NCBI RefSeq assembly: GCF_009189165.1
Contig: NZ_CP045118.1
Location: forward strand, 5,456,001 to 5,520,000
Length of the DNA: 64,000 bases
Reading direction: 5' to 3'
From: Pseudomonas sp. SCB32
GTDB taxonomy: Bacteria; Pseudomonadota; Gammaproteobacteria; Pseudomonadales; Pseudomonadaceae
This document shows, in pieces, positions 1 through 64,000 of this stretch (positions are counted from its first letter, which is position 1; each line of letters begins with the position of its first letter). The position numbers were made by a program, and so were the translations under genes. Below the pieces are notes generated by a model. The model saw nothing but the letters and a program-made list of their open reading frames with translations, did not search any database and was not told where the DNA came from.

Positions 1-525
1 CTTGCGCAACGCCACCAGCGAATCCGGGCAGTACGGCGTGCCCGCCTTCGCCTCGGCCAGCACCTGGTGCGGGTCGATGAAGCGCGCCTCCATCACCTCT
101 TCCGGTTGCAACCGCAGCGGCGCATCGGAAACGGCGGAGAACACCGCGCACCAGAGGCGATTGTCCGGCTGGTCGAAGAAGAACGAACCATGCTCGCGCA
201 ATTCGACGCCGTAGATGCCCAGCTCCTCCTCCAGCTCACGGGCAGCGGACTCGGCATAACTCTCGTCAGCCAGCACCATGCCGCCAGCGGCCGGGTCCCA
301 ATAGCCGGGGTAGATCGCCTTGCTCAGGGTGCGGCGGTGCACGCACAGCTCACCGGCCTTATTGAACAGCAGGATGAAGGTGCCCCGGCCGATCAGCCCG
401 CGCTCGCGCAGCTCCGCGCGCGGCAGGCTGCCCTTGAGTTGATCATCCCGGTTGACCCAGGCGACCAGCTCGGCGTCCGAAGCCGCCCGGTGGGCGGCTT
501 CCTTGTCGCTGATACCGTCCATCAT
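1..525 (-). CDS. NUDIX hydrolase, YfcD-like (3' end outside window)
   Basis: The gene runs off the left edge; 175 codons are visible. The product should hydrolyse a nucleoside-diphosphate-linked substrate in the cytoplasm. Seen: a full NUDIX box around residues 80-102 (GG at its start, then the REL-EEEL-G core), which supplies the Mg2+-binding glutamates. The spacing and the sequence before the box recall the E. coli YfcD/isopentenyl-diphosphate isomerase-like subgroup, so the substrate is not predictable. The start ATG (523-525) overlaps the stop codon of the upstream DUF2333 gene as ATGA, implying translational coupling. Confidence 0.85.
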   Translation of the reverse strand, partial: MMDGISDKEAAHRAASDAELVAWVNRDDQLKGSLPRAELRERGLIGRGTFILLFNKAGELCVHRRTLSKAIYPGYWDPAAGGMVLADESYAESAARELEEELGIYGVELREHGSFFFDQPDNRLWCAVFSAVSDAPLRLQPEEVMEARFIDPHQVLAEAKAGTPYCPDSLVALRK

Positions 526-1589
526 CAGCCCTGGGCCAGCAGCTGGCGCAGGTCGATGATCGCGGCGTTGGCGCGGGAGATGTAGTTGGCCATTACCAGC
601 GAGTGGTTGGCCAGCACGCCGAAGCCGCTGCCGTTGAGCACCATCGGGCTCCACAGCGGGGCCTGGGCGGCTTCCAGTTCGCGGATGATCTGGCGCACGC
701 TGACGGTGGCGTTCTTCTTCGCCAGCACGTCGGCGAAGTCGACCTCGATGGCGCGCAGGATGTGCGACAGCGCCCAGGCCTGGCCACGGGCCTCGTAGAA
801 CACGTTGTCGATCTGCAGCCAGGGGGTCTCCTGCAGCTCTTCCTCGACCTGCGGCGCCACGCCCGGCACCACCGGCCCGGAGGGCTTGACGTTGGTGTTG
901 AGCTTCACCCGGCCGACGCTGGCCGAGAGACGCTGGGACAGCGACCCCAGGCGGGTGGAAACGTCACCCAGCCAGTTGTTCAGGCTGTCGGCGCGGGGAT
1001 AGAACTGCGCGCCCGCGGGGTCGGCGGACAAGCGCGCCAGGTAACGGTCGAGCGACTTGATGCCTTCGCCGTACTCCGACTCGGAGGACGGCAGCGCCCA
1101 GCTCTTGTTGTCGAAGTTGAAGCGCGGCTCGGCGCGGGCGAGGTCCGCGTCCTCGGTGGACTGCGACTGGGAGCGGGCGAAGTCCTTGCGCAGCGCGCGG
1201 GACATGTCGCGCACCTGGACCAGGGCGCCGTATTCCCAGCTGGGCATGTCGTCCAGCCACAGGCCCGGCGGGAAGATGTCATTGGAGAGATAGCCGCCCG
1301 GCTTGTTCAGCAGGGTGGCCACGACTTCCTTGAGGGTTTCCACCGTGGTGTAGCCGACCACCATATGGCGGCCGGCGCGCTCGGCCGCGGCCTGGGCGTT
1401 CTGCTGCACGGGGAAGAGGTCCGGCTCCACGCTCCAGTACCAGCCGATCACCCCGCAGACCAGCAGGTAGACGCCCAGCACGGAGCCGAGCACACGACCC
1501 AGCCAGGGCCCGCCGAAGTAGGCGCGCACGTCGTCCACCGAGTCATCGACGCGATCGCGCACGGAGCCGCGTTTCTTCCAGTTCCACAT
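525..1589 (-). CDS. DUF2333 family inner-membrane protein
   Basis: This 354-residue protein has one membrane segment near residues 29-50 after a short, charged cytoplasmic N-terminus (MWNWKKRG), so most of it should lie in the periplasm. The periplasmic part is rich in tryptophan and charged helices and has no catalytic motif that I recognise. It fits the DUF2333 family, whose function is unknown. The start at 1589 is chosen because AAGGAC precedes it at good spacing; an open frame continues upstream to 1811 but lacks membrane-protein character. It overlaps the following NUDIX gene by four bases, so the two are probably one operon. Confidence 0.8.
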   Translation of the reverse strand: MWNWKKRGSVRDRVDDSVDDVRAYFGGPWLGRVLGSVLGVYLLVCGVIGWYWSVEPDLFPVQQNAQAAAERAGRHMVVGYTTVETLKEVVATLLNKPGGYLSNDIFPPGLWLDDMPSWEYGALVQVRDMSRALRKDFARSQSQSTEDADLARAEPRFNFDNKSWALPSSESEYGEGIKSLDRYLARLSADPAGAQFYPRADSLNNWLGDVSTRLGSLSQRLSASVGRVKLNTNVKPSGPVVPGVAPQVEEELQETPWLQIDNVFYEARGQAWALSHILRAIEVDFADVLAKKNATVSVRQIIRELEAAQAPLWSPMVLNGSGFGVLANHSLVMANYISRANAAIIDLRQLLAQG

Positions 1590-1836
1590 GGCAAAGTCCT
1601 TAGCATCTCGAAAACGAAGAGGGGTTGGACCCGATTCCGCACCGGGCGTGCCCCAGCGAAACGATCCTGCCGCGCAAGCATGCCGCACCCGGCGGCTCAG
1701 CGCAGCCCATCCTGCGCATGGTGCGCGGTAACGTCGCGAATTACAAAGTGCACGTCGTTTGAACGAAGACACTGTTATTGCCACCAAGGACTGGTAGCAT
1801 AGGGCCATCATTGTGTATCACGGCAGAAACACCTCA

Positions 1837-1855
1837 CCCGCCCGCCCGCCCGCCC
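1837..1855. repeat. Tetranucleotide run (CCCG)4-CCC upstream of gcbA
   Basis: Four exact CCCG units followed by CCC lie 28 bases before the gcbA start codon, in the 294-base gap 1590-1883 between divergent genes. Otherwise this gap shows no gene. The run could change length by slippage and so alter the gcbA leader; that is inference only. Confidence 0.6.
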
Positions 1856-1883
1856 ACATTACGGACTGATAAAGAAGCGCGCC

Positions 1884-3497
<1,614 letters not shown>

Positions 3498-3618
3498 CCC
3501 AGGCGCGGCGCTCTGCCGCGCCATTCACCAACCAGATGCTGGCACCTTGTCATCAGCCAGTAACGAAATTGCAATAGGTTGAGTGCTCGCCGTTTTCCGC
3601 TGTCGGTCGAGACCTGCC

Positions 3619-5586
3619 ATGCGCCTCAAGCTGCTGACCAACCTCAACACTGTCCTGCTCCTGCTCGTGTGCCTCGCGCTGGGCGCCACCCTGTGGTGGT
3701 CCCAGCGGGCGCTGGAGCGGCCGTTCGCCCTGATGGACCGCTACCTGGAACTCTCCCAGGGCTTCGAGCGCAAGGTCGCGCAGAACATCCAGGCGTACCT
3801 GGCCAGCGGTGACGCGCTCAAGCAGAAGGCCGCCCAGCAGGCACTGGACGAACTCTCCGCAGAATTGCCGCAACTGCCGGAAAGCCTGGGGCAGTTGCTG
3901 GGCAAGAGCCTCGACGAACTGCATCAGTTCAGCGGCAACCAATTACTTGCCGCCGGCAAGCTGGCCGGTGACCCGCAGGGGCTGCTGCTGCAGGCCGAGC
4001 GGGACCTGCTGGCCGCCCTCGACCAGCTCGGCAGTTACGCCGACGCCAGCCAGAACCCTGCCGCCGCACAATACCGCACGCCCCTGCTGCAAGCCGGCCT
4101 GCACCTGACCCGCCTGGCCCACGCCCGCGCCAAGCTGGTGGAAAGTGGCAACCCGGCGCTGGCCGAGGACATCCAGCGCGAACTCGACACACTGCGCCAG
4201 CTGGCCGACCGCATCGATGCCCTGCCCCTGCTCGGCGTGCTGCAACAACAAGCCTCCGCCTCCGACGACTTCGCCGCCATGATGGGCCTGAACACCCAGC
4301 CCGCCACCGAGCAGCAGAGCGAGGACCATGGCGTCAGCCTCAAGCGCGACTTGGCCAGCGTGCTGCGCCGCTACCCCGATGAGCTGGGCCGCACACGCCA
4401 GCTCATCACCCAGCGCCAGGAGCTGGCCACCGCCACCGCCCAACGCGTGGGCGCGGTACAGCAGGCCCTGGCAACCCTGGAACCACAGGTGCGCGCGGAG
4501 CGGGCGAAGATCCAGACCCAGGTACGGATGATCCAGGGCGCGCTGATCGCCCTGATCCTCGCCACCGCCCTGCTCATCGACACGCTGCAGCGCCGCCTGG
4601 CCCGTGTGCTCGGCCAGCTGGTCCCGGCCCTGTCGACCTGGGCACGCGGCGACTTCAGCCAGCCCATCGCGCTGGCCACCCGCACCCGCGACCTGATCGA
4701 GCTCCAGGAATCTCTGAACCGCCTGCGCGACTTCCTCGGCACCTTGGTCGGCACCATCCACCAGCGCGCCGAGGAAGTGGCCGGTAGCAGCCGCGCCCTG
4801 GCTCAGCTCAGCGGTGGCCTGCACGCCGGCGCCGAACGCCAGGCCAGCGACACCGGGGAAATCCGCGACGCCCTGGGCGACATGGAAGCGGCGATCCAGC
4901 AGGTGGCCGGAGACGCCAGCCAGGCGGCCTCGGCCAGCCAGGCCGCAGGCGTCGCGGTGGAACAGGGTCAACGGGTGATCGGCAACAGCCTGAGCGGCAT
5001 GCGCGCACTGGTGGACGAGGTGCAGAGCAACGCCCAGGCCATCGAGAACCTGGCCGAGGAGTCGGCCACCATCGGCAATGTGCTGGGAGTGATCCGCTCC
5101 ATCGCCGATCAGACCAACCTGCTCGCCCTCAACGCCGCCATCGAAGCGGCCCGTGCCGGCGAGCAAGGGCGCGGCTTCGCCGTGGTGGCTGAGGAAGTGC
5201 GCTCGCTGGCCTTGCGCACGGCCGGCGCCACCGAGGAAATCCAGCAGCTCACCGCCCGCCTGCAGCAGGCCGCGCGGCAGTCGGTGGAGGCGATGCGCAG
5301 CCAGGTCGAGCACGCGGAGATCACCGCCAACCAGGCCGGCGCCGCCGAAGGCGCGTTGGACGAGGTGGTGGAAGCCATCCGCACCATCGCCAGCATGGCC
5401 GAACGCATCGCCGAGGGCTCCGCGCAACAGAGCGGCGCGGTCAGCGAGATCCGCTCCCACAGCGAGCGCATCCACGAACTGGGCAGCGAGAACCTGCGCC
5501 TGATCGGCCAAGGGCGCAGCCAGGGCGAGCAATTGCAGGAGCTGGGCGGTGCGTTGCACACCGCCGTGCGAGCGTTCCGCGTCTGA
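3619..5586 (+). CDS. ctpL: Methyl-accepting chemotaxis protein, CtpL-like
   Basis: This 655-residue transducer has an N-terminal membrane segment (about 8-25), a long alpha-helical periplasmic domain (about 30-310), a second membrane segment (about 314-332), a HAMP linker and a cytoplasmic signalling domain with the hairpin tip around [20 protein letters not shown]. It should control CheA through CheW. In P. aeruginosa the gene next to gcbA is ctpL, a transducer for low phosphate and chloroaniline taxis; I transfer the symbol from context and architecture, so the ligand is inferred. The ATG at 3619 is used because it puts the signal anchor at the N-terminus; a GTG at 3583 would add 12 unlikely residues. 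Confidence 0.8.
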
Positions 5587-5602
5587 TTTCGCCCAGACTC
5601 TT

Positions 5603-5682
5603 CGTAGGATGGGTGGAGCCTAGGCGATACCCATGCTGCACACGAAATCGATGGGTATCGCTGCGCTCCACACCATCCTACG
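5603..5682. repeat. Palindromic intergenic repeat (GTAGGATGGGTGGAGC type)
   Basis: Arms CGTAGGATGGGTGGAGC (5603-5619) and GCTCCACACCATCCTACG (5665-5682) are inverted copies, with an inner pair GCGATACCCAT / ATGGGTATCGC (5624-5634, 5651-5661). It lies between the convergent ctpL and agmatinase genes and may act as a bidirectional transcription end. It resembles REP-like elements dispersed in Pseudomonas genomes. Confidence 0.75.
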
Positions 5683-5715
5683 TATGAGTTTCCCCGTGAT
5701 TACGCAGGCGGGCGA

Positions 5716-6678
5716 TCAACGCTCGCCCAGCTTGTGCCGCGCCGCATACAGGCAAACCATCTCCATCGCCAGGGTCGCGCCGGCCAGGGCGGTGATCTCG
5801 GCGCTGTCGTAGGGCGGCGCGACCTCCACCACGTCCATTCCCACCACGTTGATGCCACGCAGCGCGCGGAGGATCTCCAGCGCCTGGTGCGAACTCAGCC
5901 CGCCGCAGACCGGCGTGCCGGTGCCGGGGGCGAATGACGGGTCGAGGCAGTCAATGTCGAAGGTCAGGTACACCGGGTTGTCGCCTACCCGCGCGCGGAT
6001 GCGCTCGGCGATGGCCTGCGGCGTGTTGCGATGCACTTCGCGGGCGTCCAGCACCTGGAAGCCCATCACGTCGTCATTGGTGGTGCGCAGGCCGACCTGC
6101 ACCGAGCGCGAGGGGTCGACCAGCCCTTCGCGGGCCGCGTGATAGAACATGGTGCCGTGGTCGATGCGCTGGCAGTCCTCGTCGGGCCAGGTATCGCTGT
6201 GGGCGTCGAAGTGGATCAGCGACAGCGGACCATGCTTCTTCGCATGGGCCTTGAGCAGCGGATAGCTGATGAAGTGGTCGCCGCCCAGGGTCAGCAGCGC
6301 GCAGCCGGCATCGAGGATGCGATTGGCGTGGGCCTCGATGACCTCCGGGGTTTCCTGCGGCACGCCGTGGTCGAAGGCGCAGTCGCCGTAGTCGACCACC
6401 GCCAGGTGATCGAAGGGGTCGAACTCCCAGGGGAAGTGCCGGGCCCAGGCCATCTGCACCGAGGCGGCACGGATGGCGCGCGGTCCGAAACGGCTGCCGG
6501 GGCGGTTGGTGGTGGCGGTGTCGAAGGGCACGCCGCTCACCACCAGGTCGACGCCGCGCAGGTCGCGACTGTAGCGCCGGCGCATGAAGCTGGTGACGCC
6601 GGCGTAGGTGGATTCGGCAGAGGTGCCGTAGAGGCTGTCGCGGGTGATGGCCTGGTCGTTGTCGTGGGCTTGGTCCAT
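5716..6678 (-). CDS. speB: Agmatinase
   Basis: This 320-residue ureohydrolase should cleave agmatine to putrescine and urea using two Mn2+ ions. The metal-binding motifs of the arginase/agmatinase family are all present: GGDH at 132-135, DAHSD at 158-162 and DIDCLDP at 241-247. The sequence is closer, from memory, to E. coli SpeB (for example GVPFDTAT, GTMFYHA, PVYLTFDIDC) than to the Pseudomonas guanidinobutyrases, but those relatives cannot be fully excluded. It lies 99 bases downstream of a polyamine-type binding protein on the same strand, with a REP element between them, which supports a role in agmatine or polyamine use. Confidence 0.85.
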   Translation of the reverse strand: MDQAHDNDQAITRDSLYGTSAESTYAGVTSFMRRRYSRDLRGVDLVVSGVPFDTATTNRPGSRFGPRAIRAASVQMAWARHFPWEFDPFDHLAVVDYGDCAFDHGVPQETPEVIEAHANRILDAGCALLTLGGDHFISYPLLKAHAKKHGPLSLIHFDAHSDTWPDEDCQRIDHGTMFYHAAREGLVDPSRSVQVGLRTTNDDVMGFQVLDAREVHRNTPQAIAERIRARVGDNPVYLTFDIDCLDPSFAPGTGTPVCGGLSSHQALEILRALRGINVVGMDVVEVAPPYDSAEITALAGATLAMEMVCLYAARHKLGER

Positions 6679-6719
6679 GGCTTCCTCGTCGTTCCTATTG
6701 GTTGGTCACGGTAATGGGT

Positions 6720-6763
6720 GTAGGAGCGCGCCATGCGCGATCGCGGGCGTGGCCCGCTCCTAC
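6720..6763. repeat. REP-type palindrome (GTAGGAGCG...CGCTCCTAC)
   Basis: The outer arms GTAGGAGCG (6720-6728) and CGCTCCTAC (6755-6763) are perfect inverted copies enclosing GCGATCGCGGGC. It sits between the binding protein gene and speB and could stabilise the upstream mRNA or reduce read-through into speB. A related element is at 23832-23905. Confidence 0.8.
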
Positions 6764-6777
6764 AATGAGTTTCGGGC

Positions 6778-7869
6778 TCAGGTTCGGGTGCGGAACGCGG
6801 TCCACAGCCGGGTCCGCTCGCGCTGCTGCTTCAGGGTCAGCAACTGCTCGCCGAACAACTTCTGGCGCATGGCGGCCGGCGGGTAGATGTCCGGGTCCCC
6901 CGCCACCTCGGCGGACAGCAGCGGTGTGGCCTTCTGGTTGGCGTTGGCGAAGTACAGGGTGTTGGTCAGCTCGGCGATGGACTCCGGGCGCAGCATGAAG
7001 TCGATGAAGGCGCGGGCTTCCTGCGGGTGCGGCGCGTCTGCTGGGATGGCCATGGTGTCGAACCAGATCAGCGTGCCTTCCTTCGGAATCCGATAGATCA
7101 CCTCGAACGGCTTGTTCGCCTGCTTGGCCTGGGCAGCGCCCATCAGCGCATCGCCGGTGTAGGTCAGGGCGACACAGAGAGTGCCGTTGGCCAGGTCGTT
7201 GATGTGCTTGCCGCTGGCGACATAACGCACATTCGGCTGCAGCTTCTTCAGCAGGTCGCGGACCTGGGCGAGGTCCGCCTCGTCGGTGCTGTAGGGCGGT
7301 TTGCCCAGGTAGTTCAGCGCGACGCTGATGACTTCCTGCGGCGAGTCGATCAGCGAGATGCCGCAGTCGGCCAGACGCGAGGCGTACTCGGGCTTGAACA
7401 GCAGGTCGAGGCTGTCCAGCGGGGCGTCGGGAATGCGCTTGAGCACCGCGTCCTTGTTGATCGCCAGTCCCACGGTGCCCCAGGTGTAGGGCACGCCGTA
7501 GCGGTTGCCGGGGTCGATGGTCGCCAGCTTGGCCAGCAGTTCCGGGTCGAGGTTGGCGAAATTCTTCAGCTGCGCGTCGTCCACCGGCTGCACGGCCTTG
7601 GCCTGGATCGCCCGGGCCAGCCCGCTGCTGGCGGGGAACACCACGTCGTAGCCGCTGGCGCCGGTCATCAGCTTGCTGTCGAGGACCTCGGCGCTGTCGA
7701 AGGTGTCGTACTTCACGCGGATGCCGGTCTCGGCCTGGAAGCGCTTGAGCGCATCGGCGCCGACGTAATCCGCCCAGTTGTACAGGTTGAGCACCCGCTC
7801 CTGTGCCTGCAGGGGCAAAGCCAGGGCCGCGGCCAGGACCGCAGAAGTTGCCCAGAAGAACGCACGCAT
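6778..7869 (-). CDS. Polyamine-type ABC transporter substrate-binding protein (PotF/SpuD-like)
   Basis: This 363-residue periplasmic protein belongs to the PotD/PotF/SpuD family: after a signal peptide (1-22, cut after LQAQ region) it begins RVLNLYNWADYVG, the typical first strand of these proteins, and contains the VPYTWGTVGLAIN segment. It should deliver putrescine, spermidine or a related amine to an ABC permease. No permease or ATPase gene is adjacent, so it must share one encoded elsewhere or serve as a sensor protein. Start 7869 is preferred because GAGG lies eight bases upstream; the ATG at 7875 is only two bases from it. It is probably co-transcribed with speB and diverges from a LysR regulator. 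Confidence 0.82.
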   Translation of the reverse strand: MRAFFWATSAVLAAALALPLQAQERVLNLYNWADYVGADALKRFQAETGIRVKYDTFDSAEVLDSKLMTGASGYDVVFPASSGLARAIQAKAVQPVDDAQLKNFANLDPELLAKLATIDPGNRYGVPYTWGTVGLAINKDAVLKRIPDAPLDSLDLLFKPEYASRLADCGISLIDSPQEVISVALNYLGKPPYSTDEADLAQVRDLLKKLQPNVRYVASGKHINDLANGTLCVALTYTGDALMGAAQAKQANKPFEVIYRIPKEGTLIWFDTMAIPADAPHPQEARAFIDFMLRPESIAELTNTLYFANANQKATPLLSAEVAGDPDIYPPAAMRQKLFGEQLLTLKQQRERTRLWTAFRTRT

Positions 7870-7921
7870 GATCATCGCCTCGGGATTGTTGTGGTTATGG
7901 GGCGAGCATGACGGGGGCTTT

Positions 7922-7941
7922 ACTTTGCAAAAATACAAAGT
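7922..7941. promoter_or_regulatory. Inverted repeat ACTTTG-N8-CAAAGT in divergent promoter region
   Basis: Perfect 6-bp arms (7922-7927, 7936-7941) lie between the divergent binding-protein and lysR genes, in an AT-rich patch suited to promoters. It is a candidate site for the adjacent LysR-type regulator. Confidence 0.4.
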
Positions 7942-7949
7942 TAATTACT

Positions 7950-7969
7950 TTGGCATTATCAAATGCCAA
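7950..7969. promoter_or_regulatory. 20-bp palindrome TTGGCATT-N4-AATGCCAA before lysR
   Basis: Perfect 8-bp arms (7950-7957, 7962-7969) end 16 bases before the lysR start codon. The position suits autorepression by the LysR protein and, with the neighbouring repeat, control of the divergent binding-protein/speB unit. Inference from position and symmetry. Confidence 0.45.
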
Positions 7970-7985
7970 TGAACGGGAACGACCG

Positions 7986-8894
7986 ATGCTCAGCCAACTG
8001 CGCGACCTCGACCTGCAACTGCTGCGCCTGTTCGTCACCGTGGTCGAATGCGGCGGCTTCAGCGCAGCACAAGGCGAGCTCGGCCTGAGCCAGCCGAGCA
8101 TCAGCATCCAGATGGCCAAGCTGGAGACCCGCCTGGGCTACCGCCTGTGCGAACGCGGCAAGGGCGGTTTCCGCCTGACGCCCAAGGGCGAGCACCTGCT
8201 GCAATCGACCCGCAAGCTGTTCATCGCCATCGAAGGTTTTCGAAACGAGGCCCACGGGGTCGCCGACAAGCTGCTCGGCGAAGTGCGCCTCGGCCTGTCC
8301 GAAGCACTCGACGAAAAGGTACTGGCGCAGTTGTCCGAGGCCATCAGGCGCTTTCGTCGGCGCAACGAGGCGGTGACCCTGGAACTGGTCACCACGACTC
8401 CAGCCGAGCTGGAGCGCCTGCTGCTGCAGGACCGCCTGCACCTGGCCATCGGCTATTTCGCCGGCACTCAGGCGGCGCTGGAACATGTCGAACTGTTCAG
8501 CGAGCCTCAAAGCCTCTACTGCGGCGCCGGGCACCCGGCCTTCACCGAGCAGCAGCCCAGCCGCGACTCACTGGCCGATGCCGACCAGGTGCTCCACCCC
8601 TACCGTTTCATCGCCGCCGACGAGCCGCTGCAGACCAGCCGCAGCAGCGCGCGCTGCGAGCAGGTGGACGGCAGCCTGGCGTTCATTCTCTCCGGCGCGC
8701 ATCTCGGTTACCTGCCCAGACACGTCGCCCAGCCCTGGATCGAGCGCGGCCAGCTGCGCGAGTTGCTGCCCGACGAGTTGGGCTTCGACGTGGCCTTCAG
8801 CCTGACCCGCCACCGCGGTCGCCACCCCGGCGATGCGGAACAGGCCTTCGCCAGGGACCTGCGGGAAGCCTTCGGCCAGCCCGCGTCCGATTGA
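7986..8894 (+). CDS. LysR-type transcriptional regulator
   Basis: The 302-residue protein has an N-terminal winged helix-turn-helix (about 8-66, with GGFSAAQGELGLSQPSISIQ as the recognition region) and a C-terminal type 2 periplasmic-binding-like effector domain (about 92-295). It starts at 7986 after GGGAACG. It is divergent from the polyamine binding protein and speB and is the likely regulator of that unit, probably responding to agmatine, putrescine or a breakdown product; the ligand is not visible in the sequence. Two palindromes lie in the shared promoter region. Confidence 0.85.
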   Translation: MLSQLRDLDLQLLRLFVTVVECGGFSAAQGELGLSQPSISIQMAKLETRLGYRLCERGKGGFRLTPKGEHLLQSTRKLFIAIEGFRNEAHGVADKLLGEVRLGLSEALDEKVLAQLSEAIRRFRRRNEAVTLELVTTTPAELERLLLQDRLHLAIGYFAGTQAALEHVELFSEPQSLYCGAGHPAFTEQQPSRDSLADADQVLHPYRFIAADEPLQTSRSSARCEQVDGSLAFILSGAHLGYLPRHVAQPWIERGQLRELLPDELGFDVAFSLTRHRGRHPGDAEQAFARDLREAFGQPASD

Positions 8895-9031
8895 CGCAGC
8901 TGACGAGCGGAAGCCTCCGGGCCCTGCGAACGGGCCGCTCATCTCTTGTCACAGCTCCTCCCGCGGCGCCACGGGCCGCAAAGGAAGCTTTCCGCTATCA
9001 TGCCCGCCATTCTGTAGTCCGCGAGATGTCC

Positions 9032-10885
9032 ATGCGCCGCCTGCTCACCCTGCTCCTGCTCCTCGTCGCCCTGCCCACCAGCGCCGGCCTCTTCGACAAG
9101 CCCGCCGACAAGGGCGGCTTCTCCGTCGGGCAACCCGGCAAGGGTGACTTCCTGCCGGTGGCCGAAGCCTTCCGCCTGAGCGTCGAGGACAGCGACAGCC
9201 AGAAGGTGAAGCTGCGCTTCATCAATGCCGACGGCTACTACCTCTACCAGCACCGTTTCAGTTTCAAGGTCGAGCCAGCCGACAGCGGCGTGACTGTGGC
9301 CGGGGTGAAACTGCCGCCGGGCAAGCAGCACCATGACGATTACTTCGGCGATACCGTCGTCTACTACGCCATCACCGACCTCGACGTCCCGCTGAACAAC
9401 CCGCAGCACAAACCCTTCACCCTGGTGGTGAGCTACCAGGGCTGCGCCGACAAGGGCCTGTGCTATGCACCGGAAACCACCCGCCTGCAGATCGCCGACG
9501 GTCAGGCCGCCAGCGTGACCACCGCAGCCGCCGCCGGCAGCAGCGCGGCCAAGGCAGCAGCCAGCGACAACCCGCTCGCCAGCCTGCTGGGCGACCATGA
9601 GCCGGGCAAGATCAAGAAGCTCGGCCGAGCCCTGGTGATCTTCTTCCTCCTGGGCCTGGCGCTGACCTTCACCCCCTGCGTGCTGCCGATGCTGCCGATC
9701 CTCTCCGGCGTGGTCCTGCGTGGCCGGCCGGGCGGCATGCGCGGCCTGGCGCTGTCGCTGGCCTATGTGCTGCCGATGGCCGTCTGCTACGCGGTGCTCG
9801 GCACCCTGATGGGCCTGTTCGGCGCCAAGCTCAACCTGCAGGCGATGCTGCAATCGCCCTGGGTGCTGGTGCCTTTCGCCGCCTTCTTCGTGGTCTTCGC
9901 CATCGCCATGTTCGGCGTATTCGAACTGCGCCTGCCGGGCTTCCTGCGTGAGCGCCTGGACAACATGGCCAACAACACCCGTGGCGGCTCCATCGCCGGC
10001 GCGGCGACCCTGGGTGTGCTCTCCAGCCTGCTGGTTTCGCCCTGCGTCACCGCGCCGCTGGCCGGCCTGCTGCTCTATATCAGCAGCACCGGCGATGCCA
10101 TCGGCGGTGGCATGCTGCTGTTCTCCCTGGGCCTGGGCATGGGCACGCCGCTGGTGATCTTCGCTGTCGGCGGCGGTGCACTGCTGCCCAAGAGCGGCGC
10201 CTGGATGAACGGCGTGCGCAACGTCTTCGGCGTGATGCTGCTGGCGGTGGCCATCTGGATGCTCGAGCGCCTGGTCGCCGGCCCCGTGGCACTGACCCTC
10301 TGGGGTACCCTGGCCGGTGGCGTCGCCATCGCCATGGGTACTCTCGAACTGGGGCCGAAGAAACCGCTGCAACGCGCCGGCCAACTGCTCGGCCTGATGT
10401 TCCTGGTCTATGCCGTCATCGCCTGGACCGGCGCCTTGCGCGGCGAGTCCGACCCGATGCACCCGTTGGGCCGCGGCACTCCGGGCCTGCATGCCGGCCC
10501 GCCGGCCTCGACGCCCGGTGACTGGCAGAACCTCACCTCGCCCGCTCAGCTCAACGCCGCGCTGGCCAGCGCACAGGCCGCCGGTCGCCCGGTGCTGCTG
10601 GACTGGTACGCCGACTGGTGCATCAGTTGCAAGATCATCGAGCGCCAGGTACTGCCGACCGCGGAAGTCCAGGCGCAGCTGTCCGGCTTCGTCCTGTTGC
10701 GCTTCGACATGACCGCAAGTACCGAGGAACAACGCGCCCTGCTCGACCGCTTCAACCTGTTCGGCCCGCCGGCCATGCTGTTCTTCTCGGCAAAAGGCGA
10801 CGAATGGAGCGATCTGCGCATCATCGGCGAAACCGACGCCGCAACCCTCGCCGAACGCTTGCGCCAGGCCGCCTCGCGCAGTTGA
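9032..10885 (+). CDS. dsbD: Thiol:disulfide interchange protein DsbD
   Basis: DsbD moves electrons from cytoplasmic thioredoxin to periplasmic reductases such as DsbC. The 617-residue protein has a signal peptide (1-17), an N-terminal immunoglobulin-like domain with redox cysteines 138 and 144 (CADKGLC), an eight-helix membrane domain with cysteines 216 (TPCVLPMLP) and 338 (SPCVTAP), and a C-terminal thioredoxin domain with Cys530 and Cys533 (WCISC). All six catalytic cysteines are kept. Start 9032 has GCGAG six bases upstream; an in-frame ATG at 9026 has none. An open frame extends far upstream but overlaps lysR and is not coding. Confidence 0.93.
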   Translation: MRRLLTLLLLLVALPTSAGLFDKPADKGGFSVGQPGKGDFLPVAEAFRLSVEDSDSQKVKLRFINADGYYLYQHRFSFKVEPADSGVTVAGVKLPPGKQHHDDYFGDTVVYYAITDLDVPLNNPQHKPFTLVVSYQGCADKGLCYAPETTRLQIADGQAASVTTAAAAGSSAAKAAASDNPLASLLGDHEPGKIKKLGRALVIFFLLGLALTFTPCVLPMLPILSGVVLRGRPGGMRGLALSLAYVLPMAVCYAVLGTLMGLFGAKLNLQAMLQSPWVLVPFAAFFVVFAIAMFGVFELRLPGFLRERLDNMANNTRGGSIAGAATLGVLSSLLVSPCVTAPLAGLLLYISSTGDAIGGGMLLFSLGLGMGTPLVIFAVGGGALLPKSGAWMNGVRNVFGVMLLAVAIWMLERLVAGPVALTLWGTLAGGVAIAMGTLELGPKKPLQRAGQLLGLMFLVYAVIAWTGALRGESDPMHPLGRGTPGLHAGPPASTPGDWQNLTSPAQLNAALASAQAAGRPVLLDWYADWCISCKIIERQVLPTAEVQAQLSGFVLLRFDMTASTEEQRALLDRFNLFGPPAMLFFSAKGDEWSDLRIIGETDAATLAERLRQAASRS

Positions 10886-10966
10886 GTGATACCGACCCTC
10901 GCACTGCAATAGTTTTGCCGTAATCGGCTGGCAACATGCCGACATCTACGGCAAAACCCGCATGAC

Positions 10967-10996
10967 TGGACAGTCACGCAGGCTTTCCGGCATAGT
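10967..10996 (+). promoter_or_regulatory. Candidate sigma-70 promoter for aroQ-accB-accC, with overlapping palindrome
   Basis: A -35-like TGGACA (10967-10972) and a -10-like CATAGT (10991-10996) are 18 bases apart, 45 bases before aroQ. The -35 box sits inside a perfect palindrome TGACTG-GA-CAGTCA (10963-10976), which could be an operator. Confidence 0.4.
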
Positions 10997-11041
10997 CCCG
11001 CCCTATCTTTTTCCGCCTAAGAGAAGGACAAGAGCATCCAG

Positions 11042-11485
11042 ATGGCGACCTTACTGGTACTGCACGGGCCCAACCTCAACCTGCTGGGCACCCGCGAGCC
11101 CGACAAGTACGGCTCCGTCACCCTCGAGCAGATCAACCAGGACCTGGAGCGCCGAGCCCGCGAGGCCGGCCACCACCTGATGCACCTGCAGAGCAACGCC
11201 GAGTACGAATTGATCGACCGGATCCATGCCGCGCGAGGCGAAGGCGTGGACTTCATTCTCATCAATCCGGCCGCGTTCACGCATACAAGTGTCGCTCTAC
11301 GTGACGCATTGCTCGCAGTGAGCATCCCATTCATCGAAGTGCACCTTTCCAACGTGCACAAACGTGAACCTTTCCGGCATCACTCCTACTTCTCCGACGT
11401 GGCGGTAGGGGTGATCTGCGGTCTGGGAGCCACAGGCTACCGCCTGGCCCTGGAATCCGCCCTTGAACAACTTGAACGCCCGTGA
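11042..11485 (+). CDS. aroQ: 3-dehydroquinate dehydratase, type II
   Basis: This enzyme converts 3-dehydroquinate to 3-dehydroshikimate, the third step of the shikimate pathway. The 147-residue length is typical of the dodecameric type II class. The N-terminal [14 protein letters not shown] motif, the flexible-lid arginine and tyrosine just after it, [10 protein letters not shown] in the middle, and [17 protein letters not shown] with the catalytic histidine are all visible. It heads an operon with accB and accC, an arrangement usual in gamma-proteobacteria. A GAGAAGGA sequence lies about 15 bases before the start, rather far for a strong RBS. Confidence 0.96.
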
Positions 11486-11509
11486 CCTCACCTGGGAGTG
11501 CGAACACTG

Positions 11510-11974
11510 ATGGACATCCGTAAAGTCAAGAAACTGATCGAACTGCTCGAAGAATCCGGTATCGACGAGCTGGAAATCAAAGAGGGCGAAGAGTCCGTAC
11601 GCATCAGCCGCCACAGCAAGTCCGCTGCGGCCCCGATCTACGCCGCCCCGGCCTACGCTCCGGCTCCTGTCGCAGCCGCTCCGGTCGCTGCCGCCGCAGC
11701 CCCGGCCGCCGAAGCCGCTCCGGCTGCCCCGGTGCTCAACGGCAACGCCGTGCGCTCGCCGATGGTCGGCACCTTCTACCGTGCTGCCTCGCCGACCTCC
11801 GCCAACTTCGTCGAAGTCGGCCAGAGCGTGAAGAAAGGCGACATCCTGTGCATCGTCGAAGCCATGAAGATGATGAACCACATCGAGGCCGAGACCAGCG
11901 GCGTGATCGGTCAGATCCTCGTGGAGAACGGTCAGCCGGTCGAGTTCGACCAGCCCCTGTTCACCATCGTTTAA
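11510..11974 (+). CDS. accB: Biotin carboxyl carrier protein of acetyl-CoA carboxylase
   Basis: AccB carries biotin between biotin carboxylase and the carboxyltransferase in the first step of fatty-acid synthesis. The 154-residue protein has a helical N-terminus, an Ala/Pro-rich flexible linker (about 42-80) and a C-terminal biotinyl domain with the EAMKMMN motif, biotinylated on Lys120. GGGAG lies 11 bases before the ATG at 11510; a GTG at 11498 would add four residues. It is 24 bases downstream of aroQ and 17 bases before accC, so all three are one operon. Confidence 0.97.
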
Positions 11975-11991
11975 AGCGCGGGGAGCCTGCG

Positions 11992-13341
11992 ATGTTGGAA
12001 AAAGTACTGATCGCCAACCGCGGCGAAATTGCGCTGCGCATCCTGCGCGCGTGCAAGGAGCTGGGCATCAAGACGGTGGCCGTGCACTCGACCGCCGACC
12101 GCGAGCTGATGCACCTGTCGCTGGCCGACGAAGCGGTCTGCATCGGTCCGGCCCCGGCCGCGCAGTCCTACCTGCACATCCCGGCGATCATCGCCGCGGC
12201 CGAGGTCACCGGCGCCGTGGGTATCCACCCCGGCTACGGCTTCCTGGCCGAGAACGCCGACTTCGCCGAGCAGGTCGAGCGCTCGGGCTTCACCTTCATC
12301 GGCCCGAGCGCCGACGTCATCCGCCTGATGGGTGACAAGGTGTCCGCCAAGGACGCCATGAAGAGAGCCGGCGTTCCGACCGTACCGGGCTCCGACGGCC
12401 CGCTGCCGGAAGACGAAGAGACCGCGCTGGCGATCGCCCGCGAGGTTGGCTACCCGGTGATCATCAAGGCCGCCGGTGGCGGTGGTGGTCGCGGCATGCG
12501 CGTCGTGCACAAAGAGGAAGACCTGATCAAGTCCGCCAAGCTGACCCGCACCGAAGCGGGCGCAGCCTTCGGCAACTCGATGGTCTACCTGGAGAAGTTC
12601 CTGACCAACCCGCGTCACGTGGAAGTCCAGGTTCTCTCCGACGGCCAGGGCAACGCCATCCACCTGGGCGACCGCGACTGCTCCCTGCAGCGCCGCCACC
12701 AGAAGGTGCTGGAAGAAGCCCCAGCCCCGGGCATCGACGAGAAGGCCCGCGCCGAAGTGCTGGCCCGCTGCGTCCAGGCCTGCGTGGAAATCGGCTACCG
12801 TGGCGCCGGCACCTTCGAGTTCCTCTACGAGAACGGCCGCTTCTACTTCATCGAGATGAACACCCGCGTTCAGGTGGAGCATCCGGTGTCGGAGATGGTC
12901 ACCGGTATCGACATCGTCAAGGAGATGCTCAGCATCGCCTCGGGCAACAAGCTGTCGATCCGCCAGGAAGACGTGGTCATCCGTGGCCATGCGCTGGAAT
13001 GCCGGATCAACGCCGAAGACCCGAAGACCTTCATGCCGAGCCCCGGCAAGGTGAAGCACTTCCACGCACCCGGCGGCAACGGCGTGCGCGTGGATTCGCA
13101 CCTGTACAGCGGCTACGCAGTACCGCCGAACTACGACTCGCTGGTGGGCAAGATCATCGCCTACGGCAAGGACCGCGATGAAGCCATGGCGCGCATGCGT
13201 AATGCGCTGGACGAGCTGATCGTCGATGGCATCAAGACCAATACCGAGCTGCACAAGGATCTGGTCCGCGACAAAGAGTTCTGCAAGGGTGGCGTGAACA
13301 TCCACTACCTGGAGAAGAAGCTGGGCATGGACAAGCACTAA
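11992..13341 (+). CDS. accC: Biotin carboxylase subunit of acetyl-CoA carboxylase
   Basis: AccC carboxylates the biotin on AccB using ATP and bicarbonate. The 449-residue protein has the N-terminal pre-ATP-grasp domain ([14 protein letters not shown]), the glycine-rich ATP-binding loop ([12 protein letters not shown]), and the ATP-grasp catalytic region [14 protein letters not shown]. Length equals that of the E. coli enzyme. It starts at 11992 after GGGAG, 17 bases behind accB, and ends before a hairpin that may terminate the operon. Confidence 0.97.
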
Positions 13342-13367
13342 GCCTGTCCCGCTCCGCCTTGCTCCAC

Positions 13368-13402
13368 CACAAGGGCTGCCTCCGGGCGGCCCTTGTGCTT
13401 TG
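13368..13402 (+). terminator. Hairpin after accC
   Basis: Arms CACAAGGGC (13368-13376) and GCCCTTGTG (13389-13397) form a 9-bp stem, followed by CTTTG. The T-tract is short, so termination is likely but not certain. Confidence 0.6.
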
Positions 13403-13512
13403 CGGCCCCTGCGCGCTGGCACGGCAAGGTGCCGTACAGTAAGCTTGCCGCCTTTATCTGCGGGCCGCCCAGGCGGCCCGCTGTCTTTCCAGCACCATCG
13501 AGGTACCGCCCC

Positions 13513-14391
13513 ATGCCCTGGCTTCAAGTCCGACTCGCCATTACCCCGGAACAGGCGGAAACCTACGAAGATGCGCTGCTGGAAGTTGGCGCCGTCTCGG
13601 TAACCTTCATGGACGCCGAAGACCAGCCGATCTTCGAGCCTGACCTGGGCACCACCCCGCTGTGGAGCCACACCCACCTGCTCGCACTGTTCGAGGCCGA
13701 CACCGACGAGACCGCGCTGGTCGCCCACCTGTCCCTGCTGACCGGCGGCGAGCTGCCGGAACACCAGATCGAGCGCATCGAGGACCAGGACTGGGAGCGC
13801 AGCTGGATGGACAACTTCAAGCCGATGCGCTTCGGCCGCCGCCTGTGGATCGTCCCCAGCTGGCACGACGCACCAGAGCCGGACGCGGTGAACCTGCTGC
13901 TCGATCCGGGCCTGGCCTTCGGCACCGGCACCCACCCGACCACCTCGCTGTGCCTGCAATGGCTGGATGGCCAGGAGCTGGCCGGCCAGTACGTGCTGGA
14001 CTTCGGCTGCGGCTCGGGCATCCTCGCCATCGCCGCGCTGCTGCTGGGCGCCGAGCGCGCCGCCGGAACCGACATCGACCCGCAGGCGCTGGAAGCCTCG
14101 CGCGACAACGCCTCGCGCAACGGCATCGACCCGGCCAGATTCCCGGTCTACCTGCCCGCTGATCTGCCAAAGGAGCCAGCGGACGTTCTGGTGGCGAACA
14201 TTCTGGCCGGCCCGCTGGTCTCATTAGCAGAACAGCTCACCGGATTGGTCAAGCCCGGTGGCCGCCTGGCCCTCTCAGGCATCCTCGCCGAGCAGGCCGA
14301 GGAAGTGCGTGCAGCCTACGCCGGCGCCTTCGACCTCGACCCGACCGCCGAGCAGGAAGGCTGGATCCGCATCACGGGCCGCCGCCGCTGA
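13513..14391 (+). CDS. prmA: Ribosomal protein L11 methyltransferase
   Basis: PrmA trimethylates lysines and the N-terminus of ribosomal protein L11 with S-adenosylmethionine. The 292-residue protein has the N-terminal L11-recognition domain (MPWLQVRL start), then a Rossmann methyltransferase fold with FGTGTHPTT, motif [15 protein letters not shown] and the VANILAGPL motif. ATG at 13513 is chosen because it gives the family N-terminus; the frame is open upstream to 13393 but without homology. It follows accC by 171 bases with a hairpin between. Confidence 0.95.
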
Positions 14392-14450
14392 CTGCCCGCC
14401 GCAAGGGGCTTGGGTTAGACTAACCGTTTGTTTTTCAGCCGGACCGCCGC

Positions 14451-16082
14451 ATGAGCGACAGCTTCATCACACAGTGCCCCCATTGCCAGACCCGTTTCCG
14501 CGTCAACGCGGCGCAACTGGGCGCGGCCAGCGGTGCTGTGCGCTGCGGAACCTGCCTGAAGGTATTCAACGCGCCGCAGAACATGCTGGACGAGCAGACG
14601 GCGGCACCGACCCTGACGACCGTAGTCCCGCCGCCCGCCAACCTGCCGAAGGCCGTCGCGGAACCCATGCCGGCGCCGATGCCGGTGGCAGAGCCGGCGC
14701 CCCCCGCCCCTGCCTCGATCGCCATTGCGGCCGCCATCGCCGTGGAACAGCCGAAACCGTCGCCCGCCCCCGGCACCGCGACCCTTGGCTGGCCCCTGGC
14801 ACCTCATGCCGCACGGCACTCCAGCGATGTCGCGGAAAAACCCGCCGCGCCTGAACCCAGGGTGGAAGCCAAACCGGCTCCCCAGCCGGAATTCCGCCCC
14901 GAGCCGGCGCCCGCGCCAATCGCAGTAGCCGCCCCGATCACCCCGGCAGCGGCAACGCCGGCACCGCAAGCGATCGCCAGCGAACCGCCCAAGGTCGAGT
15001 CCGCCCCGGTGAAGAAGGACGAGACGCTGTGGATCCACGACGACCTGGATCTGGACAGCCTCAACCTCGATGAAGAACTGGCCAAGCTGGATGAATTCGA
15101 GCTGTCCCAGGAATTCCTCAGCATCGATCGCGCGCCCCGCCCCAGCGAGGCGCTGCAGATCAAGCAGGAAGACGCCCGCGACCCGCACGACGAGCGCTGG
15201 GCCGAAGCCCTGCTGCAGGCCGAACAGCCCAACGGCCAGCGTGCCGGCCGCCAGGAGCCCAGCCTCGGCCAACTGCCCGCCGACGAACCGGAAGAACCCG
15301 CGCCCAGCGCTCGCCTCGTGGCCGACAAGGAGCCCGAGGAAGAACCCGAAGAAGAAGAACTGGACGAAGAACCCCGCATCGACTCTTCGCCGCTCAGCGC
15401 CGTGGACGATGAGGAGGAGCTGCCGACCTTCAGCGCCCGCCGCGATGACGACGAGCCCGATGCGGACGAGGAAGACCTGGACGACGAAGCCGCCTCTCCG
15501 CGCGCCGACGAGCACCGCGCCGAACCCGCGCTACACAGCGACGGCCTGCACGACCTGAGCGACGAACCGTTGCAACTGGACTGGCAGAAGCCCAAGCGCC
15601 GCTTGGGCCGCCGCCTGTTCTGGCTGCTGCTGGTACTGCTCGCCCTGATCGGCCTGGCCGGACAGTACATCGCCTACCACTTCGAGGAACTGGCCCGCCA
15701 GGACCAGTACCGCCCCTGGTTCGCCCAAGCCTGCCCGGAACTGGGCTGCACCCTGCCCTCCAAGGTCGACGTGGAACAGATCCGCAGCAGCAACCTAGTG
15801 GTGCGCAGCCATCCGGACTTCAGCGGCGCCCTGGTGGTCGATGCGATCATCTATAACCGCGCGAACTTCTCGCAGCCCTTCCCGCTGCTGGAAATGCGCT
15901 TCGCCGACCTGAACGGCCAACTGATCGCCAGCCGCCGCTTCAAGCCCAGCGAATACCTTTCCGGCGAGCTGGCCGGGCAGAGCGAAATGCCGCCGCAGAC
16001 GCCGATCCACATCTCCCTGGACATCCTCGACCCAGGTCCGAAGGCCGTGAACTACAGTCTGAGTTTCCACTCGCCGGAGTAA
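14451..16082 (+). CDS. Zinc-ribbon / DUF3426 membrane protein
   Basis: This 543-residue protein starts with a MJ0042-type zinc ribbon (CPHC and CGTC pairs, residues 9-35), then a long low-complexity Pro/Ala-rich stretch (about 50-190), a highly acidic stretch (about 280-350), one membrane helix (about 388-410, LFWLLLVLLALIGLAG) and a C-terminal DUF3426 domain (about 415-543). The zinc ribbon should face the cytoplasm and DUF3426 the periplasm. The function is unknown. The same gene lies between prmA and dusB in P. aeruginosa, as far as I recall. It is probably co-transcribed with prmA (59-base gap). Confidence 0.85.
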   Translation: MSDSFITQCPHCQTRFRVNAAQLGAASGAVRCGTCLKVFNAPQNMLDEQTAAPTLTTVVPPPANLPKAVAEPMPAPMPVAEPAPPAPASIAIAAAIAVEQPKPSPAPGTATLGWPLAPHAARHSSDVAEKPAAPEPRVEAKPAPQPEFRPEPAPAPIAVAAPITPAAATPAPQAIASEPPKVESAPVKKDETLWIHDDLDLDSLNLDEELAKLDEFELSQEFLSIDRAPRPSEALQIKQEDARDPHDERWAEALLQAEQPNGQRAGRQEPSLGQLPADEPEEPAPSARLVADKEPEEEPEEEELDEEPRIDSSPLSAVDDEEELPTFSARRDDDEPDADEEDLDDEAASPRADEHRAEPALHSDGLHDLSDEPLQLDWQKPKRRLGRRLFWLLLVLLALIGLAGQYIAYHFEELARQDQYRPWFAQACPELGCTLPSKVDVEQIRSSNLVVRSHPDFSGALVVDAIIYNRANFSQPFPLLEMRFADLNGQLIASRRFKPSEYLSGELAGQSEMPPQTPIHISLDILDPGPKAVNYSLSFHSPE

Positions 16083-16181
16083 TCCGGCGGGTAGCCCAGA
16101 AGGCCGCCCGGCGCCAGTTCCGCTCGTCTTCCTACCCTGGGTGATAAGCCCCGGACTGTTCAGAATTTATCCAAATTCGCC

Positions 16182-16210
16182 TTTATCCGGTCACCGAGAG
16201 CGGGTATCAT
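16182..16210 (+). promoter_or_regulatory. Candidate promoter of dusB-fis
   Basis: TTTATC (16182-16187) and TATCAT (16205-16210) are separated by exactly 17 bases, about 94 bases before dusB, in the 221-base gap after the DUF3426 gene. The -35 match is weak. Confidence 0.4.
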
Positions 16211-16303
16211 GCCCTCCCTTTTTTGCTAGCACCGGTGGCAGGCCCCGAAAGCACTCGCGAGTCATACAGCGCGCGGCGCCTCGGTGTTCCCGCCCCATTA
16301 ACC

Positions 16304-17311
16304 ATGGAACCCAGGTCGGTGGTACGCATCGGCTCCTACACACTGCCCAACAGACTGATCCTGGCCCCGATGGCCGGCGTTACCGATCGTCCGTTCCGCC
16401 AGCTGTGCCGCCGACTCGGCGCCGGCATGGTGGTCTCGGAGATGGTCACCAGTGACGTTCGCCTGTGGAACAGCCGCAAGTCGCGCCTGCGCCTGCAGCA
16501 CGACCACGAGGATCAACCGCGTTCGGTGCAGATCGCCGGCGGCGACCCGCAGATGCTCGCGGAAGCCGCACGCTGCAACGTGGAGCTCGGTGCCCAGATC
16601 ATCGACATCAACATGGGCTGTCCGGCAAAGAAGGTTTGCAACAAGGCCGCGGGTTCCGCGCTGATGAAGGATGAACGGCTGGTGGCCGACATCCTCGAAG
16701 CGGTGGTCGCGGCGGTAGAGGTTCCCGTCACCCTGAAGATTCGCACCGGTTGGGACCGGTCGAACAAGAACGGTGTGACGGTGGCGCGGATCGCCGAGCA
16801 GTCGGGCATCCAGGCGCTGGCGGTGCACGGCAGGACCCGCGCCGACCTCTACACCGGCGAAGCGGAGTACGAAACCATCGCAGCGATCAAGCAGGCGGTT
16901 TCCATTCCAGTCTTCGCCAACGGTGATATCGATTCGCCGCAGAAGGCACGGCAGGTGTTCGAGCTGACCGGGGTGGACGCCCTGCTGATCGGACGCGCCG
17001 CCCAGGGCAGGCCCTGGATCTTCCGCGAGATCGATCATTACCTGAGCACCGGCGAGACATTGCCGGCGCCAAGCCTGCACGAAGTGGAGAGCATCCTGCT
17101 CGAACACCTCGCTGCATTGCATGCGTTTTATGGGGAAGACATGGGTGTGCGCATTGCCCGCAAGCACGTGGGCTGGTACCTCGCCACCCTTCCGGGCGCG
17201 GCGGAGTTCCGCACCCAGTTCAATCGTTTGCAGGACACGGATGCACAAAGCGCCAGCGTCAGGCAGTTCTTCGCCGAGCGCCACAATAACGGAGAAGGGG
17301 TGGCCGCATGA
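16304..17311 (+). CDS. dusB: tRNA-dihydrouridine synthase B
   Basis: DusB is an FMN enzyme that reduces specific uridines of tRNA to dihydrouridine. The 335-residue protein shows the family signatures [13 protein letters not shown] near the N-terminus, NMGCPAKK with the catalytic cysteine in the middle, and the VHGRTR and FANGDI FMN-binding segments. ATG at 16304 gives the expected N-terminus; the frame is open to a TTG at 16223. It overlaps fis by four bases, the dusB-fis operon found across gamma-proteobacteria, where dusB translation is thought to help fis expression. Confidence 0.96.
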
Positions 17312-17628
17312 CAACGATGACCGAGACATTAGTGAGTGGAATGACACCCGTGAGCGACAACGCGAACCTTAAACAGCACCTGACCACTCCGACGCAGGAG
17401 GGTCAGACCCTCCGCGACAGCGTGGAAAAGGCACTGCATAACTATTTCGCCCATCTCGAAGGGCAGCCGGTCACGGACGTGTACAACATGGTGCTTTGCG
17501 AAGTCGAAGCGCCGCTGCTGGAAACCGTCATGAACTACGTGAAGGGTAACCAGACCAAAGCTTCCGAACTGCTGGGCCTGAACCGCGGGACCCTGCGCAA
17601 GAAACTCAAGCAGTACGACCTTCTCTGA
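17308..17628 (+). CDS. fis: DNA-binding protein Fis
   Basis: Fis is a small nucleoid-associated protein that bends DNA and activates growth-related promoters. The 106-residue protein has the N-terminal beta-hairpin arm and the C-terminal helix-turn-helix ([20 protein letters not shown]). Start ATG overlaps the dusB stop (ATGA). The first 11 residues include a second possible start (ATG at 17341), but the coupled start gives the length known in Pseudomonas. A strong hairpin follows 9 bases after the stop. Confidence 0.97.
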
Positions 17629-17637
17629 CCAGGGTGG

Positions 17638-17680
17638 CAGGCGCAGGGTCGCGACCGACCGGTCCCCGACCCAGCGCCTG
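17638..17680 (+). terminator. Long GC hairpin between fis and purH
   Basis: Arms CAGGCGCAGGGTCG (17638-17651) and CGACCCAGCGCCTG (17667-17680) pair along 14 positions with a single A-A mismatch. There is no T-tract, so it may stabilise the fis mRNA or act with another factor rather than terminate alone. Confidence 0.55.
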
Positions 17681-17716
17681 ACACGCGAAAAGCCCGTAGC
17701 CTTTGTGGAAACCGTT

Positions 17717-19318
17717 ATGACCGACCAAACCACCCGCCTGCCCATCCGCCGCGCGCTGATCAGCGTTTCCGACAAGACCGGCGTCGTCGATTTCGCCCGT
17801 GAGCTGGTTGCCCTTGGCGTGGAGATCCTCTCCACCGGCGGCACCTACAAGCTGCTCAAGGACAACGGCATCGCCGCCGTGGAAGTGGCCGATTACACCG
17901 GTTTCCCGGAAATGATGGACGGCCGCGTGAAGACCCTGCACCCGAAAGTGCACGGCGGCATCCTCGGCCGTCGCGACATCGACGGCGCGGTGATGGAAGA
18001 GCACGGCATCAAGCCGATCGACCTGGTCGCAGTCAACCTGTACCCCTTCGCCGCCACCGTGGCCAAGCCCGGCTGCACCCTGCCGGACGCCATCGAGAAC
18101 ATCGACATCGGCGGCCCGACCATGGTCCGCAGCGCCGCGAAGAACCACAAGGACGTCGCCATCGTGGTCAACTCCACCGACTACGAAGGCGTCATCGCGG
18201 CCCTCAAAGACGGCGGCCTGACTTACGCCCAGCGCTTCAACCTGGCCCTCAAGGCGTTCGAGCACACCTCCGCCTACGACGGCATGATCGCCAACTACCT
18301 GGGCACCATCGACCAGGACGCCGAGACGCTGTCCACCGAGAACCGCCTGCAGTTCCCGCGCACCTTCAACAGCCAGTTCATCAAGGCCCAGGACATGCGC
18401 TACGGCGAGAACCCGCACCAGAGTGCAGCGTTCTACGTCGAGGGCGGCGAAGCCAGCGTCTCCACCGCCATCCAGCTGCAGGGCAAGGAACTGTCGTTCA
18501 ACAACGTGGCCGACACCGACGCCGCGCTGGAGTGCGTGAAGAGCTTCGTCAAGCCGGCCTGCGTCATCGTCAAGCACGCCAACCCGTGCGGCGTGGCCGT
18601 GGTTCCGGAAAACGAAGGCGGCATCCGCAAGGCCTATGACCTGGCCTACGCCACCGACACCGAGTCGGCCTTCGGCGGCATCATCGCCTTCAACCGCGAG
18701 CTGGACGGCGAAACCGCCCAGGCCATCGTCGAGCGCCAGTTCGTCGAAGTGATCATCGCCCCGAAAGTCTCCGAGGCCGCCCGTGCCGTGGTTGCTGCCA
18801 AGGCCAACGTACGCCTGCTGGAATGCGGCGAGTGGCCGGCCGAGCGTCCTGCCGGTTGGGACTTCAAGCGCGTCAACGGCGGCCTGCTGGTACAGAGCCG
18901 CGACATCGGCATGATCACCGCCGATGACCTGAAGATCGTCACCCAACGCGCCCCGAGCGAGCAGGAAATCCACGACCTGATCTTCGCCTGGAAAGTCGCC
19001 AAGTTCGTCAAGTCCAACGCCATCGTCTACGCCAAGAACCGCCAGACCGTCGGTGTCGGCGCCGGCCAGATGAGCCGCGTGAACTCCGCCCGCATCGCCG
19101 CCATCAAGGCCGAGCACGCTGGTCTGGAAGTGAAAGGCGCGGTCATGGCTTCCGACGCCTTCTTCCCGTTCCGCGATGGTATCGACAACGCCGCCAAGGC
19201 CGGCATCACCGCGGTGATCCAGCCGGGTGGTTCGATGCGCGATAACGAAGTGATCGCCGCCGCCGACGAAGCCGGCATCGCAATGGTCTTCACCGGCATG
19301 CGCCACTTCCGCCATTAA
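17717..19318 (+). CDS. purH: Bifunctional AICAR formyltransferase / IMP cyclohydrolase
   Basis: PurH catalyses the last two steps of purine synthesis, AICAR to FAICAR to IMP. The 533-residue protein has the N-terminal MGS-like cyclohydrolase domain ([20 protein letters not shown]) and the C-terminal transformylase domain with the catalytic Lys-His pair in [10 protein letters not shown]. The ATG at 17717 is used; a GTG at 17705 is also in frame. Length agrees with the E. coli protein (529). purD follows in the same direction with a 250-base gap holding two inverted repeats. Confidence 0.97.
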
Positions 19319-19355
19319 GCGGTAAGGACGCACTCGGACTCGCATCTGCGGCGTT

Positions 19356-19415
19356 GCCCGGCCCTTCCCCCATGCTCATTGCCAGAAGGCAACTCCGCTG
19401 GATGAAGGGCCGGGC
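19356..19415. repeat. Inverted repeat GCCCGGCCCTTC / GAAGGGCCGGGC after purH
   Basis: Two perfect 12-bp arms (19356-19367, 19404-19415) are separated by 36 bases, starting 38 bases after purH. They could form a stable stem at the end of the purH transcript or be a mobile REP-like relic. Confidence 0.6.
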
Positions 19416-19487
19416 GCCTTGCATCTACGAGCCCGATTGCGCCCCTTGAGATCGGTCCATTGAGAGAGGACTGGTCATAAAGAATTC

Positions 19488-19536
19488 GTAGGTTGGGTCG
19501 GGCGGCGCTCCGCGAGCGAAGCGATACCCAACAATC
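19488..19536. repeat. Palindromic repeat (GTTGGGT...ACCCAAC type) before purD
   Basis: GTTGGGT (19492-19498) and ACCCAAC (19526-19532) flank GC-rich complementary segments around GGCGCTCCGCGAGCGAAGC. It ends about 33 bases before purD. It is similar in style to the element at 5603-5682 (both include GCGATACCCA). Confidence 0.6.
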
Positions 19537-19568
19537 CGGCAGAGCCGGAACTGTTCAGGAGAACTCCA

Positions 19569-20858
19569 ATGAACGTACTCATCATCGGCAGCGGCGGTCG
19601 CGAGCACGCGCTGGCCTGGAAGGTCGCGCAGGATTCGCGCGTACAGAAGGTCTTCGTCGCGCCGGGCAACGCCGGCACCGCCACCGAAGCCAAGTGCGAG
19701 AACGTCGCCATCGACGTGCTGGCCCTGGAAGAGCTGGCCGATTTCGCCGCGAAGAACGTGCAGCTGACCATCGTCGGCCCCGAGGCGCCGCTGGTCAAAG
19801 GCGTGGTCGACCTGTTCCGCTCCCGCGGCCTGGACATCTTCGGCCCCACCGCCGGCGCCGCGCAGCTGGAAGGCTCCAAGGCCTTCACCAAGGACTTCCT
19901 TGCGCGCCACAAGATCCCCACCGCCGACTACCAGAACTTCACCGAAGTCGAGCCGGCCCTGGCCTATCTGAAAGAGAAAGGCGCGCCCATCGTGATCAAG
20001 GCCGACGGCCTGGCCGCGGGCAAGGGCGTGATCGTCGCCATGACCCTGGCCGAAGCCGAGGAAGCCGTACGCGACATGCTCGCCGGCAACGCCTTCGGTG
20101 ACGCCGGTTCCCGCGTGGTGATCGAGGAGTTCCTCGACGGCGAGGAAGCCAGCTTCATCGTCATGGTCGACGGCCAGAATGTGCTGCCCATGGCCACCAG
20201 CCAGGACCACAAGCGCGTCGGCGATGCCGATACCGGCCCGAACACCGGCGGCATGGGCGCCTACTCCCCGGCCCCCGTGGTTACCCCGGACGTGCACCAG
20301 CGCGTGATGGACGAAGTGATCTACCCGACCGTGCGCGGCATGGCCGAGGAAGGCAACGTCTACACCGGCTTCCTCTACGCCGGCCTGATGATCGACAAGA
20401 GCGGCAAGCCCAAGGTCATCGAGTTCAACTGCCGCTTCGGCGACCCGGAAACCCAACCGATCATGGTGCGCCTGGAAAGCTCCCTGGTGCTGCTGGTCGA
20501 GGCCGCCCTGGCCAAGGCACTGGACAAGGTCGAAGCCACCTGGGACCCGCGCCCCACCGTCGGTGTCGTACTGGCCGCCGGCGGCTACCCGGGCGACTAC
20601 GCCAAGGGTGACGTCATCGAAGGCCTGGACGACGCGGCCAAGCTCGACGGCAAGGTCTTCCACGCTGGCACCGCGCTCAAGGACGGCCAGATCGTCACCG
20701 CTGGCGGCCGCGTGCTGTGCGCCACCGCCATCGGCCCGACCGTCTCCTCGGCCCAGGAGCAGGCCTACCGCCTGGCGGAAAAGATCCGCTGGAACGGCTG
20801 CTTCTACCGCAAGGACATCGGCTACCGCGCCATCGCTCGCGAGCGCGGCGAGGGCTGA
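19569..20858 (+). CDS. purD: Phosphoribosylamine-glycine ligase (GARS)
   Basis: PurD joins glycine to phosphoribosylamine with ATP, the second step of purine synthesis. The 429-residue protein has the N-terminal NVLIIGSGGREHALAWK motif, an ATP-grasp fold with KADGLAAGKGVIVA, and the FNCRFGDPETQ metal-binding signature near residue 285. GGAGAA precedes the ATG. It shares direction with purH, and the two pur genes are probably co-regulated, but the repeats between them suggest that purD may also have its own promoter. Confidence 0.97.
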   Translation: MNVLIIGSGGREHALAWKVAQDSRVQKVFVAPGNAGTATEAKCENVAIDVLALEELADFAAKNVQLTIVGPEAPLVKGVVDLFRSRGLDIFGPTAGAAQLEGSKAFTKDFLARHKIPTADYQNFTEVEPALAYLKEKGAPIVIKADGLAAGKGVIVAMTLAEAEEAVRDMLAGNAFGDAGSRVVIEEFLDGEEASFIVMVDGQNVLPMATSQDHKRVGDADTGPNTGGMGAYSPAPVVTPDVHQRVMDEVIYPTVRGMAEEGNVYTGFLYAGLMIDKSGKPKVIEFNCRFGDPETQPIMVRLESSLVLLVEAALAKALDKVEATWDPRPTVGVVLAAGGYPGDYAKGDVIEGLDDAAKLDGKVFHAGTALKDGQIVTAGGRVLCATAIGPTVSSAQEQAYRLAEKIRWNGCFYRKDIGYRAIARERGEG

Positions 20859-20867
20859 TGCACCTCT

Positions 20868-20898
20868 GCCGGAGGCGTTCGATTGCGGCGCCTCCGGC
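20868..20898 (+). terminator. Hairpin after purD
   Basis: GCCGGAGGC (20868-20876) and GCCTCCGGC (20890-20898) form a perfect 9-bp stem ten bases after purD. There is no T-run, so its role in termination is uncertain. Confidence 0.5.
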
Positions 20899-20924
20899 CT
20901 CAAATCCCCGCGTGCCCGTGTGGA

Positions 20925-20953
20925 TTACGGCCTTTTGCGCACTTGGCTATAAT
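20925..20953 (+). promoter_or_regulatory. Sigma-70 promoter of retS
   Basis: A perfect TATAAT (20948-20953) lies 30 bases before the retS GTG, with TTACGG (20925-20930) 17 bases upstream as a weak -35. The leader would be about 24 nt. Confidence 0.6.
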
Positions 20954-20983
20954 CGGGCCACTCACTACCGAAGGGACTTCGCC

Positions 20984-23791
20984 GTGCGCCGGCTCTGGAC
21001 TGCCACAGGACTCCTCGTCAGCTTGCTGCTGGCCGCTCTGGTCTGTGTTCCAGCCATTGCGGCAAGCCAGGACCCCGGCTGGTCACAGCTCCATGACAGC
21101 GACGCCCGCCTGCAGTTGCAGGACATCCTCTCCCCGCGCTACAGCACCCTCTTCAGCCCGTTCGCCATCAACGATCTGCACGCCCCCGCAGGCCCCGGCG
21201 CCATCTGGCTGCACTACCACCTGCCAGTCAGCGAAACACCCCAGCAGCTACGCCTCTTCGCTCCCAGCCTGGACAACTTCGAACTCTTCATTGTCCACGG
21301 CCAGCAAGTGCTGGAGCAGAAGAGCGCCGGCAACCTGTCGCCATTGCAGCGCCCGCTGCTGAGCAGCGATATCGTCCTGCCGCTGCGCAACGCCGCCGAG
21401 CCCCTCGACCTTTATCTGCGCCTGGCCTCCAGCCAGCCGCTGCGGCCCAACATCAGCATCGAAGACGCCAACCGGCCGAGCAACGAACAGCGCCCGCTGC
21501 ATTTCGGCATTCTCATCGGCTGCCTTGCCATGCTGCTGGCCTACAACCTCGTGCGCTTCGCCTACACCCGCGTCGCCAGCGGTCTGTGGCTCGCCGGCGT
21601 ACACGCGAGCCTGCTGCTGGCCTGCCTGACGCTGTTCGGCCTGCTGAGCCCCTGGTACGGCATTCACCAGTCCTGGCAGCCAATGACTGCCCAGTTCAGC
21701 CTGGTACTGACGCTGTTCTGCGCGCTGGGCTACACCGCCAGCTTCTTCCGCGATCTCACCCCACGCCTGCCGCTCAAGCGCCTGCTGCTGGGCGGTACCA
21801 CCGGCCTGCTGGTGCTGGGAGCCGCGCTCCACCTGCTGCTCGCGATCCCCCTCAGTGACCTGGTCTACGGCCTGATCACCCTGGTCACCCTGGGCATGCT
21901 TTCGGTGGCGCTCTACTACTGGACCCACTCCTACCAACCGGCACGCCTGTTCGCCGTGGGCATGGGCCTCTTCGTCCTGATCTGGTGCCTCAGTCTGCCC
22001 TCGCTGCTGGGCTATCTGCCGACCCGCGCCGAATGGCTGGGCAGCGGCCTGCTCGGACTCAGTGCGCTGGTCGGTTTCCTGCTCAGCCTCGCCCTCGCCG
22101 AGCGCCAGCGCAAACTGCAGAACGAGCAGTTCGCGGCGAGCCGCCAGCGCGCCGCCAACGTCGCCGAGCTCAAGGCCAAGGGCGACTTCCTGGCCAAGAT
22201 CAGCCACGAGATCCGCACCCCCATGAATGGCGTGCTGGGCATGACCGAGCTGCTGCTCGGCACGCCGCTGTCGGCCAAGCAGCGCGACTACGTGCAGACC
22301 ATCCACAGCGCCGGCAACGAGCTGCTGGCGCTGATCAACGAGATCCTCGACATCTCCAAGCTGGAGTCCGGGCAGATCGAGCTGGACGAAGTGCAGTTCG
22401 ACCTCGGCGCGCTGATCGAGGACTGCCTGGCGATCTTCCGCGCCAAGGCCGAACAGCAGCGGGTGGAGCTGATCAGCTTCACCCAGCCGAAGGTCCCGCG
22501 CATCGTCAGCGGCGACCCGACGCGCCTGCGCCAGGCCGTGCTGAGCCTGCTGGACAACGCCTTCAAGCAGACCGACGAAGGTGAAATCCTGCTGGTGGTG
22601 GCGCTCGACGGTCCACCGGATTGCCCGCGCCTGCGCATCGCCGTGCAGGACAGCGGTCGCCCGCTGGAGAGCGAGGATCGCCAGGCCCTGCTCACCGCCG
22701 AACTGCACAGCCGCGACTTCCTCTCCGCCACCCGCCTGAGCAGCCGCCTCGGACTGATCATCGCGCGCCAGCTGATCCGCCTGATGTCCGGCGACTTCGG
22801 AATCGAGAGCGGCATGGAAAGCGGCAGCAGCGCCGAAGGCGCCGGCAACCTGCTCTGGCTGAGCCTGCCGCTGGACCCACAGCAGCTGCAGCAGCCCAAC
22901 GCCGACCTCGACAGCCCGCTGCAGGGTGCGCGCCTGCTGGTGGTGGACGACAACCAGACCTGCCGCAAGGTGGTGGTGCAGCAGTGCAGCGCCTGGGGCA
23001 TGAGCGTCAGCGCCGTTTCCTCCGGCAAGGAGGCACTGGCCCAGCTGCGCACCAAGGCACACCTTCGCGAGTACTTCGACGTGGTCCTGCTGGACCAGGA
23101 CATGCCCGGCATGACCGGCATGCAGCTGGCGACCAAGATCCAGGAAGACCCCAACCTCAACCACGACATCCTGCTGATCATGCTTACCGGCATCAGCAAT
23201 GCGCCGAGCAAGATCATCGCCCGCAATGCCGGGATCAAGCGCATCCTCGCCAAGCCGGTGGCGGGCTACACCCTCAAGGCGACCCTCGCCGAGGAATTGG
23301 CGCGGCGGGGCCCCAGCGGCGTGAGCAACTACCTGCAGCCCACCGCCGAGCCGGCGCCTGCCGCGCCGCCGAGCGATTTCCGCATCCTGGTGGCCGAGGA
23401 CAACAGCATCTCCACCAAGGTCATCCGCGGCATGCTGAGCAAGCTCAACCTGCAGCCGGACACCGCCAGCAATGGCGAGGAAGCCCTGGCCGCGATGAAG
23501 GCCACGCAGTACGACCTGGTGCTGATGGACTGCGAAATGCCAGTGCTCGACGGCTTCTCCGCCACTGAGCGCCTGCGTGCCTGGGAAGCCAACGAGCAGC
23601 GCGCGCATACCCCGGTGGTGGCGCTCACCGCGCACATCCTCAGCGAGCACAAGGAACGCGCCCGCCTGGTCGGCATGGATGGCCACATGGCCAAGCCGGT
23701 TGAGCTGTCGCAGCTGCGCGAGCTGGTGGCCTACTGGGTGGGCGAGCGCGACCGCCGCCTGCGCCAGCAGAGCGACGCGCTGCCGTCCTGA
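20984..23791 (+). CDS. retS: Hybrid sensor kinase RetS
   Basis: RetS controls the switch between acute and biofilm behaviour by binding GacS and blocking it. The 935-residue protein has a signal sequence (1-24), a periplasmic 7TMR-DISM extracellular domain (about 30-165), seven membrane helices (about 175-380), a histidine kinase domain with His408 (KISHEIRTPMNG) and two C-terminal receivers with phosphoacceptors in LLDQDMPGM and LMDCEMPVLDG. The start is GTG with AAGGGA seven bases upstream. Architecture, length (about 940 in P. aeruginosa) and position after purD all agree with RetS. Confidence 0.93.
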   Translation: MRRLWTATGLLVSLLLAALVCVPAIAASQDPGWSQLHDSDARLQLQDILSPRYSTLFSPFAINDLHAPAGPGAIWLHYHLPVSETPQQLRLFAPSLDNFELFIVHGQQVLEQKSAGNLSPLQRPLLSSDIVLPLRNAAEPLDLYLRLASSQPLRPNISIEDANRPSNEQRPLHFGILIGCLAMLLAYNLVRFAYTRVASGLWLAGVHASLLLACLTLFGLLSPWYGIHQSWQPMTAQFSLVLTLFCALGYTASFFRDLTPRLPLKRLLLGGTTGLLVLGAALHLLLAIPLSDLVYGLITLVTLGMLSVALYYWTHSYQPARLFAVGMGLFVLIWCLSLPSLLGYLPTRAEWLGSGLLGLSALVGFLLSLALAERQRKLQNEQFAASRQRAANVAELKAKGDFLAKISHEIRTPMNGVLGMTELLLGTPLSAKQRDYVQTIHSAGNELLALINEILDISKLESGQIELDEVQFDLGALIEDCLAIFRAKAEQQRVELISFTQPKVPRIVSGDPTRLRQAVLSLLDNAFKQTDEGEILLVVALDGPPDCPRLRIAVQDSGRPLESEDRQALLTAELHSRDFLSATRLSSRLGLIIARQLIRLMSGDFGIESGMESGSSAEGAGNLLWLSLPLDPQQLQQPNADLDSPLQGARLLVVDDNQTCRKVVVQQCSAWGMSVSAVSSGKEALAQLRTKAHLREYFDVVLLDQDMPGMTGMQLATKIQEDPNLNHDILLIMLTGISNAPSKIIARNAGIKRILAKPVAGYTLKATLAEELARRGPSGVSNYLQPTAEPAPAAPPSDFRILVAEDNSISTKVIRGMLSKLNLQPDTASNGEEALAAMKATQYDLVLMDCEMPVLDGFSATERLRAWEANEQRAHTPVVALTAHILSEHKERARLVGMDGHMAKPVELSQLRELVAYWVGERDRRLRQQSDALPS

Positions 23792-23831
23792 CGCGGAGCG
23801 TTATACGCCCTATACACTGACGCCAGCTTTT

Positions 23832-23905
23832 CGTAGGAGCGGACTCCGTCCGCGATCGCGACCGGCACGATGCTTGATCAATCGCGGACAGAGTCCGATC
23901 CTACG
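23832..23905. repeat. REP-type palindrome (CGTAGGAGCGGACTC...)
   Basis: CGTAGGAGCGGACTCCGTCC and its near-inverse ending in GAGTCCGATCCTACG enclose complementary CGCGAT/ATCGCG segments. It lies in the 208-base gap after retS and belongs to the GTAGGAGCG family also seen at 6720-6763. Confidence 0.75.
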
Positions 23906-23999
23906 CTCCAGGGCATTCCTCCCGCACCGCCCCACCCGCTATGCTGTGCCCAGCCACGCCCTGGCGCGTGAGACCTCTCAACCCGGACGAGTTGCCCCC

Positions 24000-24593
24000 A
24001 TGCATGTGCTGTTCAGCGTGTACCTGAAGATGCTGGTGCTCTACAGCCCCTTCTTCGTGCTGTCCTGTTTCATCAGCCTGAGCCGTGGCTTCGGTCCGCG
24101 CGACCGCAAGCAGATGGCCTGGCGCGTGGCCCTGGCGGCGGTGATCGCCAGCGTGCTGCTGTACCTGTTCGGGCGCTACATCTTCACCCTGTTCGGCATC
24201 ACCGCCGATGCCTTCCGCATTGGCGCGGGCTCAGTGCTGTTCATCTCCGCGCTGGGCATGGCCCAGGGGCGCTCGGCGGTACAGAGCGACAACGTCCAGC
24301 AGGACGTCACCATCGTGCCGCTGACCATCCCGATCACCGTCGGCCCCGGCACCATTGGTGCACTGCTGGTGATGGGCGTGAACCAGGAATGGGAAACCAA
24401 ACTGCTGGCCATCGCGGCGATCGGCCTCGCCTGCCTGACCCTGGGCATCACGCTCTACCTGTCCGACAAGATCGAGAAGCTCCTCGGCGAGCAGGGCCTG
24501 CAGATCGTCAGCCGGCTGATGGGCCTGTTCGTCTGCGCCCTGGCGGCGCAGATCATCATGACCGGCGTGCGCGGCTACTTCGTTCCACAGTGA
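24000..24593 (+). CDS. MarC family inner-membrane protein
   Basis: The 197-residue protein has about six membrane helices and the family pattern of MarC/UPF0056 proteins, including PLTIPITVGPGTIGALLVMG in the centre and LMGLFVCALAAQIIMTGV near the end. Members are integral inner-membrane proteins; some are proposed amino-acid transporters, but the function is not settled. It begins at ATG 24000, with GAGTTG upstream as a poor RBS. It stands between retS and an acetyltransferase on the same strand, without clear operon spacing (90 bases to the next gene). Confidence 0.8.
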   Translation: MHVLFSVYLKMLVLYSPFFVLSCFISLSRGFGPRDRKQMAWRVALAAVIASVLLYLFGRYIFTLFGITADAFRIGAGSVLFISALGMAQGRSAVQSDNVQQDVTIVPLTIPITVGPGTIGALLVMGVNQEWETKLLAIAAIGLACLTLGITLYLSDKIEKLLGEQGLQIVSRLMGLFVCALAAQIIMTGVRGYFVPQ

Positions 24594-24683
24594 CCGCCCC
24601 GGGGCGGGCGAGACGACCTGTCACTGGTGGCTGCAAGCCGGGGGTGGCAAGCTGCCGGACTCGTTCGCCCCCTGGAGTCCGTC

Positions 24684-25136
24684 ATGTCCATCACCCTGCG
24701 CCCTGCCCTCGCCGACGATGCCGGTTTCGCCGCCGTCTGCGTAGCCGCTGCGTATGCCCAGTGGATTCCGCTGATAGGCCGCAAGCCGGGGCCGATGCTG
24801 GACGATTACCATCAGGTCATCGCCGAGGACCGGGTGCTGATCGCCGAGCTGAACGGCAATCCCGTCGGACTGCTGGTGACGCGCGAAACCGACGACGGCT
24901 TTCTCCTCGACAATATCGCCGTACTCCCCGAATGCGCAGGCAAAGGCGTCGGCCGCTTCCTGATGCTCCGCGCCGAGGAAGACGCCGCCCAGCTCGGCTA
25001 TCGCTCGCTGTACCTCTACACCAACGAGCGGATGCTGGAGAACATCGAGCTCTACGCGAAGAACGGCTACCGCGAGTACGCGCGGCGCCTGGAGAACGGT
25101 TTCCACCGGGTGTACATGCGCAAGGAACTGGGCTGA
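24684..25136 (+). CDS. GNAT family N-acetyltransferase
   Basis: This 150-residue protein has the acetyl-CoA-binding core of the GNAT fold: the LDNIAVLPECAGKGVGRFLM segment (about 76-95) contains the Q/R-x-x-G-x-G/A-type pyrophosphate loop (here CAGKGVG), and an NIELYAKNGYREYAR helix-strand follows. It should acetylate a small molecule or protein amine; the substrate is unknown. Start 24684 has GGAG eight bases upstream. Confidence 0.8.
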   Translation: MSITLRPALADDAGFAAVCVAAAYAQWIPLIGRKPGPMLDDYHQVIAEDRVLIAELNGNPVGLLVTRETDDGFLLDNIAVLPECAGKGVGRFLMLRAEEDAAQLGYRSLYLYTNERMLENIELYAKNGYREYARRLENGFHRVYMRKELG

Positions 25137-25323
25137 CGGCGCACCAGACGGGTGCAGTCCCATCGACAACGCTCCCCGACAGTGCGCGTCGCGCTTCGCT
25201 AAGCCTCCCCGACAGCCAGCACGCACTCTCCTGACGCAGCCGGCACGGCTATTGCTCCATTGTGTGCAGCTATCCTGTGACAGCCGGCACCCGCACACCG
25301 TATCCATCCGAAGGACCCACCCC

Positions 25324-25830
25324 ATGCTCATTCGCGACGCCAGCCAAGCCGACCTCGGCAGCCTGCGCGACATCTACAACGACGCCGTGCTCAACACCAC
25401 CGCCATCTGGAACGAGATCGCCATCGACCTGGAAAACCGCCGAGCCTGGCTTGAACTGCGCAGCCAGCAAGGCTTTCCGGTGCTAGTGGCCGAGGACGGC
25501 GGCGAGGTGGTCGGCTACGCCAGCTACGGTCCGTGGCGCGCCTTCGATGGTTTTCGCGAAACGGTGGAGCATTCGGTCTACGTGCGTGCCGACCAGCGCG
25601 GCAAGGGCCTTGGCCTGGTGCTGATGCAGGCATTGGTAGAGCGCGCCCGCGCCCAGGGGCTGCACGTGATGGTGGCGGCAATCGAGAGTGGTAACGCGGC
25701 GTCGATCCGACTGCACGAGCGCGTCGGCTTCATCACCACCGGGCAGATGCCGCAGGTGGGCCAGAAGTTCGGGCGCTGGCTGGACCTGACGTTCATGCAG
25801 CTGGTCCTCGACGCACGTAGCGCACCATGA
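25324..25830 (+). CDS. GNAT acetyltransferase of the phosphinothricin/methionine sulfoximine type
   Basis: This 168-residue protein begins IRDASQADLGSLRDIYNDAVLNTTAIW, typical of the Pat/MddA group, and has the acetyl-CoA loop DQRGKGLG (about 97-104) plus SGNAASIRLHERVGF. In P. aeruginosa the related PA4866 (PitA/MddA) acetylates methionine sulfone, methionine sulfoximine and phosphinothricin. That gene lies within the ureDAB cluster; no urease genes are present here. An open frame extends upstream to 25252 without the family sequence. Confidence 0.82.
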   Translation: MLIRDASQADLGSLRDIYNDAVLNTTAIWNEIAIDLENRRAWLELRSQQGFPVLVAEDGGEVVGYASYGPWRAFDGFRETVEHSVYVRADQRGKGLGLVLMQALVERARAQGLHVMVAAIESGNAASIRLHERVGFITTGQMPQVGQKFGRWLDLTFMQLVLDARSAP

Positions 25831-25886
25831 CTCCGGTGTGCAGAGCGGTGGCCGCTGAGGTGATTGGCGAGACTTGAGCGCCCCGA

Positions 25887-26153
25887 TCAACGCAACTGGC
25901 TGTCCTTGCTGCCCCGCCGGTTATAGCCGGTGAAGGCTGCCTGTTCCTTGTCGTGCTCAGTCTGGCAGTTCACGCACAGGTGCACGCCGGGGATCGCCTT
26001 GCGCCGCGCCTCGGGGATCGGCGCGTCGCACTCCTCGCAATGGGTCAGGCTCTCGCCCTTGGGCATCTGGCTGCGCGCCCGTGCGATAGCGTCCTCGATG
26101 GTGCTGTCGATCTGTTCCTGAACCGCTCCGTCGTTTGCCCAGCCGCTGGCCAT
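25887..26153 (-). CDS. DksA/TraR-type C4 zinc-finger protein (YbiI-like)
   Basis: The 88-residue protein has a C-terminal four-cysteine zinc finger (CEEC ... CVNC, about residues 39-66) characteristic of the DksA/TraR family, preceded by a short helix. It is far shorter than DksA and lacks the long coiled coil with the acidic tip, so it may bind RNA polymerase through the secondary channel like TraR or have another role. E. coli YbiI is the same size. The gene is alone on its strand; the neighbour at 25830 converges on it. Confidence 0.85.
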   Translation of the reverse strand: MASGWANDGAVQEQIDSTIEDAIARARSQMPKGESLTHCEECDAPIPEARRKAIPGVHLCVNCQTEHDKEQAAFTGYNRRGSKDSQLR

Positions 26154-26244
26154 GGCGACCTCCGTTGGTCATGCGTCATACCGCTAGATATGCCGGCCAC
26201 GACCACGGAATGCAAGGACGGAGCGATGCCGCGCCCCCGGCGGC

Positions 26245-27108
26245 TTACTCTTTCACTTCCATGTATTCCCGCGCCCAGATCTGGTACTCCTCGGGCAGGG
26301 TGTACTTCTTCGCCAGCTCCGACGCGGTCAGATCGGAAGCATCGACGCCGCGCTGCTCGCGCAGGCAGTCGTAGGTGGCCTTGATCGCCGCGAAGTAGGC
26401 GGCATGGCCGTCCACCACGATGCGTACGCCCAGGCGCGCCAGGCGCTGGTCGTCGCGCAGCGCCGGGTTGCCATAGGACACCAGCATCAGCGGCACGGAG
26501 AGGTGGCGGGCGATCGCCTCCAGGTGGTCGAAGTCACGGATACCGACCATGCAGATGCCATCGGCGCCGGCGGCCTGGTAGGCCAGGGTACGGCGGATCA
26601 CGTCATCCACTTCCAGCACTTCGGCGTTGGTGCGGGCGATGATCGCCATGTCTTCGTCGATGCGCGCCTCGATGGCCGCACGGATCTTGCCCACGCCCTC
26701 TTCCACCGTGATCAGGTCGGTGGATTTGCGGCCGAACTGCGCCGGAAGCAGGGTGTCCTCGATGGTCAGCGCGGCCACGCCGGCGCGTTCCAGCTCAACC
26801 ACGGTGCGCATGGTGTTCAGCGCGTTGCCGTAACCGTGGTCGGCGTCGGCGATCACCGGCAGGCGGGCGACTCGACCGATGCGGGTAGCCTGCTCGACGA
26901 ACTCACTGAGGGTGATCAGCGCGAAGTCCGGCGCCGCCAAAACTTGTAGTGAAGCTACAGAACCACCCAGGATGCCTACCTCGAACCCCAGATCCGCGGC
27001 GATGCGCGCCGACATCGGATCGAACACCGAGGCGGTGTGGTAGCAGGAGGAAGAGGTCAGTAAGGCGCGGAATTCCTTGCGTAACTCGTGGAAGGAGGCT
27101 CTGTGCAT
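26245..27108 (-). CDS. Oxaloacetate decarboxylase-like enzyme (PEP mutase/isocitrate lyase superfamily)
   Basis: The 287-residue enzyme is a close match in memory to P. aeruginosa PA4872, shown to decarboxylate oxaloacetate to pyruvate. Seen: [14 protein letters not shown] (active-site Ser region), [16 protein letters not shown] (metal-binding Asp pair), [11 protein letters not shown] and ARTNA. It differs from methylisocitrate lyase, which needs a KRCGH loop that is missing here. The ATG at 27108 yields exactly the family length; a TTG at 27120 is possible. The gene is divergent from the Hsp70 gene, with 206 bases between. Confidence 0.85.
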
Positions 27109-27314
27109 GGCGGGGTCCAACTGCTTATACGGGGTGGGAAAGAAAAATCAGTGGGCAACAACTCTTGTAGGAAAACTACAGGAACACAATGTAGCAAAAC
27201 TACAAGCTACTCCCCAAGCCCCTTGGTCACCATTGTTTCCCGACAGATACCCTGGCTTTCCCCGCGCGCTCGCGTAAACTGCGCGGCCGTTTTTTCTCCG
27301 GACACCCGCGCACC

Positions 27315-28580
27315 ATGTTCCAGACCACTGCGGCCCGCGCCCTGGGCATCGACTTCGGCACCTCCAACTCCACCGTCGGCTGGTGGCGCCCGGATACCGA
27401 ACCGCTGATCGCCCTGGAAGACGACAAGATCACCCTGCCCTCGGTGATCTTCTTCAACGTCGAGGAGCGACGCCCGGTGTATGGTCGCCTGGCCCTGCAC
27501 GAATACCTGGAAGGCTACGAAGGCCGCCTGATGCGCTCGCTGAAAAGCCTGCTGGGTTCCTCGCTGCTGAAAAGCGAGACCACCGTGCTGGGGAGCGCCA
27601 TGCCGTTCAAGGACCTGCTCGGACTGTTCATCGGCGAGCTGAAGAAGCGCGCCGAAAGCGTGGCCGAACGCGAGTTCGACTCCGTGGTGCTGGGCCGTCC
27701 GGTGTTCTTCGTCGATGACGATCCCAAGGCCGACCAGGAAGCCCAGGACACCCTGGTAGCCGTAGCGCGGAAGCTCGGCTTCAAGGACGTCTCCTTCCAG
27801 TACGAACCGCTGGCCGCGGCCTTCGACTACGAGCGCAGCATCCAGCGCGAAGAGCTGGTACTGATCGTCGACATCGGCGGCGGTACCTCGGACTTCTCGC
27901 TGGTGCGCCTGGCGCCGGAGCGCCGCGAAGTGGCCGACCGCCACGACGACATCCTCGCCACCGGCGGTGTGCACATCGGCGGCACCGACTTCGACAAGCA
28001 ACTCAGCATCCAGGGCGTGATGCCGCTGTTCGGCTATGGCAGCCGCATGAAGAGCGACGCCTTCATGCCCACCAGCTACCACCTGAACCTAGCCACCTGG
28101 CACACCATCAACGCGGTGTACGCGCAGAAGTCCCAGCTGGCGCTGCAGAACATGCGCTACGACATCGTCGATGCCACCGGCATCGACCGCCTGTTCAAGC
28201 TGATCGAACAGCGCGCCGGCCACTGGCTGGCGATGCAGGTGGAAGCCAGCAAGATCGAGCTCTCCGACAGCCAGCAGCGCGACATCGACCTTGCACGCAT
28301 CGAGCCGGGCCTTGTGGCGGAGCTCAGCCGCGAACTGTTCGAAGGCGCCATCGACCCGCTGCTGGAGCGCGTGCGCGGCAGCATCACCGAGCTGCTCAAC
28401 TCCGCGGATGTGGACCCGGCGCGGGTCGACACTGTGTTCTTCACCGGCGGTTCGTCGGGCGTGCCGGCGCTGCGCCAGAGCGTGGCAGCCATGCTGCCCA
28501 ATGCCCGCCACGTCGACGGCGACCGCTTCGGCGGCATCGGCAGTGGCCTGGCCATCGAGGCGATGAAGCGCTACGGCTGA
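27315..28580 (+). CDS. yegD: Hsp70-family chaperone, YegD-like
   Basis: The 421-residue protein has the actin/Hsp70 ATPase fold: phosphate-1 motif ALGIDFGTSNSTVGW, phosphate-2 IVDIGGGTSDFSLV and adenosine motif VFFTGGSSGVPALR. It ends directly after the ATPase domain and lacks the substrate-binding domain and lid of DnaK, as in E. coli YegD. The role is unknown; without a substrate domain it probably acts as an ATP-driven regulator or on few clients. It has no DnaJ or GrpE neighbour. Confidence 0.88.
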   Translation: MFQTTAARALGIDFGTSNSTVGWWRPDTEPLIALEDDKITLPSVIFFNVEERRPVYGRLALHEYLEGYEGRLMRSLKSLLGSSLLKSETTVLGSAMPFKDLLGLFIGELKKRAESVAEREFDSVVLGRPVFFVDDDPKADQEAQDTLVAVARKLGFKDVSFQYEPLAAAFDYERSIQREELVLIVDIGGGTSDFSLVRLAPERREVADRHDDILATGGVHIGGTDFDKQLSIQGVMPLFGYGSRMKSDAFMPTSYHLNLATWHTINAVYAQKSQLALQNMRYDIVDATGIDRLFKLIEQRAGHWLAMQVEASKIELSDSQQRDIDLARIEPGLVAELSRELFEGAIDPLLERVRGSITELLNSADVDPARVDTVFFTGGSSGVPALRQSVAAMLPNARHVDGDRFGGIGSGLAIEAMKRYG

Positions 28581-28710
28581 ACAGCCCCCAGCGGCCCCTC
28601 GTCCGGCAAGGTGAGGGGCCATCGACCGGCACGAATTGCGCCGGAGCGCACTGACGCCAGCCCTGCCTTGCGCTAGCGTTGAGGAATTATCACCTCACTT
28701 GGATATCGCC

Positions 28711-28929
28711 ATGTCCCTTCTCCGTCTCGCCGTCCTTGCCAGCCTGTCCTGCGCGCTCACCGCTTGCGGCCTGGGCGAAACGGCCGCCACTGCAACCACT
28801 GCCGCCAGCCTGCAAGCCCAGCAGGCACAACAGGCCCAGCAACAGATCCAGCAGCTCAAGCAGCAGATCGATCAGGCCAATGTGCAGGAGCAGCAACGCC
28901 TGGACGATGCACTGAAAGACGCGCAATAG
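28711..28929 (+). CDS. Small lipoprotein with Gln-rich coiled coil
   Basis: The 72-residue product starts with a lipoprotein signal peptide ending in the lipobox LTAC (Cys19), followed by a short linker and a glutamine-rich helix (about 34-72) with clear heptad character. It should be anchored in the outer or inner membrane by the Cys lipid; residue +2 is Gly, which favours the outer membrane. No function is recognisable. It lies 130 bases downstream of yegD with its own leader. Confidence 0.7.
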   Translation: MSLLRLAVLASLSCALTACGLGETAATATTAASLQAQQAQQAQQQIQQLKQQIDQANVQEQQRLDDALKDAQ

Positions 28930-29160
28930 GGCGTCTCTCACTGCGCCCCATGCGTGCAGCGGCCCCTCGGAACCGGGCCTTGCCCCCATACGCTTGCGAC
29001 CGCCGACTTTGGACTCGCCGCCTGCCGGCGCTTGTCTCCAGAAGTCATGACATTCCCCTTGCCCGAAGGTCTACCGAGTAGTGGATCGGCCCTGCGCGGA
29101 CATATTCACTCCGATGCGCCGCCGTCTATCATGCGATCACTCAGCAAGGAGCCGTACATC

Positions 29161-29616
29161 ATGAAACACAGGATCATCCAGCTGCCTGCCTTCACCGTGG
29201 TGGGCATGGACTTTCGGGGCAGCGCCCCCGGCGACAGCATCGGCCAGCTCTGGCAACGCTTCCTGCCGCGCGAGCATGAAATCACCGCCAACCCTCAGGA
29301 CAAGAACGCCTACGGCGTCTGCGCCCAACTGCCGGGCGGCGAGTTCCACTACATCGCGGCACTGCCGGTGGACGCCGACGCCGAGGTGCCCGAGGGCATG
29401 CTGAAGTTCGAGGTGCCGGCGCAGAAGTACGCCGTGTTCACCCACGTCGGCCCGGTACAAGGGATCGCCGACAGCTTCCAGGGCATTTATTCCAGCCTGC
29501 TCGCCAGCCTCGGCCTGACCCCGCGCAAGGGCATCGACCTGGAACGCTACACCGAGCGCTTCCTCGGCCCGGAGAACCCGGCCTCGGAAACCGACCTGTA
29601 CGTTCCGATCTACTGA
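29161..29616 (+). CDS. GyrI-like / AraC effector-binding-domain protein
   Basis: This 151-residue soluble protein consists only of a SOUL/GyrI-like effector-binding domain: GMDFRG near the N-terminus, YGVCAQLPGGEFHYIAALPV in the middle and QKYAVFTHVGPV towards the end. Such stand-alone domains bind small hydrophobic or cationic ligands; E. coli SbmC/GyrI inhibits gyrase. Start 29161 has AAGGAG about 14 bases upstream; ATG 29131 lies before that RBS and is rejected. The last seven bases overlap the convergent AsmA gene. Confidence 0.8.
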   Translation: MKHRIIQLPAFTVVGMDFRGSAPGDSIGQLWQRFLPREHEITANPQDKNAYGVCAQLPGGEFHYIAALPVDADAEVPEGMLKFEVPAQKYAVFTHVGPVQGIADSFQGIYSSLLASLGLTPRKGIDLERYTERFLGPENPASETDLYVPIY

Positions 29617-31709
29617 CGCTTGCCGGGCGCCGGCGCCTTCGCCGGCAGCTGCATCTGCTGCAGCAACGGCCCGCACTGGTTGTCGTCCTTCTGACTGGGC
29701 GCCACCAGCGCCAGTAGCGCGGCCGCCGGCGCCACTGCAACGCCCAGCGCGACCATTCCCGCGCCGCGCAACACCAGCGGACCGCTGTGTACCCCGGCGC
29801 GGGGATTCTTGAAGGTGCCCTGGACGTAAAGTGGCGAGCGCAGCGAGAAGATGCGCAGGCCCTTGCTCTCCGGGATCACATCCAGGTCCAGCTGCTCGTT
29901 GGCGAAATTCGCCGTGCCCTGCACGTTGATGATGGCGTTCTCGGTGTCGAACACGAACACCCGCGGCTGTGCCAGGCCCTTGGCGATGCCGACGTCGGCG
30001 GCGGCGCAGTTGATCTTCACCTCGTCGTCGCCGAACAGCTTGGCCACCATGTAGTTGCCGACGTTGAGCCCGGCGATCTCCATCAATCCCTTGCTGATGC
30101 GCCCGTCATTCATCAGCAGCTTCATCTGCCCGTTGGCGCCGCCGAGGATGCTCGCCACCGAGTTGCCGGTGCCGCTGATCGCCGCGTCGCCGTTGAGCTC
30201 GCCGAAACTGGTCTGCATCGGAGCGAAGCTGGGGAACAACTGCTTGAGCTTGAAGCTGCGTGCCTTGAGCTCGACACGGCTCTGCATGGGCGTCTTGCCA
30301 CCATCCAGGCGGATATGTGAATCCAGCGTACCGCCGGCCATACCGAAGCGCAGGGGGTCCAGGGTGAGCAGGCCGTCGTCGAGCACCAGATGGGTATAGA
30401 GATCGCTGAGCGGCAGCTTGTCGCTGTGAACGATGCGCTTGCCGGTGAACTCCACGTCGGCGTCCATCGCGCGCCAGCGTTCGGTGCGAAACTCCTCCAC
30501 CGGCAACACCTTGTCCGCCGGCTGGCGGGTGGTCTGGCCACGCGCCTGCTTGTCCTTGTTCGAGTCGGCGCCGATCAGCGGCCCCAGGTCGGCCATCCGC
30601 AGTTGCTCGGAGCGCAGCTTACCGGAGAGCTTCGGGCGTGGCTGGCGATTGACGAACACCAGGTTGCCGTGGAGATCGCTACCGCCGACCTTGCCGTTGA
30701 AGTCGTCGTAATGGAAGGTCGCGCCACCGGGGGCTTTCAGTTGCGCCGCGAGGCGGCCGTCGGTCTCGTAGGCCGGGGTGTCGGGCAAGGTCACGCCGGT
30801 GAGCGGGAACAGATTGGCCATGCTGCTGCCGGCCAGCTTCAGGCGCAGGTCGAGCGCGCCCAGGTTGAGCGGGTCGGTCAGCCTGCCGACCACGCTGGCG
30901 CGGGTGCTGCCGGCAGTGATATCCGCCTGTACCGGAAACGGCCTGGCGGCGTCCTGCAGGGCCAGCATGCCGCCTACCTTGCCGGAGCCGCTCAGGGGCA
31001 GGCCCTTGTACTCGCCCTTGAGCTTCCAGCCGAACACATAGTCCTGGGTCTCTACCGCGTCCTTGCCAGCCAGCGCCTTGCCGGCCAACTCGCCAAAGGA
31101 CACCGGCTTGCCGAGCGGGTCCACCAGCAGTTCCAGGCGGGTCTTCAGGCTCTGGTCATCCAGGGTGATGCGTCCCTTGTCGAAGCCGATCTCACCGATA
31201 TCCAGCGTCCAGGGTGACGACTGGGGATTGGCTTCTGCGTCCTTCCTCGGCAGCTCGAAGGTCCAGGTGGCGCGGCCATCGGCCAGGCGCAGCAGGTCCG
31301 CGCTGGGGCGGGTCAGGATGATCTGCGGGATGCTCACGGTCTTCCAGAGCAGCGGCAGCGGCGCCAGTCGGAACTCCACCTTTTCCAGGCTGGCGAACTG
31401 ATTTTTACCGGGAAGGGGCGCAGGGGTCTTAGCGGAGGCCCAGTCGGGATTGCCCAGGGTGATATCGGCGGCGCTGAAATGCGGCCAGGGCACCAGCGCG
31501 CGCCAGCCTCCCTCCTCCGGCTCGGTGCGCCAGAGCACTTGCAGATCGCCGTTGATGGCGAAGGTGCGCCCCAGTTCGGCGGACACCTTCTCGTTGATCA
31601 TCGGCTTCACCCGATTCCAATCGAAGGTGGCGACGAAGACCAGCATGCCCGCGAACAGGGCGACGAAGCCGGTGAAGGTCCAAAGGCAGATTCGCTGGCC
31701 GCGCGTCAT
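29610..31709 (-). CDS. AsmA family protein
   Basis: The 699-residue protein has an N-terminal membrane helix (about 6-28), a large periplasmic region rich in beta-strands, and the family C-terminal AsmA_2 region (GNSVASILGGANGQMKLLMN, then AGLNVGNYMVAKLFGDDEVK near 540-600). AsmA-like proteins are now thought to form bridges carrying phospholipid from the inner to the outer membrane. Near the C-terminus there is a short hydrophobic segment (GAGMVALGVAVAPAAALLALVA). Start 31709 has AGGGAG seven bases upstream. The 3' end overlaps the convergent gene by seven bases. Confidence 0.85.
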   Translation of the reverse strand: MTRGQRICLWTFTGFVALFAGMLVFVATFDWNRVKPMINEKVSAELGRTFAINGDLQVLWRTEPEEGGWRALVPWPHFSAADITLGNPDWASAKTPAPLPGKNQFASLEKVEFRLAPLPLLWKTVSIPQIILTRPSADLLRLADGRATWTFELPRKDAEANPQSSPWTLDIGEIGFDKGRITLDDQSLKTRLELLVDPLGKPVSFGELAGKALAGKDAVETQDYVFGWKLKGEYKGLPLSGSGKVGGMLALQDAARPFPVQADITAGSTRASVVGRLTDPLNLGALDLRLKLAGSSMANLFPLTGVTLPDTPAYETDGRLAAQLKAPGGATFHYDDFNGKVGGSDLHGNLVFVNRQPRPKLSGKLRSEQLRMADLGPLIGADSNKDKQARGQTTRQPADKVLPVEEFRTERWRAMDADVEFTGKRIVHSDKLPLSDLYTHLVLDDGLLTLDPLRFGMAGGTLDSHIRLDGGKTPMQSRVELKARSFKLKQLFPSFAPMQTSFGELNGDAAISGTGNSVASILGGANGQMKLLMNDGRISKGLMEIAGLNVGNYMVAKLFGDDEVKINCAAADVGIAKGLAQPRVFVFDTENAIINVQGTANFANEQLDLDVIPESKGLRIFSLRSPLYVQGTFKNPRAGVHSGPLVLRGAGMVALGVAVAPAAALLALVAPSQKDDNQCGPLLQQMQLPAKAPAPGKRQ

Positions 31710-32148
31710 ACGTGAACTCCCTGGTTGCCGCGTCGGTGAAAGGCCTGGCATCCCGGCGCCAGACCCAGTGCACGGGTTGCGATGAAAGCACGACCGCCGG
31801 AGCCCGCCGCGCCGGCATTCTCCCTTGGTCCGTGAATTTGGACCACCGTTGGCGCGGTAAATCTCCCGCAATCGATCGCGCAGGGGCAGGCCTGGACGGA
31901 CAACGCGGGGAAAAGTACCGGCGGGTACCGCGCCGGGCTCGCTCGGCAGGTCCTCGCTGAATCCACGAAAGTGGCGCTCTAGAGCCGTTATCGGCGAATT
32001 CGCCAGCAAACATATCCATAAAACAGATATTAACGGTTAAGCCGATAGCCCCTATCAAGGTTATCGATATAAGCACAATTTACTAACTAAATATTTGTTT
32101 TATAACAGGTAAATAAACAATCATCGACATCGATACAGACTATCTCCA
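31710..32148. other. Intergenic region with AT-rich stretch upstream of repeat-protein gene 1
   Basis: No gene is seen. From about 31995 the DNA becomes strikingly AT-rich against the GC-rich background (for example TTACTAACTAAATATTTGTTTTATAAC near 32090-32105). It contains the short palindrome GATAG-CCC-CTATC (32044-32056) and is likely to hold the promoter and upstream binding sites of the gene at 32230. Similar but shorter AT-rich sequence precedes the second gene. Confidence 0.5.
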
Positions 32149-32229
32149 GGCATCGTTTTCCAATCGATTATCCAGAACGGATACTGAGCCCGTGTCCAAG
32201 AACTCCCCCACTCTTTCTGGAGCCGAATC
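32149..32229 (+). promoter_or_regulatory. 81-nt leader of repeat-protein gene 1 with SD-pairing hairpin
   Basis: TCCAGAA (32171-32177) is the exact complement of TTCTGGA (32215-32221), which includes most of the Shine-Dalgarno GGAG (32219-32222). The leader is homologous, and equal in length, to 33034-33114, where a different pair of arms does the same job. A conserved unpaired segment CCCGT..CCAAGAACT lies between the arms. The structure could limit translation, as an RNA thermometer or protein/sRNA-controlled switch. Confidence 0.55.
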
Positions 32230-32784
32230 ATGAAACGCACTCTCGTACTTGGCTTTGCCCTCTCCGTACTTGCTGTCAATGCCGCTTTCGCCGGCGCCCA
32301 GCAAGAGTCCCCGGTCCTGAACGCCAGCCACGTTCAAATGCTGGTCCAGGACGGCGCCGAACACGCCCTGGATCAACAACAACAGAAGCAACTGGACGCG
32401 GCCCAGGCTCGCATCGCCGAGAACGGCTCCAGTCAATCGGTTGATCGTCTGCACCACGAAATGAACGTTGCTGAAAACGGTTCCAGCCAGTCGGTTGATC
32501 GTCTGCACAAGGAACTGGGTGTTGCCGAGAACGGCTCCAGCCAGTCGGTCGATCGCCTGCACCAGGAAATGAGCGTTGCCGAGAACGGCTCCAGCCAGTC
32601 GGTCGATCGCCTGCACCAGGAAATGAGCGTTGCCGAGAACGGCTCCAGCCAGTCGGTTGATCGCCTGCACCAGGAAATGAGCGTTGCCGAAAACGGCTCC
32701 AGCCAGACCATCGACCGCCTGCACGGCAACATGGTCGCCGAGTCCGGTGGCGATACCGTCTTCGACGCCCACCTGAAGGCCTGA
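32230..32784 (+). CDS. Secreted tandem-repeat protein 1 (18-residue VAENGSSQSVDRLH repeats)
   Basis: The 184-residue protein has a Sec signal peptide (1-21, cut after AAFA), a Gln-rich helical stretch (24-61), six repeats of about 18 residues (62-168; core AENGSSQSVDRLH plus HEMN, KELG or QEMS) and a C-terminal cap VAESGGDTVFDAHLK. The cap itself looks like a diverged repeat unit. No cysteine, lipobox or membrane anchor is seen, so it should be periplasmic or exported. It is a paralogue of the next gene. I do not recognise a function; repeats of this general type occur in uncharacterised Pseudomonas proteins. Its neighbours give no clue. Confidence 0.8.
   Translation: MKRTLVLGFALSVLAVNAAFAGAQQESPVLNASHVQMLVQDGAEHALDQQQQKQLDAAQARIAENGSSQSVDRLHHEMNVAENGSSQSVDRLHKELGVAENGSSQSVDRLHQEMSVAENGSSQSVDRLHQEMSVAENGSSQSVDRLHQEMSVAENGSSQTIDRLHGNMVAESGGDTVFDAHLKA
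32413..32733 (+). repeat. Coding tandem repeat, six 54-bp units
   Basis: Six units of 54 bp (last one 51) begin at codons 62, 80, 98, 116, 134 and 152. Units 3 and 4 are identical in nucleotide sequence and unit 5 differs at a third codon position, which points to recent duplication by slippage or unequal crossing over. Confidence 0.9.
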
Positions 32785-32812
32785 TCCACGCAGTACGCCG
32801 CAAGGCGACAGA

Positions 32813-32835
32813 AAAGCCCGGCCCTGCCGGGCTTT
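32813..32835 (+). terminator. Terminator after repeat-protein gene 1
   Basis: AAAGCCCGGC (32813-32822), loop CCT, GCCGGGCTTT (32826-32835), followed by CTTAT. The same stem with another loop ends the second gene. The 3' flank GCCGCAAGGCGACAG is also shared. Confidence 0.85.
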
Positions 32836-33033
32836 CTTATGCCCTTCCGATCTCAACAGCAGCAGTGCTAGCAATGCTGGGCAAGTTCAGCGTTGTAACG
32901 ACATCCTACTCAACCCACCGCCTCAATCGCCTGAAAGCGCCGTCCCAGATCGCTTTTCGTCGTTACATCAGCGGTAGCGATAGTAGAAATTAGCCGGCTA
33001 AATAATCGATGACGTTGATCCGCTCTATTGAGA

Positions 33034-33114
33034 GGCATCGTTTTTAAATCGATTAATCCGAAGGGAAAATGAACCCGTAGCCAAGAACTTCCTCCCCCTT
33101 CGGAGCCACTTAAA
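33034..33114 (+). promoter_or_regulatory. 81-nt leader of repeat-protein gene 2 with SD-pairing hairpin
   Basis: TCCGAAGGG (33057-33065) is the exact complement of CCCTTCGGA (33096-33104), which includes three bases of the Shine-Dalgarno GGAG (33102-33105). Compared with the leader of gene 1, both arms have changed but remain complementary, which is the pattern expected for a selected RNA structure. The loop segment CCCGT..CCAAGAACT is conserved. Confidence 0.55.
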
Positions 33115-33561
33115 ATGAAACGCCAGATCGCCCTCAGCCTTGCACTCACTTCCCTGATGACCGCCAGCGCCGCCTTTGCCGCACCGGCCATCCTGAACAA
33201 CGGCCCGCGCGCCACTCACCAGCACGAACACCAGCTGCAGCAGAAGAGCGGTGAAGCTCACGTTGCCGCCAACGGTTCCGAGCGCACCATCGATCGCCTG
33301 CACAAGCAGATGGGTGATGAAGCCCGTGTTGCCGAGAATGGTTCCGACCGCACCATCGACCGCCTGCACAAGCAGATGGGTGACGAAGCCCGCGTTGCCG
33401 AGAACGGCTCCGACCGCACCATCGACCGCCTGCACAAGCAGATGGGTGACGAGGCCCGCGTAGCCGAGAATGGCTCCGAGCACAGCATCGATCGCCTGCA
33501 CAGCAATATGGTTGCCGAGTCCGGTGGCGATACCGTCTTCGATGCTCACCTGAAAGTCTGA
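33115..33561 (+). CDS. Secreted tandem-repeat protein 2 (22-residue VAENGSDRTIDRLHKQMGDEAR repeats)
   Basis: The 148-residue paralogue of the preceding protein has a Sec signal peptide (1-22, AFA-A cleavage), a His/Gln-rich stretch (33-49, HQHEHQLQQ), four repeats (50-132) and the same C-terminal cap as protein 1, identical except for the last residue. The unit here is 22 residues because a five-residue GDEAR linker follows the shared core VAENGSxxxIDRLHxxM, so the core is kept while the period is not. The His-rich segment could bind a metal. Function unknown; leader and terminator are homologous to those of gene 1, which implies duplication of the whole transcription unit. Confidence 0.8.
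   Translation: MKRQIALSLALTSLMTASAAFAAPAILNNGPRATHQHEHQLQQKSGEAHVAANGSERTIDRLHKQMGDEARVAENGSDRTIDRLHKQMGDEARVAENGSDRTIDRLHKQMGDEARVAENGSEHSIDRLHSNMVAESGGDTVFDAHLKV
33262..33510 (+). repeat. Coding tandem repeat, four 66-bp units
   Basis: Units start at codons 50, 72, 94 and 116 (the last is shortened to 51 bp before the cap). The middle units encode identical peptides with a few synonymous changes. Confidence 0.9.
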
Positions 33562-33582
33562 TCTACGCCGCAAGGCGACAGA

Positions 33583-33606
33583 AAAGCCCGGCTAATGCCG
33601 GGCTTT
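33583..33606 (+). terminator. Terminator after repeat-protein gene 2
   Basis: AAAGCCCGGC (33583-33592), loop TAAT, GCCGGGCTTT (33597-33606), followed by CTTATTT. It lies about 80 bases from the convergent MFS gene and may serve both strands. Confidence 0.85.
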
Positions 33607-33687
33607 CTTATTTGTGCCGCACGCAGGGGAGCGGCAGCTTGTGGAGAGGGAAGTACCGGAGCAGCCTCGGCTGCCGGGTACAGACCG

Positions 33688-34998
33688 TCAGCCCCTGGTT
33701 CCGGGGCCGTCCGGCGCACCGTCGGAGCGGCCGATGGTCGGCGGCGCTTCCACCACCAGCTCGTCGGGTACTTCCTCGACACGCGGGTCGAGGGCCGCGG
33801 CCATCGGGCTGACGGTATCGGGCATCGCCACATGGTGCAGCGGCGCCTCGTCGACGCGGTGCATGTCGGTGACGCGGCGCGGTTGTACCCAGACGATCAG
33901 CAGCACTGCATAAGCCGAAACCAGCATGTAGAACATGCCGGGGCCGAAGTGACGCATCATCGCGCCGGCGAACAGCGGGCCGATGCAGGCGCCAACGCCG
34001 TAGGTGGTCAGCAGCATTGCCGAGAGCGCCACGCGGCGCGGCTGTTCGACGTGGTCGTTGGCCAGCGCCACCGCCAGCGGATAGAGGGTGAACAACAGCA
34101 TGCCGGTGACGAAGCCGTTGGCCAGCAACAGCTGATACGGCAACTGCACCAGCCCCCACATCGGCACGGCGGCGACGCACAGCAACAATGCGTTGCCACG
34201 GATCAGCCAGCTGCGGTTCATCCGGTCCGACAGCCAACCCAGCGGCCACTGCGCGCAGAAGCCGGCGATGATGCAGACACCGACGAACAGGCTCGACTGC
34301 GAGGTATCCAGGCCGTTGCGCGCCGCGTACACCGGCGCCAGGCCGTAGAAGGCGCCGATCATCAGGCCGGCGACGAAGATGGTGCCCAGCGACTGCGGCA
34401 CGCGTTTCCAGAAGAAGCCGATCTCCAGCGGCGCCGCCACCAGCTTGGCCGGGTGCACCCGGCGGGTCAGCGCCAGCGGGATCAGGCAGGAGGAGAAGCA
34501 GATGGCGACCAGCAGCAGTGGCTTGTAGTCCAGCGCCGGGCTCAGCGCCAGCAGGCCCTGGCCGACCACCAGGCCGGCGTCCACCGCCACCATGTAGCCG
34601 GCGAACACCTTGCCGCGCTGGCGCGACTCGGCCTGCTCGTTGAGCCAGCTCTCGATCACCATGTACTGGTTCATCATCACCGCGCCCATCACGAAGCGCA
34701 GCACCATCCACACCTCCAGCTGCGAGACCAGCGCGTGGATCAGCACGATCACCGTCGCCAGCCCCGCGCAGGCAACGTAGGAACGGATGTGGCCGAAGCT
34801 GGCGATCAGCTTGTGGCCGAACTTGCCGCCGCAGACCAGGCCGAAGTAGTAGGCGGCCATCAGGCCACCGACCCACAGGTCACCCACCCCTTCCTGGGTC
34901 AGGCGCAGGCCCATGTAGGTAGTGAACAGGCCGGAGCCGGCGAGCATCAGCAGCGTAGCGGTATAGAGCGCGGGAAAAGTGACGAGCGGGCTGAACAT
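33688..34998 (-). CDS. MFS transporter, YcaD-like
   Basis: The 436-residue protein has twelve predicted membrane helices and a hydrophilic C-terminal tail of about 55 residues. The loop after helix 2 (GGKFGHKLIASFGHIR) and the segment MVIESWLNEQAESRQRGKVFAGYM are characteristic of the YcaD-type subgroup of the major facilitator superfamily. The transported compound is unknown. Start 34998 (ATG TTC AGC CCG) is chosen; a TTG at 35016 is in frame. It is a single-gene unit, convergent with repeat-protein gene 2. Confidence 0.82.
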   Translation of the reverse strand: MFSPLVTFPALYTATLLMLAGSGLFTTYMGLRLTQEGVGDLWVGGLMAAYYFGLVCGGKFGHKLIASFGHIRSYVACAGLATVIVLIHALVSQLEVWMVLRFVMGAVMMNQYMVIESWLNEQAESRQRGKVFAGYMVAVDAGLVVGQGLLALSPALDYKPLLLVAICFSSCLIPLALTRRVHPAKLVAAPLEIGFFWKRVPQSLGTIFVAGLMIGAFYGLAPVYAARNGLDTSQSSLFVGVCIIAGFCAQWPLGWLSDRMNRSWLIRGNALLLCVAAVPMWGLVQLPYQLLLANGFVTGMLLFTLYPLAVALANDHVEQPRRVALSAMLLTTYGVGACIGPLFAGAMMRHFGPGMFYMLVSAYAVLLIVWVQPRRVTDMHRVDEAPLHHVAMPDTVSPMAAALDPRVEEVPDELVVEAPPTIGRSDGAPDGPGTRG

Positions 34999-35212
34999 GG
35001 CGAGTCCGGCAGGCAATTCAAGGATGGGTGTAGGTTAGCAAGGCGCCGCTGGCTGAGGCCGGCAGGTGCCCGACATCGGACAGCTCCGGCACGCCAAAGA
35101 TCACATTGCGGCGCCTGCGGGCATTATCACCATCGGCCAGCACCGCCGCCATCACGGTGAAACCATCGGTCGCCCGGCTCTATCCAAATGGGAAAGCGTC
35201 CGGAGATTCGCC

Positions 35213-35455
35213 ATGACACCCGCCGACCTCAAGCCCTTCCTGCTCTACTGCACCCTGATCAACTACGTGATCCTGCTGATCTGGTTCGCCGCGTTCAGCT
35301 TCGCCCACGACGGTCTCTATCGCCTTCATTCACGCTGGTTCGGGATTTCCGTCGAGCGCTTCGATGCCCTGCACTATGGCGGCATGGCGGTCTACAAGAT
35401 CGGCGTACTGCTGCTGAACCTGACGCCGCTGATCGCCCTTTGCATGCTGTACTGA
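35213..35455 (+). CDS. Small two-helix membrane protein (DUF6868-like)
   Basis: The 80-residue protein has two hydrophobic segments (about 9-30 and 58-79) separated by a charged stretch with RLHSRWFGIS. It begins at 35213 with CGGAG eight bases upstream. It resembles small uncharacterised proteins common in proteobacteria; no function is known to me. The preceding 214 bases (34999-35212) show no other gene. Confidence 0.75.
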   Translation: MTPADLKPFLLYCTLINYVILLIWFAAFSFAHDGLYRLHSRWFGISVERFDALHYGGMAVYKIGVLLLNLTPLIALCMLY

Positions 35456-35558
35456 CACCGGGCCATGCGACGAATGACCGCCCATCCAATAGCTAAGTGC
35501 TGAAATTTATTGGAAATGTTCGTGTCGTAGGGTGCACGCAGTTTGAAGGAGATCCCCC

Positions 35559-35774
35559 GTGCACCACGCTACTCGCAGCCTGCGAAAAACCCTCGACGCC
35601 GTCGCCACCAACAACGAGGCCACGGCGCTGGAAGTCATGCGAGCCGTCGACCAGGTCCAGGACGACCTGTTGCGGCAGAAGTTGCTCAAGTCCATCCACC
35701 ACCTCAACCAGGACGCCGCCGACCTGCGCGCCCTGCGTGAGGAAGTCAACGCGCCGCAGAGCCGGCGCGCCTGA
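35559..35774 (+). CDS. Small helical protein, function unknown
   Basis: The 71-residue product starts at GTG 35559 behind a strong GAAGGAGA RBS, which decides the start. It is almost entirely charged amphipathic helix (two helices, about 3-30 and 33-62) with no cysteine, signal or membrane segment. I do not recognise it. It converges on desB with a six-base gap. Confidence 0.6.
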   Translation: MHHATRSLRKTLDAVATNNEATALEVMRAVDQVQDDLLRQKLLKSIHHLNQDAADLRALREEVNAPQSRRA

Positions 35775-35780
35775 TCCGCA

Positions 35781-36857
35781 TCAGGCGTTCGCCGCCGCGT
35801 TGGGCAGACGGTAGATCCAGATTCGCCTGATGACCGTGGCGAATTGCGCGGACAGCCTGCCGCTGTTGTAGGTCTGGCCGTAGCGCGCGGCGATCTCGCG
35901 CACCTGGCGCGAAAGCCCGGCGTAACGACGCGCTGGCAGGTCCGGGAACAGGTGGTGCTCGATCTGGTGGCTGAGGTTGCCGGTGAGAATGTGGAACAGC
36001 CACCCGCCTTCCAGGTTGCTCGACCCGCGCAACTGGCGCAGGTACCAGTGGCCGCGCGTCTCGTTGTCCAGCACCTGGGGCGGGAACACGGCGGCCTTCT
36101 CGGTGAAATGACCGCAGAAGATCACGGTGAAGGTCCACAGGTTGCGCATCAGGTTGGCAATCACGTTGCCCAGCAGCACCGCACCGAAGGCACCGCTGAA
36201 CAGGCCCAGCAGCGGAAACACCCCATAGTCCTTGATCCACTGGCGCCCAACCTTGGCGTTGAACTGGCGCAGCAGCGGACGCAGTTCCTCCTTGCTCATC
36301 CGTCCCTTCGCATACTTGTCCAGGCGCAGGTGCTGGATCGCCACGGCGTACTGGAACAGCAGCGCCTGGAGCATCACCCACAGCGGCTGCCAGCGGTAGA
36401 AGGGCTTCCACTTCTGCTCGGGGAACAGGCGCACCACGCCGTAGCCGACGTCATCGTCCTTGCCCAGCACGTTGGTGTAGGTGTGATGGATATGGTTGTG
36501 GGTGTGCCGCCAGAAATCCGAAGGCCCGACGATATCCCACTCATAGGTGCGCCCGGCGAATTCCGGATCGTTCATCCAGTCGTACTGGCCATGCATGACG
36601 TTATGGCCCAGCTCCATGTTCTCCAGGATCTTGCCCAGCCCGAGCAGGATGGTGCCGAGCAGCCAGGCGGGCGGGAACCAGCCGGCCATCAGCAGGATGC
36701 GGCCGCTCCAGCAGCAGAAGCGCACCGCCGCGCGGATGCGGCGGATGTAGCGGGCGTCGGTCTCGCCCAGGTCGTGCAGGGTGTGCTGGCGCAGAGAGTC
36801 CAGTTCGGCACCGAAGGCCGCCAGCTCTGCGGCGGACAGGTCGCGGTCGTCGCGCAT
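35781..36857 (-). CDS. desB: Acyl-CoA delta-9 desaturase DesB
   Basis: DesB introduces a double bond into saturated acyl chains from exogenous fatty acids, supplementing anaerobic FabA/FabB synthesis. The 358-residue membrane protein has two hydrophobic hairpins and the three histidine clusters of diiron desaturases: HNVMH (about 105), HNHIHH (about 138) and QIEHH (about 315). It follows desC by 14 bases on the same strand, and desT is divergent, exactly the PA4888-PA4890 arrangement of P. aeruginosa. Confidence 0.92.
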   Translation of the reverse strand: MRDDRDLSAAELAAFGAELDSLRQHTLHDLGETDARYIRRIRAAVRFCCWSGRILLMAGWFPPAWLLGTILLGLGKILENMELGHNVMHGQYDWMNDPEFAGRTYEWDIVGPSDFWRHTHNHIHHTYTNVLGKDDDVGYGVVRLFPEQKWKPFYRWQPLWVMLQALLFQYAVAIQHLRLDKYAKGRMSKEELRPLLRQFNAKVGRQWIKDYGVFPLLGLFSGAFGAVLLGNVIANLMRNLWTFTVIFCGHFTEKAAVFPPQVLDNETRGHWYLRQLRGSSNLEGGWLFHILTGNLSHQIEHHLFPDLPARRYAGLSRQVREIAARYGQTYNSGRLSAQFATVIRRIWIYRLPNAAANA

Positions 36858-36871
36858 GATTGGTCCTTGAG

Positions 36872-37972
36872 TCAGAGATCGACGGTCAGGTCGCCCTGGG
36901 GCGCGCTGACGCAGATACGGATGGGCTGGCCCGGCTCGCTGAACAGCTCGCCGCTGCGCAGGTCACGCACGCAGCCGCTGACCAGGGTGCAGGTGCAACT
37001 GGCGCAGACGCCCTGGCGGCAGCCGTGAGCCGGTCGAAGACCACTGGCTTCGGCCTGTTCCAGCAGGCTGCGGCGGCTGTCGCCGGAAAATTCCAACGCG
37101 CTGCGGGCAAAGCGCAGGCTCACCGATCTGGCCGGCTCGCCCTCGTCCCAGCTCGGCGGGCTGAAGCTTTCCAGCTGAAGACTGCGGCTGCTCGCGCCGA
37201 GCGACTGGCGCACGCTGTCGACGAAGCCGCCAGGGCCGCAGGCCAGCACGTGGCGATCATCCAGCCCTTGCACATGCTCAGGGTGAAAACGCCCACGCAA
37301 CTCACCGGCCACCGGCGCATCGCCGCTCAGGGCCCAGCGCAGCTCGAGGTTCGGATACTGCCGCGCCAAGGCCTCCAGCCCGTCGACGAAGGCCCGCTGG
37401 CCACGCTCGCGGACGTAATGCAGCAGCGTCACCGGGCCGTTGTAGCCCCGCGCCAGCGCCTCGCGCAGCAGGCCGAGCAAGGGCGTCAGGCCACTGCCCG
37501 CAGCCAGCAGCAGCACGCCCTGTTCGTCCTGCGGCCAGCTCAGCTCGCCATCCGCCATGCCCAGTTCCAGCACATCCCCCACGCACAGCTGATGCAGCAG
37601 GTAGGACGAAACACGACCTCCCGGTTGCAGCTTCACCGCGAATTCCAGGCAGCCGTCCTCGGCGATACGGGTCAGACTGTAGCTGCGGCTGCAGCGCACG
37701 CCCTCACGCTCGACATACAACTGCACGTGCTGGCCGGGCCGCGCGCCACGCCAGTGAGCATTGGGGCGCAGGCGCAATTCGAGCATATCGTCCGCCACCC
37801 ACTGCCGCGCCTCGACCCGCGCGTAGACCCGGTCGAGCGCCCAGCCGCGATTGCACACGCGCAGCACGGCGTCGACATCCGACTCGCGCAGCCACTGACC
37901 ACGTACCAGGGCACGCAAAGGCACAAGCAGCGGCCGGATCAGGCGCAGACCGGCGAAGGGAAGGAACGACAT
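36872..37972 (-). CDS. desC: Ferredoxin reductase-type electron donor DesC
   Basis: This 366-residue protein should pass electrons from NAD(P)H to DesB. Domains: FAD-binding (about 45-145, with RSYSLT), NAD-binding (about 150-265, with LLAAGSGLTPLL) and a C-terminal plant-type 2Fe-2S domain with cysteines in CRQGVCASCTC and a distal ICVS. Start 37972 gives MSFLPFAG; a GTG at 37981 is in frame. The promoter overlaps two 18-bp palindromes that fit DesT operators. Confidence 0.9.
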   Translation of the reverse strand: MSFLPFAGLRLIRPLLVPLRALVRGQWLRESDVDAVLRVCNRGWALDRVYARVEARQWVADDMLELRLRPNAHWRGARPGQHVQLYVEREGVRCSRSYSLTRIAEDGCLEFAVKLQPGGRVSSYLLHQLCVGDVLELGMADGELSWPQDEQGVLLLAAGSGLTPLLGLLREALARGYNGPVTLLHYVRERGQRAFVDGLEALARQYPNLELRWALSGDAPVAGELRGRFHPEHVQGLDDRHVLACGPGGFVDSVRQSLGASSRSLQLESFSPPSWDEGEPARSVSLRFARSALEFSGDSRRSLLEQAEASGLRPAHGCRQGVCASCTCTLVSGCVRDLRSGELFSEPGQPIRICVSAPQGDLTVDL

Positions 37973-37986
37973 GGACAACACCAGAC

Positions 37987-38004
37987 AGTAAACATGTGTT
38001 CACT
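37987..38004. promoter_or_regulatory. DesT-type operator 1
   Basis: AGTAAACATGTGTTCACT is an 18-bp near-palindrome of half-site AGTgAACAy, located 15 bases before the desC start codon. DesT is known to bind a palindrome in this region and sense saturated versus unsaturated acyl-CoA. Confidence 0.75.
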
Positions 38005-38028
38005 AAAATCTCATGCACAGGAGTTTTC

Positions 38029-38046
38029 AGTCAACACATGTTCACT
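38029..38046. promoter_or_regulatory. DesT-type operator 2
   Basis: AGTCAACACATGTTCACT is a second copy of the palindrome, 42 bases (four helical turns) from the first. The regular spacing suggests cooperative binding on one DNA face between desC and desT. Confidence 0.75.
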
Positions 38047-38136
38047 GTATTGCACAGGAACTTCCCCCGCGCCGACCGGCATTTGCTAGAGTGCCTGCGC
38101 CTTTGCCCTTGCCTTCGCCATGGATCGCATCGCCGT

Positions 38137-38772
38137 ATGTCCACTCCCCGCGCCGAACAGAAACAACAGACCCGCCTGGCCCTGATGGATGCCGCTCGGA
38201 GCCTGATGGACAGTGGTCGTGGCTTCGGCAGCCTGAGCCTGCGGGAAGTGGCGAAGACGGCGGGGATCGTGCCGGCGGGGTTCTACCGGCACTTCACGGA
38301 CATGGATCAGCTTGGCCTGGCGCTGGTCGCCGATGTCGACGAGACCTTCCGCCAGACGCTGCGAGTGGTCCGACGCAACGAGTTCGAACTGGGCGGCGTG
38401 ATCGAAGCCTCGGTGCGCATCTTCCTCGACGCGGTCAGCGCCAACCGCACCCAGTTCCTCTTCCTCGCCCGCGAGCAGTACGGCGGCTCGCTGCCGATCC
38501 GCCAGGCAGTGGGCGCCCTGCGCCAGCGCATCACCGACGACCTCGCCGCTGACCTCGCGCTGCTGAACAAGCTGCCGCACCTGCAGGCGCAGGATCTCGA
38601 CGTGATCGCCGACCTGGTGGTGAAGACGGTATTCGCCACCCTCCCCGAGCTGATCGATCCGCCGGCCGACACGCTGCCGACGCACCTGTCGCCCGAGACC
38701 AAGGTCACCCAGCAGCTGCGCTTCATCATGATCGGCGCCAAGCACTGGACGGGGATCGGTTCGCGGCCCTGA
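38137..38772 (+). CDS. desT: TetR-family regulator DesT
   Basis: DesT represses desCB and responds to the ratio of unsaturated to saturated acyl-CoA. The 211-residue protein has an N-terminal TetR helix-turn-helix (about 10-58, with SLREVAKTAGIVPAGFYRHF) and an all-helical ligand-binding domain (about 65-205). ATG 38137 gives the usual length; the open frame upstream crosses the operators and is not coding. It is divergent from desC, as in P. aeruginosa PA4890. Confidence 0.9.
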   Translation: MSTPRAEQKQQTRLALMDAARSLMDSGRGFGSLSLREVAKTAGIVPAGFYRHFTDMDQLGLALVADVDETFRQTLRVVRRNEFELGGVIEASVRIFLDAVSANRTQFLFLAREQYGGSLPIRQAVGALRQRITDDLAADLALLNKLPHLQAQDLDVIADLVVKTVFATLPELIDPPADTLPTHLSPETKVTQQLRFIMIGAKHWTGIGSRP

Positions 38773-38799
38773 TCGCGACGCCCGCGACAACGACGTAGT

Positions 38800-38825
38800 G
38801 CGTACAACCGTTCGCGGTTGTACGC
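38800..38825. terminator. Perfect hairpin with TTCG loop after desT
   Basis: GCGTACAACCG (38800-38810), TTCG, CGGTTGTACGC (38815-38825) gives an 11-bp perfect stem 27 bases after desT. No T-run follows; it may protect the 3' end or terminate weakly. The region 38773-39093 holds three palindromes and no gene. Confidence 0.55.
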
Positions 38826-38889
38826 CGATTCACCGCAGCCCATCGTTCGTGCCAAGGCCAAGCACGGAGCGCTCTGCCGTCAGGGACAG

Positions 38890-38920
38890 AGGGCGTATGA
38901 CGTCGAACGTTATACGCCCT
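38890..38920. repeat. Inverted repeat AGGGCGTAT / ATACGCCCT
   Basis: Arms 38890-38898 and 38912-38920 are perfect, and pairing continues inward through ACGT/ACGT after one mismatch. The motif TTATACGCCCT recurs at 23801-23811 after retS. Confidence 0.65.
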
Positions 38921-38928
38921 GCATTTCT

Positions 38929-38999
38929 GGGTCCCCGCGCTCGCGGGGATGTCGTGTGTGGGGGCGAAGCATGACACCGTCGCCCCGCGAACGCGGGAC
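38929..38999. repeat. CCCCGCG palindromic element, copy 1
   Basis: TGGGTCCCCGCGCTCGCGGGGAT at the left and a diverged CCCCGCGAACGCGGGAC at the right form paired palindromes. It is the most diverged of three copies (others at 41339-41416 and 48324-48399). Confidence 0.7.
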
Positions 39000-39093
39000 A
39001 GCGCTTGCGCTGAACGCACTTCAGTGCGGCCCGAAGGGTGAGCGCAGCGAATAGTCCAAATAGACAGTCGCCCCTACGCAAGCAGGCCGTGCA

Positions 39094-39858
39094 TCAGCCC
39101 TTGCGATGCACCGCAAACCCCGCCCACGCCTGGCTCACCGGCATCAGCTCCAGGGTATTGATATTGATGTGCGGTGGCTGGTTCATGATCCAGTGGATGG
39201 TCTCGGCGATGTCCACGGACTGGATCGGCTCAGCGCCGGCGTAGGTCTTGTCGTACTTCGCCTGGTCGCCGCCAAAGCGCACCAGGGAGAACTCGCTCTC
39301 GCACATGCCCGGTTCGAGGTTGGTGACGCGCACGCCGGTGCCCTGCAGGTCGCAGCGCAGGTTCAGGGAGAACTGTTCGACGAAGGCCTTGGTGGCGCCG
39401 TATACATGGCCGCCCGGATAGGGCCAGCGACCGGCCACCGAGCCGAGGTTGAGGATGCTCGCGCCCGGGCCATGGGCAATCAGGCGCGGCAGCAGCAGGC
39501 GGGTGGCATACATCAGGCCCTTGATGTTGGTATCCACCATGGTGTCCCAGTCGTCCAGGGAGCAGTCCTGGGCAGGATCGGCGCCCAAGGCGAGGCCGGC
39601 GTTGTTGATCAGGCCGCGCAGCTTGGCGAACTTCTCCGGCAGGCTGTCCACTGCGGCGGTCATCGCCGCGCGGTCGCGCACGTCGAGCACCAGCGGCAGC
39701 ACGTCGGTTTGCGCGGAAAGCTCCTTGGCCAGCGCATTCAGGCGCTCCTCACGGCGGCCGGTGATCACCAGCGACCAGCCGTCACGGGCGAAACGCCGCG
39801 CACAGGCTTCGCCGAAGCCGGATGTGGCGCCGGTAATGAACAGGGTGGGAGTCGTCAT
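39094..39858 (-). CDS. Short-chain dehydrogenase, YdfG-like
   Basis: The 254-residue NADP-type SDR has the cofactor loop TGATSGFGEACA (near residue 9), GRREER after strand 2 (NADP preference), INNAGLA, and the catalytic Ser ... YGATK (Tyr about 155, Lys 159). It closely recalls YdfG, which oxidises L-allo-threonine, serine and 3-hydroxypropionate. The ATG at 39858 has AGGAC upstream; the longer open frame is not supported. It stands beside the Liv/Ama cluster but with a 529-base gap, so it is probably a separate unit. Confidence 0.85.
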   Translation of the reverse strand: MTTPTLFITGATSGFGEACARRFARDGWSLVITGRREERLNALAKELSAQTDVLPLVLDVRDRAAMTAAVDSLPEKFAKLRGLINNAGLALGADPAQDCSLDDWDTMVDTNIKGLMYATRLLLPRLIAHGPGASILNLGSVAGRWPYPGGHVYGATKAFVEQFSLNLRCDLQGTGVRVTNLEPGMCESEFSLVRFGGDQAKYDKTYAGAEPIQSVDIAETIHWIMNQPPHININTLELMPVSQAWAGFAVHRKG

Positions 39859-40061
39859 CGCAGGGGTCCTCTTGTTACGTGCCTGGTGCTGGGCACCGCC
39901 GTCGCCGGTGCATGCCGGGGATTCGTGCGGTGCGCGTTCTTGTCGGTCAGCCGAGCATAACAGCCTGAATCCACCGCGTTGCGTTACAGCCGTGCTGGAT
40001 AAAACCCGCACAGCTGCCTGAAAGCCCCATGGCTACAGGCCCGCCGCGAGTTGCGCCCACC

Positions 40062-40359
40062 TTGTCCACAGGCTGCTCCACGGTTTCTGTGGGCAAGCGC
40101 AACGGCGCCTTGCGCCTGGACGAATTTCGAGCGCCTCGCCACAGCCCGCGCAGGCCCTGCGCTGGAGAAGTTCTTCCCAAGGTTATCCACAAGTCTTTCA
40201 ACGGCTGACGGGGACAACCTTCAGGCTCGCGGAACTTTTCGGCGAGGCCGTACCTGTCCATCCATACAGGGGTTGCGGGCTGATCGAACAGAATTCGACC
40301 GCCCGCGACGGCACCTGTGGGCATGCGGGTTGGAAGCGTTCTCCCAGATGTTATCCACA
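40062..40359. promoter_or_regulatory. Cluster of DnaA-box-like sequences in the 39859-40387 gap
   Basis: Two perfect TTATCCACA boxes (40183-40191, 40351-40359) and near matches TTGTCCACA (40062-40070) and, on the other strand, TTGCCCACA (40088-40096) lie in a 529-base gap with no gene. The gap could titrate or bind DnaA, although oriC itself is not here (no dnaA, gyrB or AT-rich unwinding element). Confidence 0.45.
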
Positions 40360-40387
40360 GGCCGGCCCACAGATTTTCTGGACAACC

Positions 40388-41311
40388 TCACTGCACCAGC
40401 AGACGTGCGGCAATCAGGTCTTCCAGTGCATAACCCACTGACTTGAACAGGGTGATCTCGCCGTCGTCCTTGCGCGCCCCCCGCCCTTGCAGCAGGTCGG
40501 ACAACTGGCTGTGGATGGCGCTCTCGTCGATCGCGCCCTCCCGCATCGGAATCAGCAGATCACCCGCTTCCTCCAGCGCGCCTTCACGAGTATCGACGAC
40601 GATGCGCGCGCGGCGCACGGCCTCGTTGTCGGTCTCGCGCATGGACGGCAGGAAGGCGCCGACCAGATCGAGGTGACAACCCGAGCGCAGCCAGGCGCCG
40701 TGCACGATGGGCTCACGCGAAGTGGTCACGCAGCTGATGCAGTCCGCCGCCGCGACGCCACCGCGCAGGTCGGGGCAGGCGTGCGCCGGGTAGCCTTCGT
40801 CCTGCAGGCGCTTCACCAGTGCGTGGACCTTGTCCTCGTGGCGGCCCCAGATGGCAATGTCTTCGTAATCGCGCACCGAGCAGTGGGCGCGCACCATGTG
40901 CGGCGCCAGGGTGCCGCTGCCGACGATCAGCAGCCGGCGCGCATCGCGGCGCACCAGGTAGTCAGCGGCCAGTGCCGAGGTGCTGGCGGTGCGTCGTGCG
41001 GTCAGTTCGGAGGCTTCGAGCATCGCCAGCGGGCGGCCGGTCTGACCATCGAACAGGCAGAACAGCGCGGCCACCGCCGGCAGGTTCTTTGCGCCGTTGC
41101 CGGGGAACACGGTGACCAGCTTGACGCCAATGTCCTGTCCCGGCCGCCACACCGGCATGGTCAGCAACGAGGCGTTTTCCGGCAGCGCGTGACAGCCGCG
41201 CACGGGCGCCTCGCACTCGCCGGCCAGGCCCTGGCGCAGCGCTTCGATCAGTTGTGGATAAGCCAGGCGTGCGGCGACGTCGGCGTTGGTGAGGAAGCGC
41301 AGGTCTTGCAT
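40388..41311 (-). CDS. Ornithine cyclodeaminase / mu-crystallin family protein
   Basis: The 307-residue protein has the family NAD(P)-binding Rossmann core (RRLLIVGSGTLAPHMVRAH) and substrate-binding residues in the N-terminal part (LTMPVWRPGQDIGVKLVTVFPGN). Members are ornithine cyclodeaminases, alanine dehydrogenases or ketimine reductases such as piperideine-2-carboxylate reductase. Here it lies 114 bases downstream of the Liv-type ABC genes and near amaAB, so reduction of a cyclic imine from lysine is a reasonable idea. GGAGT precedes ATG 41311. Confidence 0.8.
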   Translation of the reverse strand: MQDLRFLTNADVAARLAYPQLIEALRQGLAGECEAPVRGCHALPENASLLTMPVWRPGQDIGVKLVTVFPGNGAKNLPAVAALFCLFDGQTGRPLAMLEASELTARRTASTSALAADYLVRRDARRLLIVGSGTLAPHMVRAHCSVRDYEDIAIWGRHEDKVHALVKRLQDEGYPAHACPDLRGGVAAADCISCVTTSREPIVHGAWLRSGCHLDLVGAFLPSMRETDNEAVRRARIVVDTREGALEEAGDLLIPMREGAIDESAIHSQLSDLLQGRGARKDDGEITLFKSVGYALEDLIAARLLVQ

Positions 41312-41338
41312 GGGGACTCCAATGAAAGCCGGATCATC

Positions 41339-41416
41339 GGATCCCCGCGTTCGCGGGGAAGACGGCCCGCCCCGAGTGGGGTTCGGACCCGTCATTCCCG
41401 CGAACGCGGGAACCCA
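41339..41416. repeat. CCCCGCG palindromic element, copy 2
   Basis: GGATCCCCGCGTTCGCGGGGAAGAC and the inverted GTCATTCCCGCGAACGCGGGAACCCA bracket about 27 bases. It fills the gap between livF and the cyclodeaminase-family gene. Confidence 0.8.
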
Positions 41417-41425
41417 ACCGAATGC

Positions 41426-42142
41426 TCAGTGCCCGCCCAGATAGGCGTTGCGAACCTCCTGGTTACCCAGCAGCTCCGTGCCGGTCCCGCTCAGGCGGAT
41501 CTCGCCGTTGACCATCACGTAGCCGCGGTCCGAAAGCTTCAGCGCGTGGTTGGCGTTCTGCTCCACGAGGAACAGCGTCATCCCGCTCTGCGCCAGCTCG
41601 CGCAGGGTCTGGAAGATCTGCTTGACCACGATGGGCGCAAGGCCCAGCGAGGGCTCGTCGAGCAGCAGCAGCTTGGGCCGGCTCATCAGCGCGCGGGCGA
41701 TGGCGAGCATCTGCTGCTCGCCGCCGGACATGGTCATGGCGCGCTGGTTGCGCCGCTCCTTGAGGCGCGGGAACAGGTCGAACATGCGCTCCATGTCCTC
41801 CTGGGCGTGGTCCATGCCGATGGGGATGGTGCCCATCAGCAGGTTCTCTTCCACCGTCATGTCGGGGAATACCCGGCGCCCTTCCGGCGACTGCGCGATG
41901 CCGTTGGAGGCCACGTAGTGCGCCGACTTGTGGCGGATGTCCTGGCCCTTGTAGAAGATTCCCCCCGAAGCCGCGCGCGGCTGGCCGAAGATCGACATCA
42001 GCAGCGTGGACTTGCCCGCACCGTTGGCGCCGATCAGCGCCACGGTTTCCCCCTCGTTGACGGTCAGCGAGACTTTCTTCAGCGCCTGGATCGGCCCGTA
42101 GAACACATCCACATCACGGAACTCCAACATCGGCGCCGTCAT
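41426..42142 (-). CDS. livF: Branched-chain-type amino acid ABC transporter ATPase LivF
   Basis: The 238-residue ATPase has Walker A GANGAGKST (about 38-46), signature MSGGEQQM (about 138), Walker B LLLLDEPSLGL and a switch histidine region. It pairs with LivG to drive import. It overlaps livG by four bases and is the last transport gene of the operon. Members of this family carry branched-chain amino acids, but also other amino acids and amides, so the symbol describes the type, not the substrate. Confidence 0.9.
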   Translation of the reverse strand: MTAPMLEFRDVDVFYGPIQALKKVSLTVNEGETVALIGANGAGKSTLLMSIFGQPRAASGGIFYKGQDIRHKSAHYVASNGIAQSPEGRRVFPDMTVEENLLMGTIPIGMDHAQEDMERMFDLFPRLKERRNQRAMTMSGGEQQMLAIARALMSRPKLLLLDEPSLGLAPIVVKQIFQTLRELAQSGMTLFLVEQNANHALKLSDRGYVMVNGEIRLSGTGTELLGNQEVRNAYLGGH

Positions 42143-43019
42143 ACCAGCTCCTCTTCATCCGCGCCAAGATAGGCGGCGATTACCTTGTCGTTGTGACGGA
42201 TGTCCGCCGGGCCACCCCGAGCAATCACATCGCCGTGGTCGAGCACGATGATGTGGTCGGAGATGTTCATCACCATGCCCATGTCGTGCTCGATCAGCAG
42301 CACCGTGATGCCATGGTGATCACGCAGGTAGCGGATGATCCGCGACAGCGCCTGGGTCTCGGCCGGGTTGAGGCCGGCGGCCGGTTCGTCCAGGCAGATC
42401 AGTTCCGGGCGCGTGCACATGGCGCGGGCGATCTCCAGGCGGCGTTGCTGCCCATAGGACATCTCGCCGGCCAGGCGGTTGGCGCAGTCCACCAGATCCA
42501 CCACTTCCAGCCAGTAGAAGGCGTGGTCCAGCGCCTCGCTTTCCGCGCGGCGGTAGCCGGGGGTGTTGAGCACGCCGGCGATGAGGTTGCGGTTGACGAA
42601 CATGTGCTGGGCCACCAGCAGGTTCTCCACCACCGACATCTCGCGGAACAGCCGGATGTTCTGGAAGGTGCGCGCCAGCCCCGCGCGGTTCACCAGGTGG
42701 GTGCCGCCGAACATCTTGTAGTAGAGGCGGTTGCCGAACTGCGCCGGGTTGACGAAATCGCCACCCTGGAACGGCTGGCCGAGAATCTTGATGACATCCG
42801 TGGTGCCGCCCTGGGTGTTGAGCAGGATGTTGCCGCCGGTGGCCTTGTAGAAACCGGTGAGGCAGTTGAACACCGTGGTCTTGCCGGCGCCGTTGGGGCC
42901 GATCAGCGCGGTGATGGAGCCGCGCTCCACGTCGAGGTTGACGTCGTTGAGCGCCTTGATACCGCCGAAGTGCATCATCAGGTGCTCGACGCTGAGGATT
43001 TTGTCGGAGATCTTGTCGC

Positions 43020-43023
<4 letters not shown>
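42139..43023 (-). CDS. livG: Branched-chain-type amino acid ABC transporter ATPase LivG
   Basis: The 294-residue ATPase shows Walker A GPNGAGKTT (about 42-50), the LivG-type insertion between Walker A and the signature, the signature MSYGQQRR (about 188), Walker B LICLDEPAAGLNP and the switch histidine in LLIEHDMGMVM. It overlaps livF and livM by four bases each, consistent with a coupled operon. Confidence 0.92.
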
Positions 43024-44324
<1,301 letters not shown>

Positions 44325-44326
44325 GC

Positions 44327-45241
<915 letters not shown>

Positions 45242-45406
45242 GATTGGGTACTCACACAGACAGGGCAGGGAAGGCGGGCGGCAAGCGGGCTGAACGGCTC
45301 GTGACCGTCGCCGGACAAGCGCCGACCTGCGGAGATGCCGGCAGCGCTCGTGGCGACGCCGGCAGATCGGACCGGGTACTCGGGAGCTGCCAGGGCGCGC
45401 ACGCCA

Positions 45407-45434
45407 CCGGCCGGCCCGCACAGGGGCTGGCCGG
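45407..45434 (-). terminator. Intercistronic hairpin between livJ and livH
   Basis: CCGGCCGGCCC (45407-45417) pairs with GGGCTGGCCGG (45424-45434) around a six-base loop, with one G-T wobble. There is no T-run on the transcribed strand, so it probably protects livJ mRNA or partially blocks read-through rather than fully terminating. Confidence 0.55.
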
Positions 45435-45466
45435 GGCGATGCGGACTCCAGGCAGCGTCCGGACGC

Positions 45467-46600
45467 TTACTTCTGTTTTTCCAACTGGTGGTATTTGCCC
45501 TTGTCGTCCCACTGGTAGACGACGTAGTCGGAGACCTTCAGGTCGCCCTTCTGGTCCCACTCCTTCTTGCCCATCACGGTTTGCACCGGGTTGGCATGCA
45601 GCCACTTGCTGGCCGCCTGGGGATCGTTCTTGCCGGCGCCGTTGAAGGCTGCGGCGAGCGCCTGTACCGAGGCGTAGGCGTAGAGGGTGTAGCCTTCCGG
45701 CTCGAAGCCATTGGCGCGGAACTTGTCCACCACGGCCTTGCCGTCCGGGATCAGGCGCGGGTCGGCGCCGAAGGTCATCAGGATGCCCTTGGTGTACTGC
45801 GGGCCGCCGGCGGTGGTGACCAGTTCGTCGGTGACGATGCCGTCGTCGGAGAAGAACACGGTGTTCAGGCCCTGCTCGCGCATCTGCCGTACCAGTGGGC
45901 CGGCTTCGGGGTGCAGGCCGCCGAAGAACACCACTTCCGCGCCAGAGGCACGGATCTTGGTGACCAGGGCGTTGAAGTCCTTCTCGCCACGGGTCAGGCC
46001 CTCGTAGAGGACTTCCTTGACACCCAGCTTGTTCAGTTGCGCCTTGGTCGCATCCGCCAGGCCCTGGCCGTAGGTGTCCTTGTCATGGATCACCGCGACC
46101 TTCTTGGCCTTCAGGACGTTGACGATGTAGTTGCCGGCGACGATGCCCTGCTGGTCGTCACGACCGCACATGCGGAACATGCCGGTCAGGCCGCGCTCGG
46201 TCACCTTCGGGTTGGTCGAGCCGGGGGTCATGGTGATGATGCCGGCCTCGTCGTATACCTCGGAGGCGGGAATGGTGTTGGACGAGCAGAAGTGGCCGAC
46301 CACCGCGATGGCCTTGTCCTGGTCGACCAGGCGGTTGGCGACCGCTACGGCCTGCTTGGGTTCGCAGGCGTCATCCGCCTTTACCAGCTTGATCTTTTCC
46401 CCATTCACCCCGCCGGCGGCGTTGATCGCGTCTGCGGCCAAATTGGCTCCCCGCCAGTATTGCTCGCCGAACGAGGCGTTCGCCCCGGTGTGCGGTCCTG
46501 CGACCCCGATAACGACATCAGCCTCAACAAAGGAAGACACACCCAGTGCGGTGGTTACCGCCAGAGCCAGAAAGCCTTTTCTGAAAATCTTCTGCGACAT
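45467..46600 (-). CDS. livJ: Branched-chain-type amino acid ABC transporter substrate-binding protein
   Basis: The 377-residue periplasmic protein has a signal peptide (1-27) and the LivJ fold: VVIGVAGPHTGANASFGEQYWRGANLA at the mature N-terminus, GHFCSSNTIPASEVYDEAG around the binding site, and IHDKDTYGQGLA. Two cysteine pairs could form disulfides as in LivJ. It is the first gene of a livJ-H-M-G-F unit and has a near-perfect sigma-54 promoter, pointing to control by nitrogen or by substrate. Gene symbol describes the protein type. Confidence 0.9.
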   Translation of the reverse strand: MSQKIFRKGFLALAVTTALGVSSFVEADVVIGVAGPHTGANASFGEQYWRGANLAADAINAAGGVNGEKIKLVKADDACEPKQAVAVANRLVDQDKAIAVVGHFCSSNTIPASEVYDEAGIITMTPGSTNPKVTERGLTGMFRMCGRDDQQGIVAGNYIVNVLKAKKVAVIHDKDTYGQGLADATKAQLNKLGVKEVLYEGLTRGEKDFNALVTKIRASGAEVVFFGGLHPEAGPLVRQMREQGLNTVFFSDDGIVTDELVTTAGGPQYTKGILMTFGADPRLIPDGKAVVDKFRANGFEPEGYTLYAYASVQALAAAFNGAGKNDPQAASKWLHANPVQTVMGKKEWDQKGDLKVSDYVVYQWDDKGKYHQLEKQK

Positions 46601-46661
46601 GGAGTTTTGCTCCTGAGGGTTTTTGTAATGGCGCACGAACTAATGTTGGCGAGTTATCAAC

Positions 46662-46677
46662 AGCAAGCGGCGTGCCA
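46662..46677 (-). promoter_or_regulatory. Sigma-54 promoter of the livJ operon
   Basis: On the minus strand TGGCACGCCGCTTGCT reads from 46677 to 46662 and fits the consensus TGGCAC-N5-TTGCW exactly. Transcription should start about 12 bases further on, near 46650, giving a leader of about 50 nt before livJ (46600). Expression would need RpoN and an enhancer-binding activator. Confidence 0.8.
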
Positions 46678-46746
46678 TTCGTTTTTGTTATTAACCAAGT
46701 CCTACAGCAAAAACAGCCAGAGCTGGCAGGTATCAGTGCTAGACAC

Positions 46747-46843
46747 GTGCAACCGACCGAAAGCAGAAGGTGCAACCATTCATTCAAAAAGGCGCAACCC
46801 TCTTTCCCATGGGCTGACCTATCCAGCCACCACAGGCGCAACC
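46747..46843. promoter_or_regulatory. Four GYGCAACC direct repeats upstream of the sigma-54 promoter
   Basis: GTGCAACC (46747-46754, 46770-46777) and GCGCAACC (46792-46799, 46836-46843) recur at spacings of 23, 22 and 44 bases, that is two helical turns or twice that. They lie 70-165 bases upstream of the sigma-54 promoter, where an enhancer-binding protein would sit. Confidence 0.55.
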
Positions 46844-46871
46844 CCATCCGTAACCATCGCTGTCACCGAAC

Positions 46872-46888
46872 TGCACATCCGCGGTGCA
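46872..46888. promoter_or_regulatory. NtrC-like site TGCACA-N5-GGTGCA
   Basis: TGCACATCCGCGGTGCA fits the NtrC consensus TGCAC-N7-GTGCA with perfect outer arms, about 200 bases upstream of the sigma-54 promoter of livJ. This supports nitrogen control but would need an experimental test. The gap 46637-46984 contains no gene. Confidence 0.5.
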
Positions 46889-46984
46889 GACCCGTTGGGG
46901 TAACGCACCATAAGAGGCTAGACCAAAGTGCAGCGAGCGTTGGGACAGACGCGGCGGGAGGCCCCCGCCCACGCATCGCCGGGC

Positions 46985-48268
46985 TCAGATCACCACCCGC
47001 AGGCATTGCCCGGCGTGGTACAGCGAGAAACCTGCCTCGTACAGACAACTACGCAGGCCAGCGGCCGAAATCTCCTCCATCGGCCGTAGCGGCATCGGTA
47101 GGACACTGGCGTCGCCACCCAGCAGGAAGTCGGCGAAAGCCTTGCCCACCACCGTGCCGGTGGTGACGCCGCGGCCGTTGTAGCCGCTCATGGCGACCAG
47201 CCCCGGCGCCGGCTCGAACAGGCGCATGAGGTGATCGGGTGTGAAGTCGATGCAGCCGGTCCAGGTGAACTCCCACTCCACCTTGCCCAGCTTCGGGAAG
47301 TAGTGCTGCTGGATGCGGTCGGCCCAACTCTTGAGGAACCACTCTGGCTTGCCGGTGCCCTTGCCGAGGCTGCCAAGCAGCAGGCGCCCGTCGGCGTCGC
47401 GGCGGATGCTGCTGAGCACCTGACGGGTATCCCAGGACCCCTGCCCGCCCGGCAGGATGCGAGCGGCTTCGGCGCCCTCCAGCGGACGCGAGGCGACCTG
47501 GTAGTAGTAACCGGGGAAGAAGGTGCGACGCAGCTGCGTCCACTCGCCTTCGGTGTAGGCGCTGGAGGCGATCACCACCTGTTCGGCAGTCACCACGCCG
47601 CCCTGGGTGATCACGTTCCAGGCATTGCCCACGCGCACCAGGCCGACCACGGGGGAATGGTGGTACAGCTCGCCGCCGAGGCCGACCACCGCACGGGCCA
47701 GGCCGCTGACGTAGGCCATCGGGTTGAGCGTGCCGGCGCGGCGATCAAGCAGCGCCCCGGCGATCTTGTCGGTGCCGCAGGCTTCCTCGCACTGGGCGCC
47801 GGTCAGCAGCTCGACGGGCGCTCCGCGGCGGCCCCACTGTTCGCAGCGGCTGCGCAGGTCCGCCAGGCCACGGGCGTTGTGCGCCATGTGCAGGGTGCCT
47901 TCACGGCGCGCCTGGCAGGCGATGGCGTATTTGTCGATCAAGGAGAACACCAGGGATGGCGCGTTGCCGAGCATGCGGTTGACCCGCTGCCCGATCTCCG
48001 CGCCCATGCCCGCCTCGATCTCGTCCGGGGGAATCCACAGGCCGGCGTTGACCAGCCCGACGTTGCGCCCCGATCCACCATGCCCGGTGGTGTGGGCTTC
48101 CAGCACGCAGACTTTCTGGCCGCGCTCCAGCAGATGCAGCGCGGCGGACAGGCCGGTGAAGCCCGCGCCGATGACACACACGTCGACCTTGCGATCCCCG
48201 CGCAGCGTCGGAGCTTCCGGGCGTTCGGGGGTCAGGTATTCCCACAGGCACTCTTGGCGAAGCGACAT
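46985..48268 (-). CDS. amaA: L-pipecolate oxidase AmaA (FAD-dependent oxidoreductase)
   Basis: The 427-residue enzyme is a DAO-type flavoprotein with the FAD loop VIGAGFTGLSAALHLLERG (about 33-51) and a C-terminal LVAMSGYNGRGVTTGTVVGKAFAD segment. Together with the adjacent aldehyde dehydrogenase and LysR regulator it matches amaA-amaB-amaR of the Pseudomonas lysine catabolic pathway, in which L-pipecolate is oxidised to piperideine-6-carboxylate. Related flavoproteins oxidise gamma-glutamylputrescine or sarcosine, which are less likely in this context. Confidence 0.75.
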   Translation of the reverse strand: MSLRQECLWEYLTPERPEAPTLRGDRKVDVCVIGAGFTGLSAALHLLERGQKVCVLEAHTTGHGGSGRNVGLVNAGLWIPPDEIEAGMGAEIGQRVNRMLGNAPSLVFSLIDKYAIACQARREGTLHMAHNARGLADLRSRCEQWGRRGAPVELLTGAQCEEACGTDKIAGALLDRRAGTLNPMAYVSGLARAVVGLGGELYHHSPVVGLVRVGNAWNVITQGGVVTAEQVVIASSAYTEGEWTQLRRTFFPGYYYQVASRPLEGAEAARILPGGQGSWDTRQVLSSIRRDADGRLLLGSLGKGTGKPEWFLKSWADRIQQHYFPKLGKVEWEFTWTGCIDFTPDHLMRLFEPAPGLVAMSGYNGRGVTTGTVVGKAFADFLLGGDASVLPMPLRPMEEISAAGLRSCLYEAGFSLYHAGQCLRVVI

Positions 48269-48323
48269 CCAGCGATCCTTATTGGTGAATCTTGTGAATG
48301 ACTCTGTACCGCGGCTTGTTCAT

Positions 48324-48399
48324 TGGGTCCCCGCGTTCGCGGGGATGACCTCGGGAAGGCATTGCCTCTCCCCGTCATTTCCGCGAACGCGGAAACCCA
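48324..48399. repeat. CCCCGCG palindromic element, copy 3
   Basis: TGGGTCCCCGCGTTCGCGGGGATGAC (48324-48349) and GTCATTTCCGCGAACGCGGAAACCCA (48374-48399) are inverted copies with a 24-base centre. It occupies most of the 141-base gap between amaB and amaA and is the best preserved copy. Confidence 0.85.
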
Positions 48400-48409
48400 G
48401 AAAACAACC

Positions 48410-49900
<1,491 letters not shown>

Positions 49901-50019
49901 GCGGACTCCTGATTGGGTTCAGAACCAGTTGGAATGCCAGCAGTAATAAACGGCTTGCCTGGGCACAACAAACGACGTTTCCTATGCACATCATTCCGTA
50001 AATTCATGAACTGCCCGCC

Positions 50020-50916
50020 ATGCTGAGCAAACGCCACCTGCCGTCCATGACCGCCCTGCAATGCTTCGAGGCCGTGGCCCGTCACCTGAGTTTTACCCGC
50101 GCCTCGGAAGAGCTGAATCTGACCCAGAGCGCCGTCAGCAAGCAGGTGGCGCAACTGGAGGAAATGCTCCAGCACCTGCTGTTCCGCCGTGTGCGCCGGC
50201 GCCTGCAACTGACGCCAGCGGGCGAGTTGTACCTGGTGGAGGTACGCAAGATCCTCACCCAGGTGGAGATGTCCACCCATTACCTGCTGTCCTACGGCGG
50301 CGAGACCGAGGTCCTGCGCGTGGCGACCCCGCCGACCTTCGGCGCACGCTGGCTGATCCCGCGCCTTAATGGCTGGCGCCACCGCCACCCGAACATCCAT
50401 CTGGACCTGCGCCAGGAACTGGAGCCCAGCGACCTGTTGCAATCGCGCTGCGACATCGCCTTCTTCTTCGGCGCCGGCCCCCTGCCCGGCGCGGAATGCG
50501 TACCGCTGTTCGGCGAGGAGATGGTGCCGGTGTGCTCGCCGGCGATCCTGCCTGAGAAGCCCCTGAGCGATCCGACCCAGCTGGCCGAATTGGTCCTGCT
50601 GCAGAACGCTACCCGCCAGGAGGCCTGGCACGAGTGGTTCCTCAGCCTGGGCAGGCACAGCGAACACAGCTACCACGGCCCGCGCTTCGACACCTTCTAC
50701 ATGTGCATCCGCGCAGCCCAGGCCGGCTGCGGCGTGGCGCTGCTGCCGCGCTTCCTGGTGGAGGAGGAACTGAACGAGGGCAAGCTGGTGATCGCCTGGG
50801 AGCACGGCCTGGCCAGTCGCAGCGGGTATTACCTGGCGTACCCCGAGCACGCAGCGGCGGTGCCCAAAGTGCGGGCCTTCGTGGAATGGATCCAGGCCCG
50901 CGTGGAGACGCCCTGA
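50020..50916 (+). CDS. amaR: LysR-type regulator AmaR-like
   Basis: The 298-residue LysR protein has the N-terminal helix-turn-helix (about 10-68; [20 protein letters not shown]) and an effector domain with the GcvA-like pattern [14 protein letters not shown]. It is divergent from amaB, 119 bases away, and is the natural candidate regulator of amaBA. In P. aeruginosa PA4914 at the same place is named AmaR. The inducer is probably a lysine-pathway intermediate; this is inferred from position. Confidence 0.8.
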
Positions 50917-51014
50917 TTGGCGCAATTGACCATCGACCCAGCGCCGCAGTCGCTGGTATTTTTCCTGCATTCCAACAGGCATCGGCCTGTCACCGTCCGG
51001 ATCGAGGTACATCC

Positions 51015-51842
51015 ATGAAAGCCACCCAGCAAGCCATCGCGACCGAGCTGAACGTCCAGCCGCCGTTCAAGGGCCCGGACGACGTCCAGGCGGAAATCCA
51101 GCGCCGCGTGCGCTTTATCCAGGATTGCCTGAAGGGCTCGGGAATGAAGACCCTGGTGCTGGGCATCAGCGGCGGTGTCGACTCGCTCACCGCCGGCATG
51201 CTCTGCCAGCGCGCGGTGGAAAGCCTGCGTGCCGAGACGGGCAACCAGGACTACCGCTTCCTCGCCGTGCGCCTGCCCTACAACGTGCAGGGCGACGAGC
51301 AGGACGCCCAGGATTCGGTGGACGTCATCGCCCCGGACGAGCGCCACACCGTGAACATCGGCCCGTCGGTGCAGGCACTGGCCGCGCAGACCCAGGCGCT
51401 GGAAGGCCTGCCGCCGGGCACCCGTGACTTTGCCCTGGGCAACACCAAGGCACGCATCCGTATGGTCGCCCAGTACACCATCGCCAACGCCCGCCAGGGG
51501 CTCGTCGTCGGCACCGACCACGCGGCCGAGGCGGTGATGGGCTTCTTCACCAAGTTCGGTGACGGCGCCTGCGACCTCGCCCCGCTCACCGGCCTGGTGA
51601 AGAACCAGGTACGCAGCATCGCCCGCACCCTCGGCGCGCCGGAAAACCTGGTGGAAAAAGTGCCCACCGCCGACCTCGAAGACCTCGCACCCGGCAAACC
51701 GGACGAGCATTCCCACGGCGTGACCTACAAGGAAATCGACGCCTTCCTGCACGGCCAGGAGGTCAGCCAGGAAGCCTTCGACATCATCGTCCGCACCTTC
51801 GAGAAGACCCGCCACAAGCGCGCGCTGCCGACCACGCCGTGA
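51015..51842 (+). CDS. nadE: NH3-dependent NAD+ synthetase
   Basis: NadE amidates deamido-NAD with ATP and ammonia, the last step of NAD synthesis. The 275-residue length is that of the short, ammonia-dependent class without a glutaminase domain. The PP-loop GISGGVDS (about 49-56), the [27 protein letters not shown] motif and the C-terminal RHKR are present. GAGG precedes ATG 51015. The amaR to nadE gap is short; the nrtR and pncB genes that I recall near nadE in P. aeruginosa are absent here. Confidence 0.95.
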
Positions 51843-51911
51843 TCGGCCAATGGCGCGGGAGGCCATCCTCCCGCGCCCGCCTCCTGGCTGCCGGCTCCGC
51901 CGGACAAGGGT

Positions 51912-52538
51912 TCAGCGCGCAGGAATGACGTAGCGCCAGATGGCGATGAAGTGCAGCAGGCTGCCGGCGATCACGAACAGATGCCAGATGCCATGCCAGT
52001 GGCGGAAGCGGCTGTCGTAGGCGAAGAAGATGATGCCGACGGTGTAGAAGGCGCCGCCGCCCACCAGCCAGGCGAAGCCGGCACCGCCCAGGGCGCGATA
52101 CAGCGGGCCGACAGCGATCAGCACGATCCAGCCCATCACCGCGTAGATGATGATCGACAGCACCCGCGCCTCGGAACGCGGCTTGATCTCCTGCAGCATG
52201 CCGATCACCGCCATGCTCCAGACGATGCCGAACAGCGTCCAGCCCCAGGCGCCCTTGAGCGTCACCAGGCAGAACGGCGTGTAGCTGCCGGCGATCAGCA
52301 GATAGATCGACAGGTGGTCGAGCTTGCGCAGGATGACCTTCGCCCGCCCGCGCACGCTGTGGTACAGCGTGGAGATGCTGTAAAGCATCGTCAGCGTGGT
52401 GCCATACACCGCCACGCTGACGATACGCAGCGGCTCACCGAGCAGGCTGGTGGCAACCAGCAGCCAGATACCGCCGACCAGCGCCGCCACGGCGCCGATC
52501 AGATGAGTCCAGGCATTGAAGCGCTCACCGTGATACAT
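51912..52538 (-). CDS. Hemolysin III (TrhA/YqfA) family membrane protein
   Basis: The 208-residue protein has seven membrane helices and the PAQR-like metal-site motifs: STLYHS (about 57-62), KLDHLSIYLLIAGSYTP (about 72-88) and HGIWHLFVIAGSLLHF (about 180-195). Family members may be hydrolases related to adiponectin receptors and affect membrane fluidity; the name hemolysin is historical. It faces convergent nadE across 69 bases, and the azurin terminator lies upstream. Confidence 0.85.
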   Translation of the reverse strand: MYHGERFNAWTHLIGAVAALVGGIWLLVATSLLGEPLRIVSVAVYGTTLTMLYSISTLYHSVRGRAKVILRKLDHLSIYLLIAGSYTPFCLVTLKGAWGWTLFGIVWSMAVIGMLQEIKPRSEARVLSIIIYAVMGWIVLIAVGPLYRALGGAGFAWLVGGGAFYTVGIIFFAYDSRFRHWHGIWHLFVIAGSLLHFIAIWRYVIPAR

Positions 52539-52598
52539 GGCATCCCCCCAACTGCGAATTCGACTAGAGACACCCTATCCTCGTTGCATGAAATAAAA

Positions 52599-52619
52599 AG
52601 CCCGACCTTGCGTCGGGCT
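52599..52619 (-). terminator. Rho-independent terminator of azu
   Basis: On the minus strand AGCCCGAC-GCAAG-GTCGGGCT is followed by TTTTATTT, a standard terminator 40 bases after the azu stop. Confidence 0.9.
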
Positions 52620-52659
52620 CTTCGTTTTGCTGGATTTTCGAACCTGGCCGAGTTCGGGA

Positions 52660-53106
52660 TCACTTCAGGGTCAGGGTGCCCTTCATCATGGCCGAGTGAC
52701 CCGGGAAGGAGCAGAAGAAGGCATATTCATCGCCCGCCTTGAGCTTGGACACGTCGAAGGTCACCGAGTCCTTCTCGCCGGAGCCGATGATCTTGGTGTG
52801 GGCGATCACGCGGGTATCGCCATCCTTGAGGTAGTTCTTGTCCAGGCCAGCGGCCATGCCGTCGGTCACCACGCCCTGCATATCGGCGGCGGTGGTCAGC
52901 ACCCAGTTATGGCCCATGACGTTCTTCGGCAGGCTGCCGGGGTGGGACAGGTTGACGGTGAAGGTCTTGCAGCTCTTGTCGACGCTGATGGCATTGGTGC
53001 TGAACTGCATCTGGTCGGTGCCCTGGATGTCCACGGAGCATTCGGCGGCCAGCAGCGGAGCACTGAACAGGCCGAGCAGGGATACAGCAGCGAGTTTACG
53101 GAACAT
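52660..53106 (-). CDS. azu: Azurin
   Basis: Azurin is a periplasmic blue copper electron carrier. The 148-residue precursor has a 20-residue signal peptide ending LLA, then the mature protein AECSVDIQG. The copper ligands are present: His in GHNW, then Cys, His and Met in [10 protein letters not shown]. The structural disulfide cysteines near positions 3 and 26 of the mature protein are also kept. A candidate ANR site is upstream and a terminator downstream, so this is a single-gene unit, responsive to low oxygen as in P. aeruginosa. Confidence 0.97.
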
Positions 53107-53175
53107 ACAAGCCTCCTAGGCAGGTTGGGCGGGGATACCTGAAGAGGAGACTGCCCGATGAACGGTCTAGTCCCC

Positions 53176-53189
53176 CTGATCCAGGTCAA
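53176..53189 (-). promoter_or_regulatory. ANR/FNR-type box upstream of azu
   Basis: On the minus strand TTGACCTGGATCAG matches TTGAT-N4-ATCAA at eight of ten positions, centred 76 bases before the azu ATG. If it acts at -41.5, transcription starts near 53141 with a 35-nt leader. Confidence 0.55.
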
Positions 53190-53320
53190 CAACGCGCGGG
53201 CGAATAGCCACGGCGCAAGCCTCGAAATGTCTATCAGCCTCATCCAAATCATCAACGAGGCAGATCAGCGCACCCCGTCTAGCATAGACCCCACACCCCG
53301 GCACCACAGGAGTCCGCGCC

Positions 53321-53401
53321 GTGAAACTTCATCCCCTGTTACAAACCCTGCTCGCCAGCTACGCACTGGCCGCCAGTGCGGGGGGCGGTCAACACGACTG
53401 A
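53321..53401 (+). CDS. Possible 26-residue ORF: signal-peptide-like remnant
   Basis: A GTG preceded by AGGAGT at about nine bases opens a 26-codon frame (MKLHPLLQTLLASYALAASAG...). The peptide looks like a Sec signal peptide that stops soon after the expected cleavage site, so it may be the relic of a lost exported protein or a small peptide gene. The gap 53107-53476 has no other gene. Confidence 0.3.
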   Translation: MKLHPLLQTLLASYALAASAGGGQHD

Positions 53402-53476
53402 CGCTCGCCGCGCAAGTCTTGGTCGCGCCCGCAACAGCCGTTACCCTGACAGCCTTGATCAGTGTGGGAGCTTTCC

Positions 53477-54064
53477 ATGTCCTTGCGTTCCATCTGCGTA
53501 TTCTGCGGCGCCAGCCCCGGCGCCACTCCGATCTACCAGGAAGCCGCCGAAGCCCTCGGCCGCCACCTGGCCGAACGTGGTATCCGCCTGGTCTACGGCG
53601 GCGGCGCGGTCGGCCTGATGGGAATGGTCGCCGATGCCGCGCTGGCTGCGGGCGGAGAAGTCATCGGTATCATTCCGCAGAGCCTGAAAGAGGCGGAAAT
53701 CGGCCACAAGGGCCTGACACGCCTGGAAGTGGTGGACGGCATGCATGCCCGCAAGGCGCGCATGGCCGAACTGAGCGACGCCTTCATCGCCCTGCCCGGT
53801 GGCCTGGGTACGCTGGAAGAGCTGTTCGAGGTCTGGACCTGGGGCCAGCTCGGTTACCACGGCAAGCCGCTGGGGCTGCTGGAAGTGAACGGTTTCTACG
53901 AACCGCTGCTAACCTTCCTCGACCATCTGGTGCAGGAGCGCTTCGTCCGCCCGCAGCACCGCGAGATGCTCCAGCGCGCCAGCTCGCCAGCCGAGTTGAT
54001 CGACGCCCTGCTGGCCTGGACGCCCTCCGCGGCGCCCAAGTGGGTGGATCGCAAACCGACCTGA
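53477..54064 (+). CDS. LOG family protein (cytokinin riboside 5'-monophosphate phosphoribohydrolase type)
   Basis: The 195-residue Rossmann-fold protein has the LOG signatures GGGAVGLMG (about 42-50), the MHARKARM helix and PGGLGTLEE (about 105-113), which carry the substrate and catalytic residues. Enzymes of this type remove ribose-5-phosphate from nucleoside monophosphates; many are mislabelled lysine decarboxylases. GTGGGAG precedes ATG 53477. It converges with pilE with only eight bases between. Confidence 0.9.
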
Positions 54065-54072
54065 GCCGCCCC

Positions 54073-54510
54073 TCAGCGCCAGCAATCGGCCGCGTCGCCC
54101 GCTGCCGATTGCTGCTCTCCCAGGGTATTCAGGCTCAGTGCGCCGCAACTCAGGTCCTGCCCCTGAGTACCCTGCGGCGTGGCTGTTAGCCGATAGCCGC
54201 CGTCCGCCTCCGCTCCAGGTTCCACCGTGAGCAGGTACCTGCCGCTGGCGGAGCCCGCCCCCATTGCCGTCACACGCGGCAATCCCAGCTTGGCGAGCTC
54301 CCCGGTCGCCACGATGTAACTGTTGTTCTGGGCGAAGTAGCGCGCCTCCCGTGCAGCCGCGTCGAGTAATAGCGCCTGGCCCTCGGTCCGACCGGTACGC
54401 ACGACATACTGCTGATAATTGGGGTAGGTGATCGCCGCCAGAATGGCAGCGATGGCAAGCACCATCATGAGTTCGACGAGGGTGACGCCCGTTTCCAAGG
54501 TCCTGCTCAT
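54073..54510 (-). CDS. pilE: Type IV pilus minor pilin PilE
   Basis: The 145-residue prepilin has a short leader cut by PilD after Gly (LETG-VTLVELMMVLAIAAILAAI), Glu5 of the mature protein and a hydrophobic helix. Two cysteines near the C-terminus (SCGAL and DCWR) should form the D-loop disulfide. It is the last gene of the operon, and its ATG overlaps the pilY1 stop. P. aeruginosa has a similar pilE after pilY1/pilY2; no pilY2 is seen here. Confidence 0.88.
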   Translation of the reverse strand: MSRTLETGVTLVELMMVLAIAAILAAITYPNYQQYVVRTGRTEGQALLLDAAAREARYFAQNNSYIVATGELAKLGLPRVTAMGAGSASGRYLLTVEPGAEADGGYRLTATPQGTQGQDLSCGALSLNTLGEQQSAAGDAADCWR

Positions 54511-57500
54511 TTCCCGGTCTCCGGCATCTGTGTCCAGGTCTGCCGGCCGCTGAGTTCGCCGAGCGCAAGCTTGAGTTGCTTGCCGCCGACGTCGAACAGC
54601 GAATCGCCGCTGAAGGTCACGCCTCCCGCCGCAACCGGAACGCTGCTGGGAAGCGTACCGCTCACCCGGTCCTGGTCATCCACCTTGCCGTCGCCGTTCA
54701 GGTCGAACACCGGGAACGGCGTCGCCCCTCCGGTGCCCGCGCCAATCACCAGGACATTGCCCTCCAATCCAGGTGAGCAGGGGTCGGCATTGGGCGTCAC
54801 CGTGACAACCTGAAGCAGATTCCCACGCACCTTGGGCGCAGCGATGACGCGCTCACCTCGCAAGCGGCCGCCGACCTGCAGGTCCAGTACCCAGCCGGAG
54901 TCGCGCGTCCAGTCGATAGGCCTCTGGCTTACCTTGCGGCTTCCCGCCAGGTTCTCGGTCTCGAGGGTCTGCGCCAGCAGATCGTCGCGGCTGAGATGCG
55001 CGGTCGCCCTGGCTGCAGCGCCGTCTGTCTGGCGATCCCAGATGCCATAGACCGATTGCAGCGCGTCGGAGACCTTGTCACTGGCCGAGAAATAACGCCC
55101 CGTGCCGAAATGGACCATCAGCCCCTTGCCGGAGGGATGCCTCATGAAAGCTGGCGCGGCGGTAATCGCCTGGCCGGTCGCGTGATACAGCGGCTTGTTG
55201 CCGAAGGAGACGGCGAAACGCGAGGCGCTCACGGCAGATGTCGAACTCAGGGCGTCGTCTGCCCCCGCATCGATCAGGTCGAACCGCCACAGATTGCCGC
55301 GCAGATCGCCCGCGTAGGCATAGTCGGCAATGCCATCGCCATTCACATCCGCCGCATTGACCGCCGAAAGCCCATTGGCCCCGCTCTCCGACGTCGTTAG
55401 TTTGGCCAACTGGCGCCCATCGGCGACGTCGAGCAGGAGCAGGCTGGCCTTCCCGTCTCTGCCACCGTAGCCATTACCCAGCAGCACCGCCCATTGGCCG
55501 CTGTGAAGGCGCGCGATTACCGGCGCCGAGAGCGTGTAGCCCAACTCGGGATCATCCTGCACCGTGAACTCCCACAGCAACGAAACGGCATTGGGGTCAC
55601 TGATATCCAGGGCAAAGATGCCGCGTCCTCCGGCGCCCAGCGTCCCGACCAGAATCCGGTGCCAGCCGTGGTTGAAATACACATCGGATACGGCAGGCGG
55701 CCCATCCACGAAATAGTGGTGATGCCCCGCTTCGCTGACGTATTGGCGTTCGGTGAGCCGCAGGAGATTGGGAATGACCGGGGTCGGAATATAGGCGAAG
55801 GTTTCAGCGCCGGTCTTGGCATTGAAGGCGTGCAGCATGCCGTCGTTGGCCCCGACATAGACCTGGTCGTCCCGCAGCGCCTGCGCCGTAGCGAATGCCC
55901 GATAGCTGCCATTGCCGCCGTCCAGACGCTCGGCAATGCCAACCAGCAGGCCTGCCTTGCTGCCCGGGACAGGCGTCGAATTGACGATGTCGCCAATCAG
56001 CGTCGCGCGCTTGCGATAGATATCCTCGTGCCGGGTGTCGCCCTTGATGAAGTCCACGCGGGAGGCATCCAGATTCTCCTGCAGGGCTGCGCCGGCAAAG
56101 CTGCGACCCGCCAGTTGCTCGAAGGTGAAGTCCTGCAACCCCGTCCCGGAAGCATTGGCCATCAGGATTTTTCGCTCGCTCCACCGCGGCAGCTGCTCGC
56201 TGGCTGTCCACTGCAGCCTCGAAGTGGCTGGGCTGCCCGCCCTGGGCACCACGCGCTTGAGCAGATCACCACTCCAGGTGCCGGTTTCAAACTGCGTGCT
56301 GTAGAGCTCGAACTCCTCCCCACCGAGTGTCGGCTGCACGACGACGGGGGCGGTGATGGTGGTGTGGCTTTGCAGGATCGGCTCGAGCGCTCGGGACAGC
56401 TGCGCCTTCAAGCGAGCCGCATCGGTCACCTGGAAGTAATTGTCCGGGATGCCGGACTGGTGCGAGTCCCACTCACCATCGACCGGCAAGGGTGACCGCC
56501 GCGCATCGAACCCACCCCACTTGGCGGCGTACCAGAGAGGATTCCGCAGAGGAGTGAGTTGATTTCTCCTGTCGGGGACGAGGGTGCGGGCCGAGCTGTT
56601 GGCCTCCAATTTAGGACATTTACTGCCGGGTGATTTGCACGCGCCTGGCCAGTGCCCCGGTGGAGTATCGGACGGATCGCTCAGCGTGTCGGCACCCGAT
56701 ACCTCGAGATAGAGGCCATCGCGCGTAGTCCCGGCCATGCTGTACCCCAGGTGCAATGCCCGGCCAGCGCCGACTGGAGCCGCGCTCAGGGTGACACTCA
56801 ACGTGTTGTCCGCATTGACCTTGGCGCTGTACAACACGATGGCGTCACCCTCGAACGCCACGCGCAGCAGTACCTGCGGGCGCCCGCCATTCACCTGTGC
56901 GGACACCTTCTGCCCCGGCAGGTTGTGCATCGACTGCACGAAGTAGGCACTCACTTGCGCCGGCACTGCGGGCCCGCCCGGCGTTATGACCCTGCCGAAA
57001 GGAATCAGGGTAACCATGCCGTCCCCTACCGGTATTCGGATTCCAGGCAGGGGTGAAGAGAGAGCAAGGACCATCGTCCTGACCGGCAGGCCTGTGGTGG
57101 TGATGGGATTCAGATTGCCGTAGTACGCGACACTGGCGGCGTTGTAGGTCCCTTCCTTGGTCGGTTCTTCAGGTAATCCGCGCAGGCTGCCGAAGCTGCT
57201 CGCCAACTTGGCCGTCGGCGCGGCATCGGTGGCGCCGCTACTGACTTCGCCAATGGCGACGCGCCTTGCACCACTCCCGATCTCATGATCCCAGAGGGTT
57301 CTGCCCAGCACGGAAACATCCAACTGGGCCAAGCTGCCGCTGACCTGGCCAGACGAGCCAAAGGGACTCCCCGGAAGCTGAGAGTCGAAACTCGGGCTCG
57401 CATCGCTGACCACCGTGAGCAAAGGCGGCGAACAACGATGGGCAAAACTCGATCCGTAGGGGTCGCCCCAGTTCATACCCTCCTCCGCAGAACGGTAGGC

Positions 57501-58661
57501 GGCGGCGTGGCTCGCAGCACCACTGAAGTAGCGCAGCGCATCGAGCATGATCCCACCCAATGGATTTGCTTCGCCCGGGCAGGTGCTGCTGTTCGTCGAA
57601 GTGCAGATTGCAGGGCTCTGAACAGGCAAGGCGTCGAGGCTGGCGATGAGCGCCTGCTTGGCATGGGCTCCGCCCTTCCCTTTCACACCGAAGATTCCGC
57701 TGTTCGCGTCGACCTCTCCCGCAAAAGAACTGATGGCCTTGCGCAACAGGCCACTGGGTTGCTCGCCCACACCCGAGCCCATCATCAAACCGAAGTACAT
57801 CTGCTCGTCTTCGCCGTACTCCTGCAGCAATCCCACCGGCTTGTAGTGCTTGCTGGGATACTGCTTGCAGTTGCCCTCCAGCAGCCCCGGCACACACACT
57901 CGGACTCTCACGACGAAGTCGATCGGGGCGATGTTCCGTGCCTGTGCTCCCTCAGCCCCTGCACGCGCTGGCCAGTCCCAGACGTGCAGATCGGCCACAT
58001 CAGGCAGAACGCTGAGGTAGGTCGCGCCGCTGGCCAAGACGCTGCCATTGGTGAACAAGGTACGACGCGCTCCGGCGGGTGCGGAGAAGGGCGTGTAGTC
58101 CGCGAGATCGAATCCGGCGTCAGCGAAACCGGCATACTCCTGAGTCCAGGCAAGGTCGCCCTGGGGGATGAACGAGCGCTCCAGCACCGTCTCGTCCTCG
58201 GTGTCCGTCGAGCGATAGCCGCCATAGAGGACCTTGCGCATAGCGTCGGCTCGCGATGCGGTCAGGTAGTTGAGAAAGTCCCCACTCCAGCGCCCGGAGC
58301 TGCTTCTGCAAACCTTGTTGCCGGTGAACGCAACCGGCACGAACATCTGATCATCACTTGCATACCGATAGCACTTTCCCGAGTCGAAATAGCCGTAATG
58401 AGTGGTAGCCGGATCGTACCGATGGCCTGGAACTCCATCGCCGATCCTGTCGCTGGCATCGTTGTGGGCGGGAAGAAACAGCTTCCGATCCCAACCCACT
58501 ACCAGGAGGTTCAGGGGCGGCATGGAGGGACTGACGAACAGCGGAATCTGCGCCGGCTCCACTCCCGTCGCCTGGATCGTCTCCACCATTGCGGAAGCGT
58601 CCGGCACGGCATGGCCCAGCAGCCCTGCCAACAGCAGAATTCCGTATCGATGCATATTCAT
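54507..58661 (-). CDS. pilY1: PilY1 pilus-tip-associated adhesin/assembly protein
   Basis: The 1384-residue protein has a signal peptide (1-24) and a C-terminal beta-propeller (about 880-1330) typical of PilY1, containing two Ca2+-binding type loops, DVNGDGIAD (about 1105) and DLNGDGKVDDQD (about 1320). PilY1 sits at the pilus tip, promotes extension and binds surfaces. The N-terminal half begins PPLNLLVVGWDRKLF and lacks the DxSxS metal site of a von Willebrand A domain found in P. aeruginosa PilY1. AGGGAGG precedes ATG 58661. It lies between pilX and pilE. Confidence 0.9.
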   Translation of the reverse strand: MNMHRYGILLLAGLLGHAVPDASAMVETIQATGVEPAQIPLFVSPSMPPLNLLVVGWDRKLFLPAHNDASDRIGDGVPGHRYDPATTHYGYFDSGKCYRYASDDQMFVPVAFTGNKVCRSSSGRWSGDFLNYLTASRADAMRKVLYGGYRSTDTEDETVLERSFIPQGDLAWTQEYAGFADAGFDLADYTPFSAPAGARRTLFTNGSVLASGATYLSVLPDVADLHVWDWPARAGAEGAQARNIAPIDFVVRVRVCVPGLLEGNCKQYPSKHYKPVGLLQEYGEDEQMYFGLMMGSGVGEQPSGLLRKAISSFAGEVDANSGIFGVKGKGGAHAKQALIASLDALPVQSPAICTSTNSSTCPGEANPLGGIMLDALRYFSGAASHAAAYRSAEEGMNWGDPYGSSFAHRCSPPLLTVVSDASPSFDSQLPGSPFGSSGQVSGSLAQLDVSVLGRTLWDHEIGSGARRVAIGEVSSGATDAAPTAKLASSFGSLRGLPEEPTKEGTYNAASVAYYGNLNPITTTGLPVRTMVLALSSPLPGIRIPVGDGMVTLIPFGRVITPGGPAVPAQVSAYFVQSMHNLPGQKVSAQVNGGRPQVLLRVAFEGDAIVLYSAKVNADNTLSVTLSAAPVGAGRALHLGYSMAGTTRDGLYLEVSGADTLSDPSDTPPGHWPGACKSPGSKCPKLEANSSARTLVPDRRNQLTPLRNPLWYAAKWGGFDARRSPLPVDGEWDSHQSGIPDNYFQVTDAARLKAQLSRALEPILQSHTTITAPVVVQPTLGGEEFELYSTQFETGTWSGDLLKRVVPRAGSPATSRLQWTASEQLPRWSERKILMANASGTGLQDFTFEQLAGRSFAGAALQENLDASRVDFIKGDTRHEDIYRKRATLIGDIVNSTPVPGSKAGLLVGIAERLDGGNGSYRAFATAQALRDDQVYVGANDGMLHAFNAKTGAETFAYIPTPVIPNLLRLTERQYVSEAGHHHYFVDGPPAVSDVYFNHGWHRILVGTLGAGGRGIFALDISDPNAVSLLWEFTVQDDPELGYTLSAPVIARLHSGQWAVLLGNGYGGRDGKASLLLLDVADGRQLAKLTTSESGANGLSAVNAADVNGDGIADYAYAGDLRGNLWRFDLIDAGADDALSSTSAVSASRFAVSFGNKPLYHATGQAITAAPAFMRHPSGKGLMVHFGTGRYFSASDKVSDALQSVYGIWDRQTDGAAARATAHLSRDDLLAQTLETENLAGSRKVSQRPIDWTRDSGWVLDLQVGGRLRGERVIAAPKVRGNLLQVVTVTPNADPCSPGLEGNVLVIGAGTGGATPFPVFDLNGDGKVDDQDRVSGTLPSSVPVAAGGVTFSGDSLFDVGGKQLKLALGELSGRQTWTQMPETGK

Positions 58662-58676
58662 CGGCAGCCTCCCTGC

Positions 58677-59219
58677 TCAATCATCATGGTGTTTGGCATA
58701 CACCGAGCGGAGCTTCAGGCTGCCCTGGCCGGCGCAATCGCCGGCACAGCTGTTGACCTCATAGAGAAAGGTCCCGCCCTTGCCGCCGGCCGTGCATTCC
58801 GTGCTGACGCAGTCGGCAGCGCCCCCGATCAGCGCCACATACCATTTGACGGTTCCGCCTTCCGAGCCTGATGGACCAGCGTCCATGGCGACCTCGTCAC
58901 CTGGCGCAAAGCGCGGAGCGCCATAGCCGCCGCTGTGCGCAGCATCGAGGTAGGGCATGCACATCTGCTGGCTGCACGTCAGCGCCTGCGCATTGAGCGT
59001 CGCGGCCGGGTAGGAGCCCACACGCACCTCGGTGCGGCGAAGCCCCGCTTCGGCATCATTGAACAATCGCTGCTGCACGGCCACGTGACCGGTGATGCGC
59101 GATTCGATCACAGCATTTCTGACCCCGGACAAGGCCAGCATCGTCATGATCAGCAAGAGAATCAGCGCGACGAACAACGAGGCCCCGCGCTGGGAGAACC
59201 GATCATCCGGGCGCCTCAT
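58677..59219 (-). CDS. pilX: Type IV pilus minor pilin PilX
   Basis: The 180-residue protein starts RRPDDRFSQRG followed by ASLFVALILLLIMTMLALSG, the PilX-type N-terminus that lacks the canonical Phe-Thr-Leu start. It should join the tip complex with PilV, PilW and PilY1. Several cysteines in the second half (for example CAGDCAGQG) may form disulfides. It overlaps pilW by four bases and is followed by pilY1 after 15 bases. Confidence 0.88.
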   Translation of the reverse strand: MRRPDDRFSQRGASLFVALILLLIMTMLALSGVRNAVIESRITGHVAVQQRLFNDAEAGLRRTEVRVGSYPAATLNAQALTCSQQMCMPYLDAAHSGGYGAPRFAPGDEVAMDAGPSGSEGGTVKWYVALIGGAADCVSTECTAGGKGGTFLYEVNSCAGDCAGQGSLKLRSVYAKHHDD

Positions 59220-60016
59220 GGCATGAGATTCCTCAGCATCACGGTACCCTGGCTGACCTGATACAACTGACCGGCATCGCCCGAAACCGTGGCGGCCCCC
59301 GCGCCGGTCAACAACGTCCAGTCGGCGACAGCCGTTGCCTTGCCGACGGCATCACGAAGCTGCTTCCCGCTGCTGCGCAGCAACGTCTTGTAGCCAACTC
59401 CGACCACAGTCTGCCCGTCGCCAGGTGCGCCGCTGACGTGCCGCGCCAGCGCCCTGGGTTGCGTGCTGCTGGCTACCGCCACCTGGAAGACCAGATCAAC
59501 CAGCCCATCCACCAGCGCCTCATCCCCCTGGGCACTGGCGCAGCGCAAATCACCGCTACTGCCCAGGTATATCTTCTCGACGAAAACCAAGTGGGTGCCG
59601 GTATACGGTTCGGCCAGCTCCGCAACATTGGGAGCCCGGTTTCCCAGGCAGTCGCGATCCGACCTGTCGCGTGGCTGATAGCGAATGCAGATCGCCGACC
59701 GCCCCACATACTGCACAGCCTGGCCCGGCGCAAAGCTGCAACCTTTGACGATACCGCCGGAGGCCTCACCGAATGCTGCGTCCATATCCTGTGTGGCAGG
59801 GCTTCTTCGATAGCCGGCCTTGCTCAGTTCCTGTTGCAGGAACAACGACACCAAGCGTCGGCTCTCCTGGTTCTGCAACTGTCCCTGCTGAAAGAGATTG
59901 GTGCGCTGGCTGTCCAGGTAGACCTGGGTGATCCCCAGGATCAGAAAGCTGCTCAATGCGAGCGCAATCATCAATTCAACCAGGGACAATCCACCCTGAT
60001 GGTCCGCGCCGTCCAT
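59216..60016 (-). CDS. pilW: Type IV pilus minor pilin PilW
   Basis: The 266-residue protein has a prepilin leader (DGADHQGG cut before LSLVELMIALALSSFLILGITQVYL), which is the PilW pattern with a long C-terminal domain. RBS TAGGAGG lies seven bases before ATG 60016 and decides the start. It lies 10 bases after pilV and overlaps pilX. Confidence 0.88.
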   Translation of the reverse strand: MDGADHQGGLSLVELMIALALSSFLILGITQVYLDSQRTNLFQQGQLQNQESRRLVSLFLQQELSKAGYRRSPATQDMDAAFGEASGGIVKGCSFAPGQAVQYVGRSAICIRYQPRDRSDRDCLGNRAPNVAELAEPYTGTHLVFVEKIYLGSSGDLRCASAQGDEALVDGLVDLVFQVAVASSTQPRALARHVSGAPGDGQTVVGVGYKTLLRSSGKQLRDAVGKATAVADWTLLTGAGAATVSGDAGQLYQVSQGTVMLRNLMP

Positions 60017-60026
60017 GGGCCACCTC

Positions 60027-60620
60027 CTAGATCCGGGTACGCAATAGATAGCGGCAGATCGGCTCCGGCGGGTCCGCTGCACGCCTATCCAGGCACTCGC
60101 CGGGCCTGACCCTCCAGGCCAACTGGATCTCCAGGACGTCCCCCGTTGCGGCACAGTGGCTTTCCGCGGCCGAGCGACAGATATGAAACTCGTCGACCAG
60201 CAGCTCCCTGGCGCCCGGCAGCAACGCACCGGCCCGCAGCGCCCAGCAGGCCAGCTGCTGCTCGGCAGCACTGGGCGTATTCGCGCAATCGGCCGGCGTG
60301 CCAGGGAAGCTCGCACCGGCAGGCTTGAGGTAGCCCGCCGGGACCGCCTGGCCCGCGCTGCGCAAGCGAATCATCTCCACCAGGTCGTTAGCCAGTGCTG
60401 CCGCGGTATTGCGCTGCGCCGAATCCTGGATGTACTGCAGCGAGCGCCCCTGAAGGGCGACCATTCCCAGCAATCCGATGCAGGTCAGCACGACCGCCAC
60501 CAGCACCTCGATCAGGCTGAAGCCGAGCGTGCGTGTCGTGACCGTCGCGTGCACGACCTGTGGATATCGATCACCCGCAGACCCACTGCCTGAAACGGCG
60601 GGATGCCAAGGAGGGGGCAT
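60027..60620 (-). CDS. pilV: Type IV pilus minor pilin PilV
   Basis: The 197-residue product contains the prepilin peptidase site and helix (TRTLG-FSLIEVLVAVVLTCIGLLGMVAL), which fits PilV. ATG 60620 has GAGGAAC upstream and is used, but it gives a leader of 33 residues, long for a minor pilin. A GTG at 60554 would leave an 11-residue leader (HATVTTRTLG) but has a poor RBS. It is the first gene of the pilV-W-X-Y1-E operon; no fimU or fimT precedes it. Confidence 0.82.
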   Translation of the reverse strand: MPPPWHPAVSGSGSAGDRYPQVVHATVTTRTLGFSLIEVLVAVVLTCIGLLGMVALQGRSLQYIQDSAQRNTAAALANDLVEMIRLRSAGQAVPAGYLKPAGASFPGTPADCANTPSAAEQQLACWALRAGALLPGARELLVDEFHICRSAAESHCAATGDVLEIQLAWRVRPGECLDRRAADPPEPICRYLLRTRI

Positions 60621-60642
60621 GGCTGTTCCTCACACCTGAAGA

Positions 60643-60658
60643 GGTGATCTCTATCACC
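60643..60658. promoter_or_regulatory. CRP/Vfr-like palindrome upstream of pilV
   Basis: GGTGAT-N4-ATCACC contains GTGA-N6-TCAC, the core of CRP-family sites, 22 bases before the pilV ATG. An overlapping hairpin CACCT-GAAG-AGGTG (60633-60646) uses the same bases. The gap 60621-60891 contains no gene. Confidence 0.4.
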
Positions 60659-60838
60659 AGATGTGAGTAGCCTGCGACCGCGAAGCGGACCGGGTCAGTC
60701 AGACAGGGATGGCGTTCGAGCGAGATTTGTCCGAGAGGAATGCAAAGCAAATCCCAGCGGTCAGTGGAATTGGTACAGCCAACCCCTCTCGCCGTTGAGC
60801 GAGATCACCCGGACGGGTCAAGGCAAAGGCAAAAAAAA

Positions 60839-60857
60839 CCGCCCCATGACGGGGCGG
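60839..60857 (-). terminator. Rho-independent terminator of the mscS-type gene
   Basis: On the minus strand CCGCCCC-GTCAT-GGGGCGG is followed by eight T, 35 bases after the channel gene. It separates this gene from the pilV operon. Confidence 0.92.
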
Positions 60858-60891
60858 CACAAGGGAATGGAAAGATACGGGGCCGCTGCGC

Positions 60892-61737
60892 TTATGGCGC
60901 CTGCTGCACGATCACCGTCTGCGCCGGCATCGGCGCCGGGAAGTTGCTGCCCAGGGCGTCCTTGATGGTGCGGTTGGTATCGAAGTAGACCTGCCAGTAG
61001 CTGTCGTTGTGGCAGTACGGACGCACCGCCAGTACCGGGCCGACCAGGTTGAACTCTAGGATTTCCACATCCACCGCAGGTTCGCTCAGCACGTTGGGGA
61101 TCTGCGCGATGCGCTCCTTGAGCAAGGCGACCGCAGCCTGATAATCCGCCGCGCCGGAGAGCTGCGCCTTGAGGTCCACCCGGCGGAAGGAGTTCTGGCT
61201 GTAGTTCTGGATGGTGTCGCTGAAGATCTTGTTGTTGCCCACCAGGGTCAGGACGTTGTCCGGAGTGTTGACCGCGGTGACGAACAGGCCGATCTCCTTC
61301 ACCGTGCCGGTGACGCCGCCGGCGGTGATGAAGTCGCCCACCTTGAACGGCCGCAGGACGATGATGAAGCCGCCCGCCGCGAGGTTCGCCAGCAGCCCGG
61401 ACCAGGCCATGCCGATGGCGACGCCAGCCGCTGCGATGAGCGCGGCGATGCTGGTGGTCTGCACACCGAAGTAGCCGAGGATGCCGATCACCAGGAGGAT
61501 GTTCAGGGTGACCGTGATGAAGGAACCGACGTAGCGCAGTACCGTGGGGTCCACGCTCTGCCTGGCGAGGGCCTTCTCCACCATGCTCACGGCAAGGCCG
61601 ATGAGCCAGCGGCCGATTACCCAGAAGGCAATGGCCGCGAGAATCTTCACACCGAACTCGAGCGCGTACTGCGAAACCGTCGCCCACAGCGCGTTGATCT
61701 TCTCCGTACCTACATTGACGATGTTCGTATCTTCCAT
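60892..61737 (-). CDS. Small-conductance mechanosensitive channel, MscS family
   Basis: The 281-residue protein has three membrane helices (about 26-46, 68-88, 92-128) and the pore helix pattern GVAIGMAWSGLLANLAAGGFIIVLRPFKVGDFI, then the cytoplasmic beta domain (about 135-275). It opens under membrane tension in hypo-osmotic shock. The length is that of E. coli MscS (286). It is a single-gene unit with its own terminator. Confidence 0.9.
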   Translation of the reverse strand: MEDTNIVNVGTEKINALWATVSQYALEFGVKILAAIAFWVIGRWLIGLAVSMVEKALARQSVDPTVLRYVGSFITVTLNILLVIGILGYFGVQTTSIAALIAAAGVAIGMAWSGLLANLAAGGFIIVLRPFKVGDFITAGGVTGTVKEIGLFVTAVNTPDNVLTLVGNNKIFSDTIQNYSQNSFRRVDLKAQLSGAADYQAAVALLKERIAQIPNVLSEPAVDVEILEFNLVGPVLAVRPYCHNDSYWQVYFDTNRTIKDALGSNFPAPMPAQTVIVQQAP

Positions 61738-61845
61738 GGAAGCGCACCTGCGAGAGAAAGGGACCTGATGAAAGCTAGCACGGCCCCAGCCGTTTGCCCG
61801 CCGCAGCGCGCAGCCCAGAGCCCTGGCGGGCTCTGACCATGTCCA

Positions 61846-62970
61846 TCAGCAGTCGCCGGGCAGTGAGGCTATCCAGCGATTGAGCATTTCCAGCCCCTCG
61901 CGGTGGACCAGGGTCCGGCCCAGCTCGGGCATCATGTCACCCGGTTTGTCGCTGCCTACGCGATAGCTGAGCACTGACTTCTCCGGGCTGCCGGGATGAA
62001 TGTCCTCCAGCCGGCCACCCGTGCCGCCGCCCGCCGCCACCGGCGGTTTGCAGATTCCGGAGGCGATGGAAATCGGGGTATGAGGATCGAGGTACAAACC
62101 CGAAGTGCGCGCAGCCCCCTTGGGGTTGTGGCAGTGCGAGCAGTTGGCATCGAGGTAGCTGCGCGCCTGCTTCTCCAGGGTTTCGCCTGCGCGCGGATGG
62201 CCCCACAGCGCGTTCTGCGGGACCTGCGCCAGCGCCGGCAGGCCCTTGAGGAAGCCGCGCGCCTGCCAGTGCTGCAGCTGGTTCTCGCTGCCACCTTCGT
62301 AGGCGAAGTCCTTGTTCAGGTGGCGCGCCTTCGGCCCCAGCGGGGCGATACCGCCGCCCTTCTGCTCGGCATGGCATTCCGAGCACTGGTTGGCGTCCGG
62401 AACCATATAAGTGAAGGAGGTCTTGCTGCCGTCCTCGGCGGTCAGCTCCAGCACCGGACTGTCGCCGGCCAGTTCCAGGCGCGCCTCGCGCTGGTCGGCA
62501 TCCCACACGTAGGGCAACGCGGTCCAGCCGTCCTTCTGCCGCACCAGCACGCGGGTTTCCACCAGACGGACCTTGCCCAGGTCGAGCCCAGCCTTGGGAT
62601 CGCGATCATCCTGGCTGTTCTGCAGCAGGTTGCCCTGGGCGTCCCTGGGGTAATAGAAGGTCTTGGTCAGCACGGTGCCGACGGGGTAGTCGAAGCGGTC
62701 CTCGGCATATTGCGCCGACTGCCCGTCCGGCATCCATACGGTACGCAGCTTGTGCGCGTAGTCGGTGAACAGCGGGGTGTTCAGGTCATAGGGCAACACC
62801 TCGGCGGCCGGCGTCAAGTGGCCGCCCGCCAGGTGCAGCATGCCCCAGCCGCTGAGCTTTTCCGGGTAGTCGTCGCCTTCGGGCTGATAACGCGGCTTGC
62901 TCTCCTGCCCGCACCCGGCCAGTGCAGCGGCCAGGGCGAGCGACAACAGGAACGAAGCGGGTTTGATCAT
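61846..62970 (-). CDS. SO2930-type diheme cytochrome c lipoprotein
   Basis: The 374-residue protein has a lipoprotein signal with lipobox LAGC (Cys20) and two heme c sites, CSECH (about 197) and CSHCH (about 290), each with CxxCH. It matches the TIGR03806-type family, which is regularly encoded next to a parallel beta-helix protein, as here. It is probably an outer- or inner-membrane-anchored periplasmic electron carrier or oxidase; the substrate is unknown. It overlaps the upstream beta-helix gene by four bases (ATGA), so the two are translated together. Confidence 0.78.
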   Translation of the reverse strand: MIKPASFLLSLALAAALAGCGQESKPRYQPEGDDYPEKLSGWGMLHLAGGHLTPAAEVLPYDLNTPLFTDYAHKLRTVWMPDGQSAQYAEDRFDYPVGTVLTKTFYYPRDAQGNLLQNSQDDRDPKAGLDLGKVRLVETRVLVRQKDGWTALPYVWDADQREARLELAGDSPVLELTAEDGSKTSFTYMVPDANQCSECHAEQKGGGIAPLGPKARHLNKDFAYEGGSENQLQHWQARGFLKGLPALAQVPQNALWGHPRAGETLEKQARSYLDANCSHCHNPKGAARTSGLYLDPHTPISIASGICKPPVAAGGGTGGRLEDIHPGSPEKSVLSYRVGSDKPGDMMPELGRTLVHREGLEMLNRWIASLPGDC

Positions 62971-64000
62971 GCCTTGTTGCCCTTCTCGCCCAGCCCGGCC
63001 TGTTCGATCTTCGGCAGCGGCTTGAGCTTGCACTGGTGCGAGCTCATGTCGGTGCTGATGTCCTTGTAGCCGTGCGGCCCGTCGACGTTGACGATGCCGG
63101 CGCTGCCGTTGTCGATGCAGATGGCCAGAGCTTCGGGCAGCCTGCCGTCGACCAGCCGCTTCTCGTTGAAGTAGCCGTCCCAGAGGATGTCCGGCAGGCG
63201 ACCGTTGAGGCCGAACTTGGCGACTTTCAGCGCCTTCAGTTCCATGTGGTCGGGGCTGTCGCCGCCGGGGCCGAAGGTATTGCCGTGGATGTAGATGCCT
63301 TCGGGGTAGGGATCGAAATTCGGCTGGGTCGCCTTGTCCGAATAGTTGGTGCTGAAGTAGCTGCTGATGATGACGTTGGCGGTTTTGTGATTGCCGATCT
63401 TGTTGTCGAAGATCTCCACGTCGTCGTTGGAGTTCACCACCACGCCCGAACCGGCCGGCACACTGGCCACCGGGGTTCCCTTGTGGCCGAAGTTGTCGTG
63501 GTTGTTGCCCTGCACGTCGTTGTCGAAGACGCGGGTGCCACGCCCCGGCTGCTGCAGGTTAGGCATGTTGAAGACGAGGATGCCGCCGGTGTTGTCGGTG
63601 GCGACGTTGTTGTAGACGTCGGCGCCGATGGTGTTCTCGATCTCGATGCCAGCGACATTGCGCTCGGCGCGGTTGTTGCGCACCACCACATTGCGCGACT
63701 GCCCGACGTAGATGCCCGAGTCGGAGGCGCCAATGGCGACGTTGCCTTCGAGCAGGGTGTTCTCGGTCTGTACCGGATAGATGCCGTAGCCGCCGTTGTC
63801 GGTGGAGGCGCCGTTGGTCCACTCGGTGCGGATGTTGCGGATGACGATGTTCTTGCCGCCGATGACCTTCAGGCCGTCGCCCTTGGCGTCTTCGATGGCG
63901 AGGCTCTCGATGGTGAAGTCGGAGGCATCGACGAACAGGCCTTCGGCGCCGGCCTTCTGGTTCTTGAAGTTGAGGATGGTCTTGTCCATCCCGGCGCCGC
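62967..64000 (-). CDS. Parallel beta-helix repeat protein (5' end outside window)
   Basis: The visible 344 codons encode a right-handed beta-helix: short repeats such as NIVIRNIRTEWTNG, NTLLEGNVAIGAS, NVVVRNNRAERN and ADVYNNVATDN (about 50-180 of the visible part) as in NosD/pectate lyase-like folds. The frame is open to the right edge and the first visible residues (GAGMDKTILNF) are internal in the TIGR03805-type family, so the start is outside. With the downstream cytochrome it forms a conserved two-gene unit of unknown purpose. Confidence 0.78.
   Translation of the reverse strand, partial: GAGMDKTILNFKNQKAGAEGLFVDASDFTIESLAIEDAKGDGLKVIGGKNIVIRNIRTEWTNGASTDNGGYGIYPVQTENTLLEGNVAIGASDSGIYVGQSRNVVVRNNRAERNVAGIEIENTIGADVYNNVATDNTGGILVFNMPNLQQPGRGTRVFDNDVQGNNHDNFGHKGTPVASVPAGSGVVVNSNDDVEIFDNKIGNHKTANVIISSYFSTNYSDKATQPNFDPYPEGIYIHGNTFGPGGDSPDHMELKALKVAKFGLNGRLPDILWDGYFNEKRLVDGRLPEALAICIDNGSAGIVNVDGPHGYKDISTDMSSHQCKLKPLPKIEQAGLGEKGNKA

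Follow-up and report, generated by a model that had tools for sequence, protein, structure and literature searches.

A tandem pair of exported repeat-protein genes in Pseudomonas sp. SCB32, the probable counterparts of PA4881, with a MexT-like promoter box upstream of the first copy

In Pseudomonas aeruginosa, PA4881 has been described as a MexT-controlled 'tandem repeat protein' that 'remains uncharacterised', and its promoter is bound by PA2206; the H2O2 sensitivity of a PA4881 mutant on disks was not raised (PMC3557286). Among the MexT-dependent genes tabulated in another study, after removal of the core RhlR genes, it shows the largest fold change (log2 −6.5; PMC12607905). Its values are −10.68 in a parS mutant and −9.13 in a parR mutant (PMC3848899), and its expression is increased with a MexEF-OprN inducer (PMC10848761). 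The P. aeruginosa regulator gene is set in a mexS, mexT, mexEF-oprN layout (PMC7697342), the MexT motif has been given as ATCA(N)7CGAT (PMC11144800), and in PAO1 MexT activates PA4354, PA4355 and xenB (PMC12607905). No paper found in the literature search connects the VAENGS or VAEGGSDR arrays, taken as a family, with MexT; the original PA4881 studies (Tian 2009, Fargier 2012) may say more.

The window analysed here is a 64,000-nucleotide stretch of the Pseudomonas sp. SCB32 genome (contig NZ_CP045118.1, positions 5,456,001 to 5,520,000), and positions are those of the window unless stated otherwise. The original prediction was of two adjacent genes of 184 and 148 codons encoding secreted repeat proteins. 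The open reading frame listing gave exactly this arrangement, with P1 (184 aa) at 32230–32784 and P2 (148 aa) at 33115–33561, both on the forward strand and both starting with ATG. The predicted arrays of one core were found in both genes by Tandem Repeats Finder, as 54 bp × 5.7 at 32416–32724 in P1 (score 471) and 66 bp × 3.8 at 33253–33502 in P2 (score 374), so that the units are 18 and 22 residues long but have a common core. Judged by eye, the Sec signal peptides proposed for both proteins are also present. Pairwise comparison of the units gave a pS of 0.367 against a pN of 0.084 for P1, and 0.246 against 0.120 for P2; this excess of pS over pN between units within each gene argues for translation and for selection acting on the protein.

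The regions around the two arrays are duplicated as well. The upstream regions form a 102-nt pair (72% identity), the 3′ coding ends, including the cap, a 120-nt pair (83%), and the terminators share pieces of 29 and 16 nt that are 100% identical, in keeping with the near-identical terminators proposed earlier. Terminator-like hairpins follow both genes, at 32820–32833 for P1 (duplicated flank and terminator scan) and at 33583–33606 for P2, where the terminator scan called an intrinsic terminator. Two other elements of the earlier description hold in a modified form. The near-identical C-terminal cap, VAESGGDTVFDAHLK, is there, but reads as a degenerate final copy of the core (VAESGGDTVFDAHLKA at 32734–32781 in P1 and VAESGGDTVFDAHLKV at 33511–33558 in P2; this is our reading of the frames and duplicated flanks). 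The 81-nt leaders are homologous, but are probably in part promoter, because the conserved blocks extend further upstream and the predicted RNA folds of the two leaders are unexceptional (z −1.16 and −1.66). A regulatory RNA in the leader was considered and set aside, as the two Rfam matches scored 22.6 and 20.6 bits against gathering scores of 70 and 114 and the folds do not stand out. A phage origin was likewise discarded, the PHROG matches (16.8–29.2 bits) covering repeat stretches only, and the plasmid search gave no match.

A match to a well-characterised family had been named as the finding that would overturn the prediction; no Pfam family scored above its cut-off with either protein. 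The nearest NCBIfam model was NF041599, the N-terminal domain of the co-regulatory protein PtrA, which P2 matched at 27.5 bits, below the cut-off of 31, and which P1 did not match at E ≤ 1. Several related arrays from other Pseudomonadaceae, described below, exceed this cut-off (L101, 151.9 bits; L099, 108.9; L043, 67.1; L068, 58.2; L097, 56.3), and the PtrA domain shares with the arrays both export and an AEGGSDR-like motif. PtrA itself is described as copper-induced and dependent on CopR/CopS (PMC8872213). The SCB32 genome also carries a separate PtrA-type gene (L004, genome positions 2609417–2609548), which scores 66 bits against NF041599 and lies beside a sensor-kinase gene.

The region upstream of P1 contains a site, ATCATCGACATCGATACAGACTAT, at 32120–32143 on the forward strand, 110 nt upstream of the start codon. 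It was recognised as the MexT box, ATCA-N5-GTCGAT-N4-ACYAT. The 24-nt search pattern was this box with one position loosened to R after the A in the window was known; in the 6.3-Mb SCB32 genome it matched perfectly at two sites and with one mismatch at a third, and the reversed pattern, used as a control, matched nowhere. The perfect matches were the P1 promoter and a site upstream of an ArsR/MFS/flavin-oxidoreductase operon that resembles PA4354–PA4355–xenB of PAO1. The shorter pattern ATCA-N7-CGAT occurs five times in the window, four of them within the P1 and P2 promoters. Besides the full box, pattern scanning placed a P1 half-site at 32054–32068 (forward strand) and two P2 half-sites, one at 32967–32981 (forward strand), 148 nt upstream of the start codon, and one at 33005–33019 (reverse strand), at the place that corresponds to the full box of P1. 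In the P2 promoter the full box is gone and half-sites remain. A scan for sigma-70 promoters found none.

The same division between the two genes is seen in their orthologues, the upstream regions of which are conserved in blocks. A perfect box is present in 15 of 16 P1 orthologues, whereas none of 15 P2 orthologues has the box at two or fewer mismatches and all 15 have ATCA-N7-CGAT at −148 to −150. Across 93 repeat genes, a sample made up of top-ranked matches rather than drawn from all genomes and from which two genes with one mismatch each (L097 and L107) had been left out, the box was perfect in 47, had one mismatch in 14, two in nine and three or more in 23; 70 of the 93 therefore have it with at most two mismatches. 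All 47 perfect boxes are on the coding strand, 103–113 nt upstream of the start codon, and an opposite-strand box occurs in two of the 70. Among the 23 genes lacking a good box are three VAEGGSDR-type genes (L095, L098 and L106, six mismatches each) that have leaders of a different-looking type. A narrower set of 83 genes omitted ten true repeat genes, of which L104 has a perfect box and the others have one, two or six mismatches.

Resampling of the promoters (830 sequences) gave no box with one mismatch or fewer and a single one with two. In a control set of 487 other upstream regions there were 11 perfect boxes, and all 11 perfect boxes assigned to other open reading frames (484 regions) proved to be repeat-gene boxes viewed from overlapping or antisense frames. 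Eight further genomes together contained 11 perfect sites (reversed control, none), seven upstream of repeat genes, two upstream of the ArsR/MFS operon and two elsewhere; one genome, G225, had no perfect 24-nt site. Perfect boxes away from both the repeat genes and the ArsR/MFS operon were seen in L164 (G274) and L168 (G012), at position 1501.

A search of the SCB32 genome with a MexT query found a homologue at genome positions 2207212–2208123, with 85% identity over 304 residues. Pfam identifies it as a LysR protein, and it adjoins an RND pump, the fusion protein of that pump and a zinc-type dehydrogenase, an arrangement that matches the mexS, mexT, mexEF-oprN layout of P. aeruginosa. The pattern ATCA-N7-CGAT is not found in the 11.5 kb around this gene, which argues against taking this half-site as a complete description of MexT targets.

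The link to PA4881 came from a PA7-like genome (G012). There, a gene for a 113-aa DRLH-repeat protein comes next after a bacterioferritin-like gene and is succeeded by genes leading to a regulator/sensor pair and an MFS gene, which we take to be the order PA4880–PA4887, with the DRLH-repeat gene at the position of PA4881. Since this gene order is accompanied by ATCATCGGGATCGAT upstream of the DRLH-repeat gene, P1 and P2 are taken to be co-orthologues of PA4881. This assignment, which rests on the gene order, the printed description 'tandem repeat protein' and the shared regulation, is very probably correct. PA4881 and the window pair would then have in common the tandem-repeat protein, the export leader (by eye) and, in the case of P1, the MexT-box-like site; the pair differs from PA4881 in having two copies, 18- and 22-residue units, a C-terminal cap and, for P2, no full box. 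The earlier view that no member of the family had been characterised thus survives as far as function is concerned, but the likely P. aeruginosa counterpart had already been published as a MexT-controlled tandem-repeat protein (PMC3557286). The tandem-repeat kind is already known, though uncharacterised, and the interesting part is the coupling of MexT to the repeats.

With P2 as the query, matches (E ≤ 1e-3) were obtained in 24 of 25 genomes of the genus. Inspection of the loci showed both P1 and P2 in 15 of the 25, which agrees with the proposal that the whole transcription unit was duplicated and the arrays then diverged separately. Copy number at the locus was otherwise three in G005, two in G002, one in seven genomes and none in G024; the single copy of G018 is cut by a contig end, and G012 has one further copy elsewhere. 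The three tandem copies of G005 (L124/L032) include a 320-aa protein made almost entirely of VAENGSSQTVDRLHSQLG units. In G024 (L145) the interval lacks the repeat genes and the MFS gene, and the AsmA frame abuts the beginning of the desaturase gene; the arrangement looks like the outcome of a single deletion. The eight relative loci came from two P. nitroreducens strains, P. nicosulfuronedens, P. pseudonitroreducens and four other Pseudomonas strains. BLAST of the flanks of 17 repeat genes, with the neighbours in the window as reference, found an AsmA homologue in ten and an MFS homologue in nine; one or both were present for 12 of the 17 overall and for nine of ten within the genus. Outside the genus, L109 and L115 adjoin AsmA and L112 is near an MFS gene. 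An AsmA gene beside the repeat gene was not borne out for L112, L117 and L119, the first and second of these having MFS alone, and the fetched flanks of L110, L111, L113 and L116 contained neither homologue, so the family also has copies at other places. In several genomes (e.g. at L118, L123 and L125) the AsmA and repeat genes are separated by a 177-aa bacterioferritin-like gene, which is present in 13 of the 25 genus genomes and absent from that of SCB32.

Sister arrays of the VAEGGSDRLIER type occur elsewhere in the Pseudomonadaceae, for example with units of VAEGGSDRLIERNNR (15 aa) and RVAEGGSDRLIEN (13 aa), and some genomes have several paralogues. With a partial protein from G018 made of VAEGGSDRLLERN units as the query, 250 of the 398 family genomes gave matches (E ≤ 1e-3), some of these being weak cross-matches to window-type (VAENGS) arrays, and L068 (VAEGGSDRLIERRQQHMQ) is an intermediate array. 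Given how many genus genomes (24 of 25) hold relatives, and given the sister arrays elsewhere in the family, P1 and P2 are not orphans. An order-wide search matched 16 of 390 genomes, 13 of them in the same family; the other three were discounted, G629 because it matched on both strands, G764 because of 12 stops and G454 as weak (E 1.5e-6). Comparison of 253 VAENGS-type with 327 VAEGGS-type units showed that V1, A2, E3, G5, S/A6, I/L/V10, D/E11 and R12 are common to both, R12 being at 60% among the VAEGGS-type units, and over all 580 units the core is kept while the spacers vary. Unit spacings of 13, 15, 18, 21 and 22 are all common, and 83 proteins had from 3 to 15 units each. The VAEGGSDR-type proteins resemble those of the window in core, leader type and box-to-start distance, and in part in neighbours, but have 13- or 15-residue units that are rich in Arg, Glu and Gly and almost free of Met and His. 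Every VAENGS-type protein contains Lys and Met, two residues that are rare in VAEGGS-type proteins.

The composition of the mature proteins is uniform in one respect: Cys and Trp are absent from all 93, and Tyr occurs in ten. Hydrophilins are Gly-rich, hydrophilic proteins that are low in aromatic residues, with Gly above 6% and a GRAVY below −1, and the P1/P2 family is similar in being Gly-rich and hydrophilic with few aromatics. These limits hold for 15 of 83 proteins, among them P2 (Gly 8.8%, GRAVY −1.06) but not P1 (Gly 6.8%, GRAVY −0.78). An AF2 model of P2 (15 sequences) had a mean pLDDT of 48.7, with helices at the core. Sequence comparison with the PDB gave no match for P2 and, for P1, one chance-level tropomyosin match (E 0.49).

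Homology, neighbourhood, box and composition are what the sequences themselves show, and the explanation that we favour, at a probability of about 60%, builds on these. P1 and P2 would have arisen by tandem duplication of a gene equivalent to PA4881, and would be exported by the Sec route as arrays in which copies of a core of 12 residues, V-A-E-[N/G]-G-[S/A]-x-x-x-[I/L/V]-[D/E]-R, are joined by spacers of variable length. The LysR regulator MexT, answering redox or electrophile stress, would turn on P1 through the box at 32120–32143, and control of P1 by MexT in this strain is highly likely. In P2 the half-sites would have come to be arranged differently, and this gene is probably under partial MexT control, or under that of a related LysR protein instead. 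Under MexT-inducing stress the envelope would then be filled by a protein that lacks Cys and Trp and is hydrophilic, disordered and multivalent, and that would shield envelope proteins or surfaces. That both are disordered envelope proteins seems reasonably likely; the shielding role is a tentative proposal, less likely than not. A disordered multivalent protector fits because the number and spacing of the units vary, aromatics are few, Cys and Trp are absent and the repeats turn over quickly. Counting against the explanation are the 23 of 93 repeat genes without a good box, the two good boxes on the opposite strand, the lack of a full box at P2, the disk result for the PA4881 mutant (PMC3557286), the small share of proteins within the hydrophilin limits (15 of 83, with P2 but not P1) and a confident beta model of one sister array. 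Best supported is the view of P1 as an exported product of the MexT response and of P2 as a duplicate of P1 whose regulation has been rewired.

Other readings of the repeats were weighed against this one. Each unit might be a short linear motif that docks on a single envelope partner, such as a pump or outer-membrane component, with the array raising avidity. The eight positions conserved over the 580 units amid variable spacers would suit such docking, as would the box type common to P1 and the PA4354-type operon, but the pair lies far from the mexT and RND-pump genes (genome positions 5488230 and 2207212) and the core itself differs between clades, which makes this unlikely. A beta-solenoid or fibre at the cell surface is somewhat less likely still. 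It draws on the AF2 models of L099, a 13-residue sister array (seven sequences), three of five being strand-rich at pLDDT 77–79 (best 79.0, pTM 0.69); the other two, however, were at about 31, and AF2 is reported to over-predict beta-solenoids for perfect repeats (PMC11795689). Foldseek found no match in the PDB to the L099 model at E ≤ 0.001, the P2 model is of low confidence and helical, and a regular solenoid sits poorly with so many common spacings.

The His and Met of each unit (DRLHxxM) raise the idea of a periplasmic metal sponge, for which SilE/PcoE or PtrA-type copper proteins are the His/Met precedent. Of the 242 DRLH-type units, 182 do have Met three residues past the His, and P2 has its 27.5-bit similarity to the PtrA domain, but 59 of the units have Leu in place of this Met, the sister arrays contain 0.07% Met and 0.78% His, so that the ligand spacing is not kept across relatives, the promoter box is MexT-like and the genome has its own PtrA-type gene; we regard this role as improbable. 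Neither metal binding nor fibres are supported, and nothing found here favoured the fibres or repeated-ligand binding of the original prediction. Cleavage of the array into many short secreted signal or antimicrobial peptides would make use of the Sec leader and of the near-identical units, which are homogenised within genes; against it, the VAENGS type has no conserved cleavage site by eye, no protease or receptor gene adjoins the array in the flanks examined and unit length is variable, and we give it little chance. Its more ambitious form, a Cys/Trp-free exported array that is a major conserved MexT output across the Pseudomonadaceae and is processed into short intercellular stress-signal peptides, is the least probable of all.

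Together with their relatives, P1 and P2 point to PA4881 as a member of a large exported repeat family, in which the repeats change fast while the spacing between the MexT-type box and the start codon stays almost constant. The role of a leading MexT-dependent gene becomes testable in harmless environmental species, and P1, with its full box, and P2, with an altered one, form a natural pair for following how LysR-type sites evolve after duplication. Genes labelled 'phage infection protein' in P. fluorescens may belong to the same family; one such gene has a Sec signal and one was 32-fold up against a fungus (PMC8490769, PMC5557065).
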